Below are positions 1-64,000 of a stretch of DNA of 64,000 nucleotides, piece after piece. A program made the position numbers and the translations under genes. Every line of letters starts with the position of its first letter. Positions within the stretch are counted from its first letter, which is position 1. Location: contig CADADN010000006.1 in NCBI GenBank assembly GCA_902786665.1, positions 1-64,000 of the forward strand, written 5' to 3'. The notes beneath the pieces are model-generated. The model searched no databases. It saw only the letters and a list, made by a program, of their open reading frames with translations, and was not told the DNA's origin. This DNA is from an uncultured Prevotellaceae bacterium (GTDB lineage: Bacteria > Bacteroidota > Bacteroidia > Bacteroidales > Bacteroidaceae).

Positions 1-28
1 AAAATCAATCCGCCAAATTTTTGACGGA

Positions 29-784
29 TTAATTAGCTGATTTTATGAAAGATTTCAAAAAATATGAATATGTAGTGCTAAATTTTACGTCATCGTAGGT
101 TAAATTAGTACAACACGAAAACGCCCCACTGCCAATCAAAGTAACACTACTTGGAATTTCTATAGTCCTTATTGAACGGCAACCTTTAAAAGCCCAACAA
201 CCAATTTCCTTAACACTGTTAGGTATTTCTATTTCTTCAAGATTCTTACATCCATAAAATGCTTCTTTACCTATTGATTTAATAGTGTTGGGCAGAACCG
301 CTTTTTTTAATTCGTGACAATTGCAAAAAGAGGAATCTTCAAGTTTTTCTAAACCATAAGGAAGAACTATGGATTCAAAGTTACATCCAATAAAGGCATC
401 CGAACCTATTCTTTTAAGAGTTTCTGGAAATGTGAAAGAAACCAAATCAACACACATACCAAATGCTGCATCTCCAATGACTTCAACGCAATTTGGGATA
501 TTGATATCTTTCAAAGAGCAACAAAAATTAAAAGTTAGAGGTTCAATAAAGGTAAGGTGTGATGGAAGATGAACACTAACAAGGTTTTGGCAATATTTAA
601 AAGCCTCACTACCTATTTCAGTCACACTTTCTGGTATGAAAACTGATGTAATTTCTTTGCATCCAAAGAATGCTCCTGAACAAATTTTTAGTATTCCATC
701 AGGAACAACTACGACCCCTTTAAGTCCTTTACTATAACCAATAATTTCATTTTTTGTTGCATTATATTTCAAGAAATCTTCCAT
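29..784 (-). CDS. BspA-like leucine-rich repeat protein (LRR_5)
   Basis: 251 aa made almost wholly of about nine LRR_5 repeats of roughly 23 residues, each with the pattern IPxSVxxIGxxAFxGCxxL. No signal peptide, membrane segment or C-terminal sorting domain is visible, so this copy looks intracellular or released by another route. BspA-type repeats are widespread in Bacteroidales and some mediate host or matrix binding; a specific role cannot be read here. It is followed in the same orientation by a second, secreted LRR protein and lies in an AT-rich stretch unlike the rest of the window, which suggests transfer. Confidence 0.8.
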   Translation of the reverse strand: MEDFLKYNATKNEIIGYSKGLKGVVVVPDGILKICSGAFFGCKEITSVFIPESVTEIGSEAFKYCQNLVSVHLPSHLTFIEPLTFNFCCSLKDINIPNCVEVIGDAAFGMCVDLVSFTFPETLKRIGSDAFIGCNFESIVLPYGLEKLEDSSFCNCHELKKAVLPNTIKSIGKEAFYGCKNLEEIEIPNSVKEIGCWAFKGCRSIRTIEIPSSVTLIGSGAFSCCTNLTYDDVKFSTTYSYFLKSFIKSAN

Positions 785-853
785 AATCCTCTTTTATATA
801 GCCAACTTCTAAAGTACCCACTTTAGATTCAATTCTTGGGTGGGGGAATTGTG

Positions 854-1402
854 TTACTTCGTTACAACTTTTTTGGATGAGCCATCACTATAGAGAATGA
901 TTTGTACTTGCCCATCTTCTCCTTCTTGGATTTTGACACCTTGAATATTGTATCTTCCTACTTCTGTTGCTTCTGAATCAGCATCTTCAAATACTTCATT
1001 GACATTCGTACTTGATGATTCATAAACTTCAATAGATGATAGATTTTCACAACCATCAAAGGCATTATCTCCAATATAACGAACACTTGAAGGTATTCTT
1101 ATTTTTTGGATGTACTTATTCCCTTGAAAAGCACCTTTCATAATAGTAAAAACTCCATCGGGGATTGTATAAGTAGTGACATTCTTGCATTGAGCGAATT
1201 TGACTAAAATATAGGGATAAGTGGAGGCAGAACTATATTCAAATTTATTTACATACAGAACACCATCTATTGTTTCATATTTATACGTACCTTGATATGG
1301 GTTAGCATCTGCACTAACGTAACCATTACTATTTATTGCATTTTGAGCAAAAGCACTAGTAACTAGAGCCATTTGAAACAACATAACTAAGATTTTTTTC
1401 AT
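854..1402 (-). CDS. Secreted short LRR_5 protein
   Basis: 182 aa with a clear N-terminal signal peptide (lysines, then a hydrophobic core, cleavage after AFAQ or nearby), a middle region with one or two BspA-like LRR units (about residues 75-115: IPDGVFTIMKGAF, IPSSVRYIGDNAF) and a C-terminal stretch of about 35 residues (YNIQGVKI then YSDGSSKKVV) that resembles the C-terminal modules of many Prevotella secreted proteins, possibly a type IX sorting signal. It is much shorter than typical BspA proteins, so it may be a reduced member. Upstream of the 251 aa LRR gene in the same orientation. Confidence 0.75.
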   Translation of the reverse strand: MKKILVMLFQMALVTSAFAQNAINSNGYVSADANPYQGTYKYETIDGVLYVNKFEYSSASTYPYILVKFAQCKNVTTYTIPDGVFTIMKGAFQGNKYIQKIRIPSSVRYIGDNAFDGCENLSSIEVYESSSTNVNEVFEDADSEATEVGRYNIQGVKIQEGEDGQVQIILYSDGSSKKVVTK

Positions 1403-1502
1403 AATGTTTTCTTTTTAAATGGTTAAACATTTATCTATTGAATGTATTATAAACAGTTCCATAGCACTGCTATGGGTGGTACCAGATGAGTGATATTGGC
1501 AC

Positions 1503-2654
1503 TTATTTTAGTAGTTTCTGCAATCTTGCTTCCCACCTTTCAATGATAGGAAATGGATTATACAATTCAAATACTCCTTTATAATATGTAATTTTCTTCC
1601 CATTTCTAATTCTTTCATTCACAAAATCTACAGCATCGTATTTTTGTGCTAACTGCATAATATATTCTTTTTGATTCTCTCTAAGTTGTTTAAAATGAGC
1701 AATTGCTAATTTGAGCATTCTTATCTCATCATCTTTAAGTTTTGCCTTACTATAGATTTTTATAAGTCTATCATAAGGGGATGGCATATAATAACCTTCG
1801 GCTATCATTTGTTCAAAAATTTGAACGGCTGCTTTTTGTTCTCCTTTATCTTCAGCTGCTTTAGCTTCATTATCCAATTCCTTAAAATGCCTTTGCACTT
1901 CCCAAATAGGACTTAATATTTTATCAATCTCACGAGAGCTGTATTCATATTTACCAGGGTTGGTATCTCGTTCATAATAGAAATCAAATTCAGGAACTTC
2001 AAGAATTCTTTTCTCCCATATCTCACCCCAATTTTTTGTTGGCACTATGTTTTTGGGGGCAGATGTGATTTCTTTTGTTTCATAAGTCCCATTAAGCATT
2101 GCTAATTTCTTTTGATATCCTGTATCATTAGGGAAATATTCTACTGCTTTAATGAGAATGCGTTTTTCATTCTCAATGTCTTTTAGCTTATGATACAAAA
2201 TAACCAATCTATCAAATTGATGTTTTGCTAGTATTGCTACACCAATGTTGTCTTCGTATAGTTTGACATTCTCTTCGTATGTTAAAATAGCATTATTGAT
2301 ATCTCCAGCTTTTTCAAGTTCAATGCCTCTATTATTAAGACTTGCAGTTTGATTCAATAATAAATCAATACGTTCTCTTCTCTCTTTTTCCAATAATGCC
2401 TTTTCCCATTTTTCTCTAGGATAATAGAAATATGGTTTACCTGACATAATTGCTTTTGCTACTAAAGATGCAAAACTTTTACCATCATATTTTTCTGCAC
2501 AAGAACCGACCTTAATTAGATATGGTTCATCATAATCTTTTATTACAATTTTCATCAAGTCACCATCTACAGATGGCTCATCTTGTTTGCTGATTGAAGA
2601 TTCTTCGGTTGAAGGATCTTTCTTTTTACCAAATATAAAATCTAAGATTCCCAT
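1503..2654 (-). CDS. Hypothetical TPR-like protein
   Basis: 383 aa, no signal peptide. The N-terminus (MGILDFIFGKKK) is a short hydrophobic and basic segment often seen on cytoplasmic Bacteroidetes proteins. Two helical repeat regions resemble tetratricopeptide repeats: about residues 105-185 (NNRGIELEKAGDINNAILTY) and about 265-335 (AAEDKGEQKAAVQIFEQMI). Function is not recognised; a scaffold role is a guess from the repeats. Its start lies 5 bases downstream of the truncated SLOG gene stop, so the two are probably cotranscribed. Confidence 0.65.
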   Translation of the reverse strand: MGILDFIFGKKKDPSTEESSISKQDEPSVDGDLMKIVIKDYDEPYLIKVGSCAEKYDGKSFASLVAKAIMSGKPYFYYPREKWEKALLEKERRERIDLLLNQTASLNNRGIELEKAGDINNAILTYEENVKLYEDNIGVAILAKHQFDRLVILYHKLKDIENEKRILIKAVEYFPNDTGYQKKLAMLNGTYETKEITSAPKNIVPTKNWGEIWEKRILEVPEFDFYYERDTNPGKYEYSSREIDKILSPIWEVQRHFKELDNEAKAAEDKGEQKAAVQIFEQMIAEGYYMPSPYDRLIKIYSKAKLKDDEIRMLKLAIAHFKQLRENQKEYIMQLAQKYDAVDFVNERIRNGKKITYYKGVFELYNPFPIIERWEARLQKLLK

Positions 2655-2659
2655 ATTCC

Positions 2660-2947
2660 TTATATCTTTACTATCTTAATAGGCTTCCCCAGTTGATGGG
2701 CATAATCAATGGTGTATTTTGTCCCCCTAGATTTACCATCCCAAAAGGCTATTAGGCAATCACATTCTTCAACTATCAGCTTGTTCCTAACCAGTGGGGC
2801 AGTTCTACCATACTTGTCATATTCAGGAAGGAATTCAATCAGCTTCAAGTTGTGCTTTTGGGCAAACTCCCTAGCATAGGTATCAGCACCCCTAGCATTC
2901 CAAAGATATGGTAGTGTTTCAATTAGTGTGTCTGAAGCCGGTTGACT
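2660..2947 (-). pseudogene. Truncated SLOG-family (DUF2493/YspA-like) gene
   Basis: The frame is open from 2947 down to the stop at 2660 with no ATG; the first usable start is TTG at 2848. The upstream part of the frame reads NARGADTYAREFAKQ, matching the GGARGAD nucleotide-binding loop of YspA/DUF2493 SLOG proteins, and the C-terminal half (LIAFWDGKSRGTKYTID) is the family's second conserved motif. The beta strand and IGSRN-like motif that should come first are missing; an in-frame TGA (2948-2950) and non-homologous sequence replace them. I read this as an N-terminally deleted remnant, although a TTG-initiated 62 aa product is possible. Confidence 0.6.
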
Positions 2948-2961
2948 TCACGATGCCGTTG

Positions 2962-2969
2962 CAAAGTTA
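2962..2969 (-). promoter_or_regulatory. Putative -7 box before the SLOG remnant
   Basis: On the minus strand this reads TAACTTTG, a match to the Bacteroidetes TAnnTTTG element, pointing at the truncated SLOG/TPR pair. No good -33 TTTG is visible at the expected spacing, so support is modest. Confidence 0.35.
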
Positions 2970-3451
2970 ATTAAAAATTTGACATTGTATCATTATTCGC
3001 TGTTTTTTTATAAATTTGCACCGCAGCCGGACGAGGAAACGGGCTCTGCCGAGGAGCAACCCGCCAACACCAAGGCTTCATCCGCTTCATCCGCGCCAAC
3101 TTCCTCACCAAATGAAGAAACTCAGCGAATATCATTAAACTTATAATGCATATAATTAGTCGTTAATTGGTGCGTACAATCATTTATGATAATTTATGGA
3201 ATAATTTATATGGCAATTCGTGTAAATGGTTCTTAAACATATAATTTTTGGTCATAACCTATCCGAAACATACAAAAAGTATGGTTTCGGATGCATTATA
3301 AATTATATTTCATCCGAAACGCTAAAAAAATGTAGTTTCGGATGCATTATACTTGCATGGTTGAAAAGAAATTATTTTTTTTGCAACGTAAATTTCCACA
3401 TATGTGAGATTCTTCCAAAGATGAACAAGCAATCAGATTCAATATCGCATA
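2970..3451. other. Non-coding stretch with a GC-rich island
   Basis: No convincing gene. About 3018-3110 is a GC-rich island inside AT-rich sequence; it can be read as a short frame rich in Ala, Ser, Pro and Glu, but no family is recognised and it may be a remnant. TAAATTTG at 3011-3018 could be a plus-strand -7 box. Two hairpin repeats at 3261-3351 are listed separately. Confidence 0.5.
3261..3351. repeat. Two direct copies of a hairpin element
   Basis: Each unit has the arms ATCCGAAAC and GTTTCGGAT around a 14-nt AT-rich loop, followed by GCATTATA: unit 1 is 3261-3300 and unit 2 is 3312-3351. The arms, trailer and spacing are conserved while the loops differ, which suggests selection on the stem, either as a protein-binding operator or as an RNA stem-loop, or a small mobile repeat. 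It lies upstream of the small membrane protein at 3452. Confidence 0.6.
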
Positions 3452-3652
3452 ATGAAACTAAAGAAACGAAAAATCAAGTATTCTGTCCTATTTTTCATCT
3501 GTTGGTTTGCCTTTTTGGTCTTACTGGCCGATGGTATCCTGAAATTCCAGACTTTGGCTGGCTATTTCGGGTCGTATGCGTTAGTGGAGATTGTGTTATT
3601 GCTCTTGGTCATTCTACCTACATTGGCGGTTTACACATTCACAAAAGAATAA
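3452..3652 (+). CDS. Small two-helix membrane protein
   Basis: 66 aa with a basic N-terminus (MKLKKRKIK) and two predicted membrane segments (about residues 10-27 and 42-61). No family recognised. A longer frame starting at 3226 covers the same bases in another register but has poor composition and is rejected. The gene sits 85 bases ahead of a larger membrane protein in the same direction, so the two may form a small operon. Confidence 0.45.
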   Translation: MKLKKRKIKYSVLFFICWFAFLVLLADGILKFQTLAGYFGSYALVEIVLLLLVILPTLAVYTFTKE

Positions 3653-3737
3653 CTGCACGAAACTGAACATAAACTTGCTCATTCGATTCATAAAGAAAAA
3701 ATTGTTGAACAGAAGATGAAATAAAACCGACAGCAAA

Positions 3738-4340
3738 ATGAAGAAGTCTGTTATGTATGGCATGGCATTGTTTGCCTTGGTCCTTTTGGGCATTTCCTTT
3801 GTGCCGACACTGTTCCTCGAAGATGGCGACAGGTTGGCCTGGCAACTGAGCAATTGGGCTTGGATACTTGCCTCGATGCTTATCGCCACCATGGGTATCC
3901 TGTTGGCCATCCGTTTCACAAAAGGAAAACGCGTCCTATGGAAAATAATGGGTTGGTCATGCAGTATCTTATTGTCGGTGGCATGTTTGATTAGTCTTTT
4001 TATCGCAATGGCCTGGCACGACGAAAAAATATGGAGTGACGAAGATTATGTCGTTTATTCGGAATACGACGGCTTTATCGACCCCAACATGTTTGTCCTA
4101 TACAAAAGAGACGGTCTGGTCGACAGGCGTATGTACTATCTGAATGGCATCGGTTTCGATGAATTGAAGGAAGCCGATTATTCAATATACAATGAATCAG
4201 ACCTGATAAAAGAAGAGATTGACGCGACGGAATTTGAAAGCAGCAGCGTCTATCATCGTACTGTATTTTATAGATTAAGTGATGGATGTCAATTCAAACA
4301 AGAAGAGAACGATTCGCTTATGAAAGTGATAAAGCATTAG
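3738..4340 (+). CDS. Hypothetical membrane protein
   Basis: 200 aa. Three hydrophobic helices occupy about residues 8-27, 38-60 and 70-92; the remaining hundred residues are soluble, acidic and rich in Tyr and Asp (WSDEDYVVYSEYDGF). The topology suggests an inner membrane protein with a C-terminal domain outside the membrane. No family is recognised. Base composition is closer to the rest of the genome than to the AT-rich block at 1-3000. Confidence 0.6.
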   Translation: MKKSVMYGMALFALVLLGISFVPTLFLEDGDRLAWQLSNWAWILASMLIATMGILLAIRFTKGKRVLWKIMGWSCSILLSVACLISLFIAMAWHDEKIWSDEDYVVYSEYDGFIDPNMFVLYKRDGLVDRRMYYLNGIGFDELKEADYSIYNESDLIKEEIDATEFESSSVYHRTVFYRLSDGCQFKQEENDSLMKVIKH

Positions 4341-4646
4341 ACGTGATTCCGACGATGAAGGAGAATCAAACAACCAAGTCGTCAACATACATTGCAAAAA
4401 CTTCTGCAAATGAAGAAAAGCTAATGAATGTCCACAGATCAAGTGTTTAAAAGAAGATAAAGAAATAGGATGTCCAATTTGTTGTATCATCTTTTAATCA
4501 AAGACCCCACCCCAGCCCCTCCCCTCGAGGGGAGGGGATATGCGCACCGACTGTTGGACAAGACTTCTTGGCATAGAAAGCGAAACGGAATCTTTATGAA
4601 AGAACAAGTTACAAATTGGACACCTTAATAAAGAAAAAGAGGAAAG
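4341..4646. other. Intergenic region holding a MITE-like candidate
   Basis: No gene. It contains a 12-bp inverted repeat pair at 4471-4482 and 4611-4622 that encloses a central perfect palindrome at 4516-4537, listed separately. Confidence 0.5.
4471..4622. repeat. Inverted-repeat-bounded 152-bp element
   Basis: TGTCCAATTTGT at 4471-4482 is the exact reverse complement of 4611-4622. Near the middle, 4516-4537 is a perfect 22-bp palindrome of C/G runs around CTCGAG with no loop. Terminal inverted repeats with a central hairpin and no reading frame resemble a miniature transposable element or a dispersed intergenic repeat. No clear target-site duplication is seen. Confidence 0.4.
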
Positions 4647-5720
4647 ATGACTATTGTTTCATTCATCATTTTTGGTGTTATTGCCTTGCTCATTGCCATT
4701 GTTCCCGGAATCCCGATACAGGCAAAAGCATACTTCAGATTTACAGTTCTGTCGCTCTTCTGCCTGTCACTGGCAGCATGCAGCGAAGACGACGATGAAG
4801 AAGAGAATCCTCAGAAGGTGGCACGCTGGGAGTGTATCCTGTTTGGCTCATATCCTGCCAACGAGGTGGTCAGCGGCAATTTCAGTGCCGTGGAAGACTA
4901 TGCACTGGAAGAAGGTGATGTGATTGTTGATGCCACGCTCTACACCCTGTTGGAAAATGCCGAGTGGACGGACAACGACACGGAGATTGACGGCAAGCGC
5001 TACCATAGGCTCAACGCCACGGATGCCGTGAGCCATTCCGACAACCGCGCCCAACATTATCGGTGGACGGACACAGAAGCGTGGCACTACTTTGCCTATG
5101 CACCCATCAAATGGCGCATCCTAAAGCAGACGGGCGACAGTGCCTTGCTGCTGGCAGACCGGATGCCCGACACCCATCCTTTCAACGACACCTACACCGA
5201 CACCAGTTGGAGCACCTGCTCCCTGCGCAGATGGTTGAACAGCGAATTCCTCAGCAGAGCCTTCACGGATTCAGAGATGGAAGCCATCGTGGAGACTGAT
5301 GTCAAGAACGCCGCCAATTACTATTTCGGCACTGACTGCGGTCCCGACACGAAAGACCGCGTATTCATCCTCTCCGAAAGTGAAACCTTCTCGTCGCCAC
5401 TGGCCGTAGAGTACGGCTTCAGCAACAGCGACAGCGGAAGCGACCCGGCCCGCCGTTTCCGTTCCACGCTCTATGCGAAGTGCCGGGGAGCCTGGTGGTC
5501 GCCCGTGGAGCGCTATCGCGGTGTCTCTTTCTGGTTCATGCGCTCCATCGGCTATACGAAGGCCAATGTCGTGTATGTCGGTGAGTCGGGCGACACATAC
5601 AACCGTGGCATCGTGGTCACCTGCAACGATGCCGCCGTCCTGCCTGCCATCACCCTCGACCTCTCAAGAGCCGACTATCAGAAAGCCGCACCTGTCTACG
5701 CTACCGATATTCTCAAATAA
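4647..5720 (+). CDS. DUF6273 lipoprotein, copy 1
   Basis: 357 aa. A lipobox (LSLAAC, Cys about residue 45) is followed by an acidic linker and then a DUF6273 domain: FGSYPANEVV about 67-76, YAPIKWRIL about 151-159, a LRRWLNSEF segment about 192-200 and RRFRSTLYAKCRGAWW about 271-286. The domain is known from many Bacteroidetes and Firmicutes surface proteins but has no assigned reaction. The predicted start gives an unusually long pre-lipobox segment with an extra hydrophobic stretch, so a later non-ATG start is possible. Three bases separate it from its paralogue. Confidence 0.75.
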   Translation: MTIVSFIIFGVIALLIAIVPGIPIQAKAYFRFTVLSLFCLSLAACSEDDDEEENPQKVARWECILFGSYPANEVVSGNFSAVEDYALEEGDVIVDATLYTLLENAEWTDNDTEIDGKRYHRLNATDAVSHSDNRAQHYRWTDTEAWHYFAYAPIKWRILKQTGDSALLLADRMPDTHPFNDTYTDTSWSTCSLRRWLNSEFLSRAFTDSEMEAIVETDVKNAANYYFGTDCGPDTKDRVFILSESETFSSPLAVEYGFSNSDSGSDPARRFRSTLYAKCRGAWWSPVERYRGVSFWFMRSIGYTKANVVYVGESGDTYNRGIVVTCNDAAVLPAITLDLSRADYQKAAPVYATDILK

Positions 5721-5723
5721 ATC

Positions 5724-6812
5724 ATGGACATCAAGACAAAGACCTACACCTGTCTCGCATGGCTGTTGATACTGGGAACAGTGACAACGGCTTGCCACAA
5801 AGACGACGACGTGGATGACAGCGTACCCTCCAGCGAGGGGCGACATACCGGTGATGCCTATCAGAACCTGAACAGTCCCTGGGTGAAGGATTCCGACAAG
5901 AAGACTCACTATACACGTTGGGAGTGCATCCTGTTTGGCTCATATCCTGCCAACGAGGTGGTCAACGGCAGTTTCAACGCTGTGGACGACTATGCGCTGG
6001 CCTCTGACGATGTGATTGCGGACGCCACGCTCTACAGCCGACTGGAGAATGCCGAATGGGCAGATGACGACACGGAGATTGACGGCAAGCGCTATCACCG
6101 GCTGAAAGGTTCAGGAGCAGTGACCTGTTCCACAGACCGCGAGCAACACTATCGATGGACAGACCCGGATGCCTGGCACTTTTTCGCCTATGCACCCATC
6201 AAATGGCGCATTCTCAAAATCAGCGGCACCAAGGCTGTGCTGCTGGCTGACCGCATGCCCGACACCCATCCCTTCCACAACGAGGATGAGGATGTGAACT
6301 GGAGTGGAAGCGACCTGCGCCAGTGGCTGAACAGTGATTTTCTCAACCGCGCCTTTTCTGAGACAGAGCGCCAAGCCATTGAAGCGACCAACGTGGAAAA
6401 CTCGCCCAACGCCCAATATGGCACCTACTGCGGACCCGACACGCATGACTATGTGTTCATCCTCTCCAACAAAGAGGTGTTCGCCTCACCGCTGGCATCG
6501 GACTATGGTTTTTACGCCGGCAGCGGCATCGACGACCCTGCCCGCCGTTTTCGTTCGACGCTCTATGCCAAGTGCCGTGGTGCCTGGTGGTCGTCGGTCG
6601 TGAACTATCGCGGCAACTCTTTCTGGTTCATGCGCACCAACGGCTATACGCCCAGCAACATCACCTACGTCTGCGACTTTGGCTATCTGTATAACCAAGG
6701 GACGGCAGTCACCTGCGACGATGCCGCCGTACTGCCGGCCATTACAGTAGATTTGACAAAAGCAAATTACCAGAAAGCCTCGCCTGTCGCATCCACAGAC
6801 GTGAACAACTAA
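5724..6812 (+). CDS. DUF6273 lipoprotein, copy 2
   Basis: 362 aa with a standard lipoprotein signal (lipobox TVTTAC, Cys about residue 24) and the same DUF6273 domain as the preceding gene. Long blocks are nearly identical (ECILFGSYPANEVV, AYAPIKWRIL, DDPARRFRSTLYAKCRGAWW), while the N-terminal linker and several loops differ. This is a tandem duplication in one operon. It ends before a pair of strong hairpins that separate it from the convergent amidase-like gene. Confidence 0.8.
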   Translation: MDIKTKTYTCLAWLLILGTVTTACHKDDDVDDSVPSSEGRHTGDAYQNLNSPWVKDSDKKTHYTRWECILFGSYPANEVVNGSFNAVDDYALASDDVIADATLYSRLENAEWADDDTEIDGKRYHRLKGSGAVTCSTDREQHYRWTDPDAWHFFAYAPIKWRILKISGTKAVLLADRMPDTHPFHNEDEDVNWSGSDLRQWLNSDFLNRAFSETERQAIEATNVENSPNAQYGTYCGPDTHDYVFILSNKEVFASPLASDYGFYAGSGIDDPARRFRSTLYAKCRGAWWSSVVNYRGNSFWFMRTNGYTPSNITYVCDFGYLYNQGTAVTCDDAAVLPAITVDLTKANYQKASPVASTDVNN

Positions 6813-6818
6813 ACTAAT

Positions 6819-6886
6819 TTAACGGCCTGGGAGCGCACGCTCCCAAGCCGTTAAAGACCTCTGGAGACGGGATTCCTCCCGTCTCC
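6819..6886. terminator. Double hairpin, probable bidirectional terminator
   Basis: Hairpin 1: TTAACGGC (6819-6826) pairs with 6847-6854 and GGGAGCG (6829-6835) with 6838-6844. Hairpin 2: GGAGACGGGA (6863-6872) pairs with 6877-6886. They sit between convergent genes (DUF6273 copy 2 and the amidase-like gene), as expected for termination from both sides, although no long T tract follows. Confidence 0.55.
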
Positions 6887-6945
6887 ACGATATAGGGATG
6901 GTGGACAATCAAGCCATGTTGGATGCCAGCAAGTGAGCAATGGCC

Positions 6946-7467
6946 CTATGCTTTCACTGCATCCATCATCCGTTGGTACACCTCCGAGCCGGAGAGCGAT
7001 TTCATCCAACTCTTGCAAGTTTCAACCTTCTGGCAAAAGTCTTCAAAGGGGAAGTTCGCCCCTGGACCGGCTTTCTCTTTTGACAAATCACATTGTCTGA
7101 CAACCTTGGCGTTATCGTATGAGAGACTCAGCAGGGCGACGAGCATGACGGCGGCGTCTTCCTGCTTCTTGTTCATCTGTTCCTTGTTGAAGTCACCTTC
7201 GAAGCAAATACCAACCGACTCCTTGTTGTACCCATGCATATGGGCACCTACAGCCCAGACAGGACGCGCCTCGAAGATTTCACCATCCTTGTCGATGAAA
7301 AAGTGGTAGCCGCAGCCTGCCCAGCCCTTGTTGAGATGCCATTGATGCACGTCCTTGGCTGTATGGCGGGAGACCACCTCGGAGTGGTGAATAACAACAT
7401 ACTTTGTGGCGTGGTCGCCACGACGCTCCATTTCTTCCTTAAAACTCAAATTGATGTTGTGTAACAT
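6946..7467 (-). CDS. Amidase_2/PGRP-fold protein, zinc site degenerate
   Basis: 173 aa, no signal peptide. The fold of N-acetylmuramoyl-L-alanine amidases is clear: VIHHSE (His27, first zinc ligand), GWAGCGYHFFI (Tyr54), GAHMHGYNKESVGICFEGDF (74-93). In active enzymes the last two zinc ligands are a His in a GHRD-type motif and a Cys in ACPG. Here these read RQCD (Gln125) and AGPG (Gly134), so both appear lost. It may bind peptidoglycan without cutting it, or use Cys126 in an altered site. Small Bacteroides amidases of this class often sit in phage or toxin-immunity contexts; none is seen here. Confidence 0.75.
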   Translation of the reverse strand: MLHNINLSFKEEMERRGDHATKYVVIHHSEVVSRHTAKDVHQWHLNKGWAGCGYHFFIDKDGEIFEARPVWAVGAHMHGYNKESVGICFEGDFNKEQMNKKQEDAAVMLVALLSLSYDNAKVVRQCDLSKEKAGPGANFPFEDFCQKVETCKSWMKSLSGSEVYQRMMDAVKA

Positions 7468-7584
7468 AGACTTAAATATTTTATTGGGTCAATAATATAC
7501 TTTTTACAATGAAAAGCCCTGTATTTCCATGAATCACGAAAGCCATGGAGCCACATGATTTCTTGGAAATGATGGAAAAGTGTA

Positions 7585-7592
7585 CAAATTTA
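7585..7592 (-). promoter_or_regulatory. Putative -7 box for the amidase-like gene
   Basis: Reads TAAATTTG on the minus strand, about 120 bases before the start codon. A possible -33 CAAA lies at 7615-7618 at slightly long spacing. Confidence 0.3.
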
Positions 7593-7624
7593 AGGAAAAA
7601 GCATGAATTCTCGACAAAAAAATG

Positions 7625-7632
7625 TAATTTTG
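7625..7632 (+). promoter_or_regulatory. Putative -7 box for the YifB-type gene
   Basis: TAATTTTG, about 40 bases before the ATG at 7674, matches TAnnTTTG. No strong -33 element is visible. Confidence 0.4.
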
Positions 7633-7673
7633 TCAGTTGAAAGCTATTCTTCCCAAGAATACCACCAGAGCCC

Positions 7674-9221
7674 ATGTTAGCAAAGACCTATTGTGCCGCC
7701 GTGGTGGGGCTTGAGGCCACCACCATCACCATCGAGGTGAACATGACGCGCGGGGTGATGTTCAACCTCTCGGGAATGGCCGACACCGCCGTTCGAGAGA
7801 GCTACGCCCGCATCAATGCCGCCCTACCCAACGTGGGGTTCCGCCTCCCTGTGTCGTCGCTCACCATCAACCTGTCGCCCGCCGACATCAAGAAGGAGGG
7901 CAGCAGCTACGACCTGCCCATCGCCATCGGCATGCTCGCCGCACACGGGAAACTCCCCACCGACCACCTTGGCGAATACATGATGGTGGGAGAGTTGGGG
8001 CTCGACGGCAAACTCAAACCCATCCGCGCCGCCCTGCCCATCTCCATCCGCGCAAGGAAGGAGAAATTCAAAGGCCTCATCGTGCCACGCGACAACGCCC
8101 GCGAAGCCGCCGTGGTGAACAACCTGGAGGTGTATGGCTTGGACGACATCACACAGGTGGTGGACCTGCTCTCCGGCAAGAGCAAACCGGAACCGGTGTT
8201 TGTGGACACAAGGAAGGAATTCTACGAGCAGCAGACGAACTTCGACCTTGACTACGCCGACGTGCGAGGACAAGAGAACGTGAAACGCGCCCTCGAAGTG
8301 GCGGCTGCCGGAGGACACAACTTGATCATGATAGGTCCGCCGGGAAGTGGCAAGTCGATGATGGCCAAGCGTTTGCCCGGCATCCTCCCGCCACTATCAT
8401 TGGCAGAGAGCCTGGAAACCACACAGGTGCACTCCGTGGCGGGCAAACTCAGCCGTGACACCTCGCTCATCTCCCAGCGCCCCTTCCGAAGCCCGCACCA
8501 CACCATCTCGCAAGTGGGGCTTTGCGGTGGCACGTCGTCGGCACAGCCCGGGGAGGTGTCGCTGGCACACAACGGCGTGCTGTTCCTCGACGAACTGACC
8601 GAATTTTCAAAACAGACGCTCGAGGTGCTGCGCCAACCGCTTGAAGACCGCAAAATCACCGTGGCGCGAGCGAAATACACCGTGGAATACCCCTGCTCCT
8701 TCATGTTCGTCGCCTCGATGAACCCCTGCCCTTGCGGCTACTATGGCGACCCCACCCACACCTGCGTCTGCACACCGGGACAAATCCAACGCTACATGTC
8801 GAAAATCTCAGGACCGCTGCTCGACCGCATCGACATCCACATCGAGTGCGCCGCCGTGACCTACGACGACCTCTCCAAGGCCCCGGCAGGAGAACCCAGC
8901 GAAAAGATACGCGAAAGGGTGCTTCGCGCCCGCAAGATTCAGGAGCAACGCTACCACGGAATGAAAGGCATCCATTGCAACGCACAGATGACCGAACGCA
9001 TGATACACCAATATGCCGAACCCGACGAGAGTTCGCTGACGCTCCTGAGAATGGGGATGGAACGCCTGAAACTCTCCGCCCGCGCCTACAACAGGATTTT
9101 GAAGGTGGCACGCACCATCGCCGACCTAGAAGGTGCGGAAAAGGTGCTCTCGAAACACATCGCAGAAGCCATCGGATACCGCAACCTCGACCGGGGCGAC
9201 TGGGCGGAACGCGGACTATAA
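7674..9221 (+). CDS. YifB/ComM-family Mg-chelatase-like AAA+ ATPase
   Basis: 515 aa, full length for the family. The N-terminal ChlI-type domain (about 20-145) is followed by the Mg-chelatase AAA+ core with Walker A GPPGSGKS at 221-228, Walker B LFLDEL around 306-307, the SMNPCPCGYYGD cysteine motif and the arginine-containing C-terminal lid (YNRILKVARTIADL). ComM of this family is a hexameric helicase that promotes branch migration in natural transformation in Vibrio and Haemophilus; in Bacteroidales the role is untested. It is apparently monocistronic. Confidence 0.9.
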   Translation: MLAKTYCAAVVGLEATTITIEVNMTRGVMFNLSGMADTAVRESYARINAALPNVGFRLPVSSLTINLSPADIKKEGSSYDLPIAIGMLAAHGKLPTDHLGEYMMVGELGLDGKLKPIRAALPISIRARKEKFKGLIVPRDNAREAAVVNNLEVYGLDDITQVVDLLSGKSKPEPVFVDTRKEFYEQQTNFDLDYADVRGQENVKRALEVAAAGGHNLIMIGPPGSGKSMMAKRLPGILPPLSLAESLETTQVHSVAGKLSRDTSLISQRPFRSPHHTISQVGLCGGTSSAQPGEVSLAHNGVLFLDELTEFSKQTLEVLRQPLEDRKITVARAKYTVEYPCSFMFVASMNPCPCGYYGDPTHTCVCTPGQIQRYMSKISGPLLDRIDIHIECAAVTYDDLSKAPAGEPSEKIRERVLRARKIQEQRYHGMKGIHCNAQMTERMIHQYAEPDESSLTLLRMGMERLKLSARAYNRILKVARTIADLEGAEKVLSKHIAEAIGYRNLDRGDWAERGL

Positions 9222-9341
9222 GAATAACAATTAGAAAAAGGATAGACTATGAAAAAATGATTAAGTACGCAACGGAACCACCCTACTGTATAATTCATTC
9301 GCAATATCTACTAGATAGCAAGGCGCTAACATGATTAAGGT

Positions 9342-9690
9342 ATGGCAAACGAGAAAGAGAAAAGAAATGAGGCTTTCCTGATATATCAAGACGAAAACGG
9401 CATAGCTCAAGTCAATGTGCGATTTGAAGGTGATGATGTGTGGCTGCTTCAAGAGCAGATGATGGAGTTGTTTGACGCTTCAAGACAAGATGTCAGCTAT
9501 CATATCAATCAGATATATGCTGAAGGCGAACAAGACCCGGAACGAACTCGCAAAAATTTTTTGATAGTTCGTCAAGAGGGCACTAGAAGCGTCAAACGAA
9601 ACATGTACCACTACAACCTGGACATGATTATTGCTGTTGGCTATCGTAAAAGGAAGTAGACTCAAATTTATTACTACAAACTATATGAAA
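9342..9690 (+). pseudogene. RhuM-family remnant
   Basis: A 105 aa frame (9342-9659) matches the N-terminus of RhuM/virulence proteins (FLIYQDENG, VWLLQEQMMELFDASRQDVSYHI with the helix-turn-helix-like part, YHYNLDMIIAVGYR). Intact members are over 300 aa. The frame stops right after GYR; in the +1 frame the sequence continues as VKGSRLKF, close to the family's VKSxRGxxFR motif, then merges into the start of the next gene. So a frameshift plus a deletion of the C-terminal two thirds is likely. RhuM genes are often near restriction or mobile elements, but none survives here. Confidence 0.65.
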
Positions 9691-10311
9691 CATCTATTTC
9701 AATTGTCTCTCGCTCTGACGCTATTAATAGTCGTTTTAGCCTCATGCAAGAAGACCACTTTCATCAATCCCTCGGAGCAAGAGGTGCAATTCCCAAAGGC
9801 AGGTGGTGAGAAGCAAATCACCGTCAGCTCCGATGGCAGTTGGGACATAGAGAACTGTCCCGAATGGCTCAAGGTGGAGGCCAAGGACTCCATCCTTATG
9901 TTAAAAATCGGGCTTAACGAAAGTGGTGCGCCCCGCGAAGTCAAGCTGGAACTGGTGGGAGGTGAAGCAAAAGCCTCTATCACCGTCAAGCAAGCCGATG
10001 TATGCACGCACTTGATTGCTTCTACGGAAAAAGTGACCTTCCCCAAGGAGGGCGGCACCGAAACCGTCGACATTGACACCGACGGAAGCGACGTGAAAGT
10101 AGAAGCAAAAGAAGGTGTGACTGCCGAGTACAGCAATGGCAAGCTGACGTTGACGGCACCCGCCAATGAGGGTGGCACCATCAATGGCACTGTCAATCTC
10201 ACTTGTGACGAGCAAGCCGCAACCATCAATTTCACTATCGAAGGCTCCATCTGCCCCACCTGCAAAGGTACAGGAAAGGTGAAATGCACGAAGTGCGGAG
10301 GCAAAGGATAG
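9685..10311 (+). CDS. BACON-domain lipoprotein with C-terminal CxxCxGxG zinc motifs
   Basis: 208 aa from the ATG at 9685 (an earlier in-frame start at 9631 lies inside the RhuM remnant). Lipobox VLASC (Cys about residue 19), then a BACON domain (about 30-110: VQFPKAGGEKQITVSSDGSW, CPEWLKVE) and a second related beta domain (about 115-185: VTFPKEGGTETVDIDTDGS). The end carries two DnaJ-type motifs, CPTCKGTG and CTKCGGKG, just before a TAG. The same frame runs on for 52 codons with two more CxxC motifs, so the TAG looks premature; see the next entry. BACON domains are linked to glycan or mucin contact at the outer surface. Confidence 0.75.
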   Translation: MKHLFQLSLALTLLIVVLASCKKTTFINPSEQEVQFPKAGGEKQITVSSDGSWDIENCPEWLKVEAKDSILMLKIGLNESGAPREVKLELVGGEAKASITVKQADVCTHLIASTEKVTFPKEGGTETVDIDTDGSDVKVEAKEGVTAEYSNGKLTLTAPANEGGTINGTVNLTCDEQAATINFTIEGSICPTCKGTGKVKCTKCGGKG

Positions 10312-10470
10312 ATCGAAACTGCTGCACCACACCCTGCATTTCCAGATGAAATGAACTATTATATGTTTGGCTGTGATAAATGTGGTGGTCGCTTGGATAT
10401 AAGGGATCCGAACTATAAGGAAGGTTCCGGCAAGATGCCTTGCCCCACCTGCGGTGGCTCAGGGCATTGA
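10312..10470 (+). other. In-frame continuation beyond an amber codon
   Basis: After the TAG at 10309-10311 the frame stays open for 52 codons to TGA at 10468-10470 and encodes CDKCGG and CPTCGGSG. Together with the two motifs before the TAG this makes four CxxC motifs, the number in a complete DnaJ-like zinc domain. The section therefore looks like the severed C-terminus of the BACON lipoprotein. A single base change would restore it. Confidence 0.6.
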
Positions 10471-10556
10471 TATGAAATGGACGACAGAAATGGCCATACT
10501 TACAAAAGGACAAAAAAGGACACAAAAAAGATAGTGACGATTCGAATGGAATTCAC

Positions 10557-10564
10557 TACTTTTG
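10557..10564 (+). promoter_or_regulatory. Putative -7 box for the 10701 lipoprotein
   Basis: TACTTTTG about 137 bases before the chosen ATG; a match to TAnnTTTG followed by GCG as often seen. The -33 element is weak. Confidence 0.45.
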
Positions 10565-10700
10565 CGTGTTGCAACGCAACGTCCAATTCACAAAACATAA
10601 GTGATATTTGAAGCGGCCTCTCTCATTAAAAATACAGATAGGCCACATAGAGAATAGATTATTGCATATATTTTTAACGCTAACCATAAAGAGCTTTATC

Positions 10701-11525
10701 ATGAAAAAAGTATTTATCATCCTTGCTGCTGCCGTTGCACTTGCTTCATGCGACGATCAGATGAAAGAGGCACGACAATTTGCGGAAGAATTCTCAACTG
10801 CTGTCACATCAGGCGACAGCACGACACTCAATCGTATTTATCCTGATGCATCCAAAGCCGACTCACTGGCGCTGAACTATGTGGCTGACAGCCTGCAACT
10901 AGAACCCAATGCCACAGGCGACACCTTGCAAATCAGGTTCTCTCCGGATGTATCCGTCACTGCCGTAAAAGATGGCGAGGGGAAATACAGTGTCATCGGC
11001 TCTCACGGCCTTTTCGCCTATCCACCAGAACGTTTGGAGTATGCAAAAAGCACGGGGCAATTCGTTGATAGCCTCGACGACATTAGTAACGCCGAACGTA
11101 TGGCAGACAAAGGATTCGACGATTTCCTGGCTCAAAAATTGAAGAGTCAACTGAATGGTGCACTGAAGATTGTCTCGAAAAAAGAGGGGGATTCTGCAGA
11201 GGGAGAAGGTGGCATGATGGCACCGATGTCATTAACCGTTACTGTCGAAAACACTTCAGAAATGACAATTCCCGGAAATGCATATCGTGTTATTATAACA
11301 ACAACGGATTGGGATGCAAATTACCTAGATGATGTTACCACGACACATCCATTGGCTGGCAAGGACATCAATCCTGGCGAAAGGCAATCTTTCAAATATA
11401 AGCATCCTTATGTAGGTGCACGCTTCTCCTCAAGAGTCCAAATGCTGAATACGGGAGGAAACATGGTGTCCGGATATACCCCTAAGGGAAACGAATACTC
11501 CGAGTATCTTTCGTCAAAGCAATAA
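10701..11525 (+). CDS. Hypothetical lipoprotein
   Basis: 274 aa from the ATG at 10701, chosen because it begins directly with a lipoprotein signal (MKKVFIILAAAVALASC, Cys17). The longer frame from 10608 would put untypical sequence ahead of it. The mature protein has an acidic helical N-terminal half (QMKEARQFAEEFSTAV) like DUF4878-type lipoproteins and a beta-rich C-terminal part (SLTVTVENTSEM, YRVIITTTDWDA). Function is not recognised. Confidence 0.7.
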   Translation: MKKVFIILAAAVALASCDDQMKEARQFAEEFSTAVTSGDSTTLNRIYPDASKADSLALNYVADSLQLEPNATGDTLQIRFSPDVSVTAVKDGEGKYSVIGSHGLFAYPPERLEYAKSTGQFVDSLDDISNAERMADKGFDDFLAQKLKSQLNGALKIVSKKEGDSAEGEGGMMAPMSLTVTVENTSEMTIPGNAYRVIITTTDWDANYLDDVTTTHPLAGKDINPGERQSFKYKHPYVGARFSSRVQMLNTGGNMVSGYTPKGNEYSEYLSSKQ

Positions 11526-11683
11526 AGCAGGGACAGGCCTTATGCCCGACCGAACGCCAAACAATCCCCCGAAGTCGCAGGTGCGCACAAACCTCTTGGC
11601 GTGGCGTACAACAACATGGTGCAAACTGTAGTTGCTTCATGCATGTCCGTATAAAAGCCAAGAATTGTGGTACGCATTTTTTC

Positions 11684-11704
11684 GGGCGGGCACAAGACCC
11701 GCCC
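11684..11704. repeat. Short GC-rich inverted repeat in an intergenic region
   Basis: GGGCGGG (11684-11690) and CCCGCCC (11698-11704) form a 7-bp stem. The region 11526-11793 between the convergent lipoprotein and AraC genes holds no other feature; this hairpin may help termination or be part of a dispersed intergenic repeat. Confidence 0.35.
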
Positions 11705-11793
11705 CTACGACTTCGGGGGAGGTTTTGGCGTTCAGACATATATGAAGCAAGCACCTATAGCCTTGAGCGTCTTCAAGGCATATCAAGAAACGC

Positions 11794-12672
11794 TCACGAC
11801 CTCCGGTATTTGGATGGCGCCATTCCGACATGCTCCTTGAAATATTTCCCCAGGAATGACTGGTTGGGGAAATGCAGAATCCTTGCGACCTCCTTGATGC
11901 TCATTGTTGAACTTTTCAGCAGCACACGTATCTCGAGGGTGACGAAATGGTCAATCCATTCATTGGGTGTGCGACGACTCATCTGCTTGACAGTCTCGGA
12001 GAGGTATTTGGGCGTGATGCACAATTGCTCGGCATACCAGCTGACACGCCGCTCGTTGCGGAAATTCTCCTTCACCAAAGCGATGAAGTTGTTGAAGATG
12101 GCGTCAGCCCTCGTACGCTTGGGGGAGTTGGTTTGTTTCTGATATATCTCATTCCCAATGTCATACACCATCGCCTTGAGCAGCGAGATGGCCAATTCAC
12201 GCCTGAAACGGTGCTCGCCATCATCCACTTTCTGGCGTATGGTGTTGAAATAGCCGATGAAAGTCTCCGCTTTTTCGGGTTTCAAATTAAATACCGGACT
12301 ATAGTAAGCGAAGAGGAACACCTGCGACATCTCATAAACCTCCTTGATGATTTCGGCGAAAAAGTCGACGGATGCCATCATGGCGATGCCCTTGCAGTCG
12401 GGACTGAGCATGTAATCGCTGATCACCTGTCCGTCGTTGACGACGATGACATCGTTTTTACGCACTATATGCTCCTTGGTGTCCACGGTGTATTGTGCAC
12501 TTCCCTCAAGGCACATCGCCACGAAGAGACAGTTCATCTCACGCGGTTCTGCAGAGATGGGTACATCCTCGAACCGACTGAAAAGGACGAGGTCGTCGTC
12601 GATGAACGAGCAGTCGTCCACGACGGCCTTGGCGGTCATGGGATTGATTTGGTTAAATTTGGCTTGTTCCAT
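11794..12672 (-). CDS. AraC-family transcriptional regulator
   Basis: 292 aa. The C-terminal hundred residues carry two helix-turn-helix units typical of AraC/XylS (RRVSWYAEQLCITPKYLSET and then SIKEVARILHFPNQSFLGKY, ending GMAPSKYR). The N-terminal part is a cupin-like sensor domain (NCLFVAMCLEGSAQYTVDT). In Bacteroidales, such stand-alone regulators respond to small molecules or stress; the neighbours give no clear target. A separate promoter lies upstream on the minus strand. Confidence 0.85.
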   Translation of the reverse strand: MEQAKFNQINPMTAKAVVDDCSFIDDDLVLFSRFEDVPISAEPREMNCLFVAMCLEGSAQYTVDTKEHIVRKNDVIVVNDGQVISDYMLSPDCKGIAMMASVDFFAEIIKEVYEMSQVFLFAYYSPVFNLKPEKAETFIGYFNTIRQKVDDGEHRFRRELAISLLKAMVYDIGNEIYQKQTNSPKRTRADAIFNNFIALVKENFRNERRVSWYAEQLCITPKYLSETVKQMSRRTPNEWIDHFVTLEIRVLLKSSTMSIKEVARILHFPNQSFLGKYFKEHVGMAPSKYRRS

Positions 12673-13056
12673 GGAGTGTTGATGCTAAATGTATGTTCTA
12701 CATCCATACGTTTGGTCAATATGTCAGAATTTCTGCAAAATTAGCAAAAAAAACGTATTTCAGCAAGATTTTTCCGAAAAAACGAACAATTTCTGCTAAG
12801 ATTCAATCCATTTACACACCACCTTTTTGCATTTTTACTCGAAAATGCACCCCGAAGCAGCAGGGGAAATCGTTTTTTCAAGACAGCAAATGACAACTGG
12901 AGTTTATCACATGGCGGCTTCTCGCAGTCATCCAAAATCATGAGTTTTTTCATTTTCCATGACAGAAAACGTTGCCAAGGGCACTATCTATAAGAAACGA
13001 CATGCATGCCCATTTCACACGCCATGCATCCGACCTAATTTTTTTTGAAAAAAAGG
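12673..13056. other. Divergent intergenic region between araC-type gene and mraZ
   Basis: No gene is supported; short frames here have low-complexity AT-rich sequence. It holds the araC-type promoter near 12736-12766 and ends in a poly-A/T run just before the MraZ operator. Confidence 0.5.
12736..12766 (-). promoter_or_regulatory. Promoter of the AraC-family gene
   Basis: Minus-strand TAATTTTG (12743-12736) with a TTG at 12766-12764 and a 20-base spacer, a good Bacteroidetes promoter, about 65 bases from the start codon. Confidence 0.55.
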
Positions 13057-13081
13057 TGGGGAAAAATGGGGGAAAATGGGG
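13057..13081 (+). promoter_or_regulatory. mraZ operator: MraZ operator, three TGGGG repeats
   Basis: TGGGG occurs at 13057, 13067 and 13077, exactly 10 bases apart, with A-rich spacers. E. coli MraZ binds TGGGN direct repeats with the same period upstream of its own operon. The repeats overlap the place where the -33 element of the adjacent promoter would sit, so binding should repress transcription of the dcw cluster (inference). Confidence 0.75.
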
Positions 13082-13090
13082 GAAAATGTT

Positions 13091-13098
13091 TAATTTTG
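13091..13098 (+). promoter_or_regulatory. dcw cluster promoter (-7)
   Basis: TAATTTTG about 30 bases before the mraZ ATG, directly downstream of the MraZ repeats. Confidence 0.65.
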
Positions 13099-13127
13099 TA
13101 GCCAAATTCAAATAAAAAGGGTAAAAT

Positions 13128-13589
13128 ATGCGATTATTAGGCAACATAGAGGCCAAGACCGACTCAAAAGGCAGGGTGTTCCTCCCCGCAGCATTCCGCA
13201 AGGTGCTGCAAGGCGAGGAAGGCACAGCCCTGGTGCTTCGCAAGGACGTCTTCCAGCCTTGCCTGACGCTCTACCCCGAATCGGCATGGAACGAGCAGAT
13301 GGACATCGTGCGGCAGCGCATCAACCGCTGGAACCCCCAGCACCAGCAGCTCTACCGCCAGTTCCTCTCCGACGTGGAAATTGTCTATCCCGACAGCAGC
13401 GGGCGCATCCTCATCCCCCGCCGACTCCTTGAATCCGCAGGCATCGAGCAAAGCATCCGTTTCATCGGCATGGGCGACTACATCGAGGTGTGGAGCAGCC
13501 AAGCCACCGATACACCGTTCGTCAGCCAGGAAGAGTTCACCGCCTCCCTGGCCAAACTGATGGAGGAGCCATCCAACAGTCAACAATGA
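13128..13589 (+). CDS. mraZ: Transcriptional regulator and division protein MraZ
   Basis: 153 aa, two AbrB-like SpoVT half-domains: residues 5-45 (NIEAKTDSKGRVFLPAAFRK) and about 80-115 (DVEIVYPDSSGRILIPRRL). MraZ forms ring-shaped oligomers that bind TGGGN repeats and control the dcw operon. It is the first gene of the cluster; the repeats directly upstream support autoregulation. The stop is followed 4 bases later by rsmH. Confidence 0.92.
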   Translation: MRLLGNIEAKTDSKGRVFLPAAFRKVLQGEEGTALVLRKDVFQPCLTLYPESAWNEQMDIVRQRINRWNPQHQQLYRQFLSDVEIVYPDSSGRILIPRRLLESAGIEQSIRFIGMGDYIEVWSSQATDTPFVSQEEFTASLAKLMEEPSNSQQ

Positions 13590-13593
13590 CGCC

Positions 13594-14508
13594 ATGGATT
13601 GCAGCCCTTCGACATACCACATCCCTGTCCTCCTAAAGGAGAGCATCGACGGTCTCGACATAGACCCCGCCGGCACATACGTGGATGTCACCTTCGGCGG
13701 CGGCGGCCACAGCAGGGAGATACTCTCGCGCTTAGGTCCTCAAGGACGCCTCTTCGGATTCGACCAAGACGCCGACGCGCAAGCCAACATCCCTCACGAC
13801 GAGCGTTTCACGTTCGTACAAAGCAACTTCCGCTACCTGGGCAACTGGATGCGCTACCATGGCATCGAGCACATCGACGGCCTCCTGGCCGACTTAGGCG
13901 TGTCGAGCCACCATTTCGATGATGGCAGCCGAGGATTCTCCTTCCGCCAAGAAGGCCCCCTCGACATGAGGATGAACAGGCGCGCCCGCATGAGTGCCGC
14001 CGACGTGGTGAACGGATACGACGAGAAAAAACTCTCCGACATCCTGTTCTTCTATGGGGAAATACGGAATGCACGACGTGTGGCAGCCGCCATCGTCAAG
14101 GCAAGAACGGCACGTCCCATCGCCACCACCTCGCAGTTGGTTGAGACGCTCACAAGGCTGTTCCCCCGGGAACGAGAGAAGAAAGAGGTGACCAAGGTGT
14201 TCCAAGCACTTCGCATAGAAGTCAACCACGAAATGGAAGCCCTCTGCGAGATGCTCGCCAGCGCCACACAGTTGCTTCGCAGCGGCGGGAGACTATCTGT
14301 CATCACATACCACAGTCTGGAAGACCGTATTGTGAAGAACGTCATGCGTTCTGGCAACACCAACGGGACGGTGGAGCAAGACTTCTTCGGAAGGCCACAG
14401 TCGCCACTCCGCCCCATACACAACAGAGTGACCACTCCCAGCGAGGAGGAGCAATCTGCCAATCCCCGCAGCAGGAGTGCCAAACTCCGCATAGCTGAAA
14501 AGATATGA
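13594..14508 (+). CDS. rsmH: 16S rRNA (cytosine-1402-N4)-methyltransferase
   Basis: 304 aa. The SAM-binding loop VTFGGGGHSREIL (about 29-41), the GLLADLGVSSHHFDD motif (about 96-110) and the FQALRIEVNHE segment are family hallmarks. RsmH methylates N4 of C1402 in the ribosomal P site. It lies between mraZ and ftsL as in most bacteria, in one transcription unit. Confidence 0.95.
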   Translation: MDCSPSTYHIPVLLKESIDGLDIDPAGTYVDVTFGGGGHSREILSRLGPQGRLFGFDQDADAQANIPHDERFTFVQSNFRYLGNWMRYHGIEHIDGLLADLGVSSHHFDDGSRGFSFRQEGPLDMRMNRRARMSAADVVNGYDEKKLSDILFFYGEIRNARRVAAAIVKARTARPIATTSQLVETLTRLFPREREKKEVTKVFQALRIEVNHEMEALCEMLASATQLLRSGGRLSVITYHSLEDRIVKNVMRSGNTNGTVEQDFFGRPQSPLRPIHNRVTTPSEEEQSANPRSRSAKLRIAEKI

Positions 14509-14577
14509 AAAAGACATACCAGCCTCTGGAAAGGGGTCATTCAAAACTTGCATAGGAAACACCTGCAGGCGTTGCAG

Positions 14578-15156
14578 ATGAAGAACCGAAGAAATGTGAT
14601 TGGACCAATGAGAAAAAAAGGAAACATCAACAATGAGGAAATGGCATCCATGGAAGAAGAAATAGACATGGTGCTGGAAAATCCCGGCGGGGAGGACATG
14701 ATCGAAGAAGCAGAGGAAGGCGCGTATGCCGGCGACGACTTGGAGGGTGACACCGACGAGGACGATGAGCCGGCGCGCCCCACGCTCAAAGAAGTGATAG
14801 AAGACAATGCACGCGAGGACGAGAAGCCTTTCTCTTCGTCGATGGCCCTGAGGACCATCCTCGGTGGAGACATCCTCGACACGCAAGCCATCAGGAAACA
14901 GGTGTGGCTCATACTGCTCATCACCTTCTTCTCCATCTTGTACATCTCCAACCGATACAGTTGCCAGCAGCAACAAATCAAGATCAACGAACTCAACAAG
15001 ACGTTGGAGGCTTCGAGGTACAAGACCTTGTCGCTCTCCAGCGAACTCACCGAGCGTTGCCGTGAGAGCCACGTTCTCCAAAAGCTGCGCGCCAACAACG
15101 ACAGCATCATACAGCCTTCCGAGCAACCACCCTACATCATCGTCATCCCCAACTGA
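14578..15156 (+). CDS. ftsL: FtsL-like division protein
   Basis: About 192 aa from the ATG at 14578; a later ATG at 14608 is equally possible, and an upstream TTG at 14548 is less likely. An acidic disordered N-terminal region is followed by the Bacteroidetes FtsL-like core: LGGDILDTQAIRKQVW, a single membrane helix (ILLITFFSILYISNRYS), then a coiled coil ending in PPYIIV. FtsL forms a complex with FtsQ and FtsB and activates the FtsW-FtsI synthase. The position between rsmH and ftsI fits. The cytoplasmic acidic tail is longer than in E. coli. Confidence 0.85.
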   Translation: MKNRRNVIGPMRKKGNINNEEMASMEEEIDMVLENPGGEDMIEEAEEGAYAGDDLEGDTDEDDEPARPTLKEVIEDNAREDEKPFSSSMALRTILGGDILDTQAIRKQVWLILLITFFSILYISNRYSCQQQQIKINELNKTLEASRYKTLSLSSELTERCRESHVLQKLRANNDSIIQPSEQPPYIIVIPN

Positions 15157-15163
15157 TACAACC

Positions 15164-17314
15164 ATGAGCAAGTTCGACAACAACGACATCATGCCACGAT
15201 ACACCTTCATCGCCATCCTGATGACCATCATCGGGGTGGCCGTGGTGCTCAAGTCGATATACATCATGACAGTCAAGAAAGACTACTGGATGGAAGTGGC
15301 AAACCAAAAAAAACGCAACGAAACATACAAGGAAAACGCCAATCGCGGCAACATCTTCAGCGACCAAGGCGAACTGATGGCCAGTTCGCTCCCTGAATAC
15401 AAGATGTTCATGGACTTCAAGGTGTGCAAAGAGAACAGCGACAGCCTCTGGCAGGTAAAAGAGGACAGCATCTGCATGGGCCTCCACGAAATATTCCCTG
15501 AAAGGTCGGTGGAAGATTTCAAGAAAAACCTGGAGGAAGGGCGTGCCAAGTTGAGCCAGAACTGGCCAGTATGGCCCTATCGCGTCAACTACAACACGCT
15601 CAAGAAGGTGCAAAACCTTCCTGTCTTCAACCTCCACAAATACGTAGGCGGCTTCCACTTCAACGAGAACAATGCGCGTCGCAGGCCTTTCGGCACGCTC
15701 GCCTACCGCACCGTGGGCGACATGTATGGAGAGATGGACAAGCCCCGTTTCGGACTGGAGCAATCCTTTGACAGCATCCTGCGTGGCACCCCGGGAGTAT
15801 TCCACGACCAACGAGTGAGAAACCAAGTGCTCAAGTTCGTCGACGTGGAACCTGTCGATGGCGAGGACATCGTCACCACCATCAATGTGCAGATGCAGGA
15901 CATCGCGGAAAAAGCGGTGGCCGACGAGATGCGTGAAATCAACGCCGACGTAGGAGTGGCCATCGTCATGGAGGTGGCCACCGGCGACGTGAAAGCCATC
16001 GTCAACCTAGAAAAGATGGACGGAAAGCTGTTGGAGCGACGCAACCATGCCGTGGCCGACCTTCTGGAACCCGGCAGCGTGTTCAAGACGGCATCGGTGA
16101 TGGTCGCACTCGACGACGGGGTGGTGGACACCTCCTTCATGGTGGCCACCGGCAACGGACAAGTCACGATGCATGGCGCCGAGATGAACGACCACAACAG
16201 GGCTTCGGGAGGTTACGGCACCATATCGCTCAGCAAAGCACTCCAAGTGAGTTCCAACATCGGCATCAGCAAGGTCATCGACAAATTCTACCAAAAGCAG
16301 CCACAGAAATTCGTCGACGGACTCCACAGGGTGGGCATAGCAGAAGACCTGAAACTGCCCATCGTCGGATACGCCGTTCCACGCATCCGTTATCCAAACC
16401 AGAAGAACTCCAAGGGAGTTTCGCTCTGGAGCGGCACCACGCTGCCTTGGATGAGCATCGGCTATGAGACCCAGGTGCCACCCATCTCCACCCTGACATT
16501 CTACAACGCCATCGCCAACAACGGAAAGATGATGCAGCCCAGGTTCGTGAAGATGAAAATCAAGGACGGCGTGGCCACCGAACTGCCTCCCGTGGTGCTC
16601 AGAGAGCAAATCTGCAAACCATCCACGCTGGCAAAAGTACAGGACATGCTTCTCAAGGTGGTGGAGAAAGGAACGGGCAAGAAAGCCAAGTCGGAGTCCT
16701 TTTCCATCGCAGGAAAGACCGGCACTGCGCAGATAGCCAAGGAGAAGATTGGATACAAGGCAGGAGGACTGCACTACCTCGTGAGTTTCGTCGGTTACTT
16801 CCCTGCCGACGAGCCAAGATACAGTTGCATCGTCTGCCTTCAGAAAGCAGGACTTCCCGCCTCTGGCGGCACGATGAGCGGCTGGGTGTTCCACAACATC
16901 GCAGAGGGCATCATGGCACACAACCTCAGCTTGGACATCAGCAGTGCTGTTGATGAAAAAGGAGAGCGCAGACCCACCATACTCAACGGCAACCTCTTTT
17001 CCGCACAGACAGTGCTCTCCCACCTTGGGTTCGAGAGCAAATGCCAGTGGGCCACCAATGGCAAATCCTCCCCGTTCTGGGGAATCATAGGCATGACCCC
17101 CAACCAATACCTGTTGGAACAAAAATCCATCACCGATGATGACCGCGTCCCCAACGTCGTAGGCATGGGTGCACGCGATGCCATCTACCTGCTTGAGCGT
17201 CACGGCTTCAAGACTCAAGTTGAAGGCCGTGGCAAAGTGGTGGAGCAGAGCCTTGTTGCAGGCGAGAAGGCGACCAAAGGCTCCACATGCATACTCAGGA
17301 TGCAGTACCTGTAA
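15164..17314 (+). CDS. ftsI: Division-specific penicillin-binding protein (FtsI/PBP3-type) with PASTA domain
   Basis: 716 aa from the ATG at 15164; the frame is open further upstream, but that part overlaps ftsL. A membrane anchor (about 10-32) is followed by a PBP dimer domain and a transpeptidase with SVFK at 305-308 (catalytic Ser305), SSN at 363-365 and KTGT at 518-521. A single PASTA domain closes the protein (about 655-716: VPNVVGMGARDAIYLLERHG). It crosslinks septal peptidoglycan together with FtsW. PASTA on FtsI is common in Bacteroidetes and absent in E. coli. Confidence 0.93.
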   Translation: MSKFDNNDIMPRYTFIAILMTIIGVAVVLKSIYIMTVKKDYWMEVANQKKRNETYKENANRGNIFSDQGELMASSLPEYKMFMDFKVCKENSDSLWQVKEDSICMGLHEIFPERSVEDFKKNLEEGRAKLSQNWPVWPYRVNYNTLKKVQNLPVFNLHKYVGGFHFNENNARRRPFGTLAYRTVGDMYGEMDKPRFGLEQSFDSILRGTPGVFHDQRVRNQVLKFVDVEPVDGEDIVTTINVQMQDIAEKAVADEMREINADVGVAIVMEVATGDVKAIVNLEKMDGKLLERRNHAVADLLEPGSVFKTASVMVALDDGVVDTSFMVATGNGQVTMHGAEMNDHNRASGGYGTISLSKALQVSSNIGISKVIDKFYQKQPQKFVDGLHRVGIAEDLKLPIVGYAVPRIRYPNQKNSKGVSLWSGTTLPWMSIGYETQVPPISTLTFYNAIANNGKMMQPRFVKMKIKDGVATELPPVVLREQICKPSTLAKVQDMLLKVVEKGTGKKAKSESFSIAGKTGTAQIAKEKIGYKAGGLHYLVSFVGYFPADEPRYSCIVCLQKAGLPASGGTMSGWVFHNIAEGIMAHNLSLDISSAVDEKGERRPTILNGNLFSAQTVLSHLGFESKCQWATNGKSSPFWGIIGMTPNQYLLEQKSITDDDRVPNVVGMGARDAIYLLERHGFKTQVEGRGKVVEQSLVAGEKATKGSTCILRMQYL

Positions 17315-17353
17315 CCCCACAGCAAAAGACTGAAACAGAAAATACATACAACC

Positions 17354-18814
17354 ATGACATTAAGGGAATTATTAAAAGACATCAAGACAACCAGCACGAA
17401 TGGTTCGCTCGACATCGAAATCACCGGCGTGGACATCGACTCACGGCAAGTGACTCCCGGGCATCTTTTCATTGCCATGAGAGGAACGCAAGTGGACGGG
17501 CATCAGTTCATTGCTAAAGCAGTGGAGCAAGGTGCGTCGGCCATCCTTTGCGAAACGCCACCGACCTCATTGTCACCCGACGTCACCTACGTCGTGGTGG
17601 AGTCGACGGAAAGAGATGCCGGAGAGGTGGCCACCACCTTCTATGGCGAACCCTCTCGCCAGATGAAACTGGTGGGCGTGACCGGCACGAATGGCAAGAC
17701 CACCATCGCCACCTTATTATATAATATGATGCGCAAGATGGGTCACAAGTGCGGCTTGCTCTCCACGGTGTGCAACTACATCGACGGCGAAGCCATACCA
17801 GCCACGCACACCACCCCCGACCCCATCCAACTCAACCGCCTCCTTGCACAGATGCACGAGGAAGGCTGCGAATATGTATTCATGGAGTGCAGCAGCCACG
17901 CCATCCACCAGCATCGCATCGGAGGCTTGCACTTCACAGGAGGAATCTTCACCAACCTCACACGCGACCATCTCGACTACCATGGCACTTTCGAGAACTA
18001 CCGTGACGCGAAGAAGGCCTTCTTCGACTCTCTGCCCAAAGGAGCATTCGCCATCATCAACGCCGACGACAAGAACGGCAGTTTCATGGTCCAAAACACG
18101 AAAGCCACGGTGAAGACCTACTCCACCCAGGGCATGGCCGACTTCAGGGCACGCATCCTTGAATGCCATTTCGAAGGCATGTACCTCGAAATGGACGGTC
18201 GCGAGGTAGGAGTGCAGTTCATTGGAAAGTTCAATGCCAGCAACCTGCTTGCCGTCTATGGTGCCGCCCGGATGCTGGGCAAGACCCCTGAAGACATCCT
18301 GGTGACACTCAGCACCCTCCATAGCGTCAGTGGAAGGCTGCAACCGGTGCACTCACCCTTGGGTTACACCGCCATCGTGGACTACGCCCACACCCCCGAC
18401 GCATTGAACAACGTGCTAAAGGCCATCCACGAGGTCTTAGGCGCCAAAGGCCGTGTCATCACCGTCTGTGGAGCCGGTGGCAACCGTGACAAGGGCAAGC
18501 GCCCCATCATGGCCCAAGAGGCAGCCAAGCAGAGCGACATCACCATCATCACAAGCGACAACCCTCGTTTTGAAGACCCTCAGGATATCATCAACGACAT
18601 GCTCTCCGGACTCAACGCCCAGCAACGCCGCAATGTGCTATCCATCACCGACCGCCGTGAAGCCATACGCACCGCCTGCACCATGGCCCAAAGGAACGAC
18701 GTGATATTGGTGGCAGGCAAAGGCCATGAGAACTATCAGGAAATCCGTGGTGTGAAGTATCATTTCGACGACCGAGAGGTGTTGGAAGAAATTTTCTCCA
18801 CGCAGCAACCATGA
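17354..18814 (+). CDS. murE: UDP-MurNAc-L-Ala-D-Glu:meso-DAP ligase
   Basis: 486 aa. The ATP-binding loop GTNGKTT is at 111-117 and the substrate motif DNPR at 402-405. DNPR is the signature of ligases that add meso-diaminopimelate; lysine enzymes differ there. This supports a meso-DAP peptidoglycan. The gene follows ftsI by 39 bases in the dcw operon. The start is ATG with MTLRELL, typical for the family. Confidence 0.95.
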
Positions 18815-18842
18815 CATCAACAACCCCCAAACACCAACCATC

Positions 18843-20111
18843 ATGCTTTACTATCTTTTCCGTTTCTTAGAGCGATTCGACATCCCGGGAGCACACATGT
18901 GGCAATACATCTCCTTCCGGTCATTGGCTGCACTCATCCTGTCACTCATCATATCCGCTTGGTTTGGCGAAAAATTCATCGTATTCATGAAGAGGAGGAA
19001 ATACCACGAGAGCCAGCGCGACCCATCCATCGACCCATTCGGCGTAAAGAAGACGAATGTGCCGACGATGGGCGGCATCATCATCGTAGTATCCATCATC
19101 GTGCCCATCTTGCTCTTTGGCAGGATGCGCAACATCTACCTGCTGCTCATGATCGTCACCACCGTATGGCTGTGTTTCCTCGGATTCCTCGACGACTACA
19201 TCAAGGTGTTCAAGAAAAACAAAGATGGGTTGTCACCCAAGCTGAAAATAGCAGGCCAGGTGATCATAGGCCTGGTGGTGGGACTCACCTTGTGGGCAAG
19301 CCCCGATGCCAAGATCAACGAGACCATCATCACCGAGCAAGAGCAAGGGAAAGTGGTGGCCCACAAATCGGAGGCCGAGAAGTCGCTTGTGACCACCATC
19401 CCCTTTGTGAAAACCCACAACCTTGACTATTCCGGTGCTTTCGGCTTCTTGGGCAAGTACAAGAACGCTGCTGGATGGCTGCTATTCGTCATCATCACCA
19501 TCCTCGTGGTGACTGCGGTGAGCAATGGTGCAAACCTCAACGACGGCATGGACGGCATGTGCGCCGGCAACTCCGCCATCATAGGAGTGGCATTGGGCAT
19601 ACTCGCCTATGTGAGCAGTCACATCGAATATGCCTCATACCTCAACATCATGTACATACCAGGGTCTCAAGAGCTGGTGGTGTTCTTATGCGCATTCATC
19701 GGAGCGATGATTGGTTTCCTTTGGTACAACGCCTACCCGGCCCAGGTCTTCATGGGTGACACCGGCTCGCTCATGATCGGCGGCATCATCGGCGTATGCG
19801 CCGTCATCATACACAAGGAACTGTTGCTGCCCATTCTTTGTGGAATCTTTTTCGTAGAGAGCCTGAGCGTCATCGTACAAACAGCTTTCTACAAATACAT
19901 GAAGGGCAAGGGACAACATGTCAGGATCTTCAGGGCGACGCCCATACACGACAACTTCCGCAAGCTAGACAAGGACCTGGACCCCTCGAGCCGTTTCATC
20001 CTCAAAAACTGGCCCCAACGACAATTCCACGAGTCGAAAATAACCATACGCTTCTGGATTGTCACCATCATACTGGCAGCCCTCGCCATCATCACACTGA
20101 AGATCAGATGA
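18843..20111 (+). CDS. mraY: Phospho-MurNAc-pentapeptide transferase
   Basis: 422 aa, polytopic membrane enzyme making lipid I from UDP-MurNAc-pentapeptide and undecaprenyl phosphate. Seen motifs: the PTMGG segment (about 75-79), DDYIKVFKKNKDGL with the Asp pair, NLNDGMDGM and the MGDTGS loop. Longer than E. coli MraY (360) because of an insertion of about 40 residues between about 150 and 195, as in other Bacteroidetes. Confidence 0.95.
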   Translation: MLYYLFRFLERFDIPGAHMWQYISFRSLAALILSLIISAWFGEKFIVFMKRRKYHESQRDPSIDPFGVKKTNVPTMGGIIIVVSIIVPILLFGRMRNIYLLLMIVTTVWLCFLGFLDDYIKVFKKNKDGLSPKLKIAGQVIIGLVVGLTLWASPDAKINETIITEQEQGKVVAHKSEAEKSLVTTIPFVKTHNLDYSGAFGFLGKYKNAAGWLLFVIITILVVTAVSNGANLNDGMDGMCAGNSAIIGVALGILAYVSSHIEYASYLNIMYIPGSQELVVFLCAFIGAMIGFLWYNAYPAQVFMGDTGSLMIGGIIGVCAVIIHKELLLPILCGIFFVESLSVIVQTAFYKYMKGKGQHVRIFRATPIHDNFRKLDKDLDPSSRFILKNWPQRQFHESKITIRFWIVTIILAALAIITLKIR

Positions 20112-20140
20112 AAAAAAATTGAAGATTGAAGATTGGCCTG

Positions 20141-20210
20141 CGGCCGAAGTTGCTCACGCTCGGCAGACTTCAAGCAAGCTTGGTCTGCCCTCGCTTAATC
20201 GCAACTTTGA
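20141..20210. repeat. Intergenic hairpin repeat inside the dcw operon
   Basis: Nested inverted repeats: AAGTTGC (20147-20153) with GCAACTT (20201-20207), and GGCAGAC (20162-20168) with GTCTGCC (20183-20189), with an AAGCTT-containing loop. Flanking sequence carries several GAAGATTG copies. This 200-base gap between mraY and murD is far longer than the other gaps in the operon. It looks like an inserted dispersed repeat with hairpin potential. Confidence 0.5.
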
Positions 20211-20316
20211 ATATTGAAGATTGGGAATAGGCTATTTGGACATATAAGCCCTATAAGACATACAAGGCTTACAAGAATCGGAACATTGAAGAATAATTGA
20301 TAATATAAGATTGGAA

Positions 20317-21660
20317 ATGAAAAGAATAGTAATATTGGGCGCCGGCGAAAGTGGTGCCGGCGCTGCTGCATTGGCAAAGAAAGAAGGGTACGACGTGTTC
20401 GTCTCCGACATGTCGGCCATCAAGGACCGTTACAAGAAGATGCTCGACAGCCGAAACATCCCTTGGGAAGAAGGCACACACACCGAAGGGAAAATACTCG
20501 ACGCAGACGAAATCATCAAAAGCCCCGGCATACCCAACGAGGCACCCATCGTGAAGAAAGCCATCGAGCGTGGAATACCCATCATCAGTGAAATAGAGTT
20601 CGCCGGAAGATACACGCATTCCAAGATGATCTGCATCACAGGCAGCAATGGCAAGACAACGACCACCTCGCTCATCTACCACATATTCAAAGCCGCCGGT
20701 TACGATGCAGGACTCGCCGGAAACATCGGCAACAGCCTGGCCTTGCAAGTGGCCGAGGACCCACACGAATACTACATCATCGAACTGAGTTCCTTCCAGT
20801 TGGACAACATGTATGACTTCCGTGCCAACATCGCCATCTTGCTGAACATCACGCCCGACCACCTCGACCGCTACGACAACTGCATGCAAAACTACGTGGA
20901 CTCCAAGATGCGCATCATACAAAACCAGACAGAGGAAGACAGCTTCATCTACTGGAACGACGACCCCATCATCAAAAGGGAGTTGGAGAAATACGACATC
21001 AAGGCCATCCAATACCCATTCTCTGAACTGAAGGAGAAAGGCTCCATCGGTTACATCGAGGAGGGCAAGTACAAATTGGAACAGCCCACGCCCTTCAACA
21101 TGGAGCAAGAGGCACTCAGCCTCACCGGCAAACACAATATCTACAACTCGCTGGCAGCAGGCCTCACCGCCAACATCGCCGGCGTGCACCACGATGTCAT
21201 CAGGGAGAGCCTTGGCAACTTCCCCGGTGTGGAGCACCGTCTTGAGCATGCGGGCACCGTGCGCGGTGTAACCTACATCAACGACTCCAAAGCCACAAAC
21301 GTGGATGCCTGCTGGTATGCCTTGGAGAGCATGAACACCCCCACCGTACTCATCATCGGCGGGAAGGACAAAGGCAATGACTACACAGAAATCAAGGATT
21401 TGGTGCTGAACAAATGCCGTGCACTGGTTTACCTGGGAGCCGACAACACCAAACTGCATGGCTTCTTCGACGACATTGCAAAGGAAAAAGGCATCCAAAT
21501 ACGAGACACCCATTCCATGCCCGACTGCGTGAAAGCATGCAGCGAACTGGCCCAACCCGGCGACACCGTTTTGCTGAGCCCATGCTGCGCAAGCTTCGAC
21601 TTGTTCAAGAACATGGAGGACCGAGGAGAGCAGTTCAAGACCCTCGTCAGAAACATGTAA
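20317..21660 (+). CDS. murD: UDP-N-acetylmuramoylalanine-D-glutamate ligase
   Basis: 447 aa from the ATG at 20317 (an in-frame TTG at 20311 is less likely). N-terminal Rossmann-like UDP-binding domain (IVILGAGESGAGAA), ATP loop GSNGKTTTT at 109-117 and the central HRLE/NDSKATN segment. It adds D-glutamate to UDP-MurNAc-L-Ala. It follows the intergenic repeat and precedes ftsW by 4 bases. Confidence 0.95.
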   Translation: MKRIVILGAGESGAGAAALAKKEGYDVFVSDMSAIKDRYKKMLDSRNIPWEEGTHTEGKILDADEIIKSPGIPNEAPIVKKAIERGIPIISEIEFAGRYTHSKMICITGSNGKTTTTSLIYHIFKAAGYDAGLAGNIGNSLALQVAEDPHEYYIIELSSFQLDNMYDFRANIAILLNITPDHLDRYDNCMQNYVDSKMRIIQNQTEEDSFIYWNDDPIIKRELEKYDIKAIQYPFSELKEKGSIGYIEEGKYKLEQPTPFNMEQEALSLTGKHNIYNSLAAGLTANIAGVHHDVIRESLGNFPGVEHRLEHAGTVRGVTYINDSKATNVDACWYALESMNTPTVLIIGGKDKGNDYTEIKDLVLNKCRALVYLGADNTKLHGFFDDIAKEKGIQIRDTHSMPDCVKACSELAQPGDTVLLSPCCASFDLFKNMEDRGEQFKTLVRNM

Positions 21661-21664
21661 GCCT

Positions 21665-22963
21665 ATGAGATTCTCCCTCAGCAACATCTTCAAGGGCGAC
21701 AAGGTCATATGGATGATCTTTTTCTTCCTTTGCGTCATCAGCCTCATCGAGGTGTTCAGCTCCAGCAGCACGCTCACCTTCAACAAGCCCAACTACTGGG
21801 CTCCCATCATCAAGCACGGCGGCATTCTCCTGCTTGGCGTGGTGACGATGGTGGTGGTTCAGAACATCGACTGCAAATATTTCAAGATCGCCACCATCTT
21901 CCTCATCATGTTCTCCGTCGCCACCCTCATATGGGTGCTGTTTGCCGGTCACACCACAAACGGTGCACAGAGGTGGGTGTCCTTGCTTGGCATACAATTC
22001 CAACCTTCAGAGATAGCCAAAGGCACCATCGTGCTCGCCGTGGCGCAAATCCTCAGCGCCATGCAGACAGAAAACGGCACAGAGGAGAAAACGTTCACGT
22101 ATATCTTCTATGTGACATGCCCCATGCTGTTTCTCATCATGGTGGAGAACCTGTCCACTGCCATCCTCATCGGAATGGTGGTCATCGGAATGATGCTCTA
22201 TGGACGTGTCTCCCTAAGAAAGGTGGGCAAACTCATCGGATTCCTTGCTGTCCTCGGTGTAGTGCTCATCTCCTTGATTCTGCTGTTCGGAGAGGAAGAG
22301 GAAACCGTCGTCAACGACAAGAACAACCTCACCGAGCAGGTGGCCAACAACGAGAAGAACAAGAAGGAGGATGAAAACTTCATACAAAAGATGTTCCACA
22401 GGGCTGGGACATGGAAGGGTCGCATCAAAAAATTCGCGAGCAACAAGGAGACACCCGCCAAGGAATTCGACCTCTTGACCGACTCCCAAGTGGGTTATTC
22501 AAACATTGCCATCGCCTCATCCGGCTTCATAGGAAAAGGCCCAGGAAACTCTGAAATGAGAGAGTTGCTGCCACAAGCCTTCTCCGACTTCATCTACGCC
22601 ATCATCATTGAAGAGTTGGGAATTGCAGGAGGCATCTTCGTGATGTTCCTCTACATCTTCCTGCTATGGAGGGCAGGCCGCATCGCCGACCGTTGTGCTA
22701 ACAACTTCCCCGCATTCCTCGTCATGGGCCTTGCCTTGCTCTTGGTATGCCAGGCGATGTTCAACATGATGGTAGCCGTGGGACTGGCCCCTGTCACAGG
22801 CCAGCCACTCCCCCTCATCAGCAAGGGCGGCACCTCCACCATCATCAATTGCATGTATCTCGGAGTCATCCTCAGCGTAAGCATATCTGCCAAAAGGAAG
22901 AAAAAGAAGCAGAAAGCCATCGTCGACAATGACGGCATGTCATCCTCTTCACCCAACCCTTGA
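21665..22963 (+). CDS. ftsW: Septal peptidoglycan polymerase FtsW (SEDS family)
   Basis: 432 aa, about ten membrane helices. The SEDS signatures are present: FQPSEIAKG (about 116-124), GFIGKGPGNS and VTGQPLPLISKGGTSTI near the end. A charged loop of about 60 residues (about 215-275, rich in Glu and Lys) lies in the large extracytoplasmic or cytoplasmic loop and is longer than in E. coli. FtsW polymerises lipid II with FtsI. Confidence 0.93.
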   Translation: MRFSLSNIFKGDKVIWMIFFFLCVISLIEVFSSSSTLTFNKPNYWAPIIKHGGILLLGVVTMVVVQNIDCKYFKIATIFLIMFSVATLIWVLFAGHTTNGAQRWVSLLGIQFQPSEIAKGTIVLAVAQILSAMQTENGTEEKTFTYIFYVTCPMLFLIMVENLSTAILIGMVVIGMMLYGRVSLRKVGKLIGFLAVLGVVLISLILLFGEEEETVVNDKNNLTEQVANNEKNKKEDENFIQKMFHRAGTWKGRIKKFASNKETPAKEFDLLTDSQVGYSNIAIASSGFIGKGPGNSEMRELLPQAFSDFIYAIIIEELGIAGGIFVMFLYIFLLWRAGRIADRCANNFPAFLVMGLALLLVCQAMFNMMVAVGLAPVTGQPLPLISKGGTSTIINCMYLGVILSVSISAKRKKKKQKAIVDNDGMSSSSPNP

Positions 22964-22992
22964 AAGATGTTTCAAATAAAATACACAGAAAA

Positions 22993-23024
22993 TTGGGTGA
23001 AGAGAAAAAAAATAGTTACTTTTG
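22993..23024 (+). promoter_or_regulatory. Internal dcw promoter ahead of murG
   Basis: TTG (22993-22995), 21-base spacer, TACTTTTG (23017-23024), followed by a start codon about 27 bases later. This would give murG and the division genes behind it transcription independent of the MraZ-controlled promoter. Confidence 0.55.
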
Positions 23025-23050
23025 CAGTTTAAACAAGGAATGTGCATAAA

Positions 23051-24169
23051 ATGGGTGAAAAATTAAGAATCATCATCAGCGGCGGTGGCACGGGGGGCCA
23101 TATCTTCCCCGCCATCTCCATTGCCAATGCCATCAAAGGCATGGAACCAGATGCCGACATCCTGTTCGTAGGTGCAGAAGGCCGTATGGAAATGGAGCGA
23201 GTGCCAGCAGCAGGTTATGCCATCAAAGGATTGCCCATCTCCGGTTTCGACAGGAAAAACATTCTTCGCAACTTCTCCGTGTTGTGGAAGATATGGAAGA
23301 GCCAACGGATGGCCAAGAGCATCATCAAGGAATTCAAGCCGATGGCCGCCGTGGGAGTTGGAGGCTATGCCAGTGGTCCTACACTGAACCAATGCGCCTC
23401 CATGGGTGTGCCTTGCCTCATCCAAGAGCAAAACTCCTTTGCCGGAGTGACCAACAAATTGCTGGCAAAGAAAGCCAAGAAAATCTGCGTCGCCTACGAC
23501 GGCATGGAAAAATTCTTCCCTGCAGAACGCATAGAGAACCTTGGCAATCCCGTCAGGCAGTCGCTGCTTGATACAAAGCTGAGCCGTGAGGAGGCTGCTT
23601 CAAAACTCGGCCTCGACCCAAAGAAACCCATCTTGCTCATCGTAGGTGGAAGCCTTGGCGCCCTCACCCTCAACGAGAGCGTCCTCCAACACCTCGACAT
23701 GGTGGAGGGGGCCGATGTTGACATATTATGGCAGACAGGCAAGTACTACATAGAAAACATACGGCAGCAACTGTCGCAGCGCAAACCCATCCCCAACCTG
23801 AAGCCCACCGACTTCATCAGTGACATGGGAGCCGCCTACCGTGCCGCCGACCTGGTTATCGGACGTGCTGGTGCAAGCAGCATCTCAGAGTTCTGCCTTC
23901 TTGGCAAGCCTGTCATACTGGTACCCTCACCCAACGTGTCGGAAAACCACCAATATCACAACGCCATGGCATTGGTGAACAAAGACGCTGCCATTTACGT
24001 TTCCGACGCCGAATCCCGCGACAAACTCCTCCGCACGGCATTCGACACCATCAGCGACAAGCAGCGGCTGCAATCCCTCAGCACCAACATCCTCAAACTG
24101 GCCAAGCATCACTCTGCAGAAGAAATTGCAAAAAGGGTGATAGAATTGGCCAGACAAGGCAATAAATAA
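23051..24169 (+). CDS. murG: UDP-GlcNAc:lipid I GlcNAc transferase
   Basis: 372 aa from the ATG at 23051 (an in-frame GTG at 23042 is an alternative). The GT28 fold shows the N-terminal loop SGGGTGGH and the C-terminal UDP-GlcNAc site (GRAGASSISEFCLLGKP). MurG converts lipid I to lipid II at the inner membrane face. A promoter directly upstream suggests it starts a sub-operon. Confidence 0.95.
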   Translation: MGEKLRIIISGGGTGGHIFPAISIANAIKGMEPDADILFVGAEGRMEMERVPAAGYAIKGLPISGFDRKNILRNFSVLWKIWKSQRMAKSIIKEFKPMAAVGVGGYASGPTLNQCASMGVPCLIQEQNSFAGVTNKLLAKKAKKICVAYDGMEKFFPAERIENLGNPVRQSLLDTKLSREEAASKLGLDPKKPILLIVGGSLGALTLNESVLQHLDMVEGADVDILWQTGKYYIENIRQQLSQRKPIPNLKPTDFISDMGAAYRAADLVIGRAGASSISEFCLLGKPVILVPSPNVSENHQYHNAMALVNKDAAIYVSDAESRDKLLRTAFDTISDKQRLQSLSTNILKLAKHHSAEEIAKRVIELARQGNK

Positions 24170-24266
24170 CAATGGAGGCGGCAACGCCCGCCGCAAAGCA
24201 TCACAACCCATCGATAAAAGATGAAGTTGGACAAAAGCAAGCGTAAAGGCTTATAAACAACAGTAG

Positions 24267-25643
24267 ATGACAGCAACAAAAGACATAAAAGCAGCATACT
24301 TCGTGGGAGCGGGCGGCATAGGCATGAGCGCCATCGCCCGCTATTTCCTCCACAAAGGGTTGGTGGTTGCCGGCTACGACAAGACACCTTCCACCCTTAC
24401 TCACAAGTTAGAGGAAGAAGGCATGCTCCTGCACTACGAAGACAATCCCGGGCTCATCCCCGCCGCATGCAAGGAAAAAGACACCACATTGGTGATATAC
24501 ACCCCCGCCATCCCCGACGACCATGCCGAGATGGATTTCTTCCGCAAAGGAGGTTTTGACATAGAGAAACGTGCGCAAGTGCTTGGCACGCTCACACACT
24601 CACACAAAGGGCTGTGCGTGGCAGGAACACACGGCAAGACGACGACGTCGTCGATGTGCGCACACATCATGCACCAAAGCCACCTCGACTGCAACGCATT
24701 CCTCGGAGGCATCACCAAGAACTACGGCACCAACTACATCGTCTCCGACAGCAACTTCGTGGTGATAGAGGCAGACGAATACGACAGGTCGTTCCATTGG
24801 CTCAGGCCTTGGGCCACCGTCATCACCGCCACCGACCCCGACCACCTGGACATCTACGGCACCAAGGAGGCCTACCTTGACAGTTTCCGGCACTACACGA
24901 CACTCATACAGCCCGGTGGCGCCCTCGTGCTGCATACAGGACTTGAAATGACCGCTGAAACAGGCGAGGATGTGACCACCTACACCTACAGCCGCGACGA
25001 AGGAGACTTCCATGCCTCGAACATAGTCATCGACAACGGGGAAATCACCTTCGACCTCGTCTCACCACTTGGGAACATCGAGGGCATCACACTAGGGCAT
25101 CCCGTACCCATCAACATAGAGAACGCCGTCGCCGCCATGGCACTGGCCCAAATCAGCGGCTGCAAGCCAGAAGAGGTCAGAGAAGGCATTCGCACGTTCA
25201 ATGGTGTCGAGAGAAGATTCGACTACAAGTTGAAAGATGAAAGCCACGTGCTGATCAGCGACTACGCACACCACCCGATGGAAATCGACCAAAGCGCGAA
25301 GAGCATTCTCGAGCTGTTCAAAGGCCGCAAGGTCACCGCACTATTCCAACCCCACCTCTACACACGCACGCGCGACTTCCACCAAGAATTCGCCAAAAGC
25401 CTCAGCCAGTTCCACGAGGTGGTGCTCTGCGACATCTACCCTGCCCGTGAAGAGCCCATCCCCGGTGTCACCTCGAAACTCATATACGACGAACTCGACC
25501 CCGGCGTGGAGAAGTGCATGGTGCGCAAGGACGAGGTGCTCGACTATGTGAGAAGCCGCGACTTCGATGTGCTCATCGTACTTGGAGCAGGCGACCTCGA
25601 CAACCTCACAGGGGAGATGGCGGAAATCCTCAAAGGCAAATAA
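24267..25643 (+). CDS. murC: UDP-N-acetylmuramate-L-alanine ligase
   Basis: 458 aa. N-terminal UDP-binding loop (VGAGGIGMSAIARYF), ATP loop GTHGKTTT at 120-127 and the conserved HHPMEI segment of the C-terminal domain. It starts the cytoplasmic peptide by adding L-alanine to UDP-MurNAc. The 97-base gap after murG holds no visible feature. FtsQ follows by 3 bases. Confidence 0.95.
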   Translation: MTATKDIKAAYFVGAGGIGMSAIARYFLHKGLVVAGYDKTPSTLTHKLEEEGMLLHYEDNPGLIPAACKEKDTTLVIYTPAIPDDHAEMDFFRKGGFDIEKRAQVLGTLTHSHKGLCVAGTHGKTTTSSMCAHIMHQSHLDCNAFLGGITKNYGTNYIVSDSNFVVIEADEYDRSFHWLRPWATVITATDPDHLDIYGTKEAYLDSFRHYTTLIQPGGALVLHTGLEMTAETGEDVTTYTYSRDEGDFHASNIVIDNGEITFDLVSPLGNIEGITLGHPVPINIENAVAAMALAQISGCKPEEVREGIRTFNGVERRFDYKLKDESHVLISDYAHHPMEIDQSAKSILELFKGRKVTALFQPHLYTRTRDFHQEFAKSLSQFHEVVLCDIYPAREEPIPGVTSKLIYDELDPGVEKCMVRKDEVLDYVRSRDFDVLIVLGAGDLDNLTGEMAEILKGK

Positions 25644-25646
25644 CAC

Positions 25647-26471
25647 ATGAGCATCAACTGGAAGAAGACCATCATCGTCACGCTCGACCTGGTATTGGCC
25701 GCCTACCTGATCCTGGCCACCACGTCGTTCAACAAGCCCGACCGAACGGCCGAGGCTTGCCAGCAGGTGCGTATCAAGATAGCCGCCACCGACTCCAGCG
25801 GATTCCTCAGTGCAAGCGACGTCAAAGAGATGCTCACCAACAAGCACCTCTATCCCAGCGGGCAAAACATGGAACTCATCGACTTGAGAACCATAGAGAA
25901 CACCCTGAAGCAAAACTCCTTCATATCAGGTGTGGAATGCTACAAGACGCAAGACGGGACAGTAGGAGTCACCGTGACGCAGCAACTGCCCATGCTCAGG
26001 GTCAAAGCCGACAACGGAGAGGACTACTACATCGATATCGACGGAGAGGTGATGCAAGGCGAAGGACATGCGTCAGACCTCATCGTCGCCACCGGCGGCA
26101 TCAGCCAATGGTATGCGAAAAACTATGTCGCACCCCTCGTGCGATGGATCATGGCACATGATTTGTGGAAGAACCAGGTGGAACAAATCAACATCCTGCC
26201 CGACAAAAGCCTGGAAGTGATTCCACGTGTGGGAAACCACATCGCATGCCTGGGAAGGATGCCCGAGAACAAGAGCAAGGAGCGCAGGGAACGCCTCATC
26301 AACAACTTTGCAGAGCACCAGTTCTCAAGACTCGACAAATTCTACCGTTACGGACTCAACGAGGTGGGATGGAACAAATACTCGTACATCAACCTCGAAT
26401 TCGGCAACCAAATCATCTGCAAGAAAAGCAAGCCCCAAAAGCAAGAGACATCAGAAAACAAACAACCTTAG
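25647..26471 (+). CDS. ftsQ: Division protein FtsQ/DivIB
   Basis: 274 aa. A short cytoplasmic tail, one membrane helix (about 8-24: TIIVTLDLVLAAYLILA), a POTRA-like domain (about 40-110) and a beta domain ending near VGWNKYSYINLEFGNQIICKK. Sequence is weakly conserved, as normal for FtsQ; identity rests mainly on this topology and its place between murC and ftsA. Confidence 0.85.
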   Translation: MSINWKKTIIVTLDLVLAAYLILATTSFNKPDRTAEACQQVRIKIAATDSSGFLSASDVKEMLTNKHLYPSGQNMELIDLRTIENTLKQNSFISGVECYKTQDGTVGVTVTQQLPMLRVKADNGEDYYIDIDGEVMQGEGHASDLIVATGGISQWYAKNYVAPLVRWIMAHDLWKNQVEQINILPDKSLEVIPRVGNHIACLGRMPENKSKERRERLINNFAEHQFSRLDKFYRYGLNEVGWNKYSYINLEFGNQIICKKSKPQKQETSENKQP

Positions 26472-26495
26472 GAAATATAAAAACCATCAACCCAC

Positions 26496-27968
26496 ATGGC
26501 AGCAAAGGACTTCATAGTAGCTATTGAATTGGGCTCTTCCAAAATCACCGGCATCGCCGGAAAGAAGAGCATGGACGGCAGCATCCAAGTGCTCGCCGTC
26601 GTGAGGGAGGACGCCACATCCTGCATTCGCAAAGGCGTGGTGTACAACATCGACAAGACCAGTGTTTGTCTGACAAACGTCATCAAGAAGCTGAAGACGC
26701 TTCTCAAGTCTGAAATCTCGCAGGTTTACGTCGGAGTGGGCGGACAGTCCATACGCAGCATGCGAAACGTCATCATCAAGAAATTGCCCGACGACACCAT
26801 CATCTCACAAGACATGATCAACGAGTTGATGGACAACAACCGCAACATGTCTTACCCCGACCAGGAGATTCTCGACGCAGCCACCCAGGAATACAAGGTC
26901 GGCACGCAATACCAAGTCGACCCGGTTGGCATCCAAAGCAGCAAGATAGAGGGCAATTTCCTCAACATCCTCTGCCGCAAGTCGTTCTACCGCAACTTGA
27001 ACAAATGTTTCGAGAACGCGAAAATCGCCATTGCCGAGATGTATCTCGCACCCATCGCCCTGGCACAAAGCGTGCTCACAGAGGCAGAGAAACGCAGCGG
27101 ATGCATGCTTGTAGACCTCGGAGCAGACACCACAACGGTCTCCGTGTACTACAAGAACATCCTCAGGCATCTCGTCGTCATACCACTCGGTGGCAACAAC
27201 ATCACCAAGGACATCGCATCGCTCCAGATGGAGGAGAGCGAGGCAGAAGAGATGAAGCTCAAGTACGCATCCGCATTCACCGACGACAGCGAAATAGAGG
27301 AGGGCAAGACCATCGACATCGACAAGGAGCGCAGCGTCGACATCCAAACCTTCGTCGACATCGTTGAGGCCCGCGTCAATGAAATCATCCAAAACGCTTG
27401 GAACCAAGTGCCGCTGGAGTACAACGACAAGCTTCTTGGCGGAATCATCCTCACCGGTGGAGGCTCCAACATGAAGAACATCAAGAAGGCTTTCACCAAC
27501 TTCACCAACATCCAGAAAGTGCGCATCGCCAACACCGTCATCCAGAATGTCACCTCTACCGACAAGGATGTCAACGCCCGCAACGGCATGATGAACACCG
27601 TCATCGGCCTTCTCGCACGCGGCGACATGAACTGCGCCGGCTCCGCCATCAATCCCAGCGCCGACCTTTTCGGCCCCAATCCCAACAGCTCCACCACGAC
27701 GACGACGACCGACATCCACCGCCAGCCCCGCACACCTGGCACGATGGCTCCCGGAGTGGTGATGACCGAGGCCGAGAAGAAGAAGATGGAAGAGGCCAAC
27801 CGCCGCAAGGAAGAGGAAGAGCGTCGCCGCAAGGAAGAGGAAGACCTCCGCAGACAAGAAGAGGAAAAGCGCAACAAAAAGGGACTGTTCTCCCGCATTT
27901 CCAACTCTCTTTCAGATTTCGCCCGCCGCATGGTATCCGAAGAACCCGACGAGGATGACAAGAAATAG
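26496..27968 (+). CDS. ftsA: Actin-like division protein FtsA
   Basis: 490 aa. Actin-fold motifs: AIELGSSKITGIAG (phosphate 1), LVDLGADTTTVSVY (phosphate 2) and GIILTGGGSNMKNI (adenosine). After about residue 400 comes a tail with a Thr-rich linker, a strongly charged Glu/Arg/Lys coiled coil, and the terminal amphipathic helix (GLFSRISNSLSDFARRM) that tethers FtsA to the membrane. The coiled-coil insert makes it about 70 residues longer than E. coli FtsA. FtsA links FtsZ to the membrane. Confidence 0.95.
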   Translation: MAAKDFIVAIELGSSKITGIAGKKSMDGSIQVLAVVREDATSCIRKGVVYNIDKTSVCLTNVIKKLKTLLKSEISQVYVGVGGQSIRSMRNVIIKKLPDDTIISQDMINELMDNNRNMSYPDQEILDAATQEYKVGTQYQVDPVGIQSSKIEGNFLNILCRKSFYRNLNKCFENAKIAIAEMYLAPIALAQSVLTEAEKRSGCMLVDLGADTTTVSVYYKNILRHLVVIPLGGNNITKDIASLQMEESEAEEMKLKYASAFTDDSEIEEGKTIDIDKERSVDIQTFVDIVEARVNEIIQNAWNQVPLEYNDKLLGGIILTGGGSNMKNIKKAFTNFTNIQKVRIANTVIQNVTSTDKDVNARNGMMNTVIGLLARGDMNCAGSAINPSADLFGPNPNSSTTTTTTDIHRQPRTPGTMAPGVVMTEAEKKKMEEANRRKEEEERRRKEEEDLRRQEEEKRNKKGLFSRISNSLSDFARRMVSEEPDEDDKK

Positions 27969-28042
27969 CATTACTGCTTGCCGTTCCACGGCTGGCATCA
28001 CGAGAAAAGGAACCCCAACGCACATACATAAAATCAGAAAAT

Positions 28043-29365
28043 ATGGATAAAAATAAGCCAGAAGGTCTCGACTTCGAAGACCTCCCAAAAGAGAACTGCA
28101 TCATCAAGGTCATCGGTGTGGGTGGCGGTGGCGGCAACGCTGTCAACCACATGTACCGCGAGGGCATCCATGATGTGACCTTCGTGCTCTGCAACACCGA
28201 CCGCCAAGCACTCAACGACTCTCCCGTCCCCGTACACATCCAACTGGGCAAGGAAGGTCTTGGAGCCGGCAACAAGCCGGAACGTGCCAGGAAGGCCGCC
28301 GAAGAGAGCGAAGACGACATCCGCAAAATGCTGAACGACGGCACGAAGATGTCATTCATCACAGCCGGAATGGGTGGAGGCACCGGTACCGGAGCGGCCC
28401 CTGTCATCGCCCGTGTGTCAAAGGATCTCGGCATCCTCACCGTGGGCATTGTCACCATCCCCTTCCGTTTTGAAGGCCCAAACAAAATCGACCAGGCCCT
28501 CGACGGTGTGGAAGAGATGGCAAAGCACGTGGACGCCTTGCTCGTCATCAACAACGAGCGCCTTCGCGAAATCTACCCCGACTATTCCGTGCTCAACGCC
28601 TTTGCAAAGGCCGACGACACGCTTAGCATCGCCGCACGCAGCATCGCCGAGATCATCACCGTACGCGGCTTGATCAACCTCGACTTCAACGACGTGCGCA
28701 CCGTGCTCAAGGACGGCGGAGTGGCCATCATGAGTACAGGCTTCGGCGAGGGCGAGGGACGTGTGAAGGCAGCCATACAAGATGCACTCAACTCACCTCT
28801 GCTCAACGACAACGACGTCTTCAATTCCAAGAAAATCCTTCTGAGCATCACCTTTGCCAACGACAAGGAGACCGGCGGCCTGATGATGGAAGAGATGACC
28901 GACGTGCACGACTTCATGGCCAAGTTTGGTGAAGACTTCGAAATCAAGTGGGGCCTTGCCATCGACCCGGACCTTGGGAAGAAGGTGAAAGTCACCATCC
29001 TTGCCACAGGCTTCGGTGTGGAGAACGTTGACGGCATGGGAGGACATCTCAGCAAAACACCCGGCAACTCCCAAACCCGCATTGCCGAGATGGAAGAAAG
29101 GGCAAAGAAAGAAGACCGTCGTCAGCATTACTACAACGAGAAGGACAACAAGCCCCACAAGCGTCGTCCCTACATCTTCAATTTCAAGCCCGAAGACCTC
29201 GACAACGAAGATGTCATCCTGGCAGTGGAAAGCACTCCCACCTACCGCCGCACAAGGAAACAGCTCGAAGACATCAACCACACCTCGCAAGGAGACAGCA
29301 ACGGCGAGAACAACAGCGAGAGCAATGACGAGAGCGCAAGCAATTCGTCGAAAATAGTATTCTAA
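28043..29365 (+). CDS. ftsZ: Tubulin-like division GTPase FtsZ
   Basis: 440 aa. The tubulin signature GGGTGTG is at 111-117, and the T7 loop (NLDFNDVRTVL) contains the catalytic aspartate. The variable C-terminal linker carries a short conserved peptide (TPTYRRTR, about 402-409) that may bind FtsA, followed by a Ser/Asn-rich end. FtsZ forms the division ring. Confidence 0.96.
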   Translation: MDKNKPEGLDFEDLPKENCIIKVIGVGGGGGNAVNHMYREGIHDVTFVLCNTDRQALNDSPVPVHIQLGKEGLGAGNKPERARKAAEESEDDIRKMLNDGTKMSFITAGMGGGTGTGAAPVIARVSKDLGILTVGIVTIPFRFEGPNKIDQALDGVEEMAKHVDALLVINNERLREIYPDYSVLNAFAKADDTLSIAARSIAEIITVRGLINLDFNDVRTVLKDGGVAIMSTGFGEGEGRVKAAIQDALNSPLLNDNDVFNSKKILLSITFANDKETGGLMMEEMTDVHDFMAKFGEDFEIKWGLAIDPDLGKKVKVTILATGFGVENVDGMGGHLSKTPGNSQTRIAEMEERAKKEDRRQHYYNEKDNKPHKRRPYIFNFKPEDLDNEDVILAVESTPTYRRTRKQLEDINHTSQGDSNGENNSESNDESASNSSKIVF

Positions 29366-29379
29366 AACCCAAAAGCGAC

Positions 29380-29829
29380 ATGAACCTATACGACCAAGTC
29401 AGTGAAGACATCAAGGCCGCGATGAAAGCCCGCGACAAAGTGCGTCTTGAGACCTTGCGCAACATCAAGAAAGTGTTCATCGAAGCCAAGACCGCCCCGG
29501 GCTCAAACGACACCCTCGACGATGCCGACGCCTTGAAAATCATCCAGAAACTGGCCAAGCAAGGCCGCGAGTCGGCCGCCATATTCACCGAAAAGAACCG
29601 CCAGGAGTTGGCCGACAACGAAATGGCACAAGTGGCCGTCATTGAAAGCTACCTCCCCAAGCAACTCAGCGAGGAAGAAATCGAGGCCGCCGTCAAGGAC
29701 ATCATCGCCCAGACCGGGGCATCGAGCATGAAGGATATGGGAAAGGTGATGGGTCTCGCCAACAAGCAAATGGCCGGCAAGGCCGACGGAAGAGCCATCT
29801 CCACCGTCGTGAAACGCCTCCTTTCCTGA
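29380..29829 (+). CDS. GatB/YqeY-domain protein
   Basis: 149 aa, the full length of the stand-alone YqeY family, with the ESYLPKQLSEEEIEAAV and DMGKVMGLANKQMAGKADG motifs of the tRNA-binding tail domain also found in GatB. Its cellular role is unclear. It follows ftsZ by 14 bases, and this linkage is frequent in Bacteroidetes. It converges on recO with only 4 bases between the stop codons. Confidence 0.88.
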   Translation: MNLYDQVSEDIKAAMKARDKVRLETLRNIKKVFIEAKTAPGSNDTLDDADALKIIQKLAKQGRESAAIFTEKNRQELADNEMAQVAVIESYLPKQLSEEEIEAAVKDIIAQTGASSMKDMGKVMGLANKQMAGKADGRAISTVVKRLLS

Positions 29830-29833
29830 CCAC

Positions 29834-30562
29834 TCAGACAAACAGCTCCCTGAGCACGGGCAGCGACTTCAAGGGGGGGAACCCCGGCACGTGCAGCCCA
29901 TAATACTCCAAGATCACCTCTGTGCACCTGTTGCGCTCATCCCGCGACATGGCACAGAGGTGCATCGTTTGGTAGGTGAGCCTCAAAAGCAATGCAATCT
30001 TTGACGCCTCCCCAGGCGCCACGAAATGGCCATGACGCGGAACGTCGGTGGTGAAACAGGCATTCAGCAAATCAAAATAGCCATTTTCAACCACATCCTC
30101 GACATTGGGGAAAAAACCGATGAAACGCGACATGCGCATCATGAAAACCAAGTGGAAATTGGAAAAACCTGTTGAAACACTGTCGAGCCATTCCAGACTA
30201 TAGGCCACGAATTGGAACAACGGGCCGTTGTCGCGCTCGTCGCGAGTGGCATGGGTGAGGAACTCAGCCAAGAACATCGTCATCGACAATTTGAATGGAT
30301 GCATGGACAAGGAAGGCAAGGGTTTCGCCATCCTGATGTCACGTATACGTTGGAGCGATGCTTTCAGGCGGAAGTCGAAATCCACCTCCACGATGGTCAA
30401 TGGCATGAAGAGCTGGCGTCTCAACCTCCCTTTCGACGATGCCGACACCCGCACCATGAACGACACCCTTCCGTGCCGCTCTGTCAACATATCGGCAACA
30501 AGCGCGCCGTCACCATATTTCACCGTCCTCAACACGACGGCCTGGGTTTGAGTCATTGCCAT
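29834..30562 (-). CDS. recO: Recombination mediator RecO
   Basis: 242 aa (ATG at 30562, or 30556 two codons later). N-terminal OB fold (TQAVVLRTVKYGDGALVADM) and a helical C-terminal domain as in Bacteroidetes RecO; the classical zinc-finger cysteines are absent. RecO loads RecA on SSB-coated DNA with RecR. Only 4 bases separate its stop from that of yqeY, with no terminator visible. Confidence 0.85.
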   Translation of the reverse strand: MAMTQTQAVVLRTVKYGDGALVADMLTERHGRVSFMVRVSASSKGRLRRQLFMPLTIVEVDFDFRLKASLQRIRDIRMAKPLPSLSMHPFKLSMTMFLAEFLTHATRDERDNGPLFQFVAYSLEWLDSVSTGFSNFHLVFMMRMSRFIGFFPNVEDVVENGYFDLLNACFTTDVPRHGHFVAPGEASKIALLLRLTYQTMHLCAMSRDERNRCTEVILEYYGLHVPGFPPLKSLPVLRELFV

Positions 30563-30693
30563 GGCAGCAAGGTAAAAAAGAAGCGAAAAACAGGTTTTAT
30601 GGGTGTAAAGTTACGACAAAGGGCGGGAAAAGGCAAGAAAAAATGCAAAAAAAAGATAAAAATGGGCTTATTTGAAAAAAATAATCAAGAAAA

Positions 30694-30725
30694 TTTGCAG
30701 GAATGCAAGGAAAGCAGTACCTTTG
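30694..30725 (+). promoter_or_regulatory. Promoter of tRNA-Glu and rpsT
   Basis: TTTG (30694-30697), 20-base spacer, TACCTTTG (30718-30725), with the tRNA starting 21 bases later. One of the best promoter matches in the window. Confidence 0.7.
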
Positions 30726-30745
30726 CATCCGCTAATTAAGTCAAT

Positions 30746-30817
30746 GGTCCATTCGTCTATCGGTTAGGACGAGAGATTTTCATTCTCTAAAGAGCAGTTC
30801 GACTCTGCTATGGACTA
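30746..30817 (+). tRNA. tRNA-Glu (anticodon UUC)
   Basis: The 72-base cloverleaf has acceptor strands GGTCCAT and ATGGACT (first pair G-T), an anticodon stem AGAGA/TCTCT with loop TTTTCAT (anticodon TTC), and a T arm around GTTCGACTC. CCA is not encoded. It lies 31 bases upstream of rpsT and probably shares its promoter. Confidence 0.95.
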
Positions 30818-30848
30818 CAAGAACAATAAAAAAAAGGAAACATAAAAG

Positions 30849-31103
30849 ATGGCAAACCACAAATCATCCCTCAAAAGAATCCGCCAGGACAAAAAGAGGC
30901 AACTGCACAACAAGTATTATGCAAAGACCATGCGCAACGCTGTAAGGAAGCTCCGCGCACTGACCAACAAAGAGGAGGCTGTGAAGCTTTATCCCACTGT
31001 TCAGAAAATGCTCGACAAATTGGCTAAGACAAACATCATACACCGCAACAAAGCCGCAAACCTCAAGTCGAGCCTCTGCCGCCAAATCAACAAAATGGCA
31101 TAG
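30849..31103 (+). CDS. rpsT: 30S ribosomal protein S20
   Basis: 84 aa, basic, with the S20 start [17 protein letters not shown] and the conserved helix ending ([19 protein letters not shown]). S20 binds 16S rRNA early in 30S assembly. It lies behind tRNA-Glu and ahead of a strong terminator. Confidence 0.96.
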
Positions 31104-31123
31104 TCCAGGCGAAGAAAATATAC

Positions 31124-31155
31124 AAAGGCCGCAACCTGTCAGGTTGCGGCCTTTT
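31124..31155 (+). terminator. Rho-independent terminator after rpsT
   Basis: A 14-bp perfect stem (31124-31137 with 31141-31154) with a 3-base loop and a trailing T run. Confidence 0.9.
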
Positions 31156-31226
31156 CATATGCAATTTGCATTGTATTTTTCACACTTTTTTGAGGAAAAA
31201 AGTTTCTGATTTTGGCATAAATTTCG

Positions 31227-31234
31227 TAACTTTG
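31227..31234 (+). promoter_or_regulatory. Promoter (-7) of gyrB
   Basis: TAACTTTG, followed by GCAC, about 108 bases before the gyrB ATG. A TTTC at 31203-31206 with a 20-base spacer could serve as -33. Confidence 0.5.
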
Positions 31235-31342
31235 CACAATCAAAAACAACCCTCTTTACGGCATCCGCAAACGCCCTTGAAACGACTTCAAGAAAGCCCT
31301 GGGGAAGGATGTCGGAGAAGACAGCAAGAGAAGAAATACGAA

Positions 31343-33313
31343 ATGTCAGAGACGCAAAACCCAGAAAGCAACTACTCAGCGAAAAACATCCAGGTGCTTG
31401 AAGGCCTTGAGGCCGTCAGGAAGCGCCCCGCCATGTATATTGGCGACATCAGCGAGAAAGGTCTCCACCACTTGGTGAACGAGACAGTAGACAACTCCAT
31501 CGACGAGGCCATGGCGGGCTATTGCACGCACATCGAGGTCACCATCAACCAAGACAACTCCATCACCGTTCAAGACAACGGCCGCGGCATCCCTGTCGAC
31601 GAGCACAAGAAACTTCACAAGTCAGCCCTCGAGGTGGTGATGACGGTGCTGCATGCCGGAGGCAAATTCGACAAAGGCTCCTACAAGGTGAGCGGCGGAC
31701 TGCACGGCGTGGGTGTCAGCTGTGTCAACGCCCTCTCATCGCATATGATGTCGCAAGTGTTCCGCGAAGGAAAAATCTACCAGCAAGAATACGAGCGCGG
31801 CAAGCCCCTATATCCTGTAAAGGTGGTGGGCGAGACAACCATCCAAGGCACCAGGCAGCAATTCTGGCCCGACCCCACCATTTTCACCACCACCGTCTAT
31901 CAGTATGACATCATCGCACGGCGCATGCGCGAGCTGGCCTACCTGAACGCAGGCATCACCATCACCTTGCGCGACCTCCGTCCCGACTCCGAAGGAAACA
32001 CCCGCGAAGAGGTCTTCCATGCCAGGGAAGGATTGAAGGAGTTTGTCAGATTCATCGACCGTCACCGCTCCCACCTTTTCAACGACGTCATCTACCTGAA
32101 GACAGAGAAGCAAGGGGTGCCCATCGAAGTGGCCGTGATGTACAACACCGACTACAGCGAAAACATTCACTCCTATGTGAACAACATCAACACCATAGAG
32201 GGCGGCACCCACCTTCAAGGCTTCCGCATGGCCCTCACCCGCACGCTGAAGAAATACGCCGACAACGACCCTGCCATATCCAAACAGATAGAGAAGGCGA
32301 AAATCGAAATCACCGGCGAGGACTTCCGCGAAGGCCTTACCGCAGTCATCTCCATCAAGGTGGCCGAGCCACAATTCGAAGGGCAGACAAAGACCAAGCT
32401 GGGCAACAGCGAGGTATCTGGAGCCGTGCAGCAGGCCGTCAGCGAGGCGTTGTCCAACTACCTTGAGGAGCATCCCAAGGAGGCACGGCAGATTTGCGAC
32501 AAGGTGGTGCTTGCAGCCACGGCACGAATCGCAGCCCGCAAGGCTCGTGAAAGCGTGCAACGCAAGAACGTGATGTCGGGCGGAGGTCTTCCAGGCAAGC
32601 TCGCCGACTGTTCCAACAAAGACCCGAAGGAGTGTGAAATCTTCTTGGTGGAGGGTGACTCCGCCGGCGGGTCGGCCAAGCAAGGTCGCGACCGCTACAC
32701 CCAGGCCATCCTTCCCCTTCGCGGAAAAATCCTCAACGTGGAGAAGGTGATGTGGCACAAGGTGTTTGAAAGCGAGTCGGTGATGAACATCATCCAGAGC
32801 ATCGGCGTCCGCTTCGGCGTGGAAGGCGAAGGCGACAAGGAAGCGAACATCGACAAGCTTCGCTATGACAAGATCATCATCATGGCCGATGCCGATGTCG
32901 ACGGCGCCCACATCGCCACGCTCATCATGACACTCTTCTACCGCTTCATGCCCAAGGTGGTCCAGGAGGGGCACCTCTACATCGCCTCCCCCCCACTCTA
33001 TCGTTGCACCTACAAGAAGAAGATCAGCGAGTACTGCTACAACGACCAGCAGCGCCAAGCCTTCCTCGACAAATACGGCAACGGCGTGGAAGATGCCAAC
33101 ATCCACACGCAGCGCTACAAAGGTCTTGGCGAGATGAATGCCGAAGACCTGTGGGAGACGACGATGAATCCCTCCACCCGCCTGCTGAAGCAAGTGACCA
33201 TCCAGAACGCCGCCGAGGCCGACGAGATCTTCTCCATGCTCATGGGCGACGACGTGGAACCACGCCGGGAGTTCATCGAGGCCAACGCCACATACGCAAA
33301 CATCGACGCATAA
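31343..33313 (+). CDS. gyrB: DNA gyrase subunit B
   Basis: 656 aa from the ATG at 31343; the frame is open to 31166, but that part lies over the promoter region. GHKL ATPase motifs DNGRGIPV and GGLHGVGVSCVNALS, transducer domain, TOPRIM EGDSAGGSAKQ from 437 and DADVDG at 516-521, and the C-terminal QRYKGLGEMN motif. Gyrase introduces negative supercoils with GyrA. The length fits Bacteroidetes GyrB. Confidence 0.95.
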   Translation: MSETQNPESNYSAKNIQVLEGLEAVRKRPAMYIGDISEKGLHHLVNETVDNSIDEAMAGYCTHIEVTINQDNSITVQDNGRGIPVDEHKKLHKSALEVVMTVLHAGGKFDKGSYKVSGGLHGVGVSCVNALSSHMMSQVFREGKIYQQEYERGKPLYPVKVVGETTIQGTRQQFWPDPTIFTTTVYQYDIIARRMRELAYLNAGITITLRDLRPDSEGNTREEVFHAREGLKEFVRFIDRHRSHLFNDVIYLKTEKQGVPIEVAVMYNTDYSENIHSYVNNINTIEGGTHLQGFRMALTRTLKKYADNDPAISKQIEKAKIEITGEDFREGLTAVISIKVAEPQFEGQTKTKLGNSEVSGAVQQAVSEALSNYLEEHPKEARQICDKVVLAATARIAARKARESVQRKNVMSGGGLPGKLADCSNKDPKECEIFLVEGDSAGGSAKQGRDRYTQAILPLRGKILNVEKVMWHKVFESESVMNIIQSIGVRFGVEGEGDKEANIDKLRYDKIIIMADADVDGAHIATLIMTLFYRFMPKVVQEGHLYIASPPLYRCTYKKKISEYCYNDQQRQAFLDKYGNGVEDANIHTQRYKGLGEMNAEDLWETTMNPSTRLLKQVTIQNAAEADEIFSMLMGDDVEPRREFIEANATYANIDA

Positions 33314-33329
33314 CCCCACACGATACAAC

Positions 33330-33366
33330 AAGGGGCGGAGTCCATCCCAAGGCGCTCCGCCCCTTT
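33330..33366 (+). terminator. Rho-independent terminator after gyrB
   Basis: Stem AAGGGGCGGAG (33330-33340) with CTCCGCCCCTT (33355-33365), then a short T run. Confidence 0.85.
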
Positions 33367-33385
33367 CATTCTTATCCCACACGTC

Positions 33386-35815
33386 ATGACCTGTCATCCC
33401 ACCCATTTCCCAAGGTACAGGGCCTGGAAGAGAGCACTCCTGCCTGTCATCCTCATAGCGGCCGCCATGGCATGCCAAGCGCAAGGCACACCCCCCATGC
33501 GGTTATGGTATGACCGTCCCGCCACCTATTTCGAAGAGTCGCTCCCCATCGGCAACGGCAAGCTGGGCGCATGTGTCTATGGCGGTGTGGCCGACAACAC
33601 CATCTACCTCAACGACATCACATTCTGGACCGGCAAGCCCGTAGACCCGAATCTCGATGCCGGAGCCAGCCGATGGATACCTGAGATACGAAAGGCGCTG
33701 TTTGCAGAGGATTACGCTTTGGCCGACAGCCTGCAACTGCATGTCCAAGGTCCCAACTCGCAGTTCTACCAGCCACTTGCAACCTTGCATATCATCGACA
33801 AAAACGGAGGGGAAGCTACGAACTACTCACGCACGCTCGACATCGACAGCGCCATGTGCCACGACCAATACACGACAAATGGCCGGCGATACACCCGCGA
33901 GTACTTCGCCTCCCATCCCGACAAAGCCATCGCCATGCGCATACGCTGCCACGACGGGAAAGGCATCAACTGCCAACTGATGCTCACCTCGCAAGTGCCA
34001 CACGGGGTGAAGGCGAAACCCAACGGCCAACTGGTGGTGACCGGCCACGCCATCGGCGACGCGGACGAGAGCATGCATTTCTGCAGCATGATGCTGGCCA
34101 AGAGCAAAGACGGCACAATCACCGCCAGCGACAGTACGCTCCTGGTGCGCAACGCCTCCGAACTCACCCTGTATTTCGTCAACGAAACCAGTTTCAACGG
34201 CGCGTCGAAACACCCGGTGACCGACAACGCCCCCTACATAGAGAATGTCACCGACAACCTCTGGCACCTTCAGAACGTCAGTTATGAAGAGATGCGCCAG
34301 CGACATATCGACGACTACCGGCAATACTACAGCCGGATGTCACTCACACTGGGCAAACCCAAGGAGGCCGACCTCGCCATCCCCACCGACTCGTTGCTGA
34401 AACGGCACACCGACAACGGAGGTGACAGCCGCTACCTGGAAACCCTTTACTTCCAATACGGGCGCTACCTCCTCATCTCATGCTCGCGCACGCCATCAGT
34501 CCCTGCCAACCTCCAAGGGTTGTGGGCGCACCAACGCTTCTCACCATGGCGCGGCAACTACACGGTGAACATCAACCTGGAAGAGAACTACTGGCCTGCC
34601 GAAGTGGCCAACCTCAGCGAGATGGCCACTCCACTATGGGGCTTCATGAACTCACTTTCTGCCAACGGCCGCCATGTGGCACGCAACTACTACGGCATCA
34701 ACCGCGGATGGTGCTCCAGTCACAACAGCGACATCTGGGCCATGGCCAACCCTGTGGGCGAGAAACGCGAAAGTCCGGAGTGGAGCAACTGGAACCTCGG
34801 CGGCGCATGGCTCTCACAGGCGTTGTGGGAGCATTATCAGTTCACGCAAGACAAAGCATTCCTTCGTGACACCGCCTATCCATTGCTGAAAGGAGCGAGC
34901 GAGTTCTGCCTCGACTGGCTCGTGGAGAACCCGAAAGAGAAAGGCGAACTATTCACCGCCCCCAGCACGTCGCCCGAAAACGAGTACAAGACCACGGAAG
35001 GCTACCACGGCACGACCTGCTACGGTGGTGCCGCCGACCTGGCCATCATCCGCGAGTTGTTTGCCAACACGCTGGCCGCCGGCCGCATCGTGGGCGACAA
35101 CAAGACGTTCCTCGACGAGGTGGAGCAGAGCCTCTCACGCCTCCACCCCTACACCATAGGGCACGACGGCGACATCAACGAATGGTATTACGACTGGGAC
35201 GACTGGGACCCCCAGCACCGTCATCAGTCGCACCTCATAGGCCTCTACCCTGGGCATCACATCAACCTCAAAAGCACCCCTGAACTGGCCAAGGCAGCCC
35301 GCCGCAGCCTGGAAATCAAAGGCGACAAGACCACGGGGTGGAGCACCGGCTGGCGCATCAACCTATGGGCACGCCTCCACGACGCCCGGCAGGCCTACCA
35401 CATCTACCAGAAACTGCTCACCTACGTATCACCCGACGAATACAAAGGCCCCGACCGCCGTCGCTCGGGCGGCACCTATCCCAACTTGTTCGACGCCCAT
35501 CCACCCTTCCAGATTGATGGCAATTTCGGCGGCACGGCGGGTGTGTGCGAGATGCTGCTTCAAAGCGACGGCAATACCTTGGAACTGCTTCCCGCCCTCC
35601 CCGACCAATGGTCCGAGGGGTCGGTAAAAGGCATCTGCGCCCGAGGCGGTGTCACGCTCGACATCACCTGGCGCGACAGAGGCCGCCAGACGGAAGCCGT
35701 TCTCACCAGCAAGACAACGTGCAAGATGACAGTGACTTGCCAGGGCATAAGCCGCACCGTGAAACTGAAGAAGGGGAAAGCCAAGAAAGTGACTTTCAAA
35801 TTTCATATCTTATAG
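33386..35815 (+). CDS. GH95 alpha-L-fucosidase-like glycoside hydrolase
   Basis: 809 aa with a secretion signal (about 10-33; cleavage after a Cys-Gln-Ala stretch, lipoprotein processing not excluded). GH95 catalytic residues align with those of Bifidobacterium AfcA: Asn395 and Asn397 in NINLEENYW, Glu531 in SPENEY (general acid) and Asp711 in FQIDGNFGG. Family members remove alpha-1,2-L-fucose or alpha-L-galactose from host or plant glycans. No SusC/SusD partners lie nearby. It starts just after the gyrB terminator and precedes a polysaccharide locus that makes GDP-fucose, so a role in processing the cell's own glycan is an alternative to host mucin use. Confidence 0.9.
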
Positions 35816-35882
35816 AGCAGTCACACATGCAAGACAAATAGGGGCATTTCCCTATCCATCAACGCCATAAAAACCATACATA

Positions 35883-36479
35883 ATGATAAAGACGAGAGAA
35901 GATCTGAAATTCTACATCCGTGAAGATGCCAAGCGCAACGACATTGGCTCTTATTGGGGATACTTGCTTCACGTGTTGCTAGGGGGTGAGAACATCCGCC
36001 CCTTCAGGTTCATCCGCTGCATGAGATATTACGAATACCATGTCAACAATTCCGACAATTTCTACCATCGTGTGATGTATTGGTATTATAGGCTGAAACT
36101 CACCAGGATGGGAGCGAAATACAGCATCTGGGTAAAGCCCAACACATGTGGATATGGCCTACGCATCATGCACATTTCCGGTGGCGGCGGAGTAAGGGTC
36201 GCAGCCAACAAAGTAGGGAATTACTGCGGTTTCAACTGCGGCGTAGTGGTGGGCAGAAAGGGTGAGGAAGACTGCAGGCCCTTTATTGGCGACCATGTCG
36301 CCTTCGGCCCCGGCGCCAAGGCATTTGGCAAATTGCACATAGGAAACAACGTGTTTGTCGCCGCCAATGGCGTAGTGACCAAGGACATCCCCGACAATGT
36401 CATCGTCGGTGGAGTCCCTGCCAAAATCATCAAGTACAAGACACCACCAGAGGCAAGGAAAGCCCCTGAAGGACAGTAA
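35883..36479 (+). CDS. Left-handed beta-helix acetyltransferase (CysE/WcaB-like)
   Basis: 198 aa. An N-terminal helical part with a membrane-contacting basic stretch is followed by hexapeptide repeats (about 95-180: IGDHVAFGPGAKAFGKLHIGNN type) and the usual end VVTKDIPDNVIVGGVPAKII. Such enzymes transfer acetyl groups from acetyl-CoA to sugars or serine; with glycosyltransferase neighbours a sugar O- or N-acetyl transfer in polysaccharide synthesis is more likely than cysteine synthesis. Confidence 0.85.
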   Translation: MIKTREDLKFYIREDAKRNDIGSYWGYLLHVLLGGENIRPFRFIRCMRYYEYHVNNSDNFYHRVMYWYYRLKLTRMGAKYSIWVKPNTCGYGLRIMHISGGGGVRVAANKVGNYCGFNCGVVVGRKGEEDCRPFIGDHVAFGPGAKAFGKLHIGNNVFVAANGVVTKDIPDNVIVGGVPAKIIKYKTPPEARKAPEGQ

Positions 36480-36542
36480 ACGTCCATAAGTCCCAAGGAG
36501 ACTTGAGGCCAGAACATTTTTACAAGAAGAAACAGAAGAGAC

Positions 36543-37478
36543 ATGCGAAAAAAAATTTCCGTTGTCGTCCCGGTATACAATGTGGAGAAGTATGTCGGCA
36601 AGTGCCTGGAATCCATCCTCCATCAGACCATGCAGGACTTTGAGGTCATCGTGGTTGACGACTGTTCTCCCGACGGTTCGATGACGGTGGTGAAGTCTTA
36701 TGCCGACAAGGACCCCCGTTTCAGGATAGTGACCCACGAAGTCAACCGCGGACTGATGCAAGCCCGGAAGTCAGGCTATTCAGTTGCAGAAGGTGAATAC
36801 CTGATGTTCTTGGATAGTGACGACTTTCTGCCTTCCGACGCCATGGAAGCCATGTATGCAGAAGCCTTGCGCACATCCGCCGACGTGGTTTCCGGCGAAC
36901 TCATCCTCTTCTATCCCGAAACAGGAAAGGAAGTGCGCCGCACGTCTTGTCTGAAATACGGAAGCGACAGCATTGCGGTCTACAAGTCGCTCCTATTGTC
37001 GGAATACCACCACAATCTTTGTGGCAAGTTGTTCAAAACCAACATTTTGCAATCATTCGAATACAAGACTTTGGAGCATTTCACCAATGGTGAGGACGGC
37101 TATTTGTTCTATCAGGTCGTGGAGCATGTGAAGGAGGTGGTGCATTTGGAAAAACCGGTATATTATTATCTCCAAAACATGCAATCGTCATCGAAGGTGC
37201 GTCTTGGCGGCAATGCCATACGCAGCATCTGCCTGCTCAACCAGCTGAGGATAGAGATAGCCGACCGCCATCCAGAAATCAAGCCGTATGCTTGCCAACA
37301 AGTGACCCGTGTGCTCAATTTTCTTTACAGCAAAGGCTATGACAAAGACGCCGGGCTCGACTCATACGTCAAGGAATTCGGTTTGTCAGACTATGCAAGC
37401 TTTTCGAGTGCATTCAAGCACCTTCCTTTCGCCCAAGCCTGCAAGGTATTCATAAAAAGGTATTTGCTGAAACGTTAA
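36543..37478 (+). CDS. GT2-family glycosyltransferase
   Basis: 311 aa. GT-A fold with the nucleotide-sugar start ISVVVPVYNVEKYVGKCL, VVDDCSPDGS and the metal-binding LDSDD (about 93-97). The C-terminal part (about 200-311) has no membrane helices, so it acts at the cytoplasmic face on lipid-linked intermediates. Donor and acceptor are unknown. It lies 63 bases behind the acetyltransferase. Confidence 0.88.
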   Translation: MRKKISVVVPVYNVEKYVGKCLESILHQTMQDFEVIVVDDCSPDGSMTVVKSYADKDPRFRIVTHEVNRGLMQARKSGYSVAEGEYLMFLDSDDFLPSDAMEAMYAEALRTSADVVSGELILFYPETGKEVRRTSCLKYGSDSIAVYKSLLLSEYHHNLCGKLFKTNILQSFEYKTLEHFTNGEDGYLFYQVVEHVKEVVHLEKPVYYYLQNMQSSSKVRLGGNAIRSICLLNQLRIEIADRHPEIKPYACQQVTRVLNFLYSKGYDKDAGLDSYVKEFGLSDYASFSSAFKHLPFAQACKVFIKRYLLKR

Positions 37479-37558
37479 GCACGCAAGGCACCTCACTTCA
37501 ATGTCAAGAGCCCCCCTGGGCATTCTCCTTTCCTGAAAGTCAAAAAAAACGACGACAA

Positions 37559-37590
37559 TTTGGATTATCAGGAGAAAAATTCTATCTTTG
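37559..37590 (+). promoter_or_regulatory. Promoter of the opine dehydrogenase/ATP-grasp unit
   Basis: TTTG (37559-37562), 20-base spacer, TATCTTTG (37583-37590), about 63 bases before the ATG. A strong match that makes the next two genes a separate transcription unit. Confidence 0.65.
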
Positions 37591-37653
37591 CAATTCCTTT
37601 TGAAATAATCAACAAAGACAACATCGAAGTACATAAAGATATCAAACAAGAAT

Positions 37654-38739
37654 ATGAGAATAACAGTAATAGGCAGTGGCAATTCCGGTCTGATACATGC
37701 AGCCAAAATGTATGAGAAAGGTCAGCAAGTGGCCATATTGAAAACCACCTCTAAGGGCAACCTGGATTTTTTCAAGAAAATCAAGCAAGCCGGAGAATAC
37801 GAGGTAGTGGATGAGACATCCGGGGGCAGGCATTTCATAGTAAGGCCCGAGTTAATCACCACGGACGTCAAGGAAGCCATCGATTTTGCCGACATCATAT
37901 TTGTCACCACCATTACCAACCAGCACGAGTCCATTGCCCAGATGATAGCTCCATATGTTCGTGACCATCAAATGATTGTCTTGATACCAGGCTATATGGG
38001 AAGTTTGATTTTCAAACGCTATATCAACAAGCAAGTGGTGTATTGCGAATGGGAAACCACCGCCTACAACGGCAGGATCATGGACAACTCCTTTGTCAGG
38101 ATAACCTTTTACAACCCACGCAATGCCATCTCCGTGCTTCCGCTCTCACACAAGGACGAAGTGTTGGCCACCTTGTCACAATTGTTCGACAACACCCGCT
38201 ATTTCAGGAAGAACATTTTGGAATCAGCCTTGCACAATCCCAACATGATCGTCCATCCGATAGGCATCCTTTTCTCCGTGGCGAGGATAGAATACAGCAA
38301 GGGCGAATATTGGATGTACAAAGAAGGGTATTCGCCTTCCGTCTTGAATGTCATCCAAGCGTTCGACGAATCAAAGAATGCCATTTTGGAAAGATTCGGC
38401 TGCGAACCGTTGAACTATTTCGAGGCAGCAAAATGGCGCAATGAACTCAGTTTGGACATCGATGCCATGGACTCGTTTTGGGAATTCGCCGAGTGCTCCA
38501 ACAAGGGTCCCTCGAAAGTGGACTGCCGCTACATCAACGAGGATGTCCCGATGGGCCTTGGCCTGATTGTCTCCTTGGGCAAGGTGCTCGGCATCGACGT
38601 TTCCATCCAGCAATCGATATTCACCTTGGCAGGTGCTCTGACCCAGAAGGACTTCAGCAAGGGAGCACGCACCATACAGTATCTTTTAGGAAAGGATGAC
38701 GTGACATTTGAAGACATCGCATCGGCCATAGAACAATAA
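37654..38739 (+). CDS. Opine (octopine/nopaline) dehydrogenase-family protein
   Basis: 361 aa, the size of bacterial opine dehydrogenases. An N-terminal Rossmann domain (ITVIGSGNSGLIHAAKM, GxGxxG at 7-12) joins a helical catalytic domain containing HNPNMIVHP (His194, His201), which aligns with the catalytic His region of octopine, nopaline and CENDH enzymes. These enzymes reductively condense an amino acid with an alpha-keto acid using NAD(P)H. Placement in a polysaccharide locus is unusual. The next gene, 21 bases away, is a TupA-like ligase; together they may make and attach an N-(carboxyalkyl) amino acid (inference). Substrates are not readable from the sequence. Confidence 0.8.
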   Translation: MRITVIGSGNSGLIHAAKMYEKGQQVAILKTTSKGNLDFFKKIKQAGEYEVVDETSGGRHFIVRPELITTDVKEAIDFADIIFVTTITNQHESIAQMIAPYVRDHQMIVLIPGYMGSLIFKRYINKQVVYCEWETTAYNGRIMDNSFVRITFYNPRNAISVLPLSHKDEVLATLSQLFDNTRYFRKNILESALHNPNMIVHPIGILFSVARIEYSKGEYWMYKEGYSPSVLNVIQAFDESKNAILERFGCEPLNYFEAAKWRNELSLDIDAMDSFWEFAECSNKGPSKVDCRYINEDVPMGLGLIVSLGKVLGIDVSIQQSIFTLAGALTQKDFSKGARTIQYLLGKDDVTFEDIASAIEQ

Positions 38740-38760
38740 CCAACCATACTGACAAGAACC

Positions 38761-39633
38761 ATGATTTTGGGCGACATTCCTTCACGAGTGGTGATGAAGA
38801 TGAATTTCCTCTTCCCCGACCGTCCCTACCTCAAATTGTTGTATTTCCTCACCATGGGCAAGCGCCTCCACCTGTCGGACCCCAAGACGATGAATGAGAA
38901 ACTCCAATGGCTGAAGTTGGCTCAACGCGACCCGCTTCTGACCTCATTGGTGGACAAGCTGACCGTGAAAGAGCATGTCGCCAAAGCCATCGGGAGGAAA
39001 TATGTGTGCCCGTTGCTGGGGGTATGGGACAGTTTCGACGAAATAGACTTCGACACCCTTCCCAACCAATTCGTATTGAAGACCAACCATAGTGGAGGCA
39101 ACATGGGTGTTGTGATATGTGATGACAAGTCACGATTCAACATCAGCGAGGCTCGCAAGAAGCTGAATTCCTCATTGTCGTTCGACATCTATCCCGGCTA
39201 TCGCGAATGGCCTTACAAGAACATCCGCAAGAAGATTTTCGCAGAACAATTCCTTGGTACAGACATCGTCGACTACAAATTCTATTGCTTCAATGGCGAC
39301 GCCGATTGCGTCCTGCTATGCATCGACCGGCAGAAAGGCGACCCCAAGTTTTATTTCTTCAACAAGGATTGGCAGTTGCTTCGTTACAACAAGCGGGGCA
39401 AGGAAGCACCAGAAGGCTTCACTCTTCCCAAGCCCGACAACATGGATGAGATGTTTGCCTTGGCAGCACGAATGTCAAAGGGATTCCCTTTTGTAAGGAT
39501 GGACTTCTACGATGTGAACGGCAAATGCTATTTCGGAGAGTACACGTTCTACCCGGCAAGTGGGTTTGACTTCAATCGTCTGCCGGAGACAGACCGGTAT
39601 TTTGGCGACAAGATAGATTTGAGCCTGGTTTAG
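38761..39633 (+). CDS. TupA-like ATP-grasp ligase
   Basis: 290 aa. The TupA family of ATP-grasp proteins is recognised by KLQWLKL (about 43-49), the glycine-rich loop LKTNHSGGNMG (about 104-114), DYKFYCFNG (about 171-179) and the metal site VRMDFYDVNGKCYFGEYTF (about 245-263). TupA is tied to teichuronopeptide synthesis in Bacillus, where amino acids are amide-linked to a glycan. Here it most likely joins a carboxylate to an amine on a sugar or amino acid. It is the second gene of a two-gene unit with the opine dehydrogenase. Confidence 0.82.
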   Translation: MILGDIPSRVVMKMNFLFPDRPYLKLLYFLTMGKRLHLSDPKTMNEKLQWLKLAQRDPLLTSLVDKLTVKEHVAKAIGRKYVCPLLGVWDSFDEIDFDTLPNQFVLKTNHSGGNMGVVICDDKSRFNISEARKKLNSSLSFDIYPGYREWPYKNIRKKIFAEQFLGTDIVDYKFYCFNGDADCVLLCIDRQKGDPKFYFFNKDWQLLRYNKRGKEAPEGFTLPKPDNMDEMFALAARMSKGFPFVRMDFYDVNGKCYFGEYTFYPASGFDFNRLPETDRYFGDKIDLSLV

Positions 39634-39657
39634 AAAACTTGTAGGCGACTGGACATT

Positions 39658-40569
39658 TCATTCCAAGTCTTTCTTGATGATGGTCATCAAGTCTTTGGTA
39701 AACTCCCTCGCCCCCACGGCATTCATATGCTTGGCATCCTTGAAGTATTCCTCATGGTGCATGTATTTGGGATGGTTGGTGAAGTCATGGAAAGGGATTC
39801 CCTTTCGCTCGCACCATTCCTTGAAGGGTCTTACCTCTTCCATTTTCAAGGAGTCCTCCTCATACCAAATAGGTGACTTGACAAAAATCAACTTCGACCC
39901 TTTTGCGAGTTGAACGAACTTCTTCATATACTTTATTTTCACAGAGTCCTCTTCCACCTCCTTTTTCCCTATCAGCACTCTTTTCTTCTTAGGATTCATC
40001 ACACCTTCCACGGGGACGAACCCTCTGACATTGGTCTCCATCGCTTGTCCAGTAAAGAATACGAATGCGCTTTTGACAAAAGAGGAATTGTACCTGTAGG
40101 TGTATGACATCATCTTGTATTTCTCTGAGGGGTCAACATCCTGGAAAATCTCGGCAACCCCCTTTCTGTCATACCAGTTCCGCAACCACTTCAACTGATT
40201 CTTGTTGTCGCTCTTGAGCAAATCATATCCCGTCACAACATCGTAGATGATGACTTTGGGCTGGTATCTCTCTTCTGCCATTGACAAGCGTGCATAGGCC
40301 AATATGATTCCACATCCTTCCACCCCACAATTATATGCACTCATAGCCAAGGAGTCGGAGATGACTTGTGTTTCATAATGATGCACCGCCCTTGAAGAGC
40401 CGAAAACAAGCACGTCGTCCTTCATCTCCCGACAAATGTAATTGTCGCGCCCCTGCCCGCCAGCGGTGATATGGTTCACCATATATGCAATGGCATTTCC
40501 AAAGAGGAAGTCAGCCAGCACCACCAAAACGATGAAGACGAAGGTTTTAAGTATAAGTTTTCTCATCAT
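39658..40569 (-). CDS. SGNH/AlgX-like O-acyltransferase partner, copy A
   Basis: 303 aa from the ATG at 40569, two bases after the MBOAT stop (a second ATG follows directly). One N-terminal membrane anchor (LILKTFVFIVLVVLADFLFG), then a periplasmic SGNH-hydrolase-like domain with VLVFGSSRAVHHY (Ser in block I) and DAKHMNAVGAREF (Asp/His in block V). Such DltD/AlgX-type proteins take an acyl group from an MBOAT and place it on a surface polymer. The following gene on this strand is the MBOAT, and a paralogue pair lies at 43444-45778. Confidence 0.8.
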   Translation of the reverse strand: MMRKLILKTFVFIVLVVLADFLFGNAIAYMVNHITAGGQGRDNYICREMKDDVLVFGSSRAVHHYETQVISDSLAMSAYNCGVEGCGIILAYARLSMAEERYQPKVIIYDVVTGYDLLKSDNKNQLKWLRNWYDRKGVAEIFQDVDPSEKYKMMSYTYRYNSSFVKSAFVFFTGQAMETNVRGFVPVEGVMNPKKKRVLIGKKEVEEDSVKIKYMKKFVQLAKGSKLIFVKSPIWYEEDSLKMEEVRPFKEWCERKGIPFHDFTNHPKYMHHEEYFKDAKHMNAVGAREFTKDLMTIIKKDLE

Positions 40570-40571
40570 GA

Positions 40572-41987
40572 TCAGAAATTGGCATAAATGAACTGGTCGG
40601 TTCCAAACACTCCCATGAGCAGGATGACAATCGCCAGAATGACATATGTCGCCCACCTGACAACGAGATGACGGCTGTTCATCAAAGGCATCTTGTCACT
40701 GTAAAACTCGTCTCTGACATCTTTCAAGAGGAGTAGGATGACACTCGCCACGGTGAGCATAAGCGTCTGAGGGTCGTCATAGAATACGGACAAACTGCTG
40801 TTGGCAGTGAAAATGCGTGCAATCAACCCACAGGCATCTTCGATGGTGGGCATTCGGAAGAAAATCCATGCGAAATTGACGAGCAAGAAGGTGATGACGA
40901 CTTTCACGGTCTTCCCCACCGCTCCGTAATTGCATTTTTGCTGTCCGAGCATCTTCTCCACCACTTGTGCCAATCCGTGGAACAAGCCCCATACGATGAA
41001 CGTCCAGTTGGCGCCATGCCATATGCCGCTGACGAGGAAGGTGACGATGATGTTGAAATAGTTTCTGGCCTTGCTGCAACGACTGCCCCCCAACGGTATG
41101 TAAACATAGTCCTTGAGCCAGGTGCTAAGCGAGATGTGCCATCTTCTCCAAAAGTCAGTGACACTATAGGAGAAATAGGGCCTGCGGAAATTCTCTGTCA
41201 ATTCGAATCCAAGTGTCTTGCCCACTCCGATGGCCATGAGCGAATAGCCTGCAAAGTCGGCATATATCTGGATGGTGTAAAGCAAACTAGCCACAAAGCA
41301 TGTGATGCCGTTGTAGTCTTGGTACTCAGGCATGACGGTATCCACATAAAGACCTACCCTGTCGGCCACGACTGTTTTCATCAGCATGCCCCAAAGGAGC
41401 ATTTTCATACCCTCCACAACTTTTCCATAGTCAAGACCAGGACGTTTCTTTTTGAATTGCGGCAACATCAGCGAGGCCTTGTTGATAGGTCCAGACAGGA
41501 TGGAAGGGAAAAAGGATACGAAGAGGGCGTAGGTGAGGAAATCCTTCTCTGGAGGTATACGCTTTTTGTATACATCAAAACAATAGCCTATGGATTGGAA
41601 GGTGAAGAAGGATATGCCCACCGGGACAGCCCAGTTGAGCCCTGGAAGCCTGATGTCCCAACCTGCGACGGAAAGGCAGTGCTGAATGGTCTCATTGATG
41701 AAATTGAGATATTTGAAGACGAGCAACGGCAAGATGGCCATGACGATGCCAAAGGTAAAAAATCTTTTGGGATGACGCACATGGCCTATTATCCTGGCCA
41801 CCCCATAAGTCATGGCAGTGACGAAAAGCAACACCAATGCCCCCGATGGTTTCCAACTGACATAAAGCGCATAACTGACAAGCAGCAAGTACATGTTCCT
41901 AGCCTTGCCATACCTTCCTGGAATGAGGTGGTAGAGCAAGAAGAGGAAAGGATATACGAAGATGAATTGCAGCGAGTTGTAAACCAT
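40572..41987 (-). CDS. MBOAT-family O-acyltransferase, copy A
   Basis: 471 aa, about ten to twelve membrane helices. AlgI/DltB-type signatures: FFPSILSGPI, FRRPYFSYSVTDFWRRWHISL and the catalytic His in SGIWHGANWTF. MBOATs of this type move an acyl group from the cytoplasm across the membrane for polymer O-acylation. The C-terminal half is nearly identical in DNA to copy B; see the inverted repeat entries. Third in a minus-strand unit: acyltransferase 3, MBOAT, SGNH. Confidence 0.92.
   Translation of the reverse strand: MVYNSLQFIFVYPFLFLLYHLIPGRYGKARNMYLLLVSYALYVSWKPSGALVLLFVTAMTYGVARIIGHVRHPKRFFTFGIVMAILPLLVFKYLNFINETIQHCLSVAGWDIRLPGLNWAVPVGISFFTFQSIGYCFDVYKKRIPPEKDFLTYALFVSFFPSILSGPINKASLMLPQFKKKRPGLDYGKVVEGMKMLLWGMLMKTVVADRVGLYVDTVMPEYQDYNGITCFVASLLYTIQIYADFAGYSLMAIGVGKTLGFELTENFRRPYFSYSVTDFWRRWHISLSTWLKDYVYIPLGGSRCSKARNYFNIIVTFLVSGIWHGANWTFIVWGLFHGLAQVVEKMLGQQKCNYGAVGKTVKVVITFLLVNFAWIFFRMPTIEDACGLIARIFTANSSLSVFYDDPQTLMLTVASVILLLLKDVRDEFYSDKMPLMNSRHLVVRWATYVILAIVILLMGVFGTDQFIYANF
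41002..41087 (-). repeat. 86-bp perfect inverted repeat, copy in MBOAT A
   Basis: The reverse complement of this stretch is identical to 44344-44429. It lies in a longer tract of about 250 bases with roughly 95 percent identity by eye, in the region coding for the GGSRCSKARNYFN and SGIWHGANW segments. Confidence 0.85.
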
Positions 41988-42034
41988 TGTTTAAGATTTC
42001 AAATAAAATCAGTCTGTTCAAGAGGAGAGGGTGT

Positions 42035-43141
42035 TCATGCCTTATCCAACTTCAACCAAGCCATCACCTTTGGCACAATCTTCTTATACAGAGGAACATA
42101 TATGACGGCCAACAGGATGGATACCGCCAGGTAGATGACGGTCACCAAGACGTGGTTGCCAGTCTTGTAAGCGTTGGCGGTACTTCCATCGACAGCCACG
42201 GCATAATACATCCTGACTACCGGATGCCACACGAAAATGCCTGGCGAGAGCACGCCCAGCCACGCGAAGACATTCCCAAACCCTTTCGAGACGATGGCCA
42301 GTGGCTTCGGCAGCTCCTTTTGGCTTTTGTGCTCATGGAAGATGGCGATGAGTAGCAAGATGGCCAACAAAGGTGCAAACGCCCATAGCACCCTTGTCAG
42401 GGTAGCGACAACCCACAAGACAAGGAAAGTCAGGATGGCCACGAACCGATGCCGCTCCACCATGCGCATGAATGCACTGTCATTCCCACCCCTGGCGAAC
42501 CATACTCCCAGCAGGAACACGGGAAGCCAATAGGGAAAGTTGTGCCCCACCCTTGTTTGAAGCATCGATGTCGGCATCAATGAAAAGACAGCCATCATGA
42601 CAATCATGGGCACAGAGGCCCACAAAAGCCACTTGTTGCTCCGATGGTGGTAGAAAAACAGATAAAGCAAGTAGAGTTGGAGTGCGAGGCTGAAATACCA
42701 GAACACCCCAGGTATGATATAATCCGGCTTGATGAAGTTGATGGTGTAGGTGAGTTGCAGCAATGCACTTGGCTTGAACAAGTCACGGAAGCATAATGCC
42801 CATGGAATGAACATAAGTAGCAACAACTTGACATAATTCCTGCAAAAATAAGGCTTCCACTTCAAGGGTTTCCCTTTCTTCTCATACTTCATCACCAATC
42901 CATACCCACTGAGGAAGATGAACGTCGTGACGATATACCATCCCCAATAGTTGCACAGGTGTGCAAAGACGTTCCATGGTGTTTCCGAATCAAACAAGAG
43001 TGCTTTCGCTGCTCTTTTAGGGTAAAAAGAGAACTCACACTCTTTGATTCTTGTATATACAAGATGGAAAAGGTTGTGGAGACAAACAAACAAAATGGCC
43101 ACTCCACGCATCTGTAAGGAATTCCTCGATGAAATGTTCAT
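42035..43141 (-). CDS. Acyltransferase 3 family membrane protein
   Basis: 368 aa, about ten membrane helices. The start SSRNSLQMRGVAILFVCLHNLFH has the conserved Arg and His of the OafA/acyltransferase 3 family, and FIFLSGYGLV is the second conserved helix. These enzymes O-acetylate or succinylate lipopolysaccharide and exopolysaccharide. The gene is first in the minus-strand unit and precedes MBOAT A by 47 bases. Confidence 0.85.
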   Translation of the reverse strand: MNISSRNSLQMRGVAILFVCLHNLFHLVYTRIKECEFSFYPKRAAKALLFDSETPWNVFAHLCNYWGWYIVTTFIFLSGYGLVMKYEKKGKPLKWKPYFCRNYVKLLLLMFIPWALCFRDLFKPSALLQLTYTINFIKPDYIIPGVFWYFSLALQLYLLYLFFYHHRSNKWLLWASVPMIVMMAVFSLMPTSMLQTRVGHNFPYWLPVFLLGVWFARGGNDSAFMRMVERHRFVAILTFLVLWVVATLTRVLWAFAPLLAILLLIAIFHEHKSQKELPKPLAIVSKGFGNVFAWLGVLSPGIFVWHPVVRMYYAVAVDGSTANAYKTGNHVLVTVIYLAVSILLAVIYVPLYKKIVPKVMAWLKLDKA

Positions 43142-43169
43142 TGGCTGATGACTATGGTCAAAATTTCTG

Positions 43170-43201
43170 CAAAATTACTATTTTCCTCATATATGACCAA
43201 A
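43170..43201 (-). promoter_or_regulatory. Promoter of the minus-strand acyltransferase unit
   Basis: On the minus strand: TTTG (43201-43198), 20-base spacer, TAATTTTG (43177-43170), about 28 bases before the start codon. Confidence 0.65.
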
Positions 43202-43391
43202 GTTGAGGGCGTTTTTTCGTCCTATGTTGTTTTTAAAAAAGATACCGGATGATTTTGATGATTCTTATCATCTACCATGAAATCATTTTTTTGCTTCAAC
43301 CTTGTGTGAAAGAAACAAGTCTTCAAACTTTCAAACATGCATCATAAGCCATCCCCATGGGTGCGTTTTCATAAAAAAACAATATCAAAAC

Positions 43392-43422
43392 TTGTAGGTT
43401 TTAAGTATAATGTTTAATTTTG
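43392..43422 (+). promoter_or_regulatory. Promoter of the plus-strand MBOAT unit
   Basis: TTG (43392-43394), 20-base spacer, TAATTTTG (43415-43422). An in-frame start at 43420 overlaps the -7 box, so translation must begin at the ATG at 43444. Confidence 0.65.
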
Positions 43423-43443
43423 CAAGCTCAACAAGGACGTGAC

Positions 43444-44850
43444 ATGATTTTCAATTCTTTTCAGTTCATACTGATTTATCCGTTTCTTTTCCTTCTCTAC
43501 TATGCCATTCCAGCAAGCTGGAAGACGGCTCGAAATGTATTCTTGCTAGTATTGAGCTATGCACTTTACATATGTTGGAAACCTGTTTACGCTCTCATTC
43601 TTTTGGCAGTCACACTATCCACGTATTACACGGCGCGCATGCTGAAGGACTCCCGCCATCGCAAACGCGTCATTGTTACAGGCACCCTGCTATCATTGTC
43701 ACCCCTGTTGTTTTTCAAGTATTTCAATTTCATCAATGACAGCATCGCCAAGGCATTAATGCACTTTGGCATCGATTGCCATTTGCCAGGTCTCAACTGG
43801 GCAGTACCAATAGGAATATCGTTTTTCACCTTCCAGGCATTGGGATACTTGTTTGATGTGTATTACAGGAAAATAGAAGAGGAACGTAACTTCCTCACTT
43901 ATGCTCTCTTCGTTTCCTTCTTCCCATCCATTGTCTCCGGCCCCATCAACAAGGCCTCGTCACTGATTCCGCAAATACGCAACCTCCGTCCTTATTTTGA
44001 CTACCCCAAAGCCGTGGAAGGTATGAAGATGCTGCTTTGGGGCATGTTCATGAAAGTGGTTGTAGCCGACCGAGCGGGGATATATGTCAACTTCATCTTA
44101 AACCATTACACATCATACAATGGTTCCACATGTGCTTTGGCTGTTCTTTTTTATACATTCCAGATTTATACCGATTTCGCCGGCTATTCATTGATGGCCA
44201 TCGGAGTGGGCAAGACACTGGGGTTCGATTTGTCCGAGAATTTCCGCAGACCCTATTTCTCCTATAGTGTCACTGACTTTTGGAGGAGATGGCACATTTC
44301 GCTTAGCACCTGGCTGAAGGACTATGTTTACATACCATTGGGAGGCAGTCGTTGCAGCAAGGCCAGAAACTATTTCAACATCATCGTCACCTTCCTCGTC
44401 AGCGGCATATGGCATGGCGCCAACTGGACATTTGTCGTATGGGGCTTGCTTCACGGATTGGCACAAGTGGTGGAGAAGATGCTCGGGCAGCAAAAATGTA
44501 ATTATGGTCCATTCGGCAAGGGAGTGAAGATCCTCATCACTTTTTTGTTTATCAACTTTACCTGGATTTTCTTCCGCATGCCCACACTCTCAGACGCTTG
44601 GAAATTGACCTTGAAATTATTTGATTTCTCACAACCGTTGGGTTTGACAATCGATATCCCCAGCGTGTCATTCTCTCTCTTTGCCATCACCCTGTTGTTG
44701 ATAAAGGATGTGGCTGATGAATTTACGAATTTCCGTGCATTCAATAGTCGCCACGTGGCCATCAGATGGGGCACCTATGCCATCGTGCTGTCGAGCATTC
44801 TGCTGGCGGGTGTCTTTGGAGCCGACCAGTTCATTTACGCTAATTTCTAA
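43444..44850 (+). CDS. MBOAT-family O-acyltransferase, copy B
   Basis: 468 aa from the ATG at 43444, placed behind the promoter. Same signatures as copy A (FFPSIVSGPINK, SVTDFWRRWHISL, SGIWHGANWTF with the catalytic His). N-terminal half and C-terminal end differ clearly from copy A, while the middle is almost identical. The SGNH partner starts 4 bases after the stop. Two such pairs in one locus suggest two acylation sites or two interchangeable enzymes. Confidence 0.92.
   Translation: MIFNSFQFILIYPFLFLLYYAIPASWKTARNVFLLVLSYALYICWKPVYALILLAVTLSTYYTARMLKDSRHRKRVIVTGTLLSLSPLLFFKYFNFINDSIAKALMHFGIDCHLPGLNWAVPIGISFFTFQALGYLFDVYYRKIEEERNFLTYALFVSFFPSIVSGPINKASSLIPQIRNLRPYFDYPKAVEGMKMLLWGMFMKVVVADRAGIYVNFILNHYTSYNGSTCALAVLFYTFQIYTDFAGYSLMAIGVGKTLGFDLSENFRRPYFSYSVTDFWRRWHISLSTWLKDYVYIPLGGSRCSKARNYFNIIVTFLVSGIWHGANWTFVVWGLLHGLAQVVEKMLGQQKCNYGPFGKGVKILITFLFINFTWIFFRMPTLSDAWKLTLKLFDFSQPLGLTIDIPSVSFSLFAITLLLIKDVADEFTNFRAFNSRHVAIRWGTYAIVLSSILLAGVFGADQFIYANF
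44344..44429 (+). repeat. 86-bp perfect inverted repeat, copy in MBOAT B
   Basis: Exact reverse complement of 41002-41087. The two copies flank about 3.3 kb with the whole acyltransferase 3 gene and the N-terminal halves of both MBOAT genes. Confidence 0.85.
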
Positions 44851-44854
44851 TAAC

Positions 44855-45778
44855 ATGCGGAAATTCATCATTAGAACCCTTCTCTTCCTGGCATTCATGT
44901 TTGTCATCGACCGCATGGCAGGCATGGCACTCCATTATCTGTCGGTACATCCCAAGGGAGGCATGACGTTTCATCGTAATCACCTCACCAACCAAATCAC
45001 CGAGGACGTGTTGGTCATGGGGTCGTCAAGGGCACGTTTTCATTACGACCCAAAGGTAGTGACCGAAACGACAGGCCTCTCTTGTTTCAATTGCGGAGAG
45101 GATGGCCATGGCATATTGCTTTTCTACGCATGGTGGAAACTTATCAGCCAGCGTTACCACCCCCGTTTGGTCATTTACGACATTTCACCTCAATATGACC
45201 TCTTTACACGTGACAACCATAGAGATTTAGGCCTTTTGCGAAGGTTTTATGATGACCGTGAGGAAATCAAGACACTCTTCCATGATGTGGATAGTACGGA
45301 AAAATTGAAAATGCTCAGCCTGATGTATCGCTATAATTCCTCTTTCACAGAGTTGGCAGCCGATTATGTCCATCCATTCACCGAAACCACGTCCGATGGT
45401 TTCATTCCTGTAGACAAGACCATCAAGCCTAAGAAAGTGTATGACAAGCCAAGGTTTTCCCGCACCTTGACTTTTGACTCTTTGAAGTTGCATTATTTTG
45501 AGAAATTCATCCTAGAGAAGGGTTCCACGAAATTGGTCTTTGTGGCTTCCCCCATCTTCGACGGTATGAATACGGAGGCATTTGCACCTGCCATAGACAT
45601 CTGCAAAAGATATGACATTCCTTTCTATGACTTCAGCAATGACCCAAGATTTGTGGGCGTCCCCAAGTATTTCAGGGATACCAACCACCTGAATGCCATC
45701 GGTGCGGCCACGTACACTCGTTTGTTGATGGAAAAACTCATCGAAGAGGGGTATCTCAAGGAAGACGGGGCACCCTGA
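44855..45778 (+). CDS. SGNH/AlgX-like O-acyltransferase partner, copy B
   Basis: 307 aa from the ATG at 44855. Membrane anchor (about 5-22), then VLVMGSSRARFHYDPKVV (block I Ser) and DTNHLNAIGAATYTRLL (block V Asp/His). Paralogue of copy A with conserved segments such as VIYDISPQYDL and MYRYNSSFTE. Paired with MBOAT B in one transcription unit; likely transfers the exported acyl group to the surface glycan. Confidence 0.82.
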   Translation: MRKFIIRTLLFLAFMFVIDRMAGMALHYLSVHPKGGMTFHRNHLTNQITEDVLVMGSSRARFHYDPKVVTETTGLSCFNCGEDGHGILLFYAWWKLISQRYHPRLVIYDISPQYDLFTRDNHRDLGLLRRFYDDREEIKTLFHDVDSTEKLKMLSLMYRYNSSFTELAADYVHPFTETTSDGFIPVDKTIKPKKVYDKPRFSRTLTFDSLKLHYFEKFILEKGSTKLVFVASPIFDGMNTEAFAPAIDICKRYDIPFYDFSNDPRFVGVPKYFRDTNHLNAIGAATYTRLLMEKLIEEGYLKEDGAP

Positions 45779-45826
45779 CCCCTCCTTCATTACCACATCG
45801 TGTGGTTGCTTTATTCAAGGACTACA

Positions 45827-45858
45827 TTTGGAGGAAATGAATAAAGTTTGTACTTTTG
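45827..45858 (+). promoter_or_regulatory. Promoter of the sulfatase-fold transferase gene
   Basis: TTTG (45827-45830), 20-base spacer, TACTTTTG (45851-45858), about 20 bases before the ATG at 45878. The earlier start at 45848 overlaps this box. Confidence 0.65.
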
Positions 45859-45877
45859 CACGAAAAAATCAAGTGAT

Positions 45878-47446
45878 ATGAGAAAAATGTTAGACCGTTT
45901 AGCCTTATTCTTTCGTGAGAATTGGAGGCAGATGCTTGTCATCGCCATAGCCGTGGCACTTCCTTCAAGCCTCGCATTGTCTGGCTCCGACAGGAAATAC
46001 GGCTATTTGATAACAGACACCATTTTTGTAATGGGTGCCTTTTTCTTTCTCGCCTCTCAAATAGGCAAATGGGGCAAGATACTGATGCACATGTTCTTTG
46101 CGTTCACGCTATTTGACTTCGGCCTGAGTTTCGGCAGTTACCTTGCCAACTGTCAATTTGTGACCATCGACACGTTCTATCTGATACTTGGCACAAACAA
46201 GGAAGAAGCGTCTGAGTTTTTCGAGTTCTATTTCCCCTTATGGAAAGTGTTGCTGTGGGCAGGCGCCATGTTGTTGGTTTGCATTCTTTACATATGCAAG
46301 CGCCCCAAGCTTCAGCCCTCGATGAAAGTGTCACGCGTGAGCTCCATCGTGTTCCTGGCAGTGGCGGTGTTGTGCTTCCCATCGTTGAAACGTGAAATGC
46401 GCGAATGGTGTGCACGCATCGTACCGTTGAAATATGTTGTCATCGCGAGGATGTATGAGCCTTTTGGCAAGGTGGCAGAGCATCGCCACGACCTCCCATT
46501 GACGGAGACGACAAGCGAGCATCCCGACCACATAGTCATCATCATCGGCGAATCCTTCTCCAAGTCACATTCCTCCATCTACGGATACAAGCGCCCCACC
46601 AACCCGGAACTTTCAGAACTCGCATCCAAAGGACAAATGCTTGTCTTCTCAGATGTCACAGCTCCCGCCCCCTTCACCCACATAGCCTTCAAGAGCATAT
46701 TCTCTTTTGGTGATGGCAACGATTCCGACTGGTATGACCATGACACGTTTTTCGACGTTTTCTGCCAGAAATATTCCACACGATGGATATCCAACCAGAA
46801 AAGCCATGGCATCCACGAGAATGCCCAGGCCACATATGCCGCCCTGTGCGACACCGTATGGTTTGCCTGCCAGCATACGGATGTGGTAAAAACCAACCAG
46901 GACAGTGAACTTCTCCCTACCATCCGAACATTAGCCGACAACGACTCCACCCCGTCCATCACCATCATCAACCTGATGGGTCAGCATGAGGCTTTCAAAT
47001 GGCGTTATCCTGCCGCATGGAAATTTTTCAACCCCGAAGACTACCCCGACTACAAGGAGCACCAACGAGTGTACATGTCCCAATACGACAATGCCACTCG
47101 TTACAACGACCATGTGGTGGCTTCCATCTTCGACATCTACAAGGACAAGGAGGCACTGGTGTTCTATTTTCCCGACCACGGCCTGGACTTGTATGAGACC
47201 GACCCGGACTATTGCGGCCACGTCAGGGAGCCCGTTCAAGCATCATGGGATGTCTGTTGCAAGATACCCTTTTTCATCTACATACCAGAGCGTTACCGGG
47301 CTGCTCACCCTGAGCAGGTGGAGAAGTTGGAGCACTCCGTCGACCATCCTTTCAACACGGGCGACATGATTTACACCCTCATGCAAATCACCGGTTGGAA
47401 TGCCAAAGGCAATGAGCCCAACGGTCGCGGCTTGTTGTTGGAATGA
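45878..47446 (+). CDS. Phosphoethanolamine transferase-like protein (sulfatase fold)
   Basis: 522 aa from the ATG at 45878. Four to five membrane helices (about residues 15-165) precede a periplasmic alkaline phosphatase-fold domain with VIIIGESFSKSHSSIYGY (metal Glu and Ser nucleophile region), HEAFKWRYP, and YFPDHGLDLYE (metal-binding Asp-His). EptA/CptA-type enzymes move phosphoethanolamine from phosphatidylethanolamine to lipid A or glycans. In this locus it may decorate the polysaccharide or lipid A. A phosphoglycerol transferase role cannot be excluded. Confidence 0.85.
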   Translation: MRKMLDRLALFFRENWRQMLVIAIAVALPSSLALSGSDRKYGYLITDTIFVMGAFFFLASQIGKWGKILMHMFFAFTLFDFGLSFGSYLANCQFVTIDTFYLILGTNKEEASEFFEFYFPLWKVLLWAGAMLLVCILYICKRPKLQPSMKVSRVSSIVFLAVAVLCFPSLKREMREWCARIVPLKYVVIARMYEPFGKVAEHRHDLPLTETTSEHPDHIVIIIGESFSKSHSSIYGYKRPTNPELSELASKGQMLVFSDVTAPAPFTHIAFKSIFSFGDGNDSDWYDHDTFFDVFCQKYSTRWISNQKSHGIHENAQATYAALCDTVWFACQHTDVVKTNQDSELLPTIRTLADNDSTPSITIINLMGQHEAFKWRYPAAWKFFNPEDYPDYKEHQRVYMSQYDNATRYNDHVVASIFDIYKDKEALVFYFPDHGLDLYETDPDYCGHVREPVQASWDVCCKIPFFIYIPERYRAAHPEQVEKLEHSVDHPFNTGDMIYTLMQITGWNAKGNEPNGRGLLLE

Positions 47447-47520
47447 GGCATGAGTCATGCACTAGAGAGTGAAAGCCCTTCATTTTTTGTCTCTGTGCGG
47501 TTGAATTTTCACGAAAAAAC

Positions 47521-47551
47521 TTGTTTTGTAATCAAAAAAGCATTAATTTTG
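47521..47551 (+). promoter_or_regulatory. Promoter of the glycosyltransferase operon at 47834
   Basis: TTG (47521-47523), 20-base spacer, TAATTTTG (47544-47551). Confidence 0.55.
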
Positions 47552-47595
47552 CAAATCATTAGGAAGTATGTAGAAATACACCACCCCACGCCCTC

Positions 47596-47629
47596 ACTCT
47601 TCTACTTGTCAGATTGCAAGTAGGAGAGT
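47596..47629 (+). promoter_or_regulatory. Leader hairpin (possible attenuator)
   Basis: ACTCTTCTACTTG (47596-47608) pairs with CAAGTAGGAGAGT (47617-47629): 13 bp with one G-T pair and an 8-base loop, 45 bases into the predicted transcript. No T tract follows directly, so it is not a simple terminator. Confidence 0.45.
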
Positions 47630-47691
47630 AGTTGCGGGTATTTATACAGACTGGAAATGCATTTATCTTTCATAACATAAAAACAAAGCAC

Positions 47692-47790
47692 ATGATGAAT
47701 ACGCTACGACATGATGATGCCATCTTTCATCAACAAAAGTTGCCATGGACTCCATCCATGGAGGTATTAGAAGCCACCCATGCCAACTGA
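47692..47790 (+). CDS. Possible 32-codon leader peptide
   Basis: ATG-ATG start, 32 codons, TGA at 47788-47790, within the leader of the GT2 operon and 43 bases before the GT2 start. The peptide is His- and Asp-containing with no hydrophobic segment and matches no family I know. It may be a chance frame. Confidence 0.2.
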   Translation: MMNTLRHDDAIFHQQKLPWTPSMEVLEATHAN

Positions 47791-47833
47791 CATTCATGTG
47801 ACCCTTGTTTTTAACTGAAACCAAAGCAAACAT

Positions 47834-48859
47834 ATGCAACCCATATCAGATGCCCATTTCGTGTCGGTTGTGATACCGGTGCTCAATGAAGCAAAACATA
47901 TAGAAAACTGCCTCAGGTCGTTGACCAAGCAAGATTATCCTTCTGACAAGATGGAGATTTTCGTGGTCGATGGCATGAGCACTGATGGCACACCGGACAT
48001 CATCAGGCGCATGTGCGAAGAGGACCAGCGCATCAAACTGTTGGAGAACCATAAGAAGAACGTGCCTTGCGCACTCAACTTGGGCATCAAGGCAGCCAAG
48101 GGCGACATCATCGTGAGGACCGACAGCCACTGCATCTATCCCCCGCACTATGTTTCCACACTGGTGGGCAAGCTGTTGGAGCTGGATGCTTGGAACGTTG
48201 GTGGAGTTTGGATCACCACACCTGCCAACGACTCCACTCAATGCCTGGCCATCGCCATCTGCTCCAGCCATCCCTTCGGTACTGGTCCATCCTTGCACAA
48301 GATAGGTTGCGAGAGCATCACCGAGACAGACACCGTGCCATTTGGTTGCTTCAAGAGAGAGGTTTTCGACAAGGTCGGCCTTTTCGACGAGGACATGCTT
48401 CGCAACGAGGACGAGGAGCTGAACGGGCGCATCACCCGCCAAGGCGGCAAGATATTCTTGATACCCGAAGTGGAGATGCGCTACATGGCCCGCGACCGCA
48501 TAGACAGGATGATCAAGATGTTCTATCAATATGGTCTTTGGAAACCCCTTGTCAACAAGAAGGTTGGCAATGCCGTATCATACAGGCAGTTCGCGCCGCC
48601 ATCTTTTGTCGCATTTGTCATATTGGGATTGTTGTTGAGCATCTTCGTCCCTGTTGTCCGCTATGTGGTGTTCCCCATCCTGTTGCTGTATCTTGCCATC
48701 ATTTTCATCATTGGCATCATAGAGACGTTCAAGCACAAGAGGGTAGGCTTGCTCCTTCTGGTGCCACTGACATTCATATGCATCCATTTCGCCTATGGGA
48801 CAGGTTATCTCAAGGGTTTGTTGGGCAGGAAGTCTCTTTCTTACACCCTTGACAGGTGA
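47834..48859 (+). CDS. GT2-family glycosyltransferase, membrane-anchored (ExoA-like)
   Basis: 341 aa. Cytosolic GT-A domain (VSVVIPVLNEAKHIENCL, VDGMSTDGT, RTDSHC metal site about 95-99, NEDEEL) followed by three to four membrane helices (about 255-335). The layout resembles ExoA of succinoglycan synthesis, a lipid-linked beta-glucosyltransferase. First gene of a three-glycosyltransferase operon. Confidence 0.88.
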   Translation: MQPISDAHFVSVVIPVLNEAKHIENCLRSLTKQDYPSDKMEIFVVDGMSTDGTPDIIRRMCEEDQRIKLLENHKKNVPCALNLGIKAAKGDIIVRTDSHCIYPPHYVSTLVGKLLELDAWNVGGVWITTPANDSTQCLAIAICSSHPFGTGPSLHKIGCESITETDTVPFGCFKREVFDKVGLFDEDMLRNEDEELNGRITRQGGKIFLIPEVEMRYMARDRIDRMIKMFYQYGLWKPLVNKKVGNAVSYRQFAPPSFVAFVILGLLLSIFVPVVRYVVFPILLLYLAIIFIIGIIETFKHKRVGLLLLVPLTFICIHFAYGTGYLKGLLGRKSLSYTLDR

Positions 48860-48918
48860 CATCCACACATCCACATAGCATCATCAATCAACAAAGGAAA
48901 ATCATTAAAGGATACCAT

Positions 48919-49998
48919 ATGGCGACGGGCAAGACCATACTTTGCTTCATCGAGAGTCTTGAGGCGGGAGGTGCACAAAGGCAACTCATTGCCTTGGCTT
49001 CCTTGCTGAAAGCCAGAGGTTATCGTCCCGTTTTCGTCACTTATCATCCCGATGACTTTTATGCAGAGTCCTTGGACTCGTTGGGCATAGAGCATGTGTT
49101 TCTGAAGTCGGCACAAGGCAAGTTGGCAAGGATAGCAGCATTCTGGAAGACCATCAAATCACATTCCCCCTATTGCGTGGTGTCCTTCTCGGAGTCGGCA
49201 TCGATGATATTGTGCACCCTCCGCCTGTTTCATCGTTTCTTGCTGATTGTCTCTGAGCGGAATGCCACCCATAAGATACGTTTCCGAGAGTGGTTGCGTT
49301 TCCAGTTGTATCGTGCTTCCGACCATGTGGTGTGCAATTCCACTTCGAAATACAATTTTGTAATAGAGCGTGTCCCCCATTTGGCAAAGAAGACCCACGT
49401 CATACACAACTATCTGGACACCAATCTATTCCAACCTATTCACCACGACAAATCCTCCACTGAGAAGCGCTTGTTGGTGGTGGCAAGGATTGCCCCTCAG
49501 AAAAACATGCTGCGCTTCATTGAAGCGCTACGTAAAGTGAGAGACGACGGCTTTTTGCTCACGGTCGATTGGTATGGTCAGCCTACAGAGCCCTACCTGT
49601 CCCGTTGCAAGCGTCAGATGGAGGCGCTTGGCGTATGCGACATCCTTCACATCCACACCCCCACCTCCCATGTGGAAGAATTGTACAGCCAATACGACGG
49701 TTTCTGCCTTCCTTCCACTTATGAAGGTTTCCCCAACGTGATTGGAGAAGCAATGAGTTGCGGCATACTTGTGCTGTGCGGCAACGTATGCGACAACAAT
49801 TACATCGTGGGCGAAGCTTCGGGCAACCTGGTGTTCGATCCGTCAAGCGTCGAAGACATGAAAGAAAAGATAGAGATGTTCTGCAACCTTGGCAAAGAGC
49901 AATTGGAAGCCATTGGCTCGAGCAACCGCAAGAGGGCCCTTGAATTATTCTCTTCCGAAAAATTCGTGAATGCATACCTTCAACTGATGGCCCAATGA
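48919..49998 (+). CDS. GT4-family glycosyltransferase
   Basis: 359 aa from the ATG at 48919; an in-frame GTG at 48856 overlaps the previous gene and adds an untypical tail. GT-B fold with LEAGGAQRQLIALA near the start and the donor-site segment YEGFPNVIGEAMSCG (about 280-294) with the EX7E glutamates. Donor unknown. It overlaps the next gene by 4 bases. Confidence 0.88.
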   Translation: MATGKTILCFIESLEAGGAQRQLIALASLLKARGYRPVFVTYHPDDFYAESLDSLGIEHVFLKSAQGKLARIAAFWKTIKSHSPYCVVSFSESASMILCTLRLFHRFLLIVSERNATHKIRFREWLRFQLYRASDHVVCNSTSKYNFVIERVPHLAKKTHVIHNYLDTNLFQPIHHDKSSTEKRLLVVARIAPQKNMLRFIEALRKVRDDGFLLTVDWYGQPTEPYLSRCKRQMEALGVCDILHIHTPTSHVEELYSQYDGFCLPSTYEGFPNVIGEAMSCGILVLCGNVCDNNYIVGEASGNLVFDPSSVEDMKEKIEMFCNLGKEQLEAIGSSNRKRALELFSSEKFVNAYLQLMAQ

Positions 49999-51035
49999 GC
50001 AAGCATGTGTTTTTCATAGGTCCGTTGGGCAAGGAAGGCGGCATGATAGGTGGCGACAGCCTGAAGAACCTTCATCTCACCCGTCGTCTTCAAAAGTTGT
50101 CTGTTCCTCTCCGGGTCATCGACACGAATGCCTGCAGGCAGTCGTTATGGAAAACTCTTTCAGCCATCATGCAAATGATGCTTCACAGAAAGAGCAAGTT
50201 CATCATCTCTGCGAGTTCTGCAGGAGCCTACAAGCTGCTCAAAGCCATGCGCTTTCTGGGGGTGTCCGACATCATTTACTGGGTAGTGGGTGGTGACTTC
50301 CCCAACTTGCTGATAAGCAATGTATTAAGCATCAAGCCCTATGCCAATGCGAAGCACATCATCGTTGAAGGCAAACGTATGGAAGAAACGCTTCGCATAT
50401 GTGGTCTTGGCAACGTGATGACCCTTCCCAATTTCAAACCCATAGAGTTCGTTCCTCCCAAGAAGCGTACCGACGCCTCACTCCCCGTGAGGTTTGTGTT
50501 CTTGTCTCGGATAGCAGAAGACAAGGGTTGCAGCTACATCAACAAAGCCGCCGGCATTTTGAACAAGAAGGGTTATGCATCGTCCTACACGATAGATTAT
50601 TACGGTTCGATTGCCGATGTCTACAAAGACCGTTTCACTCAAGAGACCGACGCACTCCCCAATGTGGAATACAAAGGTTTCCTTCAATTGCTCGACAAAT
50701 CCAATTATGAAGTGCTGGCGAGCTACGATGTCATATTGTTCCCCACGTTCTTCTATGGCGAAGGATTCGCCGGGATATTCATCGACGCCTTCATCGCCGG
50801 CCTTCCCGTGATAGCCACCGACTGGAGTCTGAACAGCGAGATTGTGAGAGATGGCGAGACCGGAATCATCGTGGAAAACAGGAATGCGGAAAAGTTGGCT
50901 GCCGCCATGGAAAGCCTCATCCTCAACCCGGAGAAAGTCATCGAGATGAGCAAGGCCTGCCAATCTGAATGCATGAATTACGATACCTGCCACGTGGTGA
51001 CCCCCGACCTTTTGAAACGCCTTGATTTGACATAG
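49995..51035 (+). CDS. GT4-family glycosyltransferase
   Basis: 346 aa. GT-B fold with FIGPLGKEGGMIGGDSLKNL at the start, FVFLSRIAEDKG opening the C-terminal domain and the donor site EGFAGIFIDAFIAGLPVIATD. The ATGA overlap with the preceding gene indicates translational coupling. Convergent to the CapA-family gene. Confidence 0.88.
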   Translation: MSKHVFFIGPLGKEGGMIGGDSLKNLHLTRRLQKLSVPLRVIDTNACRQSLWKTLSAIMQMMLHRKSKFIISASSAGAYKLLKAMRFLGVSDIIYWVVGGDFPNLLISNVLSIKPYANAKHIIVEGKRMEETLRICGLGNVMTLPNFKPIEFVPPKKRTDASLPVRFVFLSRIAEDKGCSYINKAAGILNKKGYASSYTIDYYGSIADVYKDRFTQETDALPNVEYKGFLQLLDKSNYEVLASYDVILFPTFFYGEGFAGIFIDAFIAGLPVIATDWSLNSEIVRDGETGIIVENRNAEKLAAAMESLILNPEKVIEMSKACQSECMNYDTCHVVTPDLLKRLDLT

Positions 51036-51102
51036 GCATGGCAGTGACGGGGTTCTTGCCGAATCCCATCAAGTCCACCCTTTTCTGTGAAGGACACTCC
51101 TC

Positions 51103-52242
51103 TTATTGTTTTTTCAGTCTGTTCCTGATAAAGTGTGTCAATTTTTCCCTATGCGACTCGCACTCTATCAAATTGAGCATCTTCGGCCATTTCGCCTTGG
51201 GGAAGAGTGTGGGGAGCAGCCTCTTCTCACATAAAGCCTCCATCCATCTTCCAGCATAGGGAGTGAAGAGAGCGTGATAAAGCTCATCCACCCTCTCCAA
51301 GTATTTCAAATACGCTTCCTCCAACGCCTGAGGTGAAGCTATCACCTGATTGATTTGCTTGAGGTTCTCTTCAAACAAGCCCAACTTCTCCCCTTCCATG
51401 AAACGGATGTCGGGTGTTTCCTTGCATTCCACATAAGGAAAAATCTTGAAATCAACCTTCCCAGCATCAAAAGTAAGCCCCACGGCATAACCTTCTTCCC
51501 ATTTCTTGATCCTGCTATTGGGCATTTCCATACATAAGTTCCCCAGACCATAAAAGATAGGTTTTCCTTTGTATGTTTCATAGCCGCTGTAGCAATGTTG
51601 ATGATGATTGACCACGGCGTCAGCCCCGAGGTCAACAAAAAAGCGATAGGTTTCCACCATTCTTGGAGTAGGCATTCCATATCCTTCCACGCCCCCGTGG
51701 ACAATCACCAAGACATGGTCGGCTTTCTCTCTTGCTTCCTTGATGGCATGATACTGTGCAATGGGGTTGAGTGGATTGGCACCTCCCGACACGTTGGTGG
51801 CAATGCTGAACTCATGTTCCGTGCAATTGATGACAGCCAAAGTCTCACCTTTCACCTTCTTGAACAGGGTTGACGAGGCCTCCTTCAAGTTGGCTCCTCC
51901 CCCCACATGGTCCAAATGGTATTTGCCAAGGACATCCAAGGTGGAACTTACCCCGTCATCGCCATAATCATAGAAATGATTGTTGGCCAGGCATGCACAA
52001 TGGAACCCAGCATAAGCCAGCATTTCCACTCCATTGGCATGACAAGCCAAGTGTGGCCCGTTCTTGACTATTGGACAAGGCGTTTGAGGCCAGACGGCGC
52101 ATTCGAAATTGACAAGGTTGAAATCATGGCTTTCACACAATTTCCGCACCTCTCCAAACACCTGTTCATATTGCCTCTCTTCGACCAGTTTCCCCACTCT
52201 TCCCGTAGGCACATAGTCGCCTGCCACAATTATCTTTATCAT
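51103..52242 (-). CDS. CapA-family putative metallophosphatase
   Basis: 379 aa from the ATG at 52242 (frame open to 52329, less likely). CapA/PgsA-type motifs: VAGDYVPTGR, NFECAVW, ANNHFYDYG, HGGVEGYGMPTPRM and FYGLGNL, which together form the dinuclear metal site. The first member was linked to poly-gamma-glutamate capsule synthesis; biochemical roles remain debated. No signal peptide is seen, so it appears cytoplasmic. Its presence in a locus with a TupA-like ligase is suggestive of an amino-acid-decorated glycan, but unproven. Confidence 0.85.
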   Translation of the reverse strand: MIKIIVAGDYVPTGRVGKLVEERQYEQVFGEVRKLCESHDFNLVNFECAVWPQTPCPIVKNGPHLACHANGVEMLAYAGFHCACLANNHFYDYGDDGVSSTLDVLGKYHLDHVGGGANLKEASSTLFKKVKGETLAVINCTEHEFSIATNVSGGANPLNPIAQYHAIKEAREKADHVLVIVHGGVEGYGMPTPRMVETYRFFVDLGADAVVNHHQHCYSGYETYKGKPIFYGLGNLCMEMPNSRIKKWEEGYAVGLTFDAGKVDFKIFPYVECKETPDIRFMEGEKLGLFEENLKQINQVIASPQALEEAYLKYLERVDELYHALFTPYAGRWMEALCEKRLLPTLFPKAKWPKMLNLIECESHREKLTHFIRNRLKKQ

Positions 52243-52326
52243 TGGTTTTCTGTTGATTGATGACTTCAAACGCCATTTCCATCCATGTCGTTTCCTTTCC
52301 AGGATGCATGGTGCCGATAGCGGGTG

Positions 52327-52356
52327 CAAAGTTACCCATTATTCTGTTATTATCAA
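52327..52356 (-). promoter_or_regulatory. Promoter of the CapA-family gene
   Basis: Minus strand TTG (52356-52354), 19-base spacer, TAACTTTG (52334-52327), about 85 bases before the start codon. Confidence 0.5.
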
Positions 52357-52563
52357 TGAAAAAGATAAAATACTATCAACCTTTCCTTATCTTTCACCAT
52401 CCATGGGAGGGTTTTCATATAATCGAAGGTTGTCAGGGATGTTTAAAAGCGACGAAAAAGGATGCAAAGAAGCACAATGAAGTCATATTGGGAGAAAAGA
52501 GCAAAAAAAAAACTGTTATAGAACAAAAAACACATTTTTCTTCGACTTTTCATGTTTTTTCTA

Positions 52564-52571
52564 TACCTTTG
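52564..52571 (+). promoter_or_regulatory. Putative -7 box of the wzy operon
   Basis: TACCTTTG followed by GCACCC; -33 element weak. It lies about 265 bases before wzy. Confidence 0.45.
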
Positions 52572-52836
52572 CACCCATATTGTAAAATAGGAGTCGATTG
52601 CAGATACTGCGAGAGTTGGAAATGAGTGGACCAAGATACCTTGTTGGATAACCTTGTTCTTTATGACAGCCAAAGGATTGGCAGGTTAATGAGCATCCTC
52701 TCTCCGAGGCGGTTTTGGCAATAGACATGATTTACTGGATAGTTCTTCGCCTATGTTTCATGGGCGAGGTGGGTAGATTGTGCAATCAACCAAAGCCCCG
52801 TTTTCAAATCGATTCCAAGCATCAACCAAGCAATTT

Positions 52837-54039
52837 ATGCTCAACCAATATAATTTTAAAGAAAAGGCGACCATCATAGCCACCTTTTGCTTGTATGTGG
52901 ACTTGTTCATATTAGAGAACACGCCAGCAGGAGCTCCCATCGCATTAGGTTTGGCTATTTTTGTCATTGGCGTCAACAACCTGAAGTTCAGCTTTGCTCC
53001 TTATCACCTGTTCTTTCTCATATTCATACTATACTGCTATGCCACCACCTTCTGGGCTCTCAATGGCTATTACACGCTTACCGTAGCCAATGGTCTTGTT
53101 CAAAGCCTTATGGTGATGAGCGTGTTCTATGCGGCATTCTCCCCGATGAAAGACAACGTGAACACGCTGATAAAGACCATGTTGTGTGGAGGTTATGTTG
53201 TCATTTTCTATAGTTTTTTCTTCTATGGTTTCGGCCGCATCCTCTCCATGTCGGAAGACTCGATGCGCATAAGCAACTCTTTCATCAATGTGAACGTGTT
53301 GGGAATGATGTCCGCGTTGATGATGTTGTTTCATCTTTACCTGCATCTTTTTGAGAAACGCCGGAAAGATATCATATTCATCATCCCCGCCATCATCATC
53401 ATTGGCGCGACCCAGAGCCGAAAGGCCATCTTCATGGCCATCATGGGTCCACTGTTGCTGTTCTGGTTCAAATCCCGCACCGGCCCCCGCCACAACTTGC
53501 TTCCTTTTGTACGCTTCATCTTCATTGCCTTCGTCTTATTGATCTTGTTGGACTTGCTTTCCAATACAGGTTTGTTCCACGGAGCCTACGAGCGAATGAT
53601 GGGTTTTGTGAATTCCCTCACGGGAGAAGGCGAAGTGGACAGTTCCACCTCTTTGCGTGCCTATTACAGGCAAGTGGGTTGGGATCAATTCCTCAAGACC
53701 CCCTTGCTGGGTGTTGGCATCAACAATGCCCCGCTCATCCTTTCCAATGCAGGTAGTTCACACAGGACTTATCTTCACTGCAACTACGCCGAGTTGGCGG
53801 CCTGCGGTGGTTTGGCTGGTCTCATTTCCTATTACAGCATACACACCTACATTTTGACCAAGGAACTCAAATATGCGAAGAAAGACCCATCAGCCGTGCT
53901 ATTTCTCGTATGGATGTTCCTCATTTTGACTACCGACTGGGGCTCTGTCTCCTATTACACCAAGCGTACATTCTTCAATTTCATCATGTTTTTCCTCCAT
54001 ATACAGCAGATGAAACAGCGATATCCTGAAATAAAATGA
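52837..54039 (+). CDS. O-antigen polymerase/ligase family protein (Wzy-like)
   Basis: 400 aa from the ATG at 52837 (an in-frame GTG at 52780 is an alternative). About eleven membrane helices and one large extracytoplasmic loop near 255-320 containing SSTSLRAYYRQVGWDQFLKTPLLGVGINN, the typical Wzy_C-like segment. Expected role: polymerise repeat units at the periplasmic face. Sequence alone does not separate polymerase from ligase; position in a Wzx-containing locus favours polymerase. Confidence 0.85.
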   Translation: MLNQYNFKEKATIIATFCLYVDLFILENTPAGAPIALGLAIFVIGVNNLKFSFAPYHLFFLIFILYCYATTFWALNGYYTLTVANGLVQSLMVMSVFYAAFSPMKDNVNTLIKTMLCGGYVVIFYSFFFYGFGRILSMSEDSMRISNSFINVNVLGMMSALMMLFHLYLHLFEKRRKDIIFIIPAIIIIGATQSRKAIFMAIMGPLLLFWFKSRTGPRHNLLPFVRFIFIAFVLLILLDLLSNTGLFHGAYERMMGFVNSLTGEGEVDSSTSLRAYYRQVGWDQFLKTPLLGVGINNAPLILSNAGSSHRTYLHCNYAELAACGGLAGLISYYSIHTYILTKELKYAKKDPSAVLFLVWMFLILTTDWGSVSYYTKRTFFNFIMFFLHIQQMKQRYPEIK

Positions 54040-55091
54040 CCTGCTATTTCATTCTGCCCGACCTTTGCGCCGGGGGTGCCGAGCGTGTCGCCATCACCCT
54101 GGCCCGGATCCTCAAGGAGGAGGGGTACGTCGTCAAATTCGTATGCTTGGGCGGCGAGCAGGGAGAGATGCGCACATGGCTGATACCCGAATTCGAGGTG
54201 GAATTCCTACATTGCCGCCGTGTGCTCTACGCCATTCCCAAACTGAAGCGGCTTTTTTCCAACAGGAGAGACGCCATACTCTTCTCCAGCACGGAGCACA
54301 CCTCCATCGCCACGCTGCTCACAGGCAAGCACCTGGGCCTTCCGGTCATCGTCAGAATGCCCACCATGCCCAAGAACAAGCTTTACAGCGGGTTCATCTG
54401 GCAGAAATGGAGGGTCATCCACGTGGTCAGCCGATGGCTTCTTCCATACGCGAAGAAGGTGATAGCCCAAACCGACACGATGCGCAGCCAAATCCTCCAA
54501 TATTACCATTTGCCAGAGGAGAAGGTGCTGACCATCAACAATCCCATCGACAAGGCATACATCCTCTCATCTGCGGAAGGCCATCCCAGTCCTTATGAAG
54601 GTGCCGGCCCGCATTACCTCACCGTAGGCAACATCTCCTACGCCAAGAGCATAGAGACCTTGGTGGAAGCATTCAAGAAAGTCAAGGCACACACCCCCAC
54701 GGCCCGCCTCACCATCGTGGGTAGAAACGACAGCGACTACGCCCGCAACCTACTCTCACATCTGGACATCGACGAGAGCATCAACATCGTAGGATTCAAG
54801 GAGAATCCCTATCCTTATATGAAACACTGCGACGTCTTCGTCCTGTCTTCCCGCATGGAGGGATTCCCCAACGTGCTGCTTGAAGCAATGTGTTTCAACA
54901 AGCCCATCGCATGCACCACCTGTGTCCCAATCATCAAGAAATTGGTGAGACCAGGTGTCAATGGCTATTACTGCGCCACGGAATCGCCCGAAGAATTGGC
55001 TCGATGCATGCTGGATGCCGCACGTCTGACAGACATCCACAACAACTACGACCTCTTCGACAAGAACAGTTTCACCAGACTATTTGAATAA
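54036..55091 (+). CDS. GT4-family glycosyltransferase
   Basis: 351 aa. GT-B fold with DLCAGGAERVAITLARIL at the start and the donor site MEGFPNVLLEAMCFNKPIACT (about 278-298). Resembles galactosyl- or GalNAc-transferases of the PglJ/PglH type, but the donor cannot be stated. Overlaps wzy by 4 bases. Confidence 0.88.
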   Translation: MTCYFILPDLCAGGAERVAITLARILKEEGYVVKFVCLGGEQGEMRTWLIPEFEVEFLHCRRVLYAIPKLKRLFSNRRDAILFSSTEHTSIATLLTGKHLGLPVIVRMPTMPKNKLYSGFIWQKWRVIHVVSRWLLPYAKKVIAQTDTMRSQILQYYHLPEEKVLTINNPIDKAYILSSAEGHPSPYEGAGPHYLTVGNISYAKSIETLVEAFKKVKAHTPTARLTIVGRNDSDYARNLLSHLDIDESINIVGFKENPYPYMKHCDVFVLSSRMEGFPNVLLEAMCFNKPIACTTCVPIIKKLVRPGVNGYYCATESPEELARCMLDAARLTDIHNNYDLFDKNSFTRLFE

Positions 55092-55102
55092 CCCCGAAGG
55101 AA

Positions 55103-56014
55103 ATGTCCCAAAGCATGAAGATAGTCAACATGGCAGGTGGCCTGGGCAACCAAATGTTCCAGTATGCCTTTGCGATGATGCTTCAGCAGCATTTCCCCGA
55201 TGACAAGGTGATGGTGGACACCCACCACTACAACACATTGTTTTTCAAGAAATTCGGATCTGTCAATCTCCACAACGGGTATGAGCTCAACCTTGTCTTT
55301 TCCAATGCGACCCTCCCCGTAGCCACCAAGTCGGACCTTCGCAAAGTGACAAGATACATTCCCAACTACGTGCTCTCCCGTGTGGCACGCCGTTTCCTTC
55401 CACGCCTCTCCACGGAATATGTGGAGCCACTGAGCGAGAACTTCACCAGGAACGACGACGTGCTGCGCCCGGGCGACTGCTATTATGAGGGCTACTGGCA
55501 AAGCCATTCCTATTACACCGGGATGAAGCCACTGCTGCACCAGCTATTCACCCCGCCTCGTCCCAATGCATATAACGCGGAGATGACCGCCCTCATAGAG
55601 CAAAGCGACAGCATCGGCCTGCATGTGAGACGTGGCGACTACAAGAATGCCCCGGAATTCAACGGCATCTGCACGCCCGGATACTACAAGAAAGCCATTG
55701 ACAAGGCGACGAAGGACGGGCGTGTGCACACCTTGTTCGTTTTCTCCAACGACATCGCATGGTGCCGCGAAAACATCCCGCAGATGGCCAATAGCCAAGA
55801 CATCGTCTTTGTGGATGGCAACAAAGGCTCCGACAGTTGCTGGGACATGTTTCTCATGACCCATTGCCGCCAACTGGTGATAGCCAACAGCACTTTCAGT
55901 TGGTGGGGAGCCTTTCTCAACCAGCGCGCAGAGCACATCTATGCACCAGCCACATGGCTTTGGCGCAAATGCGACATCGACATCCTCGCCCCGGAATGGG
56001 AAAGGGTGGAGTGA
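55103..56014 (+). CDS. GT11 alpha-1,2-fucosyltransferase-like protein
   Basis: 303 aa. GT11 signatures: GGLGNQMFQYAFAMML at the start (about 12-27), HVRRGDY at 174-180 (GDP-fucose binding) and STFSWWGAFLN (about 260-270). GT11 enzymes add fucose in alpha-1,2 linkage, usually to galactose, as in H-antigen-like structures. The donor is made by manC, gmd and fcl in the same locus. Confidence 0.9.
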   Translation: MSQSMKIVNMAGGLGNQMFQYAFAMMLQQHFPDDKVMVDTHHYNTLFFKKFGSVNLHNGYELNLVFSNATLPVATKSDLRKVTRYIPNYVLSRVARRFLPRLSTEYVEPLSENFTRNDDVLRPGDCYYEGYWQSHSYYTGMKPLLHQLFTPPRPNAYNAEMTALIEQSDSIGLHVRRGDYKNAPEFNGICTPGYYKKAIDKATKDGRVHTLFVFSNDIAWCRENIPQMANSQDIVFVDGNKGSDSCWDMFLMTHCRQLVIANSTFSWWGAFLNQRAEHIYAPATWLWRKCDIDILAPEWERVE

Positions 56015-56098
56015 GCCATGCCTCAGCGGGGGTCCTCCCTCGCATAGGGGAAACCATTTGTATAAGAAAAAATCATAAACAAGCATAACCATAACAGA

Positions 56099-57322
56099 AT
56101 GAAGATACCCTTCTCTCCCCCATACGTCGACGACAGTGTTGTCAACGAAGTGGTTGATTCGCTCCGCTCAGGATGGATCACCACCGGTCCAAAGGTAAAA
56201 GCACTCGAAAGCGAAGTAATGAAACTAACTGGCACCAAGGCCGCACTTGGCGTCAACTCCTGGACGTCAGGAGCCATCATGATGCTGAGGTGGTTGGGAC
56301 TGAAAGCCGACGACGAAGTCATCATACCAGCATACACCTACTGCGCCACTGCCATGGCTGTGATGTGGGCGGGCGGAAAGGTGGTGATGGTTGACTCTGG
56401 CGAGGACTTCAACATCTCCGTAGATACCATCCGCAAAGCCATCACGCCAAAGACAAAAGCCATCATCCCCGTCGACATCGGTGGATACCCATGCGACTAC
56501 CCAGCCATCATGTCGCTGGTGAAAGAGCCTTCCATATGCCAGATGTACACACCCGAGAATGAAGTCCAATCACGACTGGGACGCATACTGGTGCTCAGCG
56601 ACTCCGCCCATTCACTGGGAGCATGGATCAACGGACGCCACACAGGAAGCGAAAGCGACATCAACGTTTTCTCCCTTCACGCGGTGAAGAACATCACCAC
56701 GGCTGAAGGAGGAATGATTTGCTTCAACCTGCCCGAGCCTTTCGACAACGAGCAACTTTACAAGCAAATGAGACTGATGTCACTCAACTGCCAGACCAAG
56801 GATGCCTTCACCAAGAGCCAGGCAGGCGGTTGGCGCTACGACATCGTGGGAAAAGGGATGAAAACCAACATGGCCGACATCAACGCCGCCATAGGCCTGG
56901 CTCAAATCAGGCAATACGACAAACTCCTTGCCGAGCGCAAACGCATCTTCAATCGCTATGATGAAGCCTTCGCCTCTTGCGACTGGGCCATACTCCCCCC
57001 ATCGAAAAGCAGCACTTTCGAGTGTTCATACCACATATACCCATTACGCGTGAAAGGAGCCACCGAAACACAACGGGATGCCATCATCAGCGAAGTGGCA
57101 CGCAACGAAGTGGTTGTGAACGTGCATTTCGTTCCACTTCCTCTTCTCACCTATTACAAGGAACTGGGTTACGACATCGCCGACTATCCAAAAGCATACC
57201 AGCATTTCGAGCACGAAATCTCCCTGCCCGTGTACCCTCAACTTGACGACGAGAAAGTGGACATCGTCATCAAGGCTGTGAAGAAGGCATATGAGAAGAC
57301 ATGTGCCAGCACTAGCCGATGA
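56099..57322 (+). CDS. DegT/DnrJ/EryC1 sugar aminotransferase
   Basis: 407 aa, PLP-dependent. The N-terminal segment PFSPPYVDDSVVNEVVDSLRSGWITTGPKV is typical of UDP-4-keto-sugar aminotransferases; the catalytic Lys197 lies in FSLHAVKNITTAEGG. It makes an amino sugar nucleotide, for example a 4-amino-4,6-dideoxy sugar. No 4,6-dehydratase other than Gmd is in the window, so the keto-sugar source is either elsewhere or GDP-4-keto-6-deoxymannose (giving perosamine), which cannot be decided. Confidence 0.88.
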   Translation: MKIPFSPPYVDDSVVNEVVDSLRSGWITTGPKVKALESEVMKLTGTKAALGVNSWTSGAIMMLRWLGLKADDEVIIPAYTYCATAMAVMWAGGKVVMVDSGEDFNISVDTIRKAITPKTKAIIPVDIGGYPCDYPAIMSLVKEPSICQMYTPENEVQSRLGRILVLSDSAHSLGAWINGRHTGSESDINVFSLHAVKNITTAEGGMICFNLPEPFDNEQLYKQMRLMSLNCQTKDAFTKSQAGGWRYDIVGKGMKTNMADINAAIGLAQIRQYDKLLAERKRIFNRYDEAFASCDWAILPPSKSSTFECSYHIYPLRVKGATETQRDAIISEVARNEVVVNVHFVPLPLLTYYKELGYDIADYPKAYQHFEHEISLPVYPQLDDEKVDIVIKAVKKAYEKTCASTSR

Positions 57323-57909
57323 AGCGATTTTTCGACATCCTGCTTTCCGGTCTGGGACTGATCCTCTTCTCCCCGCTGCTCCTTTTCATCTATGTCATCA
57401 TCAGATGCGGCAGCAAGGGTCCGGGATTCTATTCCCAGAAACGCATAGGCAAGGATGGCAGGGCATTCAATCTGTACAAGTTCCGCACCATGCGGACCGG
57501 CTCCGACCGCGACACCCTCATCACCGTAGGAGGTCACGACACAAGAATCACCAAGGAAGGTTATTATCTGAGGAAATACAAGTTGGACGAATTGCCTCAG
57601 TTGTGGAATGTGATCATCGGCGACATGAGCCTTGTGGGTCCTCGCCCCGAAGTGGAGAAATATGTGAGGCTTTACACGCCGGAGCAGCGTGTTGTGCTGA
57701 GCGTTCGTCCTGGCATCACCGACTATGCCTCCATAGAATTCTCCGACGAGAACGAAATCCTGGGACGTTCAAGCGACCCAGAGCTGATGTACATAGAGGA
57801 AATAATGCCCAAGAAAATCGAGTTCAACATGAAATACATCAACAATCCCACTCTCACCGAGTATTTCAAAATCATCTTCTTGACTTTCAGTAAAATCCTA
57901 AAACATTAA
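57319..57909 (+). CDS. Initiating sugar-phosphate transferase (PglC/WcaJ core type)
   Basis: 196 aa, the short monotopic form with one N-terminal re-entrant helix (about 5-27). Conserved SQKRIGKDGRAFNLYKFRTM, the catalytic Asp-Glu in YKLDELPQLWNVI and MSLVGPRPE. It moves a sugar-1-phosphate to undecaprenyl phosphate, starting the repeat unit. With a DegT aminotransferase just upstream (4-base overlap), a diacetamido or amino sugar as the first sugar is plausible. Confidence 0.92.
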   Translation: MKRFFDILLSGLGLILFSPLLLFIYVIIRCGSKGPGFYSQKRIGKDGRAFNLYKFRTMRTGSDRDTLITVGGHDTRITKEGYYLRKYKLDELPQLWNVIIGDMSLVGPRPEVEKYVRLYTPEQRVVLSVRPGITDYASIEFSDENEILGRSSDPELMYIEEIMPKKIEFNMKYINNPTLTEYFKIIFLTFSKILKH

Positions 57910-58021
57910 AGGTAGGGGTCATTTATTCCGAGAACCCACTTGAAACTAAAACCTGCAAATCAACACATGGCCATATTTCATCGAACTATGAATTGACTTT
58001 TCATAGAATTTATATTTCATA

Positions 58022-58996
58022 ATGGAACAGAAAGTAAGAACAAAGCCATACTATGATGAATTGGACATCATCAAGGGAATCGCCATACTAACAGTGTTTT
58101 ACGTTCATTCTTTTGCAACATCCCCCATCAATATCCAAGCAAGTTTTTCTGAAGATGTTCAGAATTTTATTGAAAACTTCAATATGGGATTGTTCTTCTT
58201 TGTATCAGGATTCTTGTTTTCCCTGAAAGACTCATGGCCTGAGTTTCTTAAGAAAAAAGTCAAAAGGATTCTTGTTCCTTACATCGTCTTTTGCTGCCTG
58301 AATGTCGCTTTAAGAAACATTTTCAGTGGATTCACCATATCACAAAACAAGGAAAACATCTTCGAGGTGCTCATCAACGGGCAACACTATTGGTTTCTAC
58401 ACACAATATTCTTGATTCTCTTAGCGATGAAATGCGTGAATGGAAGGCAAAAATACGGCATTCCCTTGTTTATCGTTATTATCTTGCTATCATTCACACC
58501 ACTGTATAAATGCAAGGTTCTTCATGTGAACAGATTCATCATGTTTTTCCCCTATGTCTACATCGGATACTTGATGAAGTTGTATTATGTTGACATCAAG
58601 AAATACCTATCATCCTGGCTTTTGATAGCTGCTCTCTTCGTGCTCGCCATAACTATTTTCCATTTTGGGAAGCACAGCAAGGAGGCTATCCGATTTGCCT
58701 ACATCCCTGTCAGCGTCTTGTATGTTTGGGGATTTTCCATAAAAATCAGTGAGTACATGCCTTTGGCGAAGAAGATATTTTGTTATTTTGGGAAATACTC
58801 GCTTCAGTATTATCTCAATCAGATGTTGATCATGTTTGTCGCCTATCGTGTCACCTACTATATATCCTACTATGGCGGGATTCACATACCTGTCATCAAT
58901 CTCGTGATATGCTTCTTGACCGCCATTGCCATTTCCACTGTCTTGCTTTTCATAGAGAAGCAGCATAAATACTTGAAAATTGCAAGCGGGCTTTGA
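58022..58996 (+). CDS. Acyltransferase 3 family protein, AT-rich
   Basis: 324 aa, about ten membrane helices. Conserved start LDIIKGIAILTVFYVHSF (Asp, His) and FNMGLFFFVSGFLF. It resembles OafA/fucose-4-O-acetyltransferase-type enzymes. Its DNA is visibly more AT-rich than both neighbours, which suggests separate acquisition. A short hairpin (57986-57992 with 58000-58006) lies just upstream. Confidence 0.85.
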   Translation: MEQKVRTKPYYDELDIIKGIAILTVFYVHSFATSPINIQASFSEDVQNFIENFNMGLFFFVSGFLFSLKDSWPEFLKKKVKRILVPYIVFCCLNVALRNIFSGFTISQNKENIFEVLINGQHYWFLHTIFLILLAMKCVNGRQKYGIPLFIVIILLSFTPLYKCKVLHVNRFIMFFPYVYIGYLMKLYYVDIKKYLSSWLLIAALFVLAITIFHFGKHSKEAIRFAYIPVSVLYVWGFSIKISEYMPLAKKIFCYFGKYSLQYYLNQMLIMFVAYRVTYYISYYGGIHIPVINLVICFLTAIAISTVLLFIEKQHKYLKIASGL

Positions 58997-59072
58997 TGCC
59001 GGCATGTGGTGAACGACCATATCCTGCAATTAAACCATATACATATTTGATTATTATAACAAACCATCATAA

Positions 59073-60191
59073 ATGGAAGATAAGAAATACATAGAGTTCC
59101 TGAGGTTCTGCCTGAGCGGAAAAGACATGCCGGAAAGTGTCAAAGACATCAATTGGAGAGAATTGCTCGCATTCGGCAAGAAACAAACCATACAAGGTGT
59201 TTTTGCGAGAATGGTGCTCGCACAAGACGAGAATGTGCGTCCAGAACACTTCCTTGGCAACAAGCCGTCTGAAGACGATGTCATGGAATGGGTGTTTGAG
59301 ACGCATATCTTGAAAAAACTCAACGAGATGATTTTCAAACGTGCAGAGAAAGCTTCTGAATGGTTTTTTGAGAATGGTTTTCCCAACTGCATTCTAAAAG
59401 GCCAAGGAAATGCCTTGATGTATCCCAATCCTTATCTGCGTGTTCCGGGCGACGTCGACATCTGGCTTGACGGAGGCAGGGAAAAGATATTGGATTTCAC
59501 CACCAAATACTATCAAAGGAAACCAACCAACCTCCATGTCGACTTCCCCATGTTCTCCGATGTCAAGGTGGAGGTGCATTTCCGACCGTCCTACATGCTC
59601 AATCCATTCGTGGACAGGAAACTGAGGAAATATTTCGACGAGGTGAAGGATGCACAATTTGGCAATGAAGCCGGCACCGCCGATGGAAAATTCAAGTTCT
59701 TCGTCCCTTCAAACGAATTCAACGCCCTATACCAATTGATGCACATGTACCGCCACGTGCATGGCAACGGCATTGGCTTGCGTCAAGTCATCGACTATTA
59801 CTACCTGCTGAAGAAATGCAAGGCAGAAGGGATGGGCGAAAATGAGAAGAAGGAATTCGTCAGACTGGTCAAGAAATTCAGGATGGTCAATTTCACCAGC
59901 GCCATCATGTACATCATGCATGACATCTTCGGGTTGGAAGATGAATACATCCTGTTTGAACCTAACAAGAAGGAAGGAGAGTTCCTGTTCAAAGAAGTGT
60001 TGCTGATGGGTAATTTCGGTAAAGCAGAAACCCGCAAGGCCGCACTTAAAACCGCCAAAGGGCACTTCAAAAGGTTCCTCATCTATGAGAAATACAACCT
60101 ACGTGTACTCGACCACTATCCAAGCGAGAGCATTTGGCGTCCTTTGCACGACTTGAAACTCAGTTGGAGAGACCATCATATGGACGACTAA
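59073..60191 (+). CDS. NTP_transf_5 family putative nucleotidyltransferase
   Basis: 372 aa. The core LKGQGNALMYPNPYLRVPGDVDIWL (about 108-132) carries the Asp pair of the minimal nucleotidyltransferase fold, followed by a helical part with YQLMHMYRHVHG. Members of this family are frequent in polysaccharide loci, with no assigned reaction. Cytoplasmic; follows the acyltransferase by 76 bases. Confidence 0.8.
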   Translation: MEDKKYIEFLRFCLSGKDMPESVKDINWRELLAFGKKQTIQGVFARMVLAQDENVRPEHFLGNKPSEDDVMEWVFETHILKKLNEMIFKRAEKASEWFFENGFPNCILKGQGNALMYPNPYLRVPGDVDIWLDGGREKILDFTTKYYQRKPTNLHVDFPMFSDVKVEVHFRPSYMLNPFVDRKLRKYFDEVKDAQFGNEAGTADGKFKFFVPSNEFNALYQLMHMYRHVHGNGIGLRQVIDYYYLLKKCKAEGMGENEKKEFVRLVKKFRMVNFTSAIMYIMHDIFGLEDEYILFEPNKKEGEFLFKEVLLMGNFGKAETRKAALKTAKGHFKRFLIYEKYNLRVLDHYPSESIWRPLHDLKLSWRDHHMDD

Positions 60192-60245
60192 CCTCACCTG
60201 TGTGAGCATTTCGTCCTCTGTCACAACATACAAAAAGCGAGAACC

Positions 60246-61313
60246 ATGGCATCATCAAGAAATCACCTTGTCATCATGGCAGGCGGCATCGGCAGCCGTT
60301 TCTGGCCCATGAGCACGGAAGAAAGGCCCAAGCAGTTCATCGACGTGCTTGGTGTGGGGCGCACATTGCTCCAACTCACCTACGACCGTTTCGAGGGTGT
60401 TTGCGACCCCTCCAACGTATGGATTGTCACCAACGCGAAATATGCCGATATCGTGCATGAGCAATTGCCTGAAGTACCCATCAACCACATCTTGCTGGAG
60501 CCATGCCGCCGCAACACCGCACCATGCATCGCCTATGTCAGTTGGCGCATCAAGAAAGAAGACCCGAAAGCAAACGTTGTCGTGACTCCAAGCGACCATG
60601 TGGTGACCAACAGCAGCGAATTCAGAAGGGTCATCACATCATGTATGAAATTCACCAGTGAGACCGACTCCATCATCACTCTCGGCATGAAACCCACTCG
60701 CCCTGAGACCGGATACGGATACATACAAGCCGACCTCACAACGAGTTCCGCACGCAACAAGGAAATATTCCGTGTCGACTCTTTCCGTGAGAAGCCCGAT
60801 GCCGCCACGGCCGAGAAATACATCCGCAACAAGAGTTATTTCTGGAACGCGGGCATTTTCATCTGGAGTGTCAGCACCATCGTCAACGCATTCCGTGTAT
60901 ACAAGCCTGCGATGTCCAAACTCTTCGAGAACATGCTTCCGATATATGGAACGGAAGCAGAACAGCCCATGATAGACAAGCACTATCCTGAATGCGAAAG
61001 CATCTCCGTAGACTATGCCATCATGGAGAAAGCCTCAGAGATTTTCGTCTGCCCTGCCGACTTTGGTTGGAGCGACCTTGGCACTTGGGGGTCGCTGATG
61101 GCCCAGACAGCCAAGGACATCTATGGCAACTGCATGATCGGCAACAACATCTCGCTTTTCGACACTCACAACTGCATCATCCACACCACGGAAGAGCGTA
61201 AAGTGGTGGTGCAAGGCCTTGACGGATACATCATAGCCGAGAAAGACAACACCTTGCTCATCTGCAAACTCAGTGAAGAGCAAAAGATCAAACAATTCAC
61301 CGAACAATCATGA
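60246..61313 (+). CDS. manC: Mannose-1-phosphate guanylyltransferase
   Basis: 355 aa, the single-domain form without the phosphomannose isomerase part. [19 protein letters not shown] (about 12-30), TPSDHVV and FREKPD (about 180-185) are the GMP-transferase motifs. It makes GDP-mannose for the fucose pathway. Overlaps gmd by 4 bases. Confidence 0.92.
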
Positions 61314-62389
61314 CAAGCATATCAAAAAAGACCGCCCTCATCACTGGCATCACCGGCCAGGATGGTTCATATCTTGCCGAATTCCTTATCGAGAAAGGCT
61401 ATGAGGTGCACGGCCTGCTTCGCCGTTCCTCATCGTTCAACACCGGAAGGATAGAGCATCTCTATCTCGACGAATGGGTGAGAGACATGAAGAAGCAACG
61501 TCTTGTGGAGCTGCATTGGGCCGACATGACCGACTCCTCCTCGCTCATTCGCATCATCGGCGAAGTGAAACCCACCGAAATCTACAACCTCGCAGCCCAA
61601 AGCCACGTGAAAGTGTCATTCGATGTGCCGGAATACACCGCCGACACGGATGCCGTAGGCGTGCTGCGCCTCCTTGAGGCAGTGCGCATCTGCGGACTGG
61701 AAAAGGAATGCCGCATCTACCAGGCATCCACTTCAGAGTTGTATGGGAAGGTTCAGGAAGTGCCTCAAAAAGAGACGACGCCTTTCTACCCTCGCTCACC
61801 CTATGCCGTGGCGAAGCTCTATGGCTACTGGATCATGAAGAACTACCGGGAGAGCTATGGCATGTACTGTTGCAACGGCATCCTCTTCAACCATGAGAGC
61901 GAGCGCAGGGGTGAAAACTTCGTCACGCGCAAGATTACACTGGCTGCCGCACGCATCGCTCAAGGATACCAGGACAAACTATACCTGGGCAACCTCAACT
62001 CCCTTCGCGACTGGGGGTACGCCCGTGACTACGTGGAGTGCATGTGGCTCATCCTGCAACAACCAGAACCCGACGATTTCGTCATCGCCACCGGAGAATA
62101 CCACACCGTAAGGGAGTTTGCCACACTCGCCTTCGAGGCAGTGGGCATCCAACTGTCTTGGGAAGGCGAGGGAGTGGAGGAAAAAGGCATCGACGCCGCA
62201 ACCGGTCGTGTCATCGTGGAGGTGGATCCCAAGTACTTCCGCCCGGCAGAGGTGGACCAATTGTTGGGCGACCCGTCAAAAGCCCGCGAACAACTTGGAT
62301 GGAATCCTTGCAAGACACCCTTCCATAAATTGGTGAGAATCATGGTCGACCACGACATGGCATTTGTGAAAAAACTATACAAGAAATAA
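61310..62389 (+). CDS. gmd: GDP-mannose 4,6-dehydratase
   Basis: 359 aa, short-chain dehydrogenase fold. NADP loop [14 protein letters not shown] (about 13-26), [10 protein letters not shown] with the catalytic Ser/Thr-Glu, and [11 protein letters not shown] with Tyr and Lys. It converts GDP-mannose to GDP-4-keto-6-deoxymannose, the substrate of Fcl, 15 bases downstream. Confidence 0.95.
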
Positions 62390-62404
62390 GAAAGGCTCAT
62401 AGAC

Positions 62405-63493
62405 ATGGCACTTGGCAAGAACTCTAAAATCTATGTTGCAGGGCACAGGGGGCTCGTAGGCTCCGCCATCTGGTCCAACCTCCTCTCCCGCGGCTACACC
62501 AACTTGGTTGGCAGGACCCACAAGGAACTCGACTTACTCGATGCAACGGCGGTGAAGCAATTCTTCGATGCAGAGCGCCCCGACGCCGTCGTACTGGCTG
62601 CCGCCCATGTGGGAGGCATCATGGCCAACTTGAAATACCGCGCCGACTTCATCTACCAAAACCTCCAGATACAGCAAAACGTCATTGGAGAGAGTTTCCG
62701 GCATGATGTCGGCAAATTGCTCTTCCTCGGCTCCACCTGCATCTATCCACGCATGGCTCCCCAACCTATTACAGAAGAGGCATTGCTCACTTCCGAGTTG
62801 GAATACACCAACGAGCCATACGCCATAGCCAAGATTGCCGGTTTGAAGATGTGCGAGAGTTTCGCCATCCAATATGGTTGCAACTACGTTGCCGTCATGC
62901 CCACCAACCTATACGGCCCCAACGACAATTTCCATCTGGAGAGGAGCCATGTGCTGCCGGCAATGATTCGCAAGGTGCACCTTGCAAAATGCCTCAACGA
63001 AGACGACTGGTCGGCCGTGAGGAAAGACCTTGACCAGCGCCCTGTGGAAGGTGTGGACGGCAGCTGCACAAAGGAAGAGGTGCTTGCCATCCTGGGCAAA
63101 TACGGCATCACCCCCGAAGCGGTCACGCTATGGGGGACAGGCTCTCCGCTTCGCGAATTCCTATGGAGCGAGGATATGGCAGATGCCAGTGCATATGTGC
63201 TGCTCAATGTCAATTTTTCCGACACTTACGACCCTCAGTCGACAGAGATTCGCAACTGTCACATCAACATTGGCTCAGGCAAGGAACTGACCATTCGCGA
63301 GTTGGCCACCAAGGTGGTGGAAGCCACGGGGTTCAAGGGAGAGCTGCGTTGGGATGCCACCAAACCCGATGGCACACCACGCAAACTCACCGATGTCAGC
63401 AAGATCCATCGCCTTGGCTGGCATCACAAGGTGGAAATAGACGAGGGGGTTCGCCGCTTGCGCCAATGGTACATCAACGACCAAAACCGCTGA
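62405..63493 (+). CDS. fcl: GDP-L-fucose synthase
   Basis: 362 aa. NADP loop AGHRGLVGSAIW (about 12-23), AAAHVGGIMAN, GSTCIYP (catalytic Ser and Cys) and YAIAKIAG with Tyr-x3-Lys. It epimerises and reduces GDP-4-keto-6-deoxymannose to GDP-L-fucose. About 45 residues longer than E. coli Fcl owing to an insertion near 205-240, as in other Bacteroidetes Fcl proteins. Confidence 0.93.
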   Translation: MALGKNSKIYVAGHRGLVGSAIWSNLLSRGYTNLVGRTHKELDLLDATAVKQFFDAERPDAVVLAAAHVGGIMANLKYRADFIYQNLQIQQNVIGESFRHDVGKLLFLGSTCIYPRMAPQPITEEALLTSELEYTNEPYAIAKIAGLKMCESFAIQYGCNYVAVMPTNLYGPNDNFHLERSHVLPAMIRKVHLAKCLNEDDWSAVRKDLDQRPVEGVDGSCTKEEVLAILGKYGITPEAVTLWGTGSPLREFLWSEDMADASAYVLLNVNFSDTYDPQSTEIRNCHINIGSGKELTIRELATKVVEATGFKGELRWDATKPDGTPRKLTDVSKIHRLGWHHKVEIDEGVRRLRQWYINDQNR

Positions 63494-63666
63494 CTTCATG
63501 ACACTTATCATGGGGAAGAGGCCGCATAGAGACATCACGGCGTGAACTCATCCAAGCGGGAGGCAGCTGCCAAGCGGCATTTGTCCCCGTTTTTTTCTTT
63601 TTATCACCCCTTGGAAAAGGCACAAAGGAAGATTGGGGAAATAGAAGGAAAACCTCTCATTTCATC

Positions 63667-64000
63667 ATGCAAGTAAAAGAATATTCCAGGACAAAAAATT
63701 CCTTGCTCAACATGGCGACGGGCTTGTTTGGACAAGTCACTCTCACCTTGTTGCGCTTCGCCTCCCGCACGGTGTTCATCTATGTGCTGGGAGCCGAATA
63801 CCTGGGTATTGGCGGCTTGTTCAGCAACATACTCACCCTGCTCTCCCTTTCCGAATTGGGCGTAGGCTCTGCCATCATCTTCAAGCTATACAAGCCGATG
63901 GCGCTGAAAGACGAGCGGCGCGTCAAGATGTTGGTGAAATTTTTCAGACGAGCCTACGCAGCCATCGGGTGCATTTTCCTTTTGCTTGGCATCTTGATGA
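63667..64000 (+). CDS. Wzx-like polysaccharide flippase, cut by the window edge
   Basis: The frame from the ATG at 63667 is open for 111 codons to the edge. It starts with SRTKNSLLNMATGLFGQ and continues with YVLGAEYLGIGGLFSNILTL and LSELGVGSAIIFKLYKP, the usual start of Bacteroidetes MATE/MOP-type O-unit flippases. It would move the finished repeat unit across the inner membrane. 173 bases separate it from fcl, with no visible feature. Confidence 0.85.
   Translation, partial: MQVKEYSRTKNSLLNMATGLFGQVTLTLLRFASRTVFIYVLGAEYLGIGGLFSNILTLLSLSELGVGSAIIFKLYKPMALKDERRVKMLVKFFRRAYAAIGCIFLLLGILM

Follow-up and report, generated by a model that had tools for sequence, protein, structure and literature searches.

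The locus described here raises the question of why a gene of the opine dehydrogenase family stands directly ahead of a gene for a TupA-like ATP-grasp ligase, and of whether the two act together on a surface glycan. An earlier note on this DNA had proposed that they do, the pair making an opine and amide-linking it to the glycan. Our answer is that the dehydrogenase probably makes an N-carboxyalkyl amino acid, which the ligase amide-links to a uronic acid of the surface glycan. The pair is real and conserved, and its biochemistry is a well-supported prediction.

Translation and Pfam analysis place both open reading frames where the earlier note had put them, on the + strand and separated by a 21-base gap, in the window (the whole stretch of DNA analysed, 64,000 nucleotides; Table 1). 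The promoter announced ahead of the pair is also found, as a predicted consensus match that starts exactly at 37559. This match, TTTG-N20-TATCTTTG, fits the Bacteroides promoter consensus, and 63 bases separate it from the start codon of the dehydrogenase; the pattern has 4 matches in the window, compared with 0.73 expected from shuffles.

Table 1. Positions, in the window, of the pair, its promoter match and other features of the glycan locus.
Feature	Position	Strand	Details
198-aa protein, acetyltransferase-like by eye, probably where the glycan locus ends on the left	35883..36479	+	
GT2 glycosyltransferase, directly upstream of the pair	36543..37478	+	PF00535, 129 bits
Bacteroidales-type promoter match TTTG-N20-TATCTTTG	37559..37590	+	Consensus match
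Opine dehydrogenase-family gene	37654..38739	+	361 aa; Pfam Octopine_DH
TupA-like ATP-grasp gene (predicted amidoligase)	38761..39633	+	290 aa; Pfam ATPgrasp_TupA
EptA-like gene	45848-47446		Pfam
CapA/PGA_cap gene	51103..52329	-	PF09587, 175 bits
DegT-family aminotransferase	56099-57322		

The surroundings are those of a surface polysaccharide locus, as had been claimed, with glycosyltransferase, acyltransferase, EptA-like and nucleotide-sugar genes recognised by Pfam. The locus includes GT2, Acyl_transf_3, MBOAT, EptA-like, a further GT2 and two GT4 genes (one of the latter, at 49995-51035, assigned by eye), together with CapA/PGA_cap, Wzy_C, DegT and GDP-mannose dehydratase genes. The CapA-family gene had likewise been correctly placed in the same locus as the pair. 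No CapA relative was seen in the other dehydrogenase loci, a weak test because they reach 10 kb from the dehydrogenase and the CapA gene of the window lies ~12 kb away, and there is no sign that CapA belongs to the pair. Between 39658 and 45778, two MBOAT genes, each with a partner-protein gene, form pairs on opposite strands that sequence clustering finds alike (c7/c8), as if an acylation module had been duplicated. To the right of the window, the same glycan locus continues with genes for a UDP-galactopyranose mutase, a LicD-like protein and two ATP-grasp-like proteins (L136:2266-3453 and 3926-5263, contig C6 65265-68262). These two proteins are of the carbamoyl-phosphate-synthase-like kind, with PF15632 just below and PF02222 just above the cut-off, and a 533-aa protein encoded ahead of them has no Pfam or NCBIfam match. 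The two genes could be the real partners of the dehydrogenase.

The dehydrogenase of Prevotella sp. RGIG8056 (L031) is 93% identical to that of the window. From a gyrB-like gene (named by eye) through the GT2 gene that follows the EptA-like gene, the gene order in this genome is that of the window, and the GT2 gene upstream of the pair has a counterpart of the same cluster in the same place. The exception is the 198-aa gene, missing from the corresponding place in L031; its product has no Pfam match, and phmmer relates it to an L026 ORF (E 3.5e-11). Because the same gene order is found in L031, the arrangement of the pair is unlikely to be an assembly artefact, despite the 9.67% contamination at which the window genome assembly is rated.

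The window dehydrogenase matches Octopine_DH (PF02317) with an E-value of 4.8e-30 and 105 bits (Pfam cut-off 30). Its N-terminal Rossmann region gives ApbA and F420_oxidored matches within residues 2-111, and the protein has the two-domain fold of opine dehydrogenases. The motifs reported earlier, GxGxxG at residues 7-12 and HNPNMIVHP at 194-202, are read directly from the translation. Of the two histidines that had been singled out in the latter, only His201 aligns with His202 of the Arthrobacter N-(1-D-carboxylethyl)-L-norvaline dehydrogenase (CENDH); His194 aligns with CENDH Thr195 and varies among relatives (25 H, 5 Y and 1 N in 31 sequences). The predicted catalytic residues are thus His201, Arg292 and Asp297, the last two aligning with RYLTED 324-329 of octopine dehydrogenase. 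The catalytic set of octopine dehydrogenase is His212, Arg324 and Asp329, and His212 falls outside the coverage of the sequence alignment. The predicted catalytic His, Arg and Asp are invariant in 31/31 relatives, and the catalytic pocket appears intact by alignment. GEFWMYKE and QHE were set aside as conserved motifs, since the loci had been fetched with these patterns. Neither protein of the pair matches an NCBIfam model above cut-off.

The TupA-like protein matches ATPgrasp_TupA (PF14305) with an E-value of 9.9e-55 and 186 bits (Pfam cut-off 25), over nearly the full profile (positions 1-240 of 241). Its AF2 model has a pLDDT of 92.5. Foldseek finds ATP-grasp enzymes as top matches of this model, mostly D-Ala-D-Ala ligases, with E-values of 1e-6 to 2e-5; among the 50 matches listed, TM (query) ranges from 0.36 to 0.49 and LysX/ArgX stands at rank 13. 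A PDB profile search returned no TupA relative up to an E-value of 1. A characterised precedent is found in Campylobacter jejuni, where, according to the accessible part of PMC11800379, the TupA-like domain Cj1438C amidates GlcA at its C6-carboxylate in a reaction with ATP, serinol-P or ethanolamine-P being the amine. In the L034 genome, a single 621-residue frame carries two TupA domains in tandem (TupA-TupA, G396:C41:115772-117466).

An alignment of three close dehydrogenase homologues, used in a single scan of a genome collection, yielded 43 loci in named genomes, fetched with flanks of at most 10 kb and in some cases lying on short contigs. The adjacency extends beyond this genome: 14 of the 43 loci (L031, L032, L033, L039, L040, L042, L043, L044, L045, L046, L047, L051, L053 and L073) have TupA on the strand of the dehydrogenase and at most two genes from it. 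The two genes are direct neighbours in eight of these, with spacings of -4 to 92 bases, and a Wzx-cluster flippase gene lies between them in the other six, which share one gene order, so that the 14 linked loci are not independent. Three orders are observed: OpDH-TupA, OpDH-Wzx-TupA and TupA-OpDH, the last in L033, L046 and L073. Among the carriers of the pair are Bacteroides fragilis Q1F2 (L053) and Enterococcus italicus (L073). In the former, the locus holds NusG-like, UpxZ, UGDH, Wzx, EpsG, GT2, OpDH, TupA and GT4 genes, followed by Polysacc_synt_2, UDP-GlcNAc 2-epimerase, RmlD-like, GT, epimerase and Glycos_transf_4 genes; the pair sits in an apparently complete capsule locus, the NusG-like gene of which is UpxY. 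Furthermore, the sequence identities of dehydrogenase and TupA correlate across 13 loci (r 0.61), a value reached in 0/5000 permutations. Two scans of viral contigs gave no copies, and plasmids gave 282 records, all below 60% identity and 135 of them from Agrobacterium.

Other ATP-grasp ligases take the place of TupA in several loci. A RimK-like ATP-grasp is encoded by the next gene in 3/43, from Psychrobacter (L052), Photobacterium jeanii (L057) and Capnocytophaga felis (L072), that of L057 being placed by sequence clustering, with only a weak, below-cut-off Dala_Dala_lig_C match in Pfam. A Wzx gene follows the dehydrogenase immediately in 13 of the 43 loci, and in L036 it precedes two ATPgrasp_ST genes, of which L046 and L072 each also have one. 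The NCBIfam matches of the L052 and L072 ligases are below cut-off, and the L036 ligases have none. As far as family assignment goes, the class of the ligase varies and its pairing with the dehydrogenase persists. In 25 of the 43 loci, some of them running into short contig ends and with Pfam applied to chosen neighbours, no ATP-grasp was found within three genes, although additional ligases may have escaped notice. Nine of these partnerless loci are from Bacteroidales (L034, L035, L037, L038, L041, L048, L049, L055 and L058), and the others are L050, L054, L056, with an AMP-ligase-like neighbour below NCBIfam cut-offs, and 13 distant relatives (L059-L071).

Taken as a functional unit, the pair would be a small operon that makes an opine and installs it on the surface glycan. 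In the first step, the amine of an amino acid and a 2-keto acid, most likely pyruvate, would be condensed and the resulting imine reduced with NAD(P)H, yielding an N-(1-carboxyalkyl) amino acid, as suggested by the family and intact active site of the dehydrogenase. In the second, the TupA-like enzyme would activate a carboxylate and join an amine to it as an amide, a chemistry seen elsewhere; the carboxylate would most likely be that at C6 of a uronic acid within the repeat unit, and the amine a primary one left free on the opine. The secondary amine produced by the first step would be a poor nucleophile, which suggests an amino acid with a second amine, a diamino acid such as lysine; the alternatives are that its carboxylate reacts instead or that the ligase comes first. 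The order may indeed be reversed, with the amino acid attached first and alkylated on the glycan afterwards. Wzx would then flip the unit before polymerisation. We thus infer the opine product, the lysine-like amino acid, the uronic acid link and a common substrate of both enzymes. Nothing nearby was recognised as a gene for an unusual amino acid. A glycan of this type is described in the accessible part of PMC10609480, in which Providencia rustigianii O14 carries N-epsilon-(1-carboxyethyl)-lysine in amide linkage on GalA. The proposal of the earlier note is supported in part. Two of the findings that it had named as able to refute it, a lack of adjacency in other genomes and a loss of the key residues, did not materialise, and a TupA-like domain provides an amidation precedent (PMC11800379, accessible part); His194, which it had named, does not align with the catalytic histidine.

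The likely acceptor can be approached through the genes of uronic acid supply. A UDP-sugar 6-dehydrogenase (UGDH), the maker of uronates, is encoded within 8 kb of the opine dehydrogenase in 8 of 26 genomes (L036, L045, L046, L052, L053, L057, L058 and L072). It is present somewhere in all 26 dehydrogenase genomes, a weak criterion for a common family that 13 of 14 controls also possess. The window genome has two UGDH-family genes on another contig (C33) and thus a source of uronic acid for an opine-decorated polysaccharide, an indication equally weakened by how common the family is. In six genomes the two genes of the pair are unlinked (L037, L038, L041, L048, L049 and L055), and in five of them TupA lies within ~15 kb of a UGDH gene. 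At G000:C33:24519-33990, the window genome has a second TupA gene near two UDP-sugar dehydrogenases, a flippase-like gene and a GHMP kinase, in what is probably a second glycan locus.

The ligase could instead activate the carboxylate of the opine itself, for example alanopine, and join it to an amino sugar, a reading that we consider unlikely. Opines carry carboxylates whichever amino acid they are made from, and alanopine on Qui4N exists in Providencia alcalifaciens O35 (PMC10609480, accessible part). The DegT aminotransferase of the window locus also fits, and genes of its cluster are found in L045 and L057, but these are 3 of the 44 loci, window included (divergent members may be missed), as against UGDH near the dehydrogenase in the eight genomes named above. 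In B. fragilis, UGDH stands in the locus and the DegT cluster is unrepresented (over 21 kb, with Pfam on part of it), and the characterised TupA-like domain activates a sugar carboxylate, according to the accessible part of PMC11800379. The presence of UGDH near the dehydrogenase, and in the B. fragilis locus with the pair, favours, though not decisively, a uronic acid rather than an amino sugar as the acceptor.

The link between the two enzymes is also visible at the level of whole genomes. Among the 23 Bacteroidales genomes that carry the dehydrogenase (L031-L049, L051, L053, L055 and L058, with L044 and L047 classed only as Bacteroidetes), 22 have a TupA gene, the exception being L035; the two genes are linked in 13 of these 22, so that the linked cases themselves make up that part of the count. 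Eight of the nine partnerless Bacteroidales loci therefore have a TupA gene elsewhere in the same genome. In an even sample of Bacteroidales, to which L047 and L055 apparently belong as G001 and G120, TupA is found in 29/393 genomes, or 26/390 once the 3 with a close dehydrogenase are removed. The comparison of 22/23 with 26/390 gives a Fisher p of 3e-22, kinship being ignored. Chance neighbourhood is ruled out by this co-occurrence and by the position of TupA, which, wherever present in a fetched stretch, lies at most two genes away on the same strand (14/14). TupA is also present in the Enterococcus genome, and absent from 8/8 other dehydrogenase-bearing genomes searched and from all 12 further Bacteroidales genomes with a dehydrogenase of at most 35% identity. 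Conversely, a clear dehydrogenase was seen in only one of 30 Bacteroidales TupA loci (~1.5 kb flanks), that of the window; L093 has a weak 37-bit match, and in G001 the dehydrogenase lies one gene further from TupA. Judged by these searches, most TupA genes have no dehydrogenase nearby and the co-occurrence is one-directional.

This one-directional pattern, by which TupA needs no opine, and the unlinked genes of the L037-type genomes agree with a second alternative, namely that the two enzymes share a locus and act on separate molecules, with an ordinary amine or amino acid joined by TupA to a uronate as an amide, and a separate glycan substituent or precursor made by the dehydrogenase. The tight spacing in several gene orders and two phyla, the replacement of TupA by other ATP-grasps beside the dehydrogenase, and the co-occurrence in all but one of the 23 genomes argue against it and make it decidedly unlikely. 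It is highly improbable that the dehydrogenase acts on a simple amine (ethanolamine or its phosphate) and an EptA-like transferase adds the product as N-(1-carboxyethyl)ethanolamine-type decorations: N-[(R)-1-carboxyethyl]ethanolamine phosphate occurs in a Proteus mirabilis O-antigen (PMC9630907, accessible part), the locus has an EptA-like gene and the C. jejuni TupA-like domain takes ethanolamine-P (PMC11800379, accessible part), but only the window, L031 and L032 have EptA-cluster genes close to the pair, so that these genes are no general partner, and a secondary amine is a poor TupA substrate.

The joint action of dehydrogenase and ligase on one opine, which we prefer, can be set against the history of the dehydrogenase. 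When 48 dehydrogenases are placed on a tree, the linked members from Bacteroidota and Pseudomonadota form one group together with L050 and L054, both with no recognised glycan linkage; the Bacillota members stand apart. The tree does not separate RimK from TupA partners, and the TupA label changes (as gains or losses) at least 3 times among labelled rows of the 48-row tree, and 4 times, at least 2, on a 31-row tree. The intermixing and the label changes indicate that the ligase partner was gained, lost or swapped several times. Beside the linked group stands a sister group of dehydrogenases found in 10/384 genomes of the Photobacterium order (L126-L135), 41-46% identical to the L057 protein, with one copy interrupted. 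By sequence clustering, none of their neighbours groups with glycan-locus genes. The idea that the whole Octopine_DH family serves glycans was accordingly rejected, given these neighbours, the lack of TupA in the 12 Bacteroidales genomes with a dehydrogenase of low identity, and the distant L059, L061 and L063 genes, which lie near peptide-transporter or MmgE/PrpD clusters. The dehydrogenases of L061, L063, L065 and L067 are near an MmgE/PrpD-cluster gene (Pfam on L061 only), and some also near peptide-transporter clusters; these relatives are perhaps involved in opine breakdown.

Several points weigh against our main reading: the 25 partnerless loci, the many TupA genes with no dehydrogenase nearby, the sister group of the Photobacterium order, by which the family as a whole is not glycan-specific, the position of the uronate genes on C33, the contamination rating of the assembly, and the ATP-grasp-like genes just right of the window. 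A wider claim, that a module of opine dehydrogenase and interchangeable ATP-grasp ligase equips capsules and O-antigens with amide-linked opines across Bacteroidota, Pseudomonadota and Bacillota, appears to us plausible, though short of probable. If true, gut Bacteroidales would have in this module a genetic route to glycans decorated with opines, the UpxY/UpxZ capsule locus of B. fragilis being one case, and gut commensals would join the known producers of opine glycans. Strains with opine-bearing surface glycans could then be predicted from sequence alone, and the chemistry tested using two purified proteins. Charged groups on glycans can act as antigens and as phage receptors.

In the open literature, no paper was found on a pair of opine dehydrogenase and ATP-grasp ligase in a glycan locus. 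The accessible parts of the texts mention opine dehydrogenases in connection with nickel-soil adaptation, in one reference and in a siderophore island, none of them in a glycan locus. New with respect to this literature are the genetic pairing, the swappable ligase and the occurrence in gut Bacteroidales; the kind of decoration itself is known.

Among known systems, CENDH (1bg6) is 27% identical to the window dehydrogenase in a structural alignment, and we know of no glycan role for it. Octopine dehydrogenase (3c7a/3iqd) and the staphylopine, pseudopaline and yersinopine dehydrogenases are 12-20% identical to the window enzyme; they yield free opines or metallophores and have other gene partners. 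The RimK/LysX-like and ATPgrasp_ST ligases that fill the ligase place near the dehydrogenase (L052, L057, L072 and L036) belong to families different from TupA. Cj1438C, likened to the window TupA by description only, is also a TupA-like ATP-grasp of a capsule or glycan locus and makes a uronamide with ATP (PMC11800379, accessible part), but it is fused to a GT2, whereas the window TupA is a standalone protein encoded beside an opine dehydrogenase. Finally, the opine glycans of Providencia O14 and O35 are known as structures; with N-(1-carboxyethyl)-lysine on GalA and alanopine on Qui4N, respectively (PMC10609480, accessible part), they carry the kind of decoration proposed here.
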